Assembly (NCBI GenBank): GCA_018222915.1
Contig: JAAEZI010000029.1
Span: forward strand, 1 to 35,239
DNA: 35,239 nt
DNA from: Algicola sp.
GTDB lineage: Bacteria; Bacteroidota; Bacteroidia; Flavobacteriales; Flavobacteriaceae
Direction of reading: 5' to 3'
Shown one piece after another: positions 1 through 35,239 of this stretch. Below the pieces are notes generated by a model that was given only the letters and a program-made list of their open reading frames with translations, did no database searches and was not told the DNA's origin. Each line of letters begins with the position of its first letter. Position 1 is the stretch's first letter. The translations under genes and the position numbers were made by a program.

Positions 1-3
1 TAG

Positions 4-75
4 AGCGAAAGACGGGATTTGAACCCGCGACCCTCACCTTGGCAAGGTGATGCTCTACCCCTGAGCTACTTTCGC
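4..75 (-). tRNA. tRNA-Gly (anticodon GCC)
   Basis: Read on the minus strand this folds as a full cloverleaf. The acceptor arm is GCGAAAG/CTTTCGC with a U discriminator. The D-arm is GCTC/GAGC, the anticodon stem TCACC/GGTGA holds the loop TTGCCAA, and the T-arm carries TTCAAAT. The anticodon GCC reads glycine GGC and GGU codons. The 3' CCA is not encoded, so it must be added after transcription. It lies downstream of mutS on the same strand and probably has its own promoter just upstream. Confidence 0.96.
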
Positions 76-94
76 ATTATAGCAATTTTTGTGA

Positions 95-122
95 CAAACT
101 TTGTTACAATTGCGAGGGCAAA
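95..122 (-). promoter_or_regulatory. candidate promoter of tRNA-Gly
   Basis: On the minus strand a TTTG (119-122) lies 16 bases upstream of AAAGTTTG (95-102), one mismatch from the Bacteroidota -7 consensus TAnnTTTG. It ends about 20 bases before the mature tRNA 5' end, as expected for a short trimmed leader. This is a motif match only. Confidence 0.35.
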
Positions 123-175
123 TTTAAGACTTTTCTAAGAAAAGCAAAGCCTTTTTGAGAAAAAAAATATTTTTT

Positions 176-2788
176 TTATGCGCGCTTCTTTTTCAACAAC
201 ATACGCTTGATTTCATTAAGTTTCATCAAGGCTTCAACAGGTGTTAATGTATCAATATCAATGTTGACGATCTCTTCCTTGATCTGCTCTAATAACGGAT
301 CGTCCAAATTAAAGAAACTCAATTGCATCTCATTCTCAAGTGTCTTTACCTTATCGGTCAGCTCTTCACTCGAATGCGATTTCTCTAATTGCTTCAAAAT
401 TTTATTAGCCCGATGAATCACTTGCTGTGGCATTCCTGCCATTTTTGCCACATGAATACCAAAGCTGTGTTCACTTCCTCCTTCAACGAGCTTTCTCAAG
501 AATAGCACATTGTCTTTCAACTCCTTAACAGACACATTAAAATTCTTGATTCTTTCAAATGTTGCTGACATTTCATTGAGTTCATGGTAATGTGTTGCAA
601 AAAGTGTTTTGGCTTTACTCGGGTGTTCATGCAAATATTCACTAATAGCCCAAGCAATGGAAATCCCATCATAAGTACTCGTACCTCGACCAATTTCGTC
701 TAATAAAACCAAACTTCTTTCAGAAATATTATTCAAGATGGAAGCCGTTTCATTCATCTCAACCATAAAGGTGGATTCACCCATGGAAATATTATCACTA
801 GCACCAACCCTCGTGAAAATTTTATCTATTAAACCAATTTCAACACTTTCAGCAGGTACAAAACTTCCCATTTGCGCTAAAAGCACGATCAAGGCTGTTT
901 GACGTAATATCGCCGATTTACCAGACATATTAGGTCCTGTAATCATAATGATTTGTTGCTGTTCTCTGTCTAAATAAACATCATTGGCTATATAAGGTTC
1001 GCCATGCGGTAATTGCTTTTCAATGACAGGATGCCTCCCATTTTTAATATTGAGCGAAAACCCTTCGGTTATCGAAGGTCTAGAATAATTGTTCTCTGTC
1101 GCTAATTTTGCAAATCCACACAAACAATCCAATTGGGCTATCAATGCTGCATTCTTCTGAACAGGTTTTATGAATTGTCCAATCCAATTTACCAATTCTG
1201 CGAATAGTTGCTGTTCAATAAGTAAGATACGCTCTTCTGCTCCCAATATCTTCGTCTCATACGTTTTGAGTTCTTCTGTAATATAGCGCTCAGCACTAAC
1301 CAAGGTCTGTTTGCGAATCCAATCTTCAGGCACCTTATCCTTATGCGTGTGTCTCACTTCAATATAATACCCGAAAACATTATTGGAAGCAATCTTTAGA
1401 GAGGTAATACCTGTACGCTGACTCTCTCGCTCTAACATTTGATCCAAATAATCCTTTCCAGATGCCGACAGCTCTCGAAGCTCTTTTAGTTCCGAAGAGA
1501 AATCTGATGAAATGGTTTGACCTTTTAAAATATTGACCGGAGCCTCTTCATTTAAAGTTGCTTTAATGCGCTCACGAAGCGCTTCACAAGCATCCAATTG
1601 ATTTCCCAAGTCCTGCAATGCTTTATGATCTATTTGACTAATTAATGCTTTGATGGGTACTATGGCTTCCAAGGCGTTTTTCAATTGAATGACCTCACGA
1701 GGTGTGATTTTAGCAGTGGCCACTTTTGAAATTAAGCGTTCAATATCACCTATTTGATTTAACTGATGCTGCACTTTCCCGAGAAGAACGGCATCATCTT
1801 TTAAAAAAGCTACCACATCGTGCCGCTCTTTTATCTTCTCCAGATTTACTAAAGGTAATGCCAACCATCGTTTGAGAAGTCGGCCTCCCATTGGAGAAAT
1901 AGTTTTATCAATGACCTCAATTAAAGTCACCGCGTTTTGGTTGGTAGAATGGTATAGTTCTAGATTCTTAATAGTGAATCGATCCATCCAAACATGAGCG
2001 CCTTTTGACAAGCGCTGAATGCTTGTAATATGCTCTAATTTATGGTGCTGTGTTTCACTCAAATAATGCAAAACAGCACCTGAAGCCACAATCCCTTCAT
2101 ATAAATCATCAACTCCAAAACCTTTAAGAGACGCAATTTTAAAATGTTTTCGCAACGTCTCATTGGCGTAATCATCCTGAAATACCCAATCCTCCAAAAA
2201 GAAAGCATGAAAATCGTCGCCGAAAGCATCTGCGTACTTTTTTCGATTCGGTTTGGATACAAGGACTTCACTAGGTCTGAAATTCTGAAGTAATTTATCA
2301 ACATACTCAGGATTGCCTTGAGACATGAGAAACTCACCTGTTGACACATCTAAAAAAGACACTCCAACAGCGTTGATTCCAAAATAAACAGCCGCCAGAA
2401 AATTATTGGTTTTGGAATGCAGTATATCATCATTTAAAGCAACTCCAGGTGTCACCAATTCTGTAACACCACGTTTAACAATAGTCTTGGTTTGTTTAGG
2501 ATCTTCCAATTGATCACAAATAGCCACACGCTCTCCAGCCTTCACCAATTTAGGTAAATAGGTATTCAAAGAATGGTGTGGGAAACCAGCCAATTCCGTT
2601 TCCGTTTCACTCCCAGCCCCTCTTTTTGTCAATATTATATCGAGAATTTTAGACGCTCTTACCGCATCTTCTCCAAAAGTCTCATAGAAATCACCCACTC
2701 TAAACAATAACATAGCATCCGGATATTTCGCCTTGATGGTATTATACTGTTTCATTAATGGTGTTTCCTTTTTTGCTTTTTTAGCCAA
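176..2788 (-). CDS. mutS: DNA mismatch repair protein MutS
   Basis: This is the ATPase that recognises mispairs and small loops and starts methyl-independent mismatch repair with MutL. The 870-residue length is normal for MutS1. The mismatch-reading Phe-x-Glu is at F34-Y35-E36. It is followed by the connector, lever and clamp region, then the ABC-type ATPase with Walker A GPNMSGKS at 618-625 and Walker B DE at 697-698, and a helix-turn-helix dimerisation tail. The start is TTG: the conserved N-terminus ([16 protein letters not shown]) is encoded from TTG at 2788, and the next in-frame ATG (M12) would remove part of it. It is a single gene, divergent from the trmH-like gene. The stop is 100 bases from tRNA-Gly. 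No mutL is in the window. Confidence 0.98.
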
Positions 2789-2908
2789 TGGTATTCTCTT
2801 TTAAAGTGTATTTTTGTTGAAATTGTAAGACTGCTAAAGTACTTATAATTTGAAGGTTTCTAAAACCGAAACCTTATAAGTTATCTACAAATAGCATAAG
2901 ATTTTAAC

Positions 2909-3451
2909 ATGCGAAAACTCAAAAACAGCGAACTCGATAGATTGGACGTAGAGGCGTTCAAACAAGCTAAAAAGACACCTATCATTATCGTGTTAGATAA
3001 CATCAGGAGCTTGAATAATATTGGGTCTGTCTTTCGAACCAGTGATGCTTTTTTAATTGAAAAAATATATTTATGTGGTATTACCGCAACGCCTCCACAT
3101 AACGATATTAGAAAAACAGCTTTAGGTAGTACAGAGGCCGTAGATTGGTCTTATGCTGAACATACACTTGAGGTCGTTGAACAATTAAAGTCTGAAAATA
3201 TAAAAGTTGTCGCTATAGAACAAGCTGAGCGTGCTACAATGCTCTATGACTTTTACCCAGAAGATGGTCAAACTTATGCCTTGGTTTTTGGAAATGAAGT
3301 CAAAGGAGTTGCTCAAGATGTGGTGAATGCGAGCGATATGGTGATTGAAATTCCTCAATTTGGCACCAAACACTCTTTAAACATCTCGGTGAGTTGTGGC
3401 GTTGTAGTTTGGGATTTATTTTCTAAAATCACAAAACCGATAAATCCTTGA
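2909..3451 (+). CDS. SpoU/TrmH family RNA 2'-O-methyltransferase
   Basis: This is a 180-residue SPOUT-fold enzyme expected to transfer a methyl group from SAM to a ribose 2'-OH in tRNA or rRNA. All three SpoU motifs are visible: NIRSLNNIGSVFRTSDAF around 31-48 (N37 and R43 are the usual catalytic-motif residues), VFGNEVKGV in the middle, and IPQFGTKHSLNISVSCG near the C-terminus, which forms the knot and binds SAM. It lacks the N-terminal substrate-binding domain of RlmB, so it is a short TrmL/TrmH-like form. The target nucleotide cannot be assigned from sequence. Its TGA stop overlaps the TTG start of the next methyltransferase, so the two are probably co-translated. Confidence 0.9.
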   Translation: MRKLKNSELDRLDVEAFKQAKKTPIIIVLDNIRSLNNIGSVFRTSDAFLIEKIYLCGITATPPHNDIRKTALGSTEAVDWSYAEHTLEVVEQLKSENIKVVAIEQAERATMLYDFYPEDGQTYALVFGNEVKGVAQDVVNASDMVIEIPQFGTKHSLNISVSCGVVVWDLFSKITKPINP

Positions 3452-4104
3452 ATAAACGCAATAAAAGTCCGTGGCCAACTATAAAGGTCATGGAACAAAT
3501 TTATGACGAACACCTTTGGGGTGGGACTGATTTTGATTTTTACTCTGGTGAAGGGTCCCATGATCCAAAAATTGTAAATCCGTATTTAGAGGCAGTTAGC
3601 TCTTTTTTAGAATCTCACAACAAGTCTTTGGTGGTCTGTGATTTAGGATGTGGTGATTTTAATATTGGAAAACAACTCCTGAAATATTCCAAATGCTATA
3701 TCGGGATTGATATTGTTGAGAAACTCATCGAAAGAAATAAAACTCGGTATCAAGAGGGACACCTTCAATTTGATTGCATGGATATAGTCAAAGACGAACT
3801 TCCTAAGGCAGATTGCGCCATTTTAAGACAAGTGCTTCAGCATTTATCGAATAAAGAGATTGAAACCCTTTCGAAGAAACTATCAATTTATAAATATCTC
3901 ATATTAACTGAACATATACCGATAGGTCATTTTATTCCGAATAGCGATATGATAACTGGTCAAGGCAACAGGCTCAAATACAAAAGTGGTGTTGATTTGC
4001 TCCAAGCACCATTTCATCTCAAGATAAAAAGCCAACAGGTCTTGTGTACATCAAAAATAAGTGAAAAAGAAGGTCAAATCGTAAGCATTTTGTACGAATT
4101 GTGA
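3448..4104 (+). CDS. class I SAM-dependent methyltransferase
   Basis: This 218-residue protein has a Rossmann SAM-binding motif I (VVCDLGCGDFNIG, about 62-74), an acidic residue ending the next strand (IGIDIV), and a motif IV/post-I region (QVLQHLSN). The substrate is unknown. The start chosen is TTG at 3448, which shares TTGA with the upstream stop. The first ATG in frame (residue 15, base 3490) would cut off the N-terminal KSPWPT segment, which I recall as conserved in flavobacterial relatives. It is the second gene of a two-gene unit with an RNA methyltransferase, so an RNA or translation-related substrate is possible but unproven. It converges on the folK fusion with only 43 bases between the stops and no clear terminator. 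Confidence 0.8.
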   Translation: MNKRNKSPWPTIKVMEQIYDEHLWGGTDFDFYSGEGSHDPKIVNPYLEAVSSFLESHNKSLVVCDLGCGDFNIGKQLLKYSKCYIGIDIVEKLIERNKTRYQEGHLQFDCMDIVKDELPKADCAILRQVLQHLSNKEIETLSKKLSIYKYLILTEHIPIGHFIPNSDMITGQGNRLKYKSGVDLLQAPFHLKIKSQQVLCTSKISEKEGQIVSILYEL

Positions 4105-4147
4105 CATTTACTTCATAACCTATGTAGTGTATTAAGCATCAATAGAC

Positions 4148-5275
4148 TCATTGGTTAATCTCTCCGAGTAACCAAACATAATCACTTCTATTATTCACAA
4201 AGTCCTTGTTGGAAACATCAATGATTTTTACATTCAATTCGGTTTGGTTTTTTAAAAATTCCAAATAGCCAGCATTGATTTTTTCCAGATAGGCATCATC
4301 AATATTTTGTTCATAATCGCGTCCGCGTTTTTTGATATTCTCTTGCAGTCGTTCGGTATTCTGATAAAGATAGACATATAGTTCTGGCTTAGCGATATCC
4401 TTATACATGAGATAAAAAAGCTTTCTGTATAATTTGAATTCATCTTCTGGCAAGGTAATCTTCGAAAAAATTAAAGATTTATAAATGTCATAATCGCTAA
4501 CAATAAAATCTTTAAAGAGATCCAATTGCGACAAATCATCACTTATTTGCTGATAGCGATCTGCCAAAAAAGACATTTCCAAAGTAAAGGCATAACGTTG
4601 TGGCTCTTGATAGAATTTTGGCAGAAATGGATTATCTGCAAAACGCTCCAAAATTAGTTTCGCGTTAAAATCGTTAGACATCTGATGCGCTAAACTTGTT
4701 TTTCCAGCTCCGATATTGCCCTCTATAGCGATGTAATTAAATTTGGAAAAATCATATTGTCGTGTCGGATTTTTCAACCAGATATTAATGGCCTCAATCT
4801 CGCTGTGGTCGGCACATTCAGATAGTAGATCTGTCATACTTTTCTTCAGAACTGGGTGTTCCAATTTAGGCGCAATATCTTTTAAAGGTTGTAAGACAAA
4901 TTGCCGATTTTGAATTTCAGGATGTGGAACAACCAGATGTTCATTTTTCAATATGCAGGTGTCGTAAAACAAAATGTCCAAATCAATGATTCTGGATTCG
5001 TAAGTGTCGGACTGCCTTTTTTCGCGACCCATTCGCTTTTCGATTTGCTGGAGTTTATCCATAACCTTGTCGGCGGAAAAGGTGGTTTCAAGCGCTAGAC
5101 AAGTATTCAAGAAGTCGTCGCCATCAAACCCTACGGCTGGTGTATTGTAAACCTTAGCGATATTATGAATGGTGCCTATTTCGGAAAAAATCAAATCAAC
5201 AGCATCCTGCAGATGCTTAAATCTGTCGCCTTTATTACTGCCTAGAGCGATGTAAACGTGATGGGTTGCATTCAT
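4148..5275 (-). CDS. folK: fused HPPK (FolK) and deoxynucleoside kinase
   Basis: This 375-residue protein joins two enzymes. Residues 1-160 are 6-hydroxymethyl-7,8-dihydropterin pyrophosphokinase, the step before dihydropteroate synthase in folate synthesis. Visible there are YIALGSN at the N-terminus, the R-x-x-DLDILFY signature with catalytic-type D98 and D100, and VPHP near 116. Residues 178-375 are a deoxynucleoside kinase: P-loop GNIGAGKTS at 186-194, the LADRYQQ and DYDIYKS motifs, and a LID-like KKRGRDYE segment. The kinase half should phosphorylate salvaged deoxynucleosides, with specificity unassigned. The reading frame is continuous through the linker at about 161-177, so this is a true fusion and not an assembly joint. 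The start is ATG; it is divergent from the queuosine-precursor transporter. Confidence 0.93.
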   Translation of the reverse strand: MNATHHVYIALGSNKGDRFKHLQDAVDLIFSEIGTIHNIAKVYNTPAVGFDGDDFLNTCLALETTFSADKVMDKLQQIEKRMGREKRQSDTYESRIIDLDILFYDTCILKNEHLVVPHPEIQNRQFVLQPLKDIAPKLEHPVLKKSMTDLLSECADHSEIEAINIWLKNPTRQYDFSKFNYIAIEGNIGAGKTSLAHQMSNDFNAKLILERFADNPFLPKFYQEPQRYAFTLEMSFLADRYQQISDDLSQLDLFKDFIVSDYDIYKSLIFSKITLPEDEFKLYRKLFYLMYKDIAKPELYVYLYQNTERLQENIKKRGRDYEQNIDDAYLEKINAGYLEFLKNQTELNVKIIDVSNKDFVNNRSDYVWLLGEINQ

Positions 5276-5346
5276 AATGAGATGTCAAAATAATGAAAAG
5301 AAAATCACTTTGACGTATATTTACAGTAAGTTTTTATTCACAATTT

Positions 5347-6051
5347 ATGACCTTAAAAGACAAACTTGCCGCACAGCGAATCTACTTATTTTTAGCCGCT
5401 CTTTTTATCACGTCTCTCGTAGTATCCAATCTTATTTTTCAGAAGTTTTTTTATTGGTATCCTTTTGATGTTGAAATTTTTGGAGCCAAATTATTTGAAA
5501 TTTCAGTGGGTATTTTACCTTATCCAATAACGTTTTTAATAACCGATTTAATCAGTGAGATCTACGGCAAAAAGCGTGCTAACCAAGTGGTCATCGCTGG
5601 TATTTTTGCTTCTGTATTTTCTTTGCTCATTATATTAGTGTCAAGTCAAGTTCCCGCCACTTCTTGGTCCTATGTGGATGACGAGACCTTCTCATTGGTG
5701 TTTGGCAATTCAGCTATTGCTGTGTTTGCGAGTATGATTACCTATCTTTTTGCGCAATTTGTAGACATTCAAATCTATCATTTTTGGAAGCGTTTAACGA
5801 AAGGAAAGCACTTATGGCTGAGGAACAATTTTTCCACATGGTTTTCCCAATTTGTGGATACCTTCACCATATTAATATTGCTGTGCACTTTTGGAATAAT
5901 TCCTTGGGAAAACTTTCAAGGCCTCCTCATTAGTGGATTTCTATTTAAGGTCATTGTTGCCGCCTGCGACACACCTTTACTCTATCTGGGTGTATACCTA
6001 TTCAAAAAAAGATTTAAACTAAAAGTAAATGAAGAAATAGCACTTATCTAA
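5347..6051 (+). CDS. queuosine precursor transporter (YhhQ/VUT family)
   Basis: This 234-residue inner-membrane protein has about six hydrophobic segments. It carries the family signature in GILPYPITFLITDLISEIYG (about 55-74) and conserved charged or polar positions near NNFSTWFSQFVDT. YhhQ-family proteins import queuine, preQ0 or preQ1 for tRNA wobble-base modification. No queuosine synthesis or tRNA transglycosylase gene is in the window, so the imported form is unknown. A weak -7-like TATATTTA lies upstream. It stands alone between the divergent folK fusion and the AsmA-like gene. Confidence 0.9.
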   Translation: MTLKDKLAAQRIYLFLAALFITSLVVSNLIFQKFFYWYPFDVEIFGAKLFEISVGILPYPITFLITDLISEIYGKKRANQVVIAGIFASVFSLLIILVSSQVPATSWSYVDDETFSLVFGNSAIAVFASMITYLFAQFVDIQIYHFWKRLTKGKHLWLRNNFSTWFSQFVDTFTILILLCTFGIIPWENFQGLLISGFLFKVIVAACDTPLLYLGVYLFKKRFKLKVNEEIALI

Positions 6052-6153
6052 CCAGCAAATCATTCTACCGAATGGGTTAAAATTATATTAAACTTTTGAT
6101 TTAATTAGTCGTATATTCTATTCTTAACGTATCTAAAGATATAACACAACCTC

Positions 6154-8790
6154 ATGAAGAAAGCATTTAAAATTATCGGGATTACAGTACTCATTATTTT
6201 CTTTTTACTTCTGGCCATTCCTTTTGCATTTCAAGGTCAAATTAAAGACATCGTTAAAACCTATATCAATGATAATCTCAATGCCAAAGTTGAATTCAGC
6301 GATGTGAGCTTGAGTTTTATAAGAAGCTTTCCGCAAGCACATGTGACTGTCGATGATCTGATTATAACAAATTACAAACCTTTTGAGAATGAAACGTTTG
6401 CGACTGCGAAGAACATCGCCTTCACCATGTCTTTGAAAGAATTATTCAAAACTGCCAGTGAGGATCCAATCGTTGTGAATTCCATTAATATCGACGAGGC
6501 CTTATTAACGCTGAAAACCGATAAACTTGGCAATAACAATTACGACATTACTAAAACCAAAGAAACCACGAATACAACAGCAGACTCTACTGGAGGTTTT
6601 GCCTTTGATATTGAGGATTACAAAATTAATAACAGTGCGTTTACCTATTTGGACGAAGGCTCTAATATTCAAATTTATATTTCAGAACTCAATCATTCTG
6701 GTCATGGCACGTTTTCTGAAACCGCTTCGGAATTAGATACTAAAACGACAGCAAATATGAGCATGACCATAGATAGCACTAATTATCTGAATCAAAATCA
6801 CATCAAGTTAGATGCGCTTCTCGGTATGAACCTGAAAGATCAAAAATACACCTTCCTTGAAAACAAAGGCTACATCAATCAGTTACCTTTGGTTTTTAAT
6901 GGGTATGTGCAACAGTTGGAAGACGGACAAGATATTGATATCACTTTTCAGAATCCTGAATCATCCTTTAAAGATTTCCTTGCGGTAATTCCAGAAACCT
7001 ATTCTAAAAATATTGAGGATGTAGAAACCTCTGGTGATTTTAAGGTGAACGGTATCATCAAAGGAAAAGTATCAGAAACAACTATCCCGACGCTCGACAT
7101 CAATATCGCCTCAAATAATGCGTCGTTCAAATATCCTGATTTACCGAAACGTGTCAGTAATATATCTATCAATGCTGCCGTCAAGAATACGACAGGTAAT
7201 TCTGACGACACGTTTGTTGATATCCAACAATTGGATTTTAAAATTGATGAAGATATGTTTCGATCCAATGCAACCATTCAAAATTTAACTAAAAACATGC
7301 TTGTCAATGCCGATCTTGATGGCACCATTAACCTTGCTAATTTCACAAAAGCCTATCCCATCGATTTTGACAAAGAATTAAGTGGTATTCTGAAAGGGAA
7401 ACTCAACACGTCATTTGACATGAACGCGATTGAAACGAATGCCTATGGTCGTATAAAAAATAATGGTAGTGTTAGCCTGACTAACTTTGTGTTTTCATCG
7501 GAAGACATTGTGAACCCTATCCAAATTAACAAGGCTAATATGACATTCACACCGGGAAATGTGTCCCTCAATAATTTTGACGCTATCACAGGATCTAGTG
7601 ATTTTAGTGCCAACGGAACCATTAAAAATTTACTGGGTTTTTTATTGAGCGACAAAAACCTTCAAGGAAATTTCAATGTGAACTCGAATAATTTTGTTTT
7701 AAGCGATTTTATGGTAGAGGACACCTCTGCTTCGGAAACATCCAATAAAACCACTTCAGCAAATGAATCCTTAAAAATTCCAGATTTCTTGGATTGTACT
7801 ATCAATGCCAACGCCAAAACTGTTGTGTATGACAATCTAACGCTAAAAGATGTTAATGGCACGCTTATAGTAAAAGACCAAGAAGCTAATCTAAAGAATT
7901 TAACATCGAATCTTTTTAATGGTGTTTTAGCACTCACAGGAAAAGTTTCCACTAGAACAGACATACCTACCTTCAATTTGAATTTGGGAGCCGAAGGTTT
8001 TGATATTTCTCAATCATTTAGAGACTTAGAGCTTTTGCAGAACTTAGCGCCAATTGCCAAGGCTCTGCAAGGAAAACTGAACACGATGATATCATTACAA
8101 GGTACTTTGGATAGTGAATTCACACCTAATTTAAGTACGATTTCTGGAGATGCTTTAGCCGAATTGCTCACAACCAGTATTTCTCAAAATGAAGCATCCA
8201 TCTTAAGTAAGCTTACTGGTGCTCTTAATTTTATTGATTTTGACAAGATTAATTTAAATGATATCAAAACACAGTTTCAATTTGCCAACGGATTAGTGAA
8301 AGTAAAACCGTTTAACTTAAAATATGAAGACATCAACATTGTTGTGTCAGGATCTCATGGTTTCGATAAGACTATGAATTATGAAGCTGTATTTGAGGTG
8401 CCTGCCAAATATTTAGGCAGTCAAGTGAATCAATTATTAGGTAAAATAGACGATCCTGAAGTGAATAAAATAACGATTCCTGTGACGGCGAATATCTCTG
8501 GAACATATACTAGTCCGCAAGTTCAAACCGATTTAACAAGTGGTGTTTCGAATTTAACGCAGCAATTGATTAAAATAGAGAAAGAAAAATTACTGAATAA
8601 AGGAAAAACGGAGATTAAGAATATTCTCGGTGGCATTATGGGAGGCAACAATAACAATACGACGCCTAAAGATTCCACGACGATTAAAACGGATACTACA
8701 AAAACCAATACCGTGACGGAAGGGGTCAAAGATATTTTAGGTGGATTACTAAAGAAGAAGAAAAAGGAAAAAGATTCCACAAATAATTAG
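6154..8790 (+). CDS. AsmA-family envelope protein
   Basis: This is an 878-residue protein with one N-terminal membrane anchor (about 7-27) and the rest predicted in the periplasm. The region after the anchor (NDNLNAKVEFSDVSLSF) matches the AsmA N-terminal pattern. Repeated beta-rich segments, with an AsmA C-terminal-like stretch at about 640-790 (LQGTLDSEF, then GDALAEL), resemble the bridge-like grooves of AsmA/TamB/YhdP proteins. These are linked to phospholipid transport to the outer membrane and to membrane homeostasis. The tail (about 820-878) is low-complexity, rich in Thr, Asn and Lys, with two copies of an I-L-G-G motif (NILGGIMGG and DILGGLLKK). The role in this organism is inferred from the family only. 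Confidence 0.88.
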   Translation: MKKAFKIIGITVLIIFFLLLAIPFAFQGQIKDIVKTYINDNLNAKVEFSDVSLSFIRSFPQAHVTVDDLIITNYKPFENETFATAKNIAFTMSLKELFKTASEDPIVVNSINIDEALLTLKTDKLGNNNYDITKTKETTNTTADSTGGFAFDIEDYKINNSAFTYLDEGSNIQIYISELNHSGHGTFSETASELDTKTTANMSMTIDSTNYLNQNHIKLDALLGMNLKDQKYTFLENKGYINQLPLVFNGYVQQLEDGQDIDITFQNPESSFKDFLAVIPETYSKNIEDVETSGDFKVNGIIKGKVSETTIPTLDINIASNNASFKYPDLPKRVSNISINAAVKNTTGNSDDTFVDIQQLDFKIDEDMFRSNATIQNLTKNMLVNADLDGTINLANFTKAYPIDFDKELSGILKGKLNTSFDMNAIETNAYGRIKNNGSVSLTNFVFSSEDIVNPIQINKANMTFTPGNVSLNNFDAITGSSDFSANGTIKNLLGFLLSDKNLQGNFNVNSNNFVLSDFMVEDTSASETSNKTTSANESLKIPDFLDCTINANAKTVVYDNLTLKDVNGTLIVKDQEANLKNLTSNLFNGVLALTGKVSTRTDIPTFNLNLGAEGFDISQSFRDLELLQNLAPIAKALQGKLNTMISLQGTLDSEFTPNLSTISGDALAELLTTSISQNEASILSKLTGALNFIDFDKINLNDIKTQFQFANGLVKVKPFNLKYEDINIVVSGSHGFDKTMNYEAVFEVPAKYLGSQVNQLLGKIDDPEVNKITIPVTANISGTYTSPQVQTDLTSGVSNLTQQLIKIEKEKLLNKGKTEIKNILGGIMGGNNNNTTPKDSTTIKTDTTKTNTVTEGVKDILGGLLKKKKKEKDSTNN

Positions 8791-8812
8791 TGATTTCCAC
8801 ATCAAACGTTAA

Positions 8813-8848
8813 AAAAAGATTAAAAAACATACTTTTTTCAATCTTTTT
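8813..8848 (+). terminator. AU-rich terminator-like hairpin after the AsmA gene
   Basis: AAAAAGATT and AATCTTTTT enclose an inner AAAAAA/TTTTTT pairing with a CATAC loop and one bulged C. The stem is about 15 bp and nearly all A-U. The U-tract is part of the 3' arm. It sits 22 bases after the AsmA stop and upstream of the rpoD promoter region. Confidence 0.45.
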
Positions 8849-8868
8849 CATAAAGAAACAACATTTTA

Positions 8869-8906
8869 TTTGCTTTTCTCAAATTAAAAGTTATGTTGTA
8901 CTCTTG
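8869..8906 (+). promoter_or_regulatory. candidate promoter region of the rpoD-like gene
   Basis: TTTG at 8869-8872 is followed after exactly 19 bases by TATGTTGT (8892-8899), a partial match to TAnnTTTG. A second, overlapping partial match, TACTCTTG, lies at 8899-8906. Either would give a leader of roughly 20-40 bases. This is a motif match only. Confidence 0.35.
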
Positions 8907-8933
8907 CAAACTTCTTAAAACACACATTAATAT

Positions 8934-9797
8934 ATGAGGCAATTAAAAATTACCAAACAAGTTACCAACCGTGAATCCAAATCCTTAGACAAATACCTAC
9001 AAGACATCAGTAAGTTACCAATGATCACTGCTGAAGAAGAAGTTGAATTAGCGCAACGGATAAGAGAAGGCGATCAATTGGCTTTGGACAAACTCACAAC
9101 GGCTAACTTACGTTTCGTGGTTTCTGTTGCTAAACAATACCAAAATCAAGGCTTAACACTTCCAGATTTAATCAATGAAGGTAACGCTGGATTGGTAAAA
9201 GCAGCTAAACGCTTTGATGAAACTCGAGGTTTTAAATTTATATCTTACGCTGTTTGGTGGATCAGACAAGCAATTTTACAAGCTTTAGCAGAGCAATCTC
9301 GAATAGTTAGATTACCTTTGAACAAAATTGGTTCAATAAATAAAATCAATAAGACGTTCTCATTTTTAGAGCAGAAGCATGAACGCCCACCAAGCGCTCA
9401 AGAAATTGCACAAGAATTGGACATGACGGTAACAGAAGTTAAGCAGTCCTTAAAGAATTCTGGTAGACATTTATCAATGGATGCACCTTTAAAAGAAGGT
9501 GAAACATCTAGTTTGTATGATGTTGTTAAATCTGGTGAATCACCAAATCCAGACAAGGAGTTAATGCAAGAGTCATTGAATGTTGAAATCAACAGAGCTT
9601 TGGATACCTTATCTCAAAAAGAAAGTGACGTGATACGTTTAAATTTCGGATTGAGTAATGAACCGCCAATGACATTAGATGAAATTGGAGCAACTTTTGA
9701 TTTAACAAGAGAGCGTGTTAGACAAATAAGAGAAAAAGGAATTAAGCGTTTACGTCAAGATTCCAAAAGTAAAATTTTAAAAACGTATTTAGGATAG
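8934..9797 (+). CDS. rpoD: RpoD/SigA-type RNA polymerase sigma factor
   Basis: This 287-residue sigma-70 protein has region 1.2 ([20 protein letters not shown], 18-37), region 2 ([16 protein letters not shown], then [14 protein letters not shown] for the -10 contact), region 3, and region 4 with the helix-turn-helix [20 protein letters not shown]. Region 1.1 and the non-conserved insert of proteobacterial RpoD are absent, which is normal for Bacteroidota primary sigma factors. Compared with the usual flavobacterial primary sigma as I recall it, it shows changes such as [12 protein letters not shown] and [13 protein letters not shown]. It could therefore be the primary factor or a close group 2 paralogue. 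It is followed 28 bases later by rpsU with no terminator between, so the two are probably co-transcribed. Confidence 0.93.
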
Positions 9798-9825
9798 CCC
9801 TAAACCCATAACCACAAGTATTACA

Positions 9826-10020
9826 ATGATAAAAATTTTAGTAAAAGAAGGAGAAAGCATTGAACGTGCTTTAAAGCGTTACAAAAGAAAACACCGTAAC
9901 GTCAAAACAATGCAAAACATTCGTGAAAACCAATTTTTCACGAAACCATCGGTAAAAAGAAGACGTGAAATCCAGAAAGCTGGTTACATCCAAAACTTGA
10001 GAGATCAAGAGGATATATAA
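9826..10020 (+). CDS. rpsU: 30S ribosomal protein bS21
   Basis: This 64-residue basic protein has the S21 pattern: VKEGESIERALKRYKRK at the N-terminus, then a KPSVKRRREIQKAGYIQ helix. In Bacteroidota, bS21 helps to hide the 16S anti-Shine-Dalgarno together with bS6 and bS18. The 25 bases before the ATG contain no AAGGAG-like sequence; the only AAGGAG-type run is inside the gene, in the Lys-Glu-Gly-Glu codons. It is the distal gene of an rpoD-rpsU pair, 28 bases apart, and is followed by a strong hairpin terminator. The sequence differs from the xerC-linked flavobacterial S21 that I recall, so a second rpsU may exist elsewhere in the genome. Confidence 0.93.
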   Translation: MIKILVKEGESIERALKRYKRKHRNVKTMQNIRENQFFTKPSVKRRREIQKAGYIQNLRDQEDI

Positions 10021-10039
10021 GCGTTTTTCACATACATAT

Positions 10040-10076
10040 AAAAGTCATATTTCTTCTGAAATGTGACTTTTTTTTA
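10040..10076. terminator. bidirectional terminator between rpsU and a small membrane-protein gene
   Basis: AAAGTCATATTTC (10041-10053) pairs with GAAATGTGACTTT (10058-10070) over 13 bp with one G-U, around a TTCT loop. T-runs flank it on the plus side and A-runs on the other. It lies between the convergent stops of rpsU and the 77-codon minus-strand gene. Confidence 0.85.
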
Positions 10077-10307
10077 TCGGTAGTTGTCTGTTTCTGACAC
10101 ATTATAATCTTGGTAAAAGTCCTTGAACGTTTTGGTTGTGGTATAGTTATCTGAAAGCACTTTATACACCATGATCAATAAGGCCAATTGCCCTAAACAC
10201 ATCAAAATAAACACAACATTTAAAGAAACATCCACGGCTACAGCAATAATTAACAACACGAGAAGAACAGTCGCTAACCCTACATAAAAGGCAACAGAAA
10301 TTTTCAT
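10074..10307 (-). CDS. small two-helix membrane protein, unknown function
   Basis: This 77-residue protein is dominated by two hydrophobic helices (about 6-26 and 29-49). A polar tail of about 28 residues follows, with Tyr and Asp residues (FKDFYQDYNVSETDNYR). The second helix holds the only cysteine. I do not recognise a characterised family; short proteins of this kind are common in Flavobacteriaceae. Its stop abuts the rpsU terminator. It lies 37 bases downstream of the DUF2797 gene on the same strand and may share its transcript. Confidence 0.7.
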   Translation of the reverse strand: MKISVAFYVGLATVLLVLLIIAVAVDVSLNVVFILMCLGQLALLIMVYKVLSDNYTTTKTFKDFYQDYNVSETDNYR

Positions 10308-10344
10308 GGTTTTCTTCTGAAGTTACAAAAACTATGTGACAAAT

Positions 10345-11139
10345 TCAATCGATGCTAATATTCACCACGAGTCCTTCATTAGCTCTAACATTGAAAACGG
10401 TGTTATCTTCAAAAATTAGATACTGTCCTTTGACACCCATCAACTTACCAGTATAAAATTGCTCCTTTTCTATATTTAAACTTTTCGGTTTCTCAGGATA
10501 CTGCAATACCGGAAATTTAAGATTTGTTTCAGTATTACTGGCAATAAAATAATCTTTGGCCTCTTCAGGAATATAACCTTTCAATCGCTCTCGCCATTCT
10601 ACCAAATCTTCATCTTCAATATCATTCTTCAACATTTTACGCCAATTGGTTTTATCAGCTACGTGCTCTTTTAAGGCGACTTCAGTGACACCTGCCAAAT
10701 AGCGATTAGGTACTTCCACAATTTCAATCGCCTCATGAGCGCCTTGATCAATCCATCGTGTGGGAACTTGAGACTTTCGTGTCACACCTACTTTAACGTT
10801 ACTAGAATTAGCTAAATACACAATATGAGGTTGCAACTGCACCTTCTTTTCATAGTCTAAATCACGATCTTCTTTACCTAAATGAGCGGTACTCAATTCT
10901 GGTCTCATAATCCAGTCTGCTGCCTGTGGAATATCGAAAAAGCAATCTCTACAGAAGCCTTGCCTGTATATCGGTTTGTCTAACCCGCAATTTAAGCACT
11001 GATATTTTACAAATTCAATCGTGACCGATTTTCCCAATAACTGATTCATATTCAGGAAATCATTTTCCAATATCAAAAAATACTGGATAGGCTCATCTAA
11101 CTCGGTTTGCATTTTTGTTAAAACACCTTGATAAAACAT
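10345..11139 (-). CDS. DUF2797 family protein
   Basis: This 264-residue protein matches the DUF2797 family, which has no established function. A zinc-ribbon-like segment, C-x2-C then C-x2-C (CLNCG and CRDCF, about 48-67), lies near the N-terminus. Conserved-looking motifs follow: HIVYLANSSNVKVGVTRKSQVPTRWIDQGA and AIEIVEVPNRYLAG, rich in charged and aromatic residues. The KVGVT/TRWIDQGA part resembles the GIY-YIG-like region reported for this family, but I cannot confirm catalysis. It is divergent from the GH3-family gene with only 43 bases between the starts, so their control regions overlap. Confidence 0.85.
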   Translation of the reverse strand: MFYQGVLTKMQTELDEPIQYFLILENDFLNMNQLLGKSVTIEFVKYQCLNCGLDKPIYRQGFCRDCFFDIPQAADWIMRPELSTAHLGKEDRDLDYEKKVQLQPHIVYLANSSNVKVGVTRKSQVPTRWIDQGAHEAIEIVEVPNRYLAGVTEVALKEHVADKTNWRKMLKNDIEDEDLVEWRERLKGYIPEEAKDYFIASNTETNLKFPVLQYPEKPKSLNIEKEQFYTGKLMGVKGQYLIFEDNTVFNVRANEGLVVNISID

Positions 11140-11182
11140 ATGAAAAAAAGTATTATTTTTAAAACTTAAAGATACTATAAAA

Positions 11183-12703
11183 ATGCCGATTCCGTTAGTA
11201 AATTCTATTGCTTCATGGTTTTTAAAAAAACGATTTGACCAGATCGAATTGTTTTTAAAATATCCAAATGAAGTACAAAACGAATTACTATTTCACCTCC
11301 TTTACACTGCCAAGGATACTGAAATTGGCAAAAGATATGGGTTTGGGACGATTACCAATTATAAAACGTTTTCAGAGCGTGTTCCCATCTCTTCTTACGA
11401 AGATTATCAAGACATTATTGAACGCTCAAGAAATGGCGAATCCAATATTTTCTGGCCCAATCCTATTAAGTGGTTTGCAAAATCTAGTGGTACTACCAAC
11501 GCCAAAAGTAAATTCATTCCTGTAAGTTCAGAATCGCTTGAAGAATGTCATTATGCAGCAAGCAAAGACCTCTTGTGCATGTACCTCAACAATAATGAAG
11601 ACGCCCAACTCTTTACAGGAAAAAGTCTGAGACTAGGAGGGAGCAAAGAATTGTACAAAGAGAATGGTACGGTATTCGGTGATTTGTCCGCCATCCTTAT
11701 TGATAATATGCCATTCTGGGCAGAATTCAGTAGTACACCAAGTAGTAAAGTCTCTTTAATGAGTGATTGGGAACAAAAAATGCAAGCCATTGTTGATGAA
11801 ACCAGAAATGAAAATGTGACGAGTTTGGCTGGTGTTCCGTCATGGATGCTCGTACTCCTTAACAATGTCTTAGACAGTACTGGAGCAGATAGCTTATTTG
11901 ATGTTTGGCCTAATTTAGAAGTTTATTTTCATGGAGGTGTGAGTTTTGTACCATATGAAGATCAGTACAAAGCTATTCTACCAAAATCCAACTTCAAATA
12001 TTACGAAATTTACAATGCTTCGGAAGGGTTTTTCGCCATTCAGGATCAAAATAACAGTAGCGAATTATTACTCATGTTAGACTATGGGATTTTTTATGAA
12101 TTCATCCCAATGGATGTCTATGGTAATCCCAATCAAAATGTCATCCCTTTGAGCGAGGTTGAAGTTGGTAAAAATTACGCCGTCATCATTACGACTAACG
12201 CAGGACTTTGGCGTTACAAAATAGGCGACACCGTTCGTTTCACTTCAATTGATCCCTATCGAATTAAAGTATCTGGCCGAACCAAACATCATATCAATGC
12301 CTTTGGTGAAGAGTTGATTATTGAAAATGCAGAAGCCGCACTCAAGGAAGTATGTTTTTCTACTAACGCGGAAATTGTCGATTATACAGCCGCTCCTATT
12401 TTTATGAATGGCAAAGCGAAAGGCTCTCATGAATGGCTCATCGAATTTAAAAAAGCTCCTGACAATATCGAACAATTTAATCAATTGTTGGATTCAGCCT
12501 TACAATCCTTGAATTCAGATTACGAAGCGAAGCGACTCAATAATATGACTTTAAATATGCCAAAAATACATGTGGCACGTGAGCGATTATTCTATGATTG
12601 GTTAAAAAAATGCAATAAATTAGGTGGACAACATAAAATTCCGAGGCTATCGAACAGTCGAGAATATATGGACGAGTTACTCGACTTGAACAAAGCGACT
12701 TAA
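11183..12703 (+). CDS. GH3 auxin-responsive-promoter family protein
   Basis: This 506-residue protein belongs to the GH3/JAR1 acyl-adenylate superfamily. Plant members conjugate amino acids to jasmonate or auxin through an AMP intermediate. The ATP-binding signature KSSGTTNAKSKFIP is at 100-113. Further adenylation motifs are YNASEGFFAIQ in the middle, and RYKIGDTVRF followed by GRTKHHINAFGEELI for the hinge and C-terminal cap. Bacterial GH3-like proteins are common in Bacteroidota, but their acid and amine substrates are not established. No biosynthetic partner genes lie nearby, so the physiological reaction is open. No terminator is evident in the 142 bases before the PD40 gene. Confidence 0.9.
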   Translation: MPIPLVNSIASWFLKKRFDQIELFLKYPNEVQNELLFHLLYTAKDTEIGKRYGFGTITNYKTFSERVPISSYEDYQDIIERSRNGESNIFWPNPIKWFAKSSGTTNAKSKFIPVSSESLEECHYAASKDLLCMYLNNNEDAQLFTGKSLRLGGSKELYKENGTVFGDLSAILIDNMPFWAEFSSTPSSKVSLMSDWEQKMQAIVDETRNENVTSLAGVPSWMLVLLNNVLDSTGADSLFDVWPNLEVYFHGGVSFVPYEDQYKAILPKSNFKYYEIYNASEGFFAIQDQNNSSELLLMLDYGIFYEFIPMDVYGNPNQNVIPLSEVEVGKNYAVIITTNAGLWRYKIGDTVRFTSIDPYRIKVSGRTKHHINAFGEELIIENAEAALKEVCFSTNAEIVDYTAAPIFMNGKAKGSHEWLIEFKKAPDNIEQFNQLLDSALQSLNSDYEAKRLNNMTLNMPKIHVARERLFYDWLKKCNKLGGQHKIPRLSNSREYMDELLDLNKAT

Positions 12704-12845
12704 TATCAGTCTTTTATCGATAAAATTCGCAAGACTTCCTTATTAGTCGAATTAAAAGCCTCTTTCATCTAAAATAAGCCATAATATCATCAATTTAGGG
12801 TTCTAGATAATAACTTTAAGCTAATTAATCCCAAAATCCCTCACA

Positions 12846-14078
12846 ATGAAAATGCCTATCCCTACGGTATTTACCTTGCTATTTGGCATGGTATTCCTCT
12901 TACCAGCATTTACAAGTAGTCATTTAATCAACTCTGTTGAAAATCGCGATAGCCTCAACAAAAGTGGCCTCGAATTCTATGTGTACTCCTCTAATATTAA
13001 TACCAAATATTCTGAGCTTCCTTCAGCAATTTTTAAAGACAAGCTCATCCTAGTTTCCTCCAAAAAAATTGGCGGCCTAGGCAATGGTATTGATACACAT
13101 ACCAATGAGCCTTTTACCGAACTCTTTTGTTTGGATCTTGACGAGTATGGCACTGCTAAAAATCCGTTATTGTTTTCAAGAATCATCAATACGAGAAACA
13201 ATGAAGGCCATGTTGCCTTTTCGCCGGATGAAACCACTATTTACTTTACGAGAAGTCTGCGAGAAAACTCGCAAAATTATCAACTCTATAAAGCGGAACT
13301 CGAGCCTAAATCGGACGGTAATTGGATGAATGAAGAACAGCTATTAGTAAGTGATATTGATTATTCTATCGAAAACCCTCACATGTCCGCAGATGGCAAA
13401 CATCTTTATTTTGCTTCCAATATGCCCGGAACTTTTGGTGGTTTTGACCTCTATGTTGCCGACGTGTCTCAAGATGGTTCATTGCACAATGTCACAAATC
13501 TCGGACCTAAAGTAAATACCAAGTATGATGATGAATGTCCTTATGTTTCTAAAGATGGTAAGAAATTATTCTTCTCATCTCAAGGTCATAAGGCGATAGG
13601 CGGATTTGACATTTTTGTCAGTTCAATTTCCAACAAACAATATGATACACCTCGCAATTTAGGTAGTGAAATCAACTCAAAATTTGACGAAGTTTCATTC
13701 CTTTTTACGGATAGCAATAAAGGTTTTTTCTCTTCTAATAAAAGTAATAATGGCGGAAGCTTTGACATGTATCGATTTAAAGCCAATGTTATTTACCAAC
13801 AATTACAAGGCATTGTTGTAAATGAAGATAACCAACCATTACCAAACACTGTAGTGCTTTTATTAAATGAGCAAGGTGAAGAAATTGCAAGACAAACGAC
13901 TGGTATTGATGCTCACTATAGCTTTAAAGTTAGAGCTTATGAAAATTATGCTATCAAAGCTTTAAGGAAAGGCTTCAAAAATTTCGAATCTCATTTTTCG
14001 TCTCACAAAACAGATGTCATTATATATAAAGAAGTTTTAAAACTATCCCCAAAGGTATCAACGATTACGAATGAATAA
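12846..14078 (+). CDS. secreted PD40 propeller protein with carboxypeptidase-regulatory-like domain
   Basis: This 410-residue protein has an N-terminal signal-type hydrophobic segment (about 7-24). At least four PD40/WD40-like repeats follow, marked by phrases such as NEGHVAFSPDETTIYFTRS (119-137), SADGKHLYFASN (181-192), SKDGKKLFFSSQ (235-246) and NKGFFSSNKS (291-300). A carboxypeptidase-regulatory-like beta domain (about 316-396, QGIVVNEDNQPLPNTVV) ends the protein. This order matches the PorE/OmpA-like proteins of Bacteroidota, but the C-terminal OmpA peptidoglycan-binding domain is missing. The frame ends cleanly with TAA and I find no OmpA-like continuation in the next 270 bases. It is likely a periplasmic or outer-membrane-associated protein; the function is unknown. 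Confidence 0.82.
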   Translation: MKMPIPTVFTLLFGMVFLLPAFTSSHLINSVENRDSLNKSGLEFYVYSSNINTKYSELPSAIFKDKLILVSSKKIGGLGNGIDTHTNEPFTELFCLDLDEYGTAKNPLLFSRIINTRNNEGHVAFSPDETTIYFTRSLRENSQNYQLYKAELEPKSDGNWMNEEQLLVSDIDYSIENPHMSADGKHLYFASNMPGTFGGFDLYVADVSQDGSLHNVTNLGPKVNTKYDDECPYVSKDGKKLFFSSQGHKAIGGFDIFVSSISNKQYDTPRNLGSEINSKFDEVSFLFTDSNKGFFSSNKSNNGGSFDMYRFKANVIYQQLQGIVVNEDNQPLPNTVVLLLNEQGEEIARQTTGIDAHYSFKVRAYENYAIKALRKGFKNFESHFSSHKTDVIIYKEVLKLSPKVSTITNE

Positions 14079-14152
14079 TCCTACAAAGTTTGAAAAACCC
14101 GATGAATGACACGGCTTCACTCCAGACAACGAATATATGTTGGTGTTTGTCC

Positions 14153-14176
14153 AAAAGTGATTCATCGCACTTTTTA
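14153..14176 (+). terminator. weak terminator-like hairpin after the PD40 gene
   Basis: AAAAGTG (14153-14159) and CACTTTT (14168-14174) form a 7-bp stem with an 8-base loop and end in a T-run. The stem is short and AU-rich, so confidence is modest. Confidence 0.4.
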
Positions 14177-14193
14177 TCTCGATGTAATCACTC

Positions 14194-14290
14194 TATATTT
14201 ACGAAGTCTTTAAAGATGTACAAGCATGAATTAAGACAAAAAAAGAGACTAAAATTATTCAAGATATTGTTTAGCAATATTAGTTTTTAA
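14194..14290 (+). other. possible tiny transcription unit with a 24-codon ORF
   Basis: Between the PD40 gene and clpX, TATATTTA (14194-14201, one mismatch from TAnnTTTG) is followed by an ATG at 14216 opening a 24-codon frame to TAA at 14290. The strong bidirectional terminator at 14302 comes next. The peptide is very basic, with seven Lys or Arg, and has a hydrophobic end (LFKILFSNISF). It may be a small protein, a small RNA or chance. No -33 element is clear. Confidence 0.2.
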
Positions 14291-14297
14291 ATCCAAT

Positions 14298-14336
14298 AAA
14301 AAAACCACTCTCGGGAAAGAGTGGTTTCTTTTTTTT
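14298..14336. terminator. bidirectional terminator downstream of clpX
   Basis: AAACCACTCT (14302-14311) and AGAGTGGTTT (14318-14327) form a perfect 10-bp stem with a 6-base loop. A T-run follows on the plus strand, and on the minus strand the stem is followed by a run of seven T. It lies 19 bases past the clpX stop, so it mainly serves the tig-clpP-clpX cluster. Confidence 0.88.
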
Positions 14337-14354
14337 AAGTGTATCCAGACTTAT

Positions 14355-15587
14355 TTAAGATACTGCTTTCAACTTTTTCAAGGTGGTTTTCGTCAACTTG
14401 TTTTCAGCATAAGACTTGGTAACATTCAACTTATTCTCACCCGAACTCGGCATTTCAAACATCGCATCGGTAAGGATTTCTTCACAAAGTGAACGCAGTC
14501 CTCTGGCACCTAATTTATATTCTATCGCCTTTTCAACAATATAGTCTAAGGCACCATTAGTAATGGTAAATTCAATTTCATCCATATCAAACAGTTTCTT
14601 GTACTGCTTGATAATTGCATTTTTAGGCTCTGTTAAAATAGCCCTTAAGGTATTCGCATCTAACGGATCCATATACGTCAACACTGGCAAACGCCCAATA
14701 ATCTCAGGAATCAAGCCAAAATCTTTTAAATCCTTTGGAATAATATATTGTAACATATTGTCCTTGTCTACAATCTCATCGTCATGCGAAGATTTATAGC
14801 CAATGGCAGCCATATTCAAACGTTTTGAAATCACACGTTCGATACCATCAAAAGCACCTCCTGCAATAAAAAGAATATGCTCGGTATTGACCTCAATAAA
14901 TTTTTGATCTGGATGTTTCCGACCACCTTTAGGCGGCACATTAACAACAGTCCCTTCTAGTAATTTTAGCAAGGCTTGCTGAACACCTTCTCCTGAGACA
15001 TCTCTTGTAATTGAAGGGTTATCACTCTTACGAGCAATTTTATCAATTTCGTCAATAAAGACAATCCCTTTCTCGGCCTTCTCTAGATTATAATCTGCCG
15101 CTTGCAGTAAACGTGTTAAGATACTTTCCACATCTTCACCAACATATCCAGCCTCTGTAAGTACTGTTGCATCAACAATGGCCAAAGGCACATTGAGCAT
15201 TCTAGCTACTGTTTTTGCCATCAAGGTCTTACCTGTTCCTGTTTGACCTACCATCACAATATTGGATTTTTGAATCTCAATATCATCATCTGTAGGAGGC
15301 TGTAGCAAACGTTTATAATGGTTGTAAACAGCCACTGACATGACTTTTTTGGTATACTCCTGACCTATAATATATTCGTCAAGAAACGCTTTGATCTGCT
15401 GTGGCTTCTTCAGCATTAACTCTGAAGACAACTCCGCATTATCAGTTTGCTTTGATTCTTCCAGAACGATACCATGTGCTTGCTCTATGCAACGATCACA
15501 TATGTGCGCATCCAGTCCTGCTATTAATAAATTAGTTTCAGGCTTTTTCCTTCCACAAAATGAACATTCTAATTCTTCCTTTGCCAT
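14355..15587 (-). CDS. clpX: ATP-dependent Clp protease ATP-binding subunit ClpX
   Basis: This AAA+ unfoldase recognises tagged proteins and threads them into ClpP. The 410-residue length is normal. The N-terminal zinc-binding domain has C8, C11, C30 and C33. Walker A GQTGTGKT is at 114-121, and Walker [11 protein letters not shown] comes after the pore-loop motif [10 protein letters not shown]. The sensor-2 motif (GARGLRS) lies in the C-terminal small domain. The gene order tig-clpP-clpX is conserved across bacteria. clpX starts 48 bases after clpP and ends at a strong terminator. Confidence 0.98.
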
Positions 15588-15635
15588 AACTTTTTAATTC
15601 CTGATCTTTTCTAAAAAATGACCAGTTGTTTTCAT

Positions 15636-16310
15636 TTAACCTTTAGATAGCACTTCGTCTATCATTCCGTATTCCTTCGCTTTTTCAGCTTTCATCCAGT
15701 AATCACGATCACTGTCCTCATAAACTTTGTCGTAATCCTGTCCAGAATGCTTACTAATAATTTTATACAATTCTTCTTTTAGCGTTAATATTTCTCGTGC
15801 GGTAATTTCAATATCACTAGCTTGACCTTGTGCACCACCCATTGGCTGATGAATCATGACACGCGAATGGTTTAAGCCACTACGCTTCCCCTTTTCTCCT
15901 GCACAAAGCAACACAGCTCCCATTGAAGCAGCCATACCTGTACAAATGGTAGCTACATCCGGCTTGATGAGTTGCATGGTATCATAGATACCAAGACCAG
16001 CGTAAACACTTCCTCCTGGCGAATTGATATATATTTGGATATCTTTTGAAGCATCAGCACTTTCCAAAAATAATAATTGGGCTTGAATGATGTTAGCCAC
16101 TTGATCGTTGATTCCCATACCCAAGAAAATGATACGGTCCATCATTAAACGTGAAAACACATCCATTGCTACTGCATTCATTTGACGCTCTTCAATAATA
16201 TTTGGTGTCAATGCGGTTGGATACATGCTACTGATGATCTTATTGTAATATGTACTACTGATCCCTTGATCTTTTATTGCGAATTTTTCAAATTCTTTTC
16301 CGTAATCCAT
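15636..16310 (-). CDS. clpP: ATP-dependent Clp protease proteolytic subunit ClpP
   Basis: This 224-residue serine peptidase assembles as a tetradecamer. The catalytic triad is visible: S129 in [10 protein letters not shown]154 in MIHQP and D203 in the SDRDYW segment. The N-terminus is somewhat longer than the E. coli propeptide, with an FAIKDQGIS-type leader that is probably processed. The gene lies between tig and clpX. A hairpin plus a perfect -7 element precede it, so it may be separately regulated from tig. Confidence 0.98.
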
Positions 16311-16341
16311 AGATTTTTTCTTAAATCAATTATTGTGAAAC

Positions 16342-16371
16342 AAAAAGCGTAAGACTGAAAAGTCTTACGCT
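16342..16371 (-). terminator. hairpin terminator/attenuator between tig and clpP
   Basis: AGCGTAAGACT and AGTCTTACGCT form a perfect 11-bp stem (16346-16356 with 16361-16371) around a four-base loop. On the minus strand the stem runs into TTTTTG. It lies 28 bases after the tig stop, so it can end or attenuate tig transcripts before clpP. Confidence 0.75.
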
Positions 16372-16379
16372 CAAATATA
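16372..16379 (-). promoter_or_regulatory. -7 element of a candidate clpP promoter
   Basis: The minus strand reads TATATTTG, an exact match to TAnnTTTG, directly abutting the tig-clpP hairpin. A transcript started here would begin inside the 5' arm of the hairpin and so could not form it in full. No TTG is seen at the expected -33 distance. Confidence 0.5.
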
Positions 16380-16399
16380 CTAATTTATAATGTATTTGC

Positions 16400-17722
16400 T
16401 TAGCTGTAAAACTCTTTTACAAAATCATCGTAAGTTATTTCCTTTGTCTTTAAATTGGCTTCGGTTTTGTAAAGATTTAACAATTTAGAACTCATTAATT
16501 GTTCAGATAATCGTTTCACCTCTTCCTTATTAGAAAGAATTCTTGCAGCGATTCCTTCTAATTCTTCATCACTAGGATCCATTTGACCAAATTGTGCCAT
16601 TTGAGATTTTATCATCTCTTTAGAATGAGCTTTCAAATCTTCGAATTGTACTTGAAGATCATACTTTTCAATTAATTTACCTTCAATTAATTGGTAACGC
16701 ATGCTCTTTTCAGATTTTTCGTACTCCTCTTTAGCCTGATCTGCATCCATTTCTGACTCACCTGCTGTTTGCATCCACTTTTGAAGAAATTCTGCAGGAA
16801 GATCAAACTTGGTGTTTTCCACTAAATATTCGGTCACATCATTTAATAATTTTTGATCGCCTTGCTGAGCAAATTGTTTTTCAGAATCAACTTTGATTTT
16901 CTCCTTCAATTCTGTTACTGAAGTCACTACACCTTTTCCGAAAAGCTTATCAAACAACTCTTGATCCAAATCGGCCAACTCTCTTGAATTGATTTCATTG
17001 ATTGTGAAAGTAACTTCCTCATTGAAACCGTGAGCATCATCATGAGATAATTTCAAAAAGGTCATTAAATCGTGATCATCATTAAATAATCCTTTTGTTT
17101 TTAAAGTTATGACGTCCCCTACTTTGGCTCCTATAAATTTCTTCTCAGTTGCCTTCCCTTTAAACTTATCTAAGGTAATGGTTGCCGAATTATCGATACC
17201 TTTTTCTTCATTTTTAAAGACCCCTGTAATTTCAGAATCCTTAGCTACTTCAGTTTCCGAAACGATTTTTCCATACTGCTTTCTGATATGTTCGATTTGA
17301 TTATCCAACATTTTCTCATCGGCAATGATATTATAATGTGTGATAGGCTTTTTACTTTTTAGATTGACCTCAAATTCTGGTGCCAATCCTAACTCGAATT
17401 CAAATGAAAACGCATCCGAATCCCAATCCAAATCATCTTGTGGTTTTGGTAATGGATTTCCTAAAACGTCCAGCTTTTCTTCTGTCAAATACTTACCTAA
17501 TGCATCTTGCAATAATTTATTGACCTCATCTACTAATACCGCTTTCCCGTACTGCTTTTTCACTAAAGTCATTGGTACATGACCTTTTCTAAAACCAGGA
17601 ATATTAGCCGATTTACGATAATCGCTTAATATTTTTTCCACTTTATCGCTATAATCTTCTTTAGCGATATCTACTTTTACTACAGCATTTAATGCGTCGA
17701 TGTTTTCTCTTGTAATATTCAT
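16400..17722 (-). CDS. tig: trigger factor (ribosome-associated chaperone)
   Basis: The encoded protein is 440 residues from the ATG at 17722 (MNITRENIDALNAVVKVDI). The frame stays open for 15 further codons upstream to a TTG, but that stretch is promoter and leader sequence. Trigger factor binds ribosomal protein uL23 at the tunnel exit and shields nascent chains. The ribosome-binding signature GFRKGHVPMTLVKKQYG is clear. The middle segment (about 145-230) is shorter than the FKBP prolyl-isomerase domain and lacks its usual motifs, so isomerase activity is doubtful. The C-terminal helical arms (about 250-430) follow. It heads the tig-clpP-clpX cluster behind a good promoter. Confidence 0.95.
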   Translation of the reverse strand: MNITRENIDALNAVVKVDIAKEDYSDKVEKILSDYRKSANIPGFRKGHVPMTLVKKQYGKAVLVDEVNKLLQDALGKYLTEEKLDVLGNPLPKPQDDLDWDSDAFSFEFELGLAPEFEVNLKSKKPITHYNIIADEKMLDNQIEHIRKQYGKIVSETEVAKDSEITGVFKNEEKGIDNSATITLDKFKGKATEKKFIGAKVGDVITLKTKGLFNDDHDLMTFLKLSHDDAHGFNEEVTFTINEINSRELADLDQELFDKLFGKGVVTSVTELKEKIKVDSEKQFAQQGDQKLLNDVTEYLVENTKFDLPAEFLQKWMQTAGESEMDADQAKEEYEKSEKSMRYQLIEGKLIEKYDLQVQFEDLKAHSKEMIKSQMAQFGQMDPSDEELEGIAARILSNKEEVKRLSEQLMSSKLLNLYKTEANLKTKEITYDDFVKEFYS

Positions 17723-17764
17723 TTTTTCTACAATAAACCCATTATTGGGTGTTAAAAAGGGCTG

Positions 17765-17795
17765 CAAAAATACGATATTTTTTGCAACCCAACAA
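17765..17795 (-). promoter_or_regulatory. promoter of tig (and clpP-clpX)
   Basis: On the minus strand TATTTTTG (17765-17772) matches TAnnTTTG exactly. Two overlapping TTG triplets (17790-17795) lie 17 and 20 bases upstream, within the Bacteroidota spacing range. The predicted leader is about 36 bases, and no SD is visible before the ATG. Confidence 0.7.
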
Positions 17796-17819
17796 GATTT
17801 TAAGTTATTGAATTTCAGT

Positions 17820-18170
17820 CTAGTTTTTCTTTTTTTCTTTTAAAAAGGAATAAGCAATTGATTGTGATATGGACAATAAGATACTGAACAACAGTGCAGT
17901 CCAAAATCCACTAACCGCAAAGCCGTCTACGAGTTTATCGGCTAATAAAATCACGCAAGCATTAATCACAAACAAAAACAAGCCTAGAGTCAATATCGTG
18001 ATAGGAATGGTTAGAATAATTAAAATAGGTTTAAGAATGGCGTTTAAGAGTGCCAAAACAATGGCAACAATAATCGCTGCTACTAATCCGCTCACAGCAA
18101 CGCCAGGCAAAACATGCGCCAATAGCACTACAATAATCGCAGTAATTAAAAGTCGGATAACTACAGTCAT
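17820..18170 (-). CDS. phage-holin superfamily IV-like membrane protein
   Basis: This 116-residue protein has four predicted transmembrane helices filling almost the whole chain and a basic C-terminus (KEKKKN). It matches the widespread YvlD/Phage_holin_4_2 family. The name comes from distant similarity; chromosomal members are not known lysis proteins and no endolysin is nearby. The motif LLNAILKPILIILTIPITILTLGLF, with a Lys-Pro in the second helix, is typical of the family. It lies 12 bases after the alpha/beta hydrolase gene and is likely in the same transcript as pdxJ. Confidence 0.88.
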   Translation of the reverse strand: MTVVIRLLITAIIVVLLAHVLPGVAVSGLVAAIIVAIVLALLNAILKPILIILTIPITILTLGLFLFVINACVILLADKLVDGFAVSGFWTALLFSILLSISQSIAYSFLKEKKKN

Positions 18171-18182
18171 ATCTAATTGTTT

Positions 18183-18956
18183 TTATTCTTTAAATGTAAC
18201 GAATTTTATAACAGCATCGTAAAAATCGTCTGGATTTTCAGCATGCAACCAATGCCCAGCATTTTCTATGGTCACAATAGCAGCCTCAGGAAAATGCTGC
18301 TTGATTAAGCGTTCGTCAGAAACCATGACGTATTCACTTTTATCGCCTCTTAAAAACAACGTCGGTTTTTCGAATGTTGTATGTAATGGTAAGGCTTCTC
18401 CAACTTCAGATACTTGGTCTCTTAAAACCTCAAGGTTGAGACGTATGCCTAATTGTCCCTTTTTTACCCAATATAAGTTTTTAAGTAAAAACATTCTCAC
18501 ACCCAGCTCTGCGACGTACTTCGCCAATGCTTTATCTGCGGCTCCTCGACTTTTCAATGTTGAAAAATCTAATGCACTCAATCCTGATAAAATGGCATCG
18601 TGGTGCACTGGGTAGAATCTCGGACTGATATCTGCAACCATCAATTTCGAAACTAAATTGGGATACTCTGTAGCAAAGAGCATCGCGGTTTTTCCTCCCA
18701 TCGAATGTCCTAAAAGGAGTATGTCTTCAAGTTGATGTTCCTCACAGTAATGTTTGAGATCGGTCGCCATGACGTCGTAGTTAAATTCGTCACTATGGAA
18801 ACTTCGTCCGTGATTTCGCTGGTCCACTAAATGCACTTGAAATCCAGCTTCACTGAATTGGTTGCCTAAAGTTTTCCAATTATCTGACATGCCTAAAAAC
18901 CCATGTAAAATAACAAATGGCTGGCCTTCGCCTATTATTTGTGAATGTAAAATCAT
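18183..18956 (-). CDS. alpha/beta hydrolase (YbfF-like esterase)
   Basis: This 257-residue alpha/beta-fold hydrolase has an oxyanion-type HGFLG at 18-22, the nucleophile elbow GHSMGG with S85, an acidic candidate at D205 (RGDKSEY) and the catalytic-type H235 in AGHWLHAE. The DQRNHGRS motif (45-52) is typical of YbfF/epoxide-hydrolase-like esterases acting on acyl esters or thioesters. The natural substrate is unknown. Its ATG overlaps the pdxJ stop by four bases (ATGA), indicating translational coupling. Confidence 0.88.
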   Translation of the reverse strand: MILHSQIIGEGQPFVILHGFLGMSDNWKTLGNQFSEAGFQVHLVDQRNHGRSFHSDEFNYDVMATDLKHYCEEHQLEDILLLGHSMGGKTAMLFATEYPNLVSKLMVADISPRFYPVHHDAILSGLSALDFSTLKSRGAADKALAKYVAELGVRMFLLKNLYWVKKGQLGIRLNLEVLRDQVSEVGEALPLHTTFEKPTLFLRGDKSEYVMVSDERLIKQHFPEAAIVTIENAGHWLHAENPDDFYDAVIKFVTFKE

Positions 18957-19666
18957 TGTAAACGCTGTAAATACATTTGAATAACATTTTCAATACCATA
19001 ATAAAGACTTTCCGACACCAAAGCGTGGCCAATAGACACTTCTAGTAGTCCTGGAATTTGTTCTTTAAAAAATTTGATATTGCCTAAGGATAAATCGTGA
19101 CCTGCATTAACTCCCAAGCCTAATTCATTGGATAATTCTGCAGCCTTCACAAACGGCTCAATGGCACTTTTGTTACCTAAAGCATAGTCATGGGCAAAGC
19201 TTTCCGTATAAAGTTCGATACGATCGGCACCTGTGTTTTTAGCGCCTTCAACCATCGTCAAGACGGGATCTACAAATATGGACGTTCGGATGCCATGCGA
19301 TTTAAATTCTGAAATAACGTCCGTTAAAAATGCCTTATGCTTAATGGTGTCCCATCCAGCATTGGATGTAATGGCATCTTCAGCATCAGGCACTAGAGTT
19401 ACTTGAGTGGGCTTAACTTCCAAAACCAAATCCATAAATGAGGTAATGGGATTTCCTTCCACATTAAACTCTGTATGCACAACCGGTTTTAGATCACGAG
19501 TGTCTTGATACTTAATATGCCGTTCATCTGGTCTCGGGTGTACAGTAATACCTTGGCCTCCAAAACGCTGCACGTCCTTTGCAAATTGAATGACATTTGG
19601 CGTATTTCCTCCGCGGGAATTTCTTAGTGTCGCTATCTTGTTAATGTTAACGCTTAACTTAGTCAT
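18953..19666 (-). CDS. pdxJ: pyridoxine 5'-phosphate synthase
   Basis: This 237-residue TIM-barrel enzyme condenses 1-deoxyxylulose 5-phosphate with 3-amino-2-oxopropyl phosphate to form pyridoxine 5'-phosphate in the DXP-dependent vitamin B6 route. Family motifs are LSVNINKIATLRNSRGG at the N-terminus, GITVHPRPDERHI (about 36-48), the EF/EGN strand, and GLGVNAGHDL with catalytic-type His near the C-terminus. It is the first gene of a minus-strand unit with the hydrolase and the holin-like protein. It is divergent from the CBS gene. Confidence 0.96.
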   Translation of the reverse strand: MTKLSVNINKIATLRNSRGGNTPNVIQFAKDVQRFGGQGITVHPRPDERHIKYQDTRDLKPVVHTEFNVEGNPITSFMDLVLEVKPTQVTLVPDAEDAITSNAGWDTIKHKAFLTDVISEFKSHGIRTSIFVDPVLTMVEGAKNTGADRIELYTESFAHDYALGNKSAIEPFVKAAELSNELGLGVNAGHDLSLGNIKFFKEQIPGLLEVSIGHALVSESLYYGIENVIQMYLQRLQ

Positions 19667-19685
19667 ATCTTCCTTATTTGATTAC

Positions 19686-19693
19686 AAAAATAC
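19686..19693 (-). promoter_or_regulatory. -7 element of a candidate pdxJ promoter
   Basis: The minus strand reads TATTTTTG, an exact TAnnTTTG match, ending 19 bases before the pdxJ ATG. No clear TTG is seen at -33, so this is a partial promoter call. Confidence 0.45.
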
Positions 19694-19755
19694 AAAGTAC
19701 TTCATGCTTATTGTGGTTATTTTTAATTAATTTGCAGTAGAATTTTGATACCATT

Positions 19756-20412
19756 ATGCCTTTACAAGAATATATAATTAATGATATAAAACCACTCAAT
19801 GTCAACGACAAAGTTGGTGATTTGCAACTCTTGTTCAATGAATTGACGTATTCTCATATTCCCATTGAGAATAACGGCATATATCAAGGTTGTATCTCTG
19901 AAACAGATGCCCATTGCTTTGAGGCAGATATGAAAATTTCTGAATGTAACTATGCTATTGAAGGCTTTTTTGTACGACCAGATACGAATTGGTTAGATGT
20001 CCTTGAGACATTCGCTCAAAACTCGTGCAATATTATGCCTGTTTTGGATAAACATCAGAATTATCTCGGTTATTATGAATTAAGTGATATTATTGGTTTG
20101 TTTAATGAAACGCCCTTTTTCGCTGAACCTGGAGGTATCCTTATCGTTGAGAAAGGACTGCAAGATTATTCCTTCAGTGAAATCAGTCAGATTGTGGAGT
20201 CCAATGACGCCAAGATTCTGGGTGCATTTATTTCCAAGATGGAAAGTGATGTTATTCAAATCACCTTAAAAATTGGTAATGCTGGACTTAATGATGTCAT
20301 ACAAACGTTTAGAAGATATAGTTACAATATTATTTCAGGTCATGAGGAAGATACCTACGTAGAAAGCTTGAAGGAGCGTTCAGCATATCTCAAAAAATAC
20401 TTAGATATCTAA
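19756..20412 (+). CDS. CBS-domain protein with a C-terminal ACT-like region
   Basis: This 218-residue protein carries two CBS repeats in about the first 120 residues (TYSHIPIENNGIYQGCIS and NIMPVLDKHQNYLGYYELSDI). The C-terminal part (about 125-218, GGILIVEKG to IQTFRRYSYNIIS) has the alternating pattern of an ACT domain, an AcuB-like layout. CBS pairs usually bind adenine nucleotides. It stands four bases before nadK, so an adenylate or NAD(P)-linked sensing role is plausible, but that is inference. The start is ATG. Confidence 0.85.
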   Translation: MPLQEYIINDIKPLNVNDKVGDLQLLFNELTYSHIPIENNGIYQGCISETDAHCFEADMKISECNYAIEGFFVRPDTNWLDVLETFAQNSCNIMPVLDKHQNYLGYYELSDIIGLFNETPFFAEPGGILIVEKGLQDYSFSEISQIVESNDAKILGAFISKMESDVIQITLKIGNAGLNDVIQTFRRYSYNIISGHEEDTYVESLKERSAYLKKYLDI

Positions 20413-20415
20413 TCT

Positions 20416-21291
20416 ATGAAAGTAGCCGTTTACAGTCAGCACTATTATGACAAATCTTTTAAGTCTTTCGAAGATCTCATTGAAGTACTTCTCAGTAAAA
20501 ACTGTGAGGTTTATGTAGAATCGTCATTCTTAAACAATCTACCTTCCGAAGTCAAAAAAAATGAAAGTGTCAATGCTTTTTCGGTGTTAGACGAGAGTTA
20601 TGACCTGCTCATAAGTGTTGGTGGCGACGGCACTATATTAAGAGCTGTCACTTATGTTCGAGATTTATCCATTCCAATTGTAGGCATTAATACAGGACGT
20701 TTAGGATTTTTAGCGACCGTTCAAACAGATGCCATAAAAGCGGCCATTGAACAAGTTATCGAAGGCCATTACAAAATTTCTGAACGCACCTTATTGAGCG
20801 TTACCACACATCCAAAAAACGAAGCCCTACAAGAGACAAATTTTGCGTTAAACGAAATCGCAGTCAGTCGAAAAAATACGACTTCCATGATTACCGTAGA
20901 AACGCACCTCGACAAGGAATATCTCACGTCTTATTGGGCAGATGGACTCATTATTTCCACACCAACTGGGTCTACCGGTTATTCTTTAAGCTGTGGTGGA
21001 CCCGTCATTACTCCAGAAGCCAACAGCTTTGTTCTTACACCTATTGCACCTCATAATCTGAATGCCAGACCTTTGGTTATTCCGGACAAAACCACCATCG
21101 AACTTAAAGTAGATGGAAGAGAAGATCAACATTTAATGTCTCTGGATTCGCGCATAGTCACCTTATCCAACGCCACCATCATTACCATTAAAAAAGCCGA
21201 TTTCAAAATTAAAATGGTAGAGTTGATGAACGAAAGTTTTATTGACACCTTAAGGCAAAAAATGCTTTGGGGAGAAGACCGACGAAATTAA
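20416..21291 (+). CDS. nadK: NAD kinase
   Basis: This 291-residue enzyme phosphorylates NAD to NADP. The GGDGT loop is at 69-73, and further family motifs are GINTGRLGFLA, LNEIAVSR and WADGLIISTPTGSTGYSLSCGGP. The length and motif order are normal for bacterial NadK. Three bases separate it from the CBS gene, so the two form an operon. A promoter for the next gene lies in the 108-base gap that follows. Confidence 0.97.
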   Translation: MKVAVYSQHYYDKSFKSFEDLIEVLLSKNCEVYVESSFLNNLPSEVKKNESVNAFSVLDESYDLLISVGGDGTILRAVTYVRDLSIPIVGINTGRLGFLATVQTDAIKAAIEQVIEGHYKISERTLLSVTTHPKNEALQETNFALNEIAVSRKNTTSMITVETHLDKEYLTSYWADGLIISTPTGSTGYSLSCGGPVITPEANSFVLTPIAPHNLNARPLVIPDKTTIELKVDGREDQHLMSLDSRIVTLSNATIITIKKADFKIKMVELMNESFIDTLRQKMLWGEDRRN

Positions 21292-21374
21292 ACCCAAATA
21301 GGCAATAAAACCTTGTAAAATAAGTTTTCTGTAAGACTATTTGCCCCAAATTACCACAGGCAATTCTTATTTAT

Positions 21375-21382
21375 TATATTTG
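21375..21382 (+). promoter_or_regulatory. -7 element for the DUF6089-uppS-bamA operon
   Basis: TATATTTG matches TAnnTTTG exactly and ends 17 bases before the DUF6089 ATG, giving a leader of about 10 bases. There is no convincing TTG at 17-23 bases upstream. Confidence 0.55.
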
Positions 21383-21399
21383 CAAACTTTTAAAAATTT

Positions 21400-22086
21400 A
21401 TGAGGTATTTAATCTTATTTTTATTAAGTATATGTTTTCTTCAAACGAGCCATTCTCAAATCTATGAAATTGGTGGTTTTACAGGAGGCAGTAATTTTAT
21501 TGGTGATGTTGGGTCTACCCAATATATTGCCCCTAATGCGCCTGCCCTTGGTTTATTATTAAAATGGAACCGAAGTCCAAGACATTCGTGGAGAGTCTCT
21601 ATTATTTATTCAGACCTTGTTGGTGATGATTCAAAATCTGACGATCCAAGAAGACTAGAAAGAAACTACAAATTTGACAGCAATTTATTGGAGATTTCTG
21701 CAGGTATGGAATTTACGTTTTGGGAATTTGACCTCCATAAATCCGAAACACAAATAACCCCTTATTTATATTCTGGAGTTACCACGACAAAATATCCGAA
21801 TTATTTTTTCAATGCTGGGGAATACACCAATGAAGGAACCGATAGTTGGGCCTTCGGAATCCCGATGGTTTTAGGTGTGAAATCTAATATAACCAACCAC
21901 TTGGTGTTAGGTTTTGAAATTGGAGCGCGCTATACCTTTTCTGATGAATTGGATGGGAGTGTCCCTGATTTTGACAATACCAGTAGCTTGGCATTTGGAA
22001 ATACCAATAGTAATGATTGGTACGTGTTTTCAGGATTCACATTAACTTATACCTTTGGCCAACGTCCTTGTTATTGCAATTTTTAG
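21400..22086 (+). CDS. DUF6089 family outer-membrane beta-barrel protein
   Basis: This 228-residue protein has a signal peptide (about 1-19, cleavage near SHSQ). Alternating amphipathic beta-strands with aromatic ends follow (ITPYLYSGVTTTKYP, LVLGFEIGARYTF, FSGFTLTYTF), typical of an 8-10-strand outer-membrane barrel. Short Gly-rich turns begin the mature part (GGFTGGSNFIGDVG). It ends in CYCNF, an unusual Cys-x-Cys close to the terminus. The function is not established. The uppS ATG follows its stop immediately, so it is translated with the cell-wall and outer-membrane assembly genes. Confidence 0.82.
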   Translation: MRYLILFLLSICFLQTSHSQIYEIGGFTGGSNFIGDVGSTQYIAPNAPALGLLLKWNRSPRHSWRVSIIYSDLVGDDSKSDDPRRLERNYKFDSNLLEISAGMEFTFWEFDLHKSETQITPYLYSGVTTTKYPNYFFNAGEYTNEGTDSWAFGIPMVLGVKSNITNHLVLGFEIGARYTFSDELDGSVPDFDNTSSLAFGNTNSNDWYVFSGFTLTYTFGQRPCYCNF

Positions 22087-22827
22087 ATGAGTTTAAAAGA
22101 TCACATACTGACGGAAAAATTGCCAAATCATTTGGCCATCATCATGGATGGCAATGGTCGGTGGGCTAAGCAAAAAGGCATGCTTAGGGTCATCGGACAC
22201 GAAAACGGCACAAAATCGGTAAGAGAGGTCGTAGAAGCTAGTGCAGAAATAGGGATTAAACATTTAACCTTGTATGCGTTTTCCACAGAAAACTGGAAGC
22301 GCCCTAAAATAGAAGTACAAACCTTAATGAAGCTGTTGGTGAAATCTTTGAAAAAGGAAATTAAAACGCTTCAGGATAATAATATACGATTGATGGCCAT
22401 TGGTAATCTTATGGATTTACCGAAAAAAGCACATCAGGAGTTAATGGAGGTCATTGATAAAACAAAAAACAATACCCATATGACGCTAACACTGGCGCTT
22501 AGTTATGGGTCTAGAGAAGAAATTATCAAGGTTATAAAAGAATTAACAGATAAAGTTAAAAATAATATAATTTCCATCGAAAACATTGACGAATCCATTA
22601 TAAATAATCATCTTTACACGCAAAATTTACCAGATGTTGATTTGTTAATCAGAACCAGTGGTGAACAAAGAATAAGCAATTTTTTATTATGGCAAATTGC
22701 TTATGCAGAATTATATTTTACAGACATTCTTTGGCCTGATTTTAAGAAGAAGGACCTTTACGATGCTTTGATTAATTATCAAAATAGAGAACGACGATTT
22801 GGAAAAACAAGTGAACAACTTAGCTAA
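22087..22827 (+). CDS. uppS: isoprenyl transferase (undecaprenyl diphosphate synthase)
   Basis: This 246-residue cis-prenyltransferase builds the undecaprenyl carrier used for peptidoglycan and glycan export. Motifs are IIMDGNGRWA with catalytic D21 and the GNGRW loop, a Phe-Ser-x-Glu-Asn-Trp motif (AFSTENWKRP), and the C-terminal RTSGEQRISNFLLWQ and AYAELYF segments. Its ATG directly follows the DUF6089 stop. Downstream, its 3' end overlaps or nearly touches the start of bamA. Confidence 0.97.
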   Translation: MSLKDHILTEKLPNHLAIIMDGNGRWAKQKGMLRVIGHENGTKSVREVVEASAEIGIKHLTLYAFSTENWKRPKIEVQTLMKLLVKSLKKEIKTLQDNNIRLMAIGNLMDLPKKAHQELMEVIDKTKNNTHMTLTLALSYGSREEIIKVIKELTDKVKNNIISIENIDESIINNHLYTQNLPDVDLLIRTSGEQRISNFLLWQIAYAELYFTDILWPDFKKKDLYDALINYQNRERRFGKTSEQLS

Positions 22828-22834
22828 CAATTTA

Positions 22835-25384
22835 CTTTTGAAAACATATATCAAGTCACTACTAATAGCACTTATTTTAAGTGTGTCAAATATAGTAGCT
22901 GCGCAGCAATCAGATTTTAATAAAGGTAAAACCTATATCTTAGAAGATATACAAATTACTGGTAATACCAATTTTAATCCTTCCACCATCATTTCATTCT
23001 CTCGACTTAAAGTGGGCGAAGAAATTGTTATTCCTGGTGAGCAAATCAGTAACGCTATCAAAAAATTATGGGACTCCAATCTTTTTAGTGATATTGATGT
23101 CTACTTAACTAAGACCGAAGGAAATAAAGCGTACTTAGAAATTAATCTTCACGATTTACCTGAATTAAATGAAGTGACCATAGAAGGTGTAAAAAAGGGT
23201 AAAATTGATGAGCTAAAAAAGGACAACAATCTTAGCAAAGGAGTTAAAGTTACTGAGAACCTCGTCACAACAACCCGTAATTACATTACCAATAAATACA
23301 AAAAACAAGGATTTTTAAATACGAAAGTAACGGTAAACACGAAGGAAGTCACTAACGATTCCATTGAAAAAAGCCGTGTAAACATGTTAGTATATATTGA
23401 CAAGGGTGAAAAAGTAAAGATTGATAAAATCATCTTCAATGGCAATGAAAAAATTTCTGATAAAAAACTCAGAAAGTCCATGTCAAATACAAAACAAAAA
23501 AATCTGATACGCATTTTTAAGCGTTCCAAATATATCAAAGATAAGTATGAAGAAGATCTTGTAAGTGTGATTGACAAATACAAGGAAAATGGTTATCGTG
23601 ATGCTAGAATCTTATCAGACTCTATTGTGTATAAAGATGATAACACCATCAGCCTTTTTATCAATGTTGAAGAAGGTGAACAATATAAATTTGGTAAAAT
23701 AACTTTTGTTGGGAATACTGTGTATTCTGACAAACAGTTACAATCGGTTTTGAAAATTACGGAAGGGTCTACTTACAATGGTGTTGAATTACGTAAACGT
23801 ATTCAAGATGATACAAAGCCTGATGCCGTAGACATCACCAATTTATATCAAGATAGTGGCTACTTGTTTTCTACGATCAACCCAGTTGAAATAAGTGCAG
23901 AGGGTAATGTTATTGACATGGAAATTAGAATTTCTGAAGGAAAACCTGCGTATTTCAATAATGTATCAGTTACTGGAAATGACAAAACAAATGACCGCGT
24001 TATTTACAGAGAATTAAGAACTAAACCCGGACAATTATATCGTAAAAGTAACGTGATTAGAACCATTAGAGAATTAGGTCAACTAGGGTTCTTTGATGCG
24101 CAACAGTTAACACCTAACATGAAGAACTTCAACACACAAGACGGTACCGTGGATATCGAGTACCAAGTTGTGGAAAGAGGTTCTAGCCAAATTGAACTAC
24201 AAGGTGGTTATGGTGGTGGCGGTTTTATCGGAACACTTGGTTTATCTTTCAATAACTTTGCGATTAAAGATATTTTTAACAAGGAAGCCTATCAACCAAT
24301 TCCTTCAGGTGACGGTCAAAGTCTCGCCTTAAGATTACAGGCATCACAGTTCTTTCAAACCTACAGTTTCTCTTTCTCAGAACCTTGGTTAGGAGGTAAA
24401 CGACCTACACAGTTTTCAACTTCTTTATCACATACGAAGCAATTTTTATTCGATCCTGTAACGCGTAGAGCGGATAAAAGTAGACGTTTTAATATTACAG
24501 GTATTACAGTAGGTCTGTCTAAACGATTGAAAGAACCAGATGATTATTTTAGACTCTCACAAGCACTCAGCTTTCAGCATTACAATTTAAAAAATTATAA
24601 CACAGGATTATTCACATTTGGTGATGGCTATTCTAACAACTTATCTTACACCATTGGATTAACTAGAAACAATACGCGTACCGATCCAATTTATCCTACA
24701 GGAGGTTCTAATTTCAATATTAGTGCTAAAATGTCGTTACCATACTCGCTATTTAATAATGTAGATTATGCCGCATTAAAAGAGGAACGTGACGGATTGG
24801 ATCCTACAGATATTGACGATGTCGCACGAATTGGTGAAATTGATCAAGAACGATTTAACTGGTTGGAGTTTTATAAAATTAAATTTAAAGGTGACTGGTA
24901 CACAAGAATATGGGATAAATTAGTCGTTAAATCTGGAATGGAGTTTGGATTTTTAGGGGCTTATAATCAAGACAGAGGTGTTATTCCTTTTGAGCGTTTC
25001 TTCCTTGGTGGTGATGGATTAGCCAATTATGCGCTTGATGGAAGAGAAGTCATTCAGCTACGTGGTTATCCGAACCAATCCTTATCATCTCAGGATGGCG
25101 GATCGATATACAATAAATTTTCTTTAGAACTTCGTTATCCAATTACCTTGGAAGCGCAGGCTAAAATATATGTCTTGTCATTTTTGGAAGCTGGAGCATC
25201 CTTTGACAATTTCAGGGATTACAATCCATTTAGTGTCAACCGTTCCGCAGGAGCTGGAATCAGAATATTCATGCCTGCATTCGGACTTTTAGGTATTGAT
25301 TTTGGTTATGGTTTTGACGCGCTACCTGGTCAAACAGTTAGAAATGGATTAGAAACGCACTTTATAATTGGTCAACAATTTTAA
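22835..25384 (+). CDS. bamA: outer membrane protein assembly factor BamA
   Basis: This Omp85 protein folds and inserts outer-membrane barrels. A signal peptide is followed by five POTRA-like repeats (about 35-420; phrases such as LEDIQITGNTNFN and GKITFVGNTVYSDKQL), then a 16-strand barrel with the VRGYP-type motif QLRGYPNQSLSS and a C-terminal Phe (IIGQQF). There is no ATG in the N-terminal part of the frame. The first candidate is TTG at 22799, inside uppS. I prefer TTG at 22835, seven bases after the uppS stop, because it gives a compact signal peptide (MKTYIKSLLIALILSVSNIV). It is followed by two Skp-like chaperone genes that serve the same pathway. Confidence 0.95.
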   Translation, partial: LLKTYIKSLLIALILSVSNIVAAQQSDFNKGKTYILEDIQITGNTNFNPSTIISFSRLKVGEEIVIPGEQISNAIKKLWDSNLFSDIDVYLTKTEGNKAYLEINLHDLPELNEVTIEGVKKGKIDELKKDNNLSKGVKVTENLVTTTRNYITNKYKKQGFLNTKVTVNTKEVTNDSIEKSRVNMLVYIDKGEKVKIDKIIFNGNEKISDKKLRKSMSNTKQKNLIRIFKRSKYIKDKYEEDLVSVIDKYKENGYRDARILSDSIVYKDDNTISLFINVEEGEQYKFGKITFVGNTVYSDKQLQSVLKITEGSTYNGVELRKRIQDDTKPDAVDITNLYQDSGYLFSTINPVEISAEGNVIDMEIRISEGKPAYFNNVSVTGNDKTNDRVIYRELRTKPGQLYRKSNVIRTIRELGQLGFFDAQQLTPNMKNFNTQDGTVDIEYQVVERGSSQIELQGGYGGGGFIGTLGLSFNNFAIKDIFNKEAYQPIPSGDGQSLALRLQASQFFQTYSFSFSEPWLGGKRPTQFSTSLSHTKQFLFDPVTRRADKSRRFNITGITVGLSKRLKEPDDYFRLSQALSFQHYNLKNYNTGLFTFGDGYSNNLSYTIGLTRNNTRTDPIYPTGGSNFNISAKMSLPYSLFNNVDYAALKEERDGLDPTDIDDVARIGEIDQERFNWLEFYKIKFKGDWYTRIWDKLVVKSGMEFGFLGAYNQDRGVIPFERFFLGGDGLANYALDGREVIQLRGYPNQSLSSQDGGSIYNKFSLELRYPITLEAQAKIYVLSFLEAGASFDNFRDYNPFSVNRSAGAGIRIFMPAFGLLGIDFGYGFDALPGQTVRNGLETHFIIGQQF

Positions 25385-25457
25385 TTTTGGCACGATATTT
25401 TCTAATAACTATTTGACGATTTAATGTGTGTGTTAAAATTTTTCAGAATATATTTCG

Positions 25458-25506
25458 TTAATTTGAAAAACTAAACACAGTGACAGAATCGTAATTTAGT
25501 CTGTCA
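25458..25506 (+). promoter_or_regulatory. candidate promoter and dyad upstream of the ompH pair
   Basis: TTAATTTG (25458-25465) is one mismatch from TAnnTTTG. Just downstream, TGACAGA (25481-25487) and TCTGTCA (25500-25506) form a 7-bp inverted repeat with 12 bases between. It could be a leader hairpin or a dimeric operator. The rest of the 166-base gap is AT-rich and featureless. Confidence 0.35.
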
Positions 25507-25550
25507 TATTTAAGTTTATATTAAATATCATAAAAATTAAAATAATACAG

Positions 25551-26588
25551 ATGAAAAGTAAAGTTCTTTTTTTAATGACCATCATAAGTCTAATGAGCTT
25601 TGTTTCCAATGCGCAACGAGGTGTTAGAATAGGTTATATAGATACGGAATACATTCTAGAAAATATACCTGAATACCAAGAAGCATCGTCTCAATTAGAT
25701 CAAAAAGTACAACAGTGGAAAACAGAAATTGAGCAACGTTTGACAGCCATTGAATCTAAAAAGAAACAATTAAATAGCGAAAGAGTCCTACTAACAAAGG
25801 AATTATATGAAGAGCGATTAGAAGATATTTCTTTTGAAGAAGCTGAAGTCTTAGAGTATCAGCAAAAACGATTTGGACCAAATGGTGACTTAATGATTCA
25901 GAAGCAGCAATTAGTTCAACCAATTCAAGATCAGATTTTTTCAGCAGTTCAAGAAATTGCAGATGGAAAAAAATATGATTTTATCTTTGACAAATCTGCC
26001 GATGTGGTGATGTTATATTCCGCAGAGCGTTTCGATATTAGTGAACTCGTGATCAGAAGTATCACACGATCTGCAAAACGTACGCAAGCAAAGTCAAGAG
26101 CTGAACGTAAGCAAGCCGAAAAAGAAGATGTGGTGCCAATTGTCAACAAAGAATTAGACGAAAGACAAAAAGCTATTGAAGAAAAGAAATCAGCGAGAGA
26201 AGCTGAAATTGCAGCGAGACAAGAAGCTCAATTAAAACGAAGAGATTCACTAAAGGCTGTTGCTGCCGCTAGACGTCAAAAAATATTAGACGATAGAGCT
26301 AAGGCAAAAGCGGAAAGAGATAGTATTAACAACAGTGGTGGTGAAAAGGTAAAATTACCAGAAGAGAACAACAATAAGAAGCAAGATTCTACAGCAGCAG
26401 GCAATGCGACTGAGAAAACTGCAGAACAGATAAGAGAAGAGAAAAGACAACAAAAAATTAAAGATCGTGAAGCTAGACAAAAAGCACTAGAAGAACGTAA
26501 AAAGAAAATATTAGCCGCAAGGAAAAAAGCAAAAGAGGAGCGAGAGGAAAGAGCAAAAGAAACTGATTCCGTTCCTGATGATAACTAA
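25551..26588 (+). CDS. OmpH/Skp family protein with long charged C-terminal extension
   Basis: This 345-residue protein has a signal peptide (1-22). Its OmpH/Skp domain runs to about 170 (GVRIGYIDTEYILENIPEY, then coiled-coil, then DGKKYDFIFDKSADVVML). Skp proteins are periplasmic holdases that carry unfolded outer-membrane proteins to BamA. Residues 175-345 are an unusual extension dominated by Lys, Glu, Arg, Ala and Gln, predicted as a long coiled-coil or disordered tail (repeats of the EERKKKILAARKKAKEE type). That makes it about twice the usual Skp length. It is followed 33 bases later by a normal-length paralogue, with bamA upstream. Confidence 0.88.
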   Translation: MKSKVLFLMTIISLMSFVSNAQRGVRIGYIDTEYILENIPEYQEASSQLDQKVQQWKTEIEQRLTAIESKKKQLNSERVLLTKELYEERLEDISFEEAEVLEYQQKRFGPNGDLMIQKQQLVQPIQDQIFSAVQEIADGKKYDFIFDKSADVVMLYSAERFDISELVIRSITRSAKRTQAKSRAERKQAEKEDVVPIVNKELDERQKAIEEKKSAREAEIAARQEAQLKRRDSLKAVAAARRQKILDDRAKAKAERDSINNSGGEKVKLPEENNNKKQDSTAAGNATEKTAEQIREEKRQQKIKDREARQKALEERKKKILAARKKAKEEREERAKETDSVPDDN

Positions 26589-26621
26589 AAACAATAATTA
26601 TAACACGTAACAATTTTTAAA

Positions 26622-27131
26622 ATGAAACACTTAAAAACCCTTTTATTCGCCGCTATACTATTTGCAGGTACAACTAACCTTGCTACAGCACAAAGTAAAG
26701 TCGCACATATAAACACGACGGAATTGGTGCAAGCGATGCCTGAAATGAAAGCGGCACAAGCTGAAATCGAAAAACTGTCTAAAACTTACGATGCTGAGTA
26801 TAAAACTTTAGTGACAGACTTACAGAACAAAGTAAAGCAGTATAGAGCTGAAGCTGAAACTAAAACTGAAGAAGAAAATACAAAAAGAGCTCAGGAAGTA
26901 CAGCAGATAGAGCAAAGTATTCGTCAATACCAAGCGCAAGCGCAAGAAGACTTAGGAAAGAAAGAAGCCGCTTTATTGAAGCCTATCTTTGAAAAAGCAA
27001 AAGCAGCTATTGAAAAAGTTTCCAAAGCCAAAGGATTCCAATATGTATTGGATTCAACACAAGGTGGTGGTGTCATCGTTGCTGATGGTACAGATCTTTT
27101 AGCTGATGTAAAGAAGGAATTAGGATTCTAA
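26622..27131 (+). CDS. OmpH/Skp family periplasmic chaperone
   Basis: This 169-residue protein has the normal Skp size. It has a signal peptide (about 1-23, cleavage after ATAQ), the KVAHINTTELVQAMPEM start, a long coiled-coil arm (about 45-125) and the C-terminal AKGFQYVLDSTQGGGVIVADGTDL segment. It should hold unfolded outer-membrane proteins in the periplasm for BamA. It is the second of two tandem paralogues and is followed by a strong terminator. Confidence 0.93.
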   Translation: MKHLKTLLFAAILFAGTTNLATAQSKVAHINTTELVQAMPEMKAAQAEIEKLSKTYDAEYKTLVTDLQNKVKQYRAEAETKTEEENTKRAQEVQQIEQSIRQYQAQAQEDLGKKEAALLKPIFEKAKAAIEKVSKAKGFQYVLDSTQGGGVIVADGTDLLADVKKELGF

Positions 27132-27154
27132 GCATCAAAAAATTAATATGAAAT

Positions 27155-27189
27155 AAAGCCGCTTTTTACGAAGCGGCTTTTTTATTTTT
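27155..27189 (+). terminator. terminator after the bamA-ompH cluster
   Basis: AAAGCCGCTT (27155-27164) and AAGCGGCTTT (27171-27180) form a perfect 10-bp stem with a 6-base loop, followed by TTTATTTTT. It lies 23 bases past the ompH stop and runs directly into the murI promoter element. Confidence 0.88.
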
Positions 27190-27190
27190 G
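27183..27190 (+). promoter_or_regulatory. -7 element of murI, inside the terminator T-tract
   Basis: TATTTTTG matches TAnnTTTG exactly and ends seven bases before the murI ATG, so the transcript would be leaderless or nearly so. It shares bases with the U-tract of the preceding terminator. No -33 TTG is apparent. Confidence 0.45.
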
Positions 27191-27197
27191 TACTATC

Positions 27198-27977
27198 ATG
27201 AGTTCACAACCCATTGGTATATTTGATTCTGGAATTGGAGGAACGTCTATCTTCAAGGAAATTCACGCCTTGTTGCCAAATGAAGATACCATCTACTTAG
27301 CAGACAGTAAAAATGCACCCTATGGTGGTAAGTCAAAACAAGACATCCTTAAATTAAGCATCAAAAACACGGAGTGGCTTCTCAAAAAAAAAGCAAAATT
27401 GATTGTTGTTGCTTGTAACACAGCTACGACAAATGCCATTAAAGAATTACGAGATGCTTATGATGTGCCATTTATTGGTATAGAGCCAGCTATTAAACCA
27501 GCGGCATTGAATACCCAAACTAAAGCGATTGGTATTCTCGCTACGAAAGGAACTTTAAGTAGTGAACTTTTTCACAAAACATCAGATTTGTATAGTCATG
27601 GGATTGATCTTATTGAGCAAGTTGGTGAAGGGATTGTTCCTCTGGTAGAAGCCGGAAAAACGAATAGCCCAGAAATGCGAACCCTATTGGAAGCTTATCT
27701 CAAGCCTATGTTAAAAGCCGATATTGACTATCTCGTTTTAGGCTGTACACATTATCCATATTTGATTCCAATGCTCTTAGAACTTCTCCCGACCCATGTA
27801 AAAATTATTGATTCTGGTTTGGCTGTGGCTAAACAAACAAAGGCTGTCTTGGAGCAACATGATTTACTGAACAACAGTATGCGATTCCCAAAGAACACGT
27901 TCTATTCCAACGGCAACGTTGATGTGCTCAAATCATTATTGGATGACACTTTTAAAACTAAAGCTTTAGATTTCTAA
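27198..27977 (+). CDS. murI: glutamate racemase
   Basis: This 259-residue enzyme converts L- to D-glutamate for peptidoglycan. The two catalytic cysteines are C73 in VVACNTATTNA and C183 in LGCTHYPYL. The N-terminal IGIFDSGIGGTS holds the conserved D10-S11 pair, and APYGGKS contributes to substrate binding. It is likely expressed from its own promoter after the ompH terminator. It converges on the gamma-carbonic anhydrase gene, with only 15 bases between the stops. Confidence 0.97.
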   Translation: MSSQPIGIFDSGIGGTSIFKEIHALLPNEDTIYLADSKNAPYGGKSKQDILKLSIKNTEWLLKKKAKLIVVACNTATTNAIKELRDAYDVPFIGIEPAIKPAALNTQTKAIGILATKGTLSSELFHKTSDLYSHGIDLIEQVGEGIVPLVEAGKTNSPEMRTLLEAYLKPMLKADIDYLVLGCTHYPYLIPMLLELLPTHVKIIDSGLAVAKQTKAVLEQHDLLNNSMRFPKNTFYSNGNVDVLKSLLDDTFKTKALDF

Positions 27978-27992
27978 AGAAAGGGGGTATGA

Positions 27993-28505
27993 CTATTCAA
28001 ACCAACTAGAATAGGTCACATAATTATTCGCTATGCGATCTATTTCATCAGAAATTAGCGCTTTACTAATATCTTTTACCTTGACTGCTGGAATTCCGGC
28101 ATAAATACTTCCGGACGCTACAATCGTATTTTTAGTTACGACAGCACCTGCTGCGATAATACTATGACTTTCCACGATACAATCATCCATGATAATACTT
28201 CCCATACCTATCAAAACATTGTCATGTATGGTACAACCATGCACAATAGCATTATGTCCTATGGATACATTATTTCCTATAGTTGTTGGTGATTTTTGAT
28301 AGGTCGCATGAATAACAGCACCATCCTGAACATTCACTTTATTCCCCATTTTAATGAAATGAACATCGCCTCTAACGACCGCATTAAACCAAATACTACA
28401 TTGGTTGCCCATATCCACATCACCAACAATGGTCGCATTATCTGCGACAAAGCAATCTTTTGGTATGTTCGGATGTTTTCCGTTTACAGCTTTAATAATT
28501 GGCAT
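27993..28505 (-). CDS. gamma-carbonic anhydrase family protein (YrdA/PaaY-like)
   Basis: This 170-residue left-handed beta-helix protein is built from hexapeptide repeats (for example ADNATIVGDVDMGNQ and DGAVIHATYQK). The metal-binding histidines of the gamma-CA family are visible in VIHAT, SIGHNAIVHG and TIHDN. These proteins are trimers; many relatives are annotated as carbonic anhydrases or transferases without proof of activity. It is a single gene, downstream of and codirectional with the LytTR system upstream of it on the minus strand, with 38 bases between. Confidence 0.9.
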   Translation of the reverse strand: MPIIKAVNGKHPNIPKDCFVADNATIVGDVDMGNQCSIWFNAVVRGDVHFIKMGNKVNVQDGAVIHATYQKSPTTIGNNVSIGHNAIVHGCTIHDNVLIGMGSIIMDDCIVESHSIIAAGAVVTKNTIVASGSIYAGIPAVKVKDISKALISDEIDRIANNYVTYSSWFE

Positions 28506-28543
28506 ATTTTTTTGATGTTTTGAATTGAACTGAAGTCGCTAAC

Positions 28544-29278
28544 TTACTTAAAATAGGATAACAAATCTGATTTCTTTGATGCGGAAACCATAATTTCCTT
28601 ACCATTACTCAGTACCACACTACCACCCTTTCCTTTAATATACTTTTTAACTTCATTTACGTTGACTAAATAACTTTTATGCACCCGAGCAAAACCACTA
28701 TCAGAAAGTGCTTCTTCAAAATACTTCAAGGTTTTACTCACCAATTTCTTTTTATTGGTGTTTAGATAGATTTCGGTGTAGTTATCATCCGCTTTACAAT
28801 ATAAAATATCTGCAGTCTCCAAAACATCAAACCCGTCTTGTTGTGGAATGGTAATCTTGCCATTCACATTATTGGTCTTGGGAACTAAAACTTGATCTTG
28901 CAGCGCATCTTCCTTCGTCTTAATTTCAGCGACATAATCGACAGCTTTTATCAGTTCATCAATCGAAATGGGCTTCATGAGATAATACGACGCATGTGCG
29001 TTTAAAGCATCTATAGCATAATGATTGTAAGCCGTAACAAAAACAGTTTCAAAGTTAATGTCACCAACCTTATCTAATAAATCAAAGGCATTGCCATAAG
29101 GCATTTCCACATCCAGAAAGACCAAGTCTAATTCTTGATTCCTAATAAGTATTAAGGCTTCCTCTACATTACCAGCCTCACCTAAAACTTCAACATTAGG
29201 GCAATATTTATGTAAGTAGTTTTTCAATATGGTTCTACTAGTTTCTTCGTCTTCTACAATGATTGATCTTAATTTCAT
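28544..29278 (-). CDS. LytTR-family response regulator
   Basis: This 244-residue protein has a receiver domain (about 3-120) with acidic pocket D10-E11 and phospho-acceptor D56 in LVFLDVEMP, then a LytTR DNA-binding domain (about 140-244, ending HKSYLVNVNEVKKYIKGKGGSVVLSNG). LytTR proteins bind pairs of short direct repeats about two helical turns apart. Its ATG immediately follows the stop of the kinase gene, so the two form one translational unit. A matching repeat array lies upstream of the divergent operon at 31547-31597 and is its likely target. Confidence 0.95.
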   Translation of the reverse strand: MKLRSIIVEDEETSRTILKNYLHKYCPNVEVLGEAGNVEEALILIRNQELDLVFLDVEMPYGNAFDLLDKVGDINFETVFVTAYNHYAIDALNAHASYYLMKPISIDELIKAVDYVAEIKTKEDALQDQVLVPKTNNVNGKITIPQQDGFDVLETADILYCKADDNYTEIYLNTNKKKLVSKTLKYFEEALSDSGFARVHKSYLVNVNEVKKYIKGKGGSVVLSNGKEIMVSASKKSDLLSYFK

Positions 29279-31450
29279 TTAATCTTTTTTTAAGGTTACA
29301 ACGACTTTAGTTCCCACATCCTCAGCATCTTGAAAATCATCAATAAACACATCCACCTTATCCTTATACATGTCATTTAAAATGGCCACACGCTTTTTGA
29401 TGTTGCCCATACCTTTGGATTTCTGTTTCTGTTGATTTTCTGTTTTCAGATCTTTGGAGCGTGCTCTCCCTATGCCGTCATCAGCGACAGTAATGGTGAT
29501 TTCATGATCACTTTTCTTAGCTATGGTAATTTTTAATAAGCCTTTTTCAGTTTTATATCTTAAGCCATGCCACACAGCATTTTCAATATAAGGCTGTAAG
29601 AGCATAGGTGGAATTTGGTACTCTCCAACGGCAACGTCATCCTTCACGATAATCTCATAATCGAATTTATCTTGAAATCTAAAATGCTCTAATTTTGTAT
29701 ACAGATCTAATAATTCAATTTCCTTTTGTAGTGGAATAAAATCTTCCTCACTATTCTCTAAAACAGCGCGCATGAGGTGCGAGAAATCTGAAAGGTATTT
29801 GTTCGCTGTACGTTCATCATTACTGGCTATAAAACTATTGACAGAATTGAGCGCATTGAAAATAAAATGCGGATTCATTTGGCTTCTTAAAGATTTCAGT
29901 GCTAACAAATTATTTGCCAATCGTTGTTGTTTGATGTATTTGAACATAAAAAATGCCGTAATAAGCAACAAAATCAGGCCGGTAATTAAAGAATAAATAA
30001 TAAGTTGCTGATTTTTATTTCGTTCGCTAGCCAGACTTGTAGTTAACGCACGATCACTTTCTAAACTCGTAATTCGGTTCTGCTGTTCAATAATATTTCG
30101 TCGAAACCTATCTGCCTGAGAAAGTTCTTGCTCTCGTCTAATGTAAAGTTCATCTACCACATTTTTATAAGACTCAAATGTTTCCTTAGCCTTTTCAAAG
30201 TTCCCAGCATCAACATAAACATCGGATAGCTTTTTGGTAGCGTCCTTTTTAACAATTAAATCAGATTTTGCGTCGGCCTCCTCAATACTTTTTTCCAAAT
30301 ATGGGATGGCACTATCATAATCCTTCTGTAAAAAATAGGCATTTCCAATTTTGTAATTTTGCTTTTGAAGGGTGAGGGCACTTTCATTTTCAATAATAGA
30401 ATCTCTTTCAACATCTTGAACATCTTCCACAATTTCTTTTCTTAGCTGAATCTCTTCGGAGTAATTCTGATTGGTATTTTGAAAATCGGCAACAGTCACC
30501 TTTTCTTCTAAAGCTCGTTTTTTCGTTTCTTTTTCAGCTAAATTAAGAGAGTTTACAAAGAAATATTCAGCCTTATCATTGCTTCCTTTTGCATTATAAG
30601 CTTGAGCTATCTTAGAGTTTAAATCAACAATCTTGGGTTTGATTAAATGTTTATTAGCCACTTCCAAACCTTTTTTAAAAGCCTCTACTGCCGCATCATA
30701 ATTCTTAATACTGAAATAGGTATCGCCGAGGCCCTCAAACAACACGACCAATTGATAGTTACTCAACTCCGGCTTGCTAATAGCGTTGTAGGTATCTAAG
30801 CTCTCCTGATAGTTCTTGTTCTTCTCATAGGCTTTCCCTAGGCCCAACTTGGCATGATTAGAAGCAACGTTCTGTAAACTCACCCTGTAGTTAGTTACGG
30901 CTAGATCATATTGTTTCCAGAACATATACACTTCAGCCAATACCAGATAAGCCTCTGCGTTCTGTTTTTGGGAACTACTTTGCTTAAGAGCGTCGCCTAC
31001 AAAAGCAATACTCTTTTCTACATTTTGTTTCTTATATTTTGCAACAGAATCAATTAAGGCATTAAAGGTCTTAATATCGGTCTTAAAATTAGTGTCTAAT
31101 TGTTTTGTGTCATCCGCAGGTTCCACTTCTACAGTCACGCGATGATCTTTACCGATGGTATAATAAACCGTTTCAAAATCTTTATGTCGAATGACTAGCT
31201 CATCACCTTCTCTTGCTTGAATTATAAAAGATCCATCAATATCCGTTCGCGTGTAGGCACCACCATTAACTTCAATATTCACCTTAGAAATGGGCTTATA
31301 TGTATCACTTTCTCTTACAGAACCTCGTATGGTGAAGTACGGTGCTGATTCACGCTGCACCGCTTCTTGGTCACGGGTATTTTGAGCCTTTAAATTTCCG
31401 AAGGAAAAGCAAAGCAACACCAGAATTAGATATGAAAAAAATGGTTTCAT
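29279..31450 (-). CDS. LytS-type histidine kinase with carboxypeptidase-regulatory and TPR sensor
   Basis: The 723-residue protein has a signal peptide (1-22), then a carboxypeptidase-regulatory-like domain (about 38-110; ISKVNIEVNGGAYTRTDIDGSF). TPR repeats follow at about 150-430 (AYLVLAEVYMFWKQYDLAVTNY, LGDTYFSIKNYDAAVEAF, GNAYFLQKDYDSAIPYLEKS), then a coiled coil (435-480) and one transmembrane helix (483-505). The cytoplasmic kinase is of the His_kinase/LytS type: H528 in QMNPHFIFNALNS, N-box N624 (ENAVWHGL) and G1 box DDGIGR (657-662). The sensor part is periplasmic and should read an envelope signal or protein partner. It pairs with the LytTR regulator directly downstream. Confidence 0.93.
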   Translation of the reverse strand: MKPFFSYLILVLLCFSFGNLKAQNTRDQEAVQRESAPYFTIRGSVRESDTYKPISKVNIEVNGGAYTRTDIDGSFIIQAREGDELVIRHKDFETVYYTIGKDHRVTVEVEPADDTKQLDTNFKTDIKTFNALIDSVAKYKKQNVEKSIAFVGDALKQSSSQKQNAEAYLVLAEVYMFWKQYDLAVTNYRVSLQNVASNHAKLGLGKAYEKNKNYQESLDTYNAISKPELSNYQLVVLFEGLGDTYFSIKNYDAAVEAFKKGLEVANKHLIKPKIVDLNSKIAQAYNAKGSNDKAEYFFVNSLNLAEKETKKRALEEKVTVADFQNTNQNYSEEIQLRKEIVEDVQDVERDSIIENESALTLQKQNYKIGNAYFLQKDYDSAIPYLEKSIEEADAKSDLIVKKDATKKLSDVYVDAGNFEKAKETFESYKNVVDELYIRREQELSQADRFRRNIIEQQNRITSLESDRALTTSLASERNKNQQLIIYSLITGLILLLITAFFMFKYIKQQRLANNLLALKSLRSQMNPHFIFNALNSVNSFIASNDERTANKYLSDFSHLMRAVLENSEEDFIPLQKEIELLDLYTKLEHFRFQDKFDYEIIVKDDVAVGEYQIPPMLLQPYIENAVWHGLRYKTEKGLLKITIAKKSDHEITITVADDGIGRARSKDLKTENQQKQKSKGMGNIKKRVAILNDMYKDKVDVFIDDFQDAEDVGTKVVVTLKKD

Positions 31451-31546
31451 TAATTGTTATTGAACGCAATAAACTTACGTGTTTTAATTGATTAAATAAA
31501 ACTGGTATTCGCAAAATGATGTCATTTTAAAGCCAATTAGTAGGCT

Positions 31547-31600
31547 TAACTCACTCAGTCCTATAACTGACTCATTGGCTCGTTGTATTGACTCATTTTG
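31547..31600 (+). promoter_or_regulatory. predicted LytTR operator: three 9-bp direct repeats at 21-bp steps
   Basis: TAACTCACT (31547-31555), TGACTCATT (31568-31576) and TGACTCATT (31589-31597) lie in the same orientation with exactly 12 bases between each, so they sit on the same DNA face two turns apart. The third copy runs into TTTG (31597-31600), a possible -33 element. A -7-like TAGATTTA (31626-31633) follows after 25 bases. LytTR regulators are known to bind such repeat pairs, and a LytTR gene is divergent from this site. The rest of the 31451-31654 gap shows nothing else recognisable. Confidence 0.6.
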
Positions 31601-31654
31601 GTTTTTAATGTCGATAAGATGCCCATAGATTTACCAGCATTAATCAAAATAATC

Positions 31655-32680
31655 ATGACAAAAATGAAAAACCTCACCTTAAGCATCTTGTTAATCATTA
31701 GCTATATTGGTACGACCAATGCCCAACATAAAGGAAATTATGATCTTATTTCCAGGCAAAACGTATTGCATTCAGGAAATGCGAATATTTACAATCCTAC
31801 TGTTCAGCAGCATATTAATAAAATCCTCAATCCAAGTACTACCGTTTTTATTGATGTAAAAGCCTTACAAAATGTGGAAGCGACTACTTATACAGCTATC
31901 TTCAACGTCTCTCAAATAGGACCAACGGCAGATAGTACAAACTTGCTTATGTCTCGTCGAGTTCAAAATATAAAAGAGGAACTCAAAAGCATTGGTATCA
32001 CCGAAGATGCTATTGCCATTGATGTCATTTCCTTCGTCCCTAATTACGAAATAGAAGTACAAAAAAAGCTATTTAGTAAAACATATACAGAAGTACCCAA
32101 CGGCTTTGAGTTACAACAAAACTTACACATTCAGTTTACAAAAACGAATCAATTTGAAAGTATTTTAACCGCTTGTGCCAAAAGTGAAATATACAATTTA
32201 GTAAAAGTGGATTACTATATTGAGAATATTGCGGAGGTCTACAAAAACCTTCAAACAAAACTCTTAAAACTCATTGAAGAAAAGAAAAGCTATTACAAGA
32301 CCTTAAGTTTTGATTTAGCAAACTATAATGTGGCCATTGCTGATGATCAATATTGTTATTTTCCTAAAGACTTTTATCAAAGCTATCAAGCCTTTAACAG
32401 TGTCTCTTTTGAGGCCATTAAAAAAAGAAAAGGCGTAACCACTGCAAAAAAGCAAACATCCTATTATTATCAGCCATTGTCTTATGAAAACTACGATGTC
32501 GTCATCAATCCTTCCATTTTAGAGCCTGTAGTTCAGATAGGCATGAATATCCGATTACAATATAGTCCGAAACCAGTCACAGCGAAACCAGAACCTGTTG
32601 TAAAAACTGAAATCAAGCACAAATATTATGTGGTATCACCAAATGGGACCTTAGATATTAAAGCATTACAAACCGATTAA
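31655..32680 (+). CDS. secreted SIMPL (DUF541)-like protein
   Basis: From ATG 31655 this is 341 residues with a signal peptide (first 24 residues, ending TTNAQ). The frame is open 19 codons further upstream to 31598, but that stretch overlaps the predicted promoter; the ATG at 31664 is an equally good start. The central region (about 55-200) has the SIMPL/DUF541 look: FIDVKALQNVEATTYTAIF strand, an alpha segment ending KEELKSIGITEDAIAIDV, then PNYEIEVQ and a second alpha/beta repeat. The C-terminal part (about 215-341) is Tyr- and Pro-rich and unassigned. It is probably periplasmic or on the outer-membrane surface. It is the first gene of an operon with a 48-codon gene and a VWA lipoprotein gene. 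Confidence 0.65.
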   Translation: MTKMKNLTLSILLIISYIGTTNAQHKGNYDLISRQNVLHSGNANIYNPTVQQHINKILNPSTTVFIDVKALQNVEATTYTAIFNVSQIGPTADSTNLLMSRRVQNIKEELKSIGITEDAIAIDVISFVPNYEIEVQKKLFSKTYTEVPNGFELQQNLHIQFTKTNQFESILTACAKSEIYNLVKVDYYIENIAEVYKNLQTKLLKLIEEKKSYYKTLSFDLANYNVAIADDQYCYFPKDFYQSYQAFNSVSFEAIKKRKGVTTAKKQTSYYYQPLSYENYDVVINPSILEPVVQIGMNIRLQYSPKPVTAKPEPVVKTEIKHKYYVVSPNGTLDIKALQTD

Positions 32681-32689
32681 TATAACACT

Positions 32690-32836
32690 ATGAAAACCAC
32701 CTTTTTTTTAACTGTCTTAATGACCTTAAACATGCCGACCTACAACAATCTTTTTGGCTATGGCTATAAGTTTGATGAACTCTTGAATGCTTTAGACAAG
32801 CGAGTACACTTTGAAGGTACGGCCATCCAAGACTAA
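32690..32836 (+). CDS. small 48-residue protein, unknown function
   Basis: An ATG nine bases after the SIMPL-like stop opens a 48-codon frame ending in TAA. A short hydrophobic N-terminus (MKTTFFLTVLMTLNM) is followed by NNLFGYGYKFDELLNALDKRVHFEG, which looks like a folded amphipathic helix. It could be exported or membrane-associated. Its position, exactly filling the gap between two same-strand genes with A-rich leaders on each side, supports it as a real gene. I recognise no family. Confidence 0.5.
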   Translation: MKTTFFLTVLMTLNMPTYNNLFGYGYKFDELLNALDKRVHFEGTAIQD

Positions 32837-32861
32837 AAAATAACCCAAAAAATACATCACA

Positions 32862-34016
32862 ATGAAACAATTATTTAAAACCATGACTTGGGTCTTTTGC
32901 TTGATAAGTATGTTATCCTGCGATGCCAAAGTAAAGACAACCTCGAAGGAAATCGCTTTTAACACCAAAGTAAAACCTGCGAAAAAGCAATTCATAAAAG
33001 TGGCACTACTTCTTGACACGAGTAATAGTATGGATGGTCTCATAGATCAAGCTAAAGCACAACTTTGGGATATTGTCAATGAATTGTCCTATGCAAGATG
33101 CGCCGAACAAAAACCTAATCTTCTCATAGCCTTGTATGAATACGGTAATGACGGACTCAATAGCGAGGAGGGATTCATCAGACAGGTATTGTCATTTAGC
33201 AATGATTTGGATGTCATATCTGAAAAATTATTCTCGTTAACTACAAACGGTGGTAATGAATATTGCGGTCAAGTGATACAAACCTCACTAAATCAATTAG
33301 AATGGGGTGACGATCCAGATGACCTTAAATTGGTTTTTATCGCTGGCAATGAACCGTTTTCACAAGGGAAGGTCAATTACCAAGATGCTGCTAAGCAGGC
33401 CCATAAAAACGACATAAGCGTCAATACCATTTTCTGCGGTGATTACAATCAAGGCATTGCAACGTATTGGAAAGATGGCGCAGATCTTTCACATGGTAAT
33501 TACATGGCGATTAATCACAATCATGCCACCACTTATGTGGCAACACCTTATGATGATCAAATACTCCAGCTCAATCATAAGCTCAACAACACCTACATTG
33601 CCTATGGAGAAACCGGAAAGCAAAAAATGGCATTGCAATCTGAACAAGACGAAAAGGCTTATGGTTACAGTCAAGAAAACGCGGTGAGTAGAACCGTGAG
33701 TAAAAGTTCACATTTATATAAAAATTCGAGATGGGATTTGGTTGATGCTGAAAAGGAAGGAACGGTACAATTAGATCAATTGAAAAAAGAAGCCTTGCCT
33801 GAAGCGCTCAGAAAAATGAGTGCATCAGAATTAGAGGCTTATATAAAGCATAAACGTGAAGAACGAGACAAAGTTCAAAAAGATATTCAAAAGTTAAATG
33901 AGCAGAGACGACAATTTATATCATCTCAACAAAAATCAAATGACAATGGATTGGAAAGCGCGATGATAAAAGCGATTAAAACCCAAGCAAAAGCCAAAAA
34001 GTATACATGGCAATAA
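32862..34016 (+). CDS. VWA-domain lipoprotein
   Basis: The 384-residue protein has a lipoprotein signal peptide with lipobox L18-S19-C20. A von Willebrand factor A domain follows (about 45-250): the MIDAS motif DTSNS is at 52-56 (KVALLLDTSNSMDGLIDQAK), with further segments LIALYEYGNDGL, LTTNGGNEYCGQV and LVFIAGNEPFSQG. After a linker, a charged helical C-terminal part (about 310-384; ELEAYIKHKREERDKVQKDI) ends in KKYTWQ. VWA domains bind protein ligands through a metal ion; the substrate is unknown. Related VWA proteins occur widely in Bacteroidota, as I recall. It is the last gene of the operon under the predicted LytTR operator. Confidence 0.85.
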   Translation: MKQLFKTMTWVFCLISMLSCDAKVKTTSKEIAFNTKVKPAKKQFIKVALLLDTSNSMDGLIDQAKAQLWDIVNELSYARCAEQKPNLLIALYEYGNDGLNSEEGFIRQVLSFSNDLDVISEKLFSLTTNGGNEYCGQVIQTSLNQLEWGDDPDDLKLVFIAGNEPFSQGKVNYQDAAKQAHKNDISVNTIFCGDYNQGIATYWKDGADLSHGNYMAINHNHATTYVATPYDDQILQLNHKLNNTYIAYGETGKQKMALQSEQDEKAYGYSQENAVSRTVSKSSHLYKNSRWDLVDAEKEGTVQLDQLKKEALPEALRKMSASELEAYIKHKREERDKVQKDIQKLNEQRRQFISSQQKSNDNGLESAMIKAIKTQAKAKKYTWQ

Positions 34017-34017
34017 G

Positions 34018-34115
34018 ATGCATAGCGTTTCCCTTCTTTCTCACTTACCGGTTCGTAAGAAGGGTCGTGCTTTCGGTAGTCGCTATCAAAGATGAGCTCC
34101 AACAAAACCTCTATC
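34018..34115 (+). other. intergenic stretch with a hairpin and open short frames
   Basis: CCCTTCTT (34034-34041) is complementary to AAGAAGGG (34060-34067), with an inner CTTAC/GTAAG pair. Short frames run through on both strands (for example a 25-codon ATG frame from 34018), but none resembles a known protein. It may be a degraded gene end or a copy of a dispersed intergenic repeat; I cannot tell from one copy. Confidence 0.25.
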
Positions 34116-34123
34116 ACTAACGC

Positions 34124-34152
34124 AAAAAGTCTCGATAATATCGAGACTTTTT
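34124..34152. terminator. bidirectional terminator between VWA and porP/sprF genes
   Basis: AAAAAGTCTCGAT (34124-34136) and ATCGAGACTTTTT (34140-34152) form a perfect 13-bp stem with an AAT loop. A and T runs on both ends let it serve the convergent VWA and PorP/SprF genes. Confidence 0.9.
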
Positions 34153-34173
34153 ATATTTTTAAATAGGTGGTTT

Positions 34174-35181
34174 TTAATTAACGGCCGGACAATTACACTC
34201 GAATTTCTCTCTTCTACAGTTAAAGTTATAACCTAAAGTAATCTGGTGAAAACCACCATTATTGAATACCACTGAATTCGCTTGATACGAATACGTATAA
34301 GCAAATACAAAATTATTGTAATCTACCCCTACAAAAGGCGTGATATATTGTAGTTTTTGACTATTAACTCCAGAACCATCCAAATACTCGGCACCATCTA
34401 AGCTTCTTCTATAGGACAAACCACCCCATACTTTACCAAAGTCCATTTCTTTATAAGCCTTTGCATTGATATCAATGGAGGCTTCCTCTGTAGCATCTCT
34501 ATACATAAACATTACAGAAGGTTCAAAACTCCAATCACTGTTATACTTGCTAAACGTATTACCAGCTGAAAACAAATAAGTTCTAAGGTTGTTATAACTC
34601 AATCCTTGTTCATTAAAATTAATACCATCGTTATTTAAAACGTTTTTGACCGTAGCATGGGCATAAAAGTCTATCAAATGATAAGAAAAGCCAAAATCAA
34701 CATTGAAGTTGGTAGCACTTTGCTCAACACCTCCAATAATAGGATCAAAACCATCGGCTAAAAACTCAGTTTCATCCAATTTATATTGAATAAAACCAGC
34801 ACTCAGACCAAATGATAACATATTTAAGTCAATCTCATTTCGAGAAAACATCAAATGATGTGCATAAGTAAAATAGGCACCTGTTTGCGAATGATATCCA
34901 TTCTTGTCATTATACACAATGGCTCCTACTGCTGAAGGAGAATCTCCAATTCGTCCATTAATACTTAAGGTCTGAAGATTAGGTGCTTCTTCTTGACCAA
35001 ACCATTGCGCTCTTGCAGTAAGTCTAACTTTTGCACAATTAGCAACTCCAGCCATAGATGGATGTATCAAATAATAATTATCTGTTAAATAATCAGAATA
35101 AATAGGTAGTCCTTCTTGAGCTGATCCCAAATATGAGAACAGGGCTAAACTTGCTATTATACAATACTTTTTTAAATTCAT
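34174..35181 (-). CDS. PorP/SprF family type IX secretion system membrane protein
   Basis: This 335-residue protein has a signal peptide (about 1-21, ending GSAQ). Family features follow: the start GLPIYSDYLTDNYYLIHPSMAG, then RAQWFG, an outer-membrane barrel of alternating strands (GAYFTYAHHLMF, LSFGLSAGFIQY, FVFAYTYSYQAN) and a C-terminal LGYNFNCRREKFECN. PorP/SprF proteins help T9SS to export or anchor specific cargo and are often paired one-to-one with a large adhesin gene. Here the stop of such a candidate lies nine bases upstream. The C-terminus is Cys-rich (C-x-C). Confidence 0.93.
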   Translation of the reverse strand: MNLKKYCIIASLALFSYLGSAQEGLPIYSDYLTDNYYLIHPSMAGVANCAKVRLTARAQWFGQEEAPNLQTLSINGRIGDSPSAVGAIVYNDKNGYHSQTGAYFTYAHHLMFSRNEIDLNMLSFGLSAGFIQYKLDETEFLADGFDPIIGGVEQSATNFNVDFGFSYHLIDFYAHATVKNVLNNDGINFNEQGLSYNNLRTYLFSAGNTFSKYNSDWSFEPSVMFMYRDATEEASIDINAKAYKEMDFGKVWGGLSYRRSLDGAEYLDGSGVNSQKLQYITPFVGVDYNNFVFAYTYSYQANSVVFNNGGFHQITLGYNFNCRREKFECNCPAVN

Positions 35182-35190
35182 ATCGATGTT

Positions 35191-35239
35191 TTATCTTTTG
35201 AGGGTAAAATGGGCTTTAAATTCTTTTCGTTGTCCTGAG
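35191..35239 (-). CDS. C-terminal end of a probable T9SS type B cargo protein (partial)
   Basis: On the minus strand a frame enters from the window edge and ends in TAA, giving the last 15 residues, SGQRKEFKAHFTLKR. A short strand ending in Lys-Arg is typical of T9SS type B (gliding-motility) C-terminal sorting domains. The nine-base gap to porP/sprF fits the usual cargo-porP/sprF pairing. Only the tail is visible, so the call rests on context. Confidence 0.5.
   Translation of the reverse strand, partial: SGQRKEFKAHFTLKR

Follow-up and report, generated by a model that had tools for sequence, protein, structure and literature searches.

A conserved three-repeat candidate LytTR operator between a sensor kinase and a SIMPL/VWA operon in Flavobacteriaceae

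Results

Three copies of a short word, evenly spaced on one strand, lie between a divergently transcribed LytTR regulator–kinase pair and a SIMPL/VWA operon in a contig of Algicola sp. (35,239 nucleotides, analysed whole and referred to below as the window). The evidence strongly supports assigning this array to the LytTR class of operators, with new letters within a known class. Our preferred reading, to which we give a probability of roughly 0.83, is that the array is the operator of the response regulator encoded at 28,544–29,278, that it would activate the SIMPL-VWA operon, and that it would also tune the kinase-regulator operon. This reading draws on the repeats and their conservation, on fixed distances to promoter elements, on further sites and on co-occurrence with the regulator, all of which were established by sequence comparison.

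Geometry of the repeat trio

The three repeats are R1 (TAACTCACT, 31,547–31,555), R2 (TGACTCATT, 31,568–31,576) and R3 (TGACTCATT, 31,589–31,597), all on the plus strand, separated by 12-bp spacers and thus repeating every 21 bp. Letters and coordinates bear out the preliminary description of the window, made from the letters alone, which had reported a triple direct repeat of exact 21-bp periodicity with identical second and third copies. Scored on a 7-letter core, the trio reaches 20/21, against 15 for the next-best register in the window on either strand, and the spacers are not copies of the repeat unit. The motif given at the time, T[A/G]ACTCA[C/T]T, is present as described; what is conserved among relatives is the core ACTCATT, mostly in the form TTYACTCATT, and the G that precedes ACTCATT in R2 and R3 is uncommon (5–9% at both places among 43 genus sites). 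A mismatch-free TRACTCAYT-N12-TRACTCAYT is confined, in the 3.35-Mb genome, to the two overlapping pairs of this trio. When up to 3 mismatches are allowed, the same pattern matches 54 genome places, compared with 31 for the reversed pattern, so the loose pattern alone says little.

LytTR operators consist of 9-bp repeats 12 bp apart (PMC2766830) or, more broadly, of repeats 10–13 bp apart (PMC11347149; this and the other published sources are cited from excerpts). The trio, with direct repeats of about 9 bp, 12 bp between them and a period of 21 bp, falls within this geometry, and the earlier proposal that two-turn spacing of 9-bp repeats is a LytTR layout agrees with it. Operators with three repeats are likewise on record, for RcoM1 and CoxC (PMC11347149). 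Given the published spacing and these three-repeat precedents, the mechanism would be of a known kind.

Genes on either side of the array

On the minus strand, the presumed repeat binder is a LytTR response regulator (28,544–29,278; Response_reg plus LytTR). Its LytTR domain is recognised by Pfam at E 1.2e-20, which confirms the regulator-kinase pair previously noticed across the intergenic region; a sequence search against solved structures returned mostly receiver-domain matches. The adjoining sensor kinase (29,279–31,450, minus strand) combines a CarbopepD_reg_2-like part, below the curated cut-off, with TPRs, a LytS-type His_kinase domain and HATPase_c.

On the plus strand, the first gene of the predicted controlled operon encodes a secreted SIMPL-domain protein (31,664–32,680). 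It is followed by a 48-aa ORF (32,690–32,836) and by a VWA lipoprotein-like gene (32,862–34,016), the commonest gene behind the operator in the family (57 of 80 loci by motif search, as distinct from a domain scan). The 48-aa ORF resembles both ends of a rhodanese-like protein that in relatives has ~185 aa, the middle being absent from the ORF. At its position, 9 of 10 relatives (among L031-L041, two of them clipped at the end of the analysed sequence) encode a protein of ~180–190 aa, and the one such protein scanned, from L032, carries a Rhodanese domain (E 3.7e-11). The ORF thus looks like a remnant, left by a real deletion or by an assembly collapse in this genome.

Gene order varies around this core. 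SIMPL stands ahead of the VWA gene in some genera and has first place in others; 7 of the 23 genus genomes have no SIMPL gene, and all seven (L102-L108) carry the trio and a promoter box 28 bp beyond it in front of the VWA gene. The first suggestion, direct control of a SIMPL/small-protein/VWA operon, needs correction as to target: VWA is found behind the site more often than SIMPL, and the window holds one site of many. In several draft genomes, among them the window's (34,016–35,239) and those of L037, L038, L041, L043, L044 and L046, a PorP/SprF gene lies close to the contig end, which comes a few kilobases past the VWA gene. At L045 the next protein has an ending that resembles that of a gliding/T9SS surface protein, so repeated sequence may adjoin this region.

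Conservation beside the regulator

Relatives of the window's genome include Psychroserpens, Winogradskyella, Olleya and Subsaximicrobium. We compared a genus set of 23 Psychroserpens genomes, the window's own included, and a wider set of 299 Flavobacteriaceae genomes. When 16 genus loci were aligned upstream of SIMPL, ACTCATT-like words stood in three columns 21 bp apart against a freely varying background. One locus (L046), in which SIMPL starts at a greater distance, does not align with the others for that reason, and its trio is recovered in L110. Among 36 named SIMPL loci, 34 have a trio scoring at least 16/21 and 19 have a -7 box at 28 bp.

The family survey covered 80 genomes, in each of which we examined the sequence preceding the presumed kinase gene that adjoins the orthologous regulator. 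The best trio core score is at least 15/21 in 72 of these loci, drawn from many genera, at least 17/21 in 56, and below 15/21 in 8; since a score of 15 arises by chance in a 35-kb window, trios near that value rest on their position. Repeats upstream of orthologous operons, for which the preliminary description had proposed a search in related genomes, are thus conserved on both counts, and in 72 of 80 loci they lie beside the kinase of this LytTR regulator. The copies are unequally kept: R1 is the least conserved (mean core match 5.15/7 across the family), followed by R2 (6.0/7), which in several Psychroserpens, forming a subgroup, is reduced to CCTAAAC, and R3 (6.42/7).

A fixed distance to the SIMPL/VWA promoter

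The usual -33 element of Bacteroidota promoters is TTTG. At the corresponding position the window has TTTT (31,603–31,606, plus strand), without the G. The -7 box of the SIMPL/VWA operon, TAGATTTA (31,626–31,633, plus strand), begins 28 bp after R3; the flavobacterial primary-sigma consensus for this element is TAnnTTTG, located at -12 to -5 (PMC9723704). Transcription is predicted to start at ~31,638, and the positions of TTTT and TAGATTTA would place the R3 core at about -47 to -41.

This arrangement recurs. Among the 72 of 80 loci with a trio score of at least 15, 54 have a TAnnTTT[A/G] box starting exactly 28 bp past R3, and eight listed loci of the Winogradskyella group have a box with an altered start at the same distance. 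The box reads TAnnTTTA in 96% of the 54 VWA-side sites and TAnnTTTG in 81% of 43 genus sites; both percentages refer to sites that had been selected by the presence of a box at this distance. The three T's at -33 are present in 54, 53 and 54 of the 54 family promoters, and a full TTTG at that spacing is seen in 1 of the 54 sites from the family and in 6 of the 43 from the genus; the TTT of the element is retained and its G is missing. A -33 element without its G fits, in our view, an activator-dependent promoter. The TTTG abutting the last repeat, from which it was earlier argued that a bound activator would touch RNA polymerase, does not serve: it overlaps the repeat (31,597–31,600), lies 25 bp from the -7 box and is not conserved.

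These distances bear on the sign of regulation. That the regulator binds but represses, the occupied array blocking RNA polymerase, is an unlikely reading that finds a precedent in CoxC, a repressor with three repeats whose operator overlaps the -35 element (PMC11347149). Here, in contrast, the array stops 5 bp short of the predicted -33 element, whose TTT hardly varies and whose G is lacking in almost all sites, and LytTR-type regulators are for the most part activators with binding sites upstream of -35 (PMC11347149). Activation is accordingly the sign that our preferred reading retains.

Further sites and a candidate regulon

The pattern TTNACTCATTNAAAN7TTNACTCATT, allowing up to 3 mismatches, matches 175 places in the genus set, in 23 of 23 genomes, versus 15 for reversed controls; a variant with a spacing of 20 bp stays close to its control, with 18 places versus 8 reversed. 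To the question whether 21-bp pairs might be as frequent at random places, raised at the outset as a way to refute the operator, the related genomes thus answer with numbers far above the control. Six of the matches fall in the window's genome; the trio itself, because its spacers lack the AAA, is missing from these six. Out of 54 distinct annotated sites, 2 lie in long ORFs, 30 have a -7 box at 28 bp and 9 have one at 49 bp, as expected if a further repeat follows (28 + 21). One gene group (MRT...-type proteins) has a different sequence at the box position. With a shorter exact pattern, 9 of 44 rows fall inside long ORFs.

Many of the Psychroserpens sites precede genes for exported proteins. 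Pfam assigns the candidate targets to a DUF6146 lipoprotein, CarbopepD_reg_2 proteins, TraB/gumN, VWA_4, a CarbopepD_reg_2 + Plug + vWF_A + VWA + YfbK_C protein, MG2 + Plug, a full alpha-2-macroglobulin, and a DUF4140/DUF4139 protein with a CarbopepD_reg_2-Plug insert; one target operon has a transglutaminase-like second gene. In the window's own genome, sites precede the DUF6146 gene (L429), a gene for a 205-aa secreted protein (L004), one for a 132-aa CarbopepD_reg protein with a trio of its own (L016), and one for a 946-aa CarbopepD_reg protein followed by an MG2-Plug gene (L445). Of two unconvincing own-genome sites, one (C82/L343) has no gene that we could find downstream and the other (C84/L345) lies within coding sequence.

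A TonB-plug domain occurs in three proteins of the set, of DUF4139 (L447:210-2378), YfbK-type VWA (L449:205-2271) and MG2 type (L445:3038-5683). Two of the three also carry CarbopepD_reg_2, and in the one of DUF4139 type the cassette is embedded in that domain. In the window's genome the MG2-Plug gene is cut short and overlapped at its end by another open frame (L445:5554-6099), perhaps through a frameshift or a sequencing error.

Co-occurrence of site and regulator

At E ≤ 1e-60 the regulator is found in 154 of 299 family genomes and in all 23 genus genomes. A strict pair of repeats is present in 55 of the 154 regulator-positive versus 14 of the 145 regulator-negative genomes (Fisher 4.5e-8), nine genomes with microsatellite-only matches being scored as without a strict pair. 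A finer feature, an A in second place of the spacer together with TT before repeat 2, marks 34 of 76 versus 2 of 16 of the sites listed for the two kinds of genome. Tandem arrays of ACTCATT-like heptamers were observed in nine family genomes (G024, G138, G196, G206, G218, G254, G298, G310 and G122).

The DUF6146 gene, for which the literature searched yielded no mention, allowed the comparison to be made at one locus. Forty genomes of each kind, mostly larger and complete, were chosen from the 145 negatives and 154 positives, and DUF6146 is present in 40 of 40 of either kind. Taking the best 30 of 40 loci each, 29 of 30 negative and 28 of 30 positive loci were used, together with 22 of 22 from the genus. 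An operator with its box at 28 bp precedes DUF6146 in 20 of 22 genus loci, in 14 of 28 other regulator-positive loci and in 0 of 29 regulator-negative loci (14/28 versus 0/29, Fisher 5e-6); at this gene the site with its box goes together with the regulator. A pair scoring at least 11/14 without the box was found in 2 of the 29 regulator-negative loci, and half of the non-genus regulator-positive loci have no site at DUF6146. In a DUF6146 tree the two kinds of genome are interleaved, with 12 changes among grouped rows and 22 over 79 rows, of which only 3 are forced by well-supported branches. The supported branches give 6 independent pairs; in 2–3 of these the two members are unlike with respect to the site, each time as expected and never the other way round, a number too small for significance.

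The array might be a real operator that answers to another protein, either one of the eight other LytTR proteins or a regulator outside the class. We regard this as improbable. In its favour, the genome encodes nine LytTR domains, 99 of the 154 regulator-positive genomes have no strict pair, and in one genome (G003; L045, L097) kinase, trio and SIMPL stay together with the regulator gene ~26 kb off, beside a different gene, and with no VWA gene between SIMPL and PorP. With regulator and kinase separated in this way, the sequence taken as the kinase-upstream region of G003 (L109) is another place, on the mutS side. Against another binder stand the trio of at least 15/21 beside this regulator's own kinase in 72 of 80 loci and the absence of a DUF6146 site with box from 29 of 29 regulator-lacking loci. 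Adjacency and co-occurrence pick out the 28,544–29,278 regulator among the nine LytTR proteins, and do not prove it.

The kinase-side promoter

A conserved block of ~40 bp precedes the kinase gene (31,462–31,501, minus strand). It is strongly conserved within the genus and includes the presumed kinase promoter, with a presumed -7 box TAAGTTTA (31,470–31,477, minus strand) 71 bp from R1; the block also contains an imperfect palindrome, TTTAATTGATTAAA. A kinase-side TAnnTTT[A/G] box lies 71–73 bp from R1 in 65 of 72 loci, at 72 bp in 60 of them, and at 71 bp in the window. In 13 of the 80 loci the fragment has neither a VWA motif nor a 28-bp box. Twelve of the 13 have a trio (scores 15–20), and all 12 keep the 71–73-bp distance; the thirteenth has no trio. 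Ten of the 12 are clean cases, since in L200 and L227 something like an altered box stands at 28 bp. Because the kinase-side distance is kept, also in loci without VWA motif or 28-bp box, we infer two jobs for the array, activation of the VWA/SIMPL genes and control of the kinase-regulator operon, which it probably also serves.

Taken to the extreme, the same 12 loci could mean that the array serves the kinase-regulator operon alone and that the SIMPL/VWA operon is a bystander. This is very improbable in view of the strict 28 bp to the VWA-side -7 box in 54 of 72 loci, the better conservation of R3 than of R1, and the recurrence of the 28-bp rule at other promoters; the altered boxes of L200 and L227 limit even the favourable loci.

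Repeat spacing across the family

For a scan of spacings, 70 of the 80 kinase-upstream regions were used, 10 being left out for a short flank or a long kinase ORF. Pairs of ACTCATT-like words scoring at least 12/14 occur at a spacing of 21 bp in 53 of the 70 regions and at 42 bp in 34, compared with 0–12 regions for any other spacing between 8 and 63 bp. No pairs in opposite orientation were found in any of the 70 regions. Each of 20 shuffled sets contained a pair in 0–1 regions. Chance or simple-sequence origin, which the tandem ACTCATT-like arrays mimicking the pattern in 9 of 299 family genomes might suggest, is a negligible prospect: conservation across the family and fixed distances in many genera exclude chance, the spacing peaks (53/70 and 34/70) exceed anything in the shuffles, and at the window's locus the spacers are not unit repeats, so that a microsatellite origin was rejected.

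Discussion

We propose that the neighbouring kinase phosphorylates the LytTR regulator, which in its phosphorylated form would bind TTYACTCATT repeats at a 21-bp period along one face of the helix. The bound regulator would then contact RNA polymerase at a promoter that has TAGATTTA as its -7 box and TTTT at -33, turning the SIMPL-VWA operon on. From 71–72 bp away, the same array would also act on the kinase-side -7 box and so tune the kinase-regulator operon, a form of self-regulation. Other copies of the site, usually pairs, may control DUF6146, CarbopepD_reg/TonB-plug, YfbK-type VWA, alpha-2-macroglobulin-like and DUF4139 proteins. The sensor part of the kinase, with its CarbopepD_reg_2-like region and TPRs, and the exported nature of the targets suggest the state of the envelope as the signal, which is a guess.

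In many Flavobacteriaceae the operator word, at fixed distances from the promoter, marks a group of genes for the cell envelope that seems to be so far uncharacterised. We offer as a tentative idea, possible and still on the doubtful side, a family-wide envelope-surveillance regulon in which a CarbopepD_reg-like/TPR kinase and its LytTR partner work a two-way switch of three repeats phased to two divergent promoters. If true, the regulon would drive exported proteins in which CarbopepD_reg and/or TonB-plug domains are joined to VWA/YfbK, alpha-2-macroglobulin (MG2) or DUF4139, along with SIMPL, rhodanese-like and DUF6146 proteins, and in Bacteroidota it would correspond to the Cpx/Rcs envelope responses. 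The analysis supplies a specific operator sequence, a promoter rule (a -7 box 28 bp on, with TTTT in the -33 position) and a handful of targets, several of them with domains of unknown function. Experiments can now address directly what the regulator does and what SIMPL, VWA, DUF6146 and DUF4139 proteins are for.

The literature searched, which leaves most subscription journals outside it, gave no LytTR binding motif or regulon for Bacteroidota. LytTR regulators themselves are common in flavobacteria and number about 4–20 per Flavobacterium genome (PMC5395568; an approximate reading of a table whose blank cells were lost). In F. johnsoniae, several coevolved lines carried mutations in the adjacent tags FJOH_RS09515/09520, which stand for a LytTR regulator and a histidine kinase (PMC10197871); to equate this pair with that of the window would be conjecture.

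Comparison with known LytTR systems

Like the operators of the AgrA/VirR/SilA class, which have 9–10-bp direct repeats with 11–12-bp spacers upstream of the promoter and a LytTR response regulator (PMC2766830), the array combines short direct repeats with a linked regulator of this type. It differs in its word, TTYACTCATT, in its three copies and in its Bacteroidota promoter with TAnnTTT[A/G] at -7.

With RcoM1 and CoxC it shares three direct repeats two helical turns apart, which in those systems are bound by a LytTR domain (PMC11347149). Between the RcoM1 consensus TTCNNGCA and TTCACTCA here, all specified letters agree but one, a T for a G, so that the match falls short of complete (PMC11347149, excerpt). 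RcoM1 and CoxC are CO-responsive through a sensor domain within the same protein, whereas the window encodes a response regulator with a receiver domain and a separate kinase, which sets it apart from them. CoxC represses. For the present array a multi-gene envelope regulon is proposed.

The E. coli systems YpdB (yhjX) and BtsR (yjiY) resemble the present one in pairing a LytS-type kinase with a LytTR regulator. The BtsR (yjiY) motif has letters other than those of TTYACTCATT. Both E. coli systems differ from the window's in their letters, their transporter targets, the two copies in yhjX and their sigma70 promoters. The likeness is one of architecture: the yhjX probe, too, has tandem repeats with a 21-bp period, GGCATTTCAT occurring twice (PMC4847170, Table 1).
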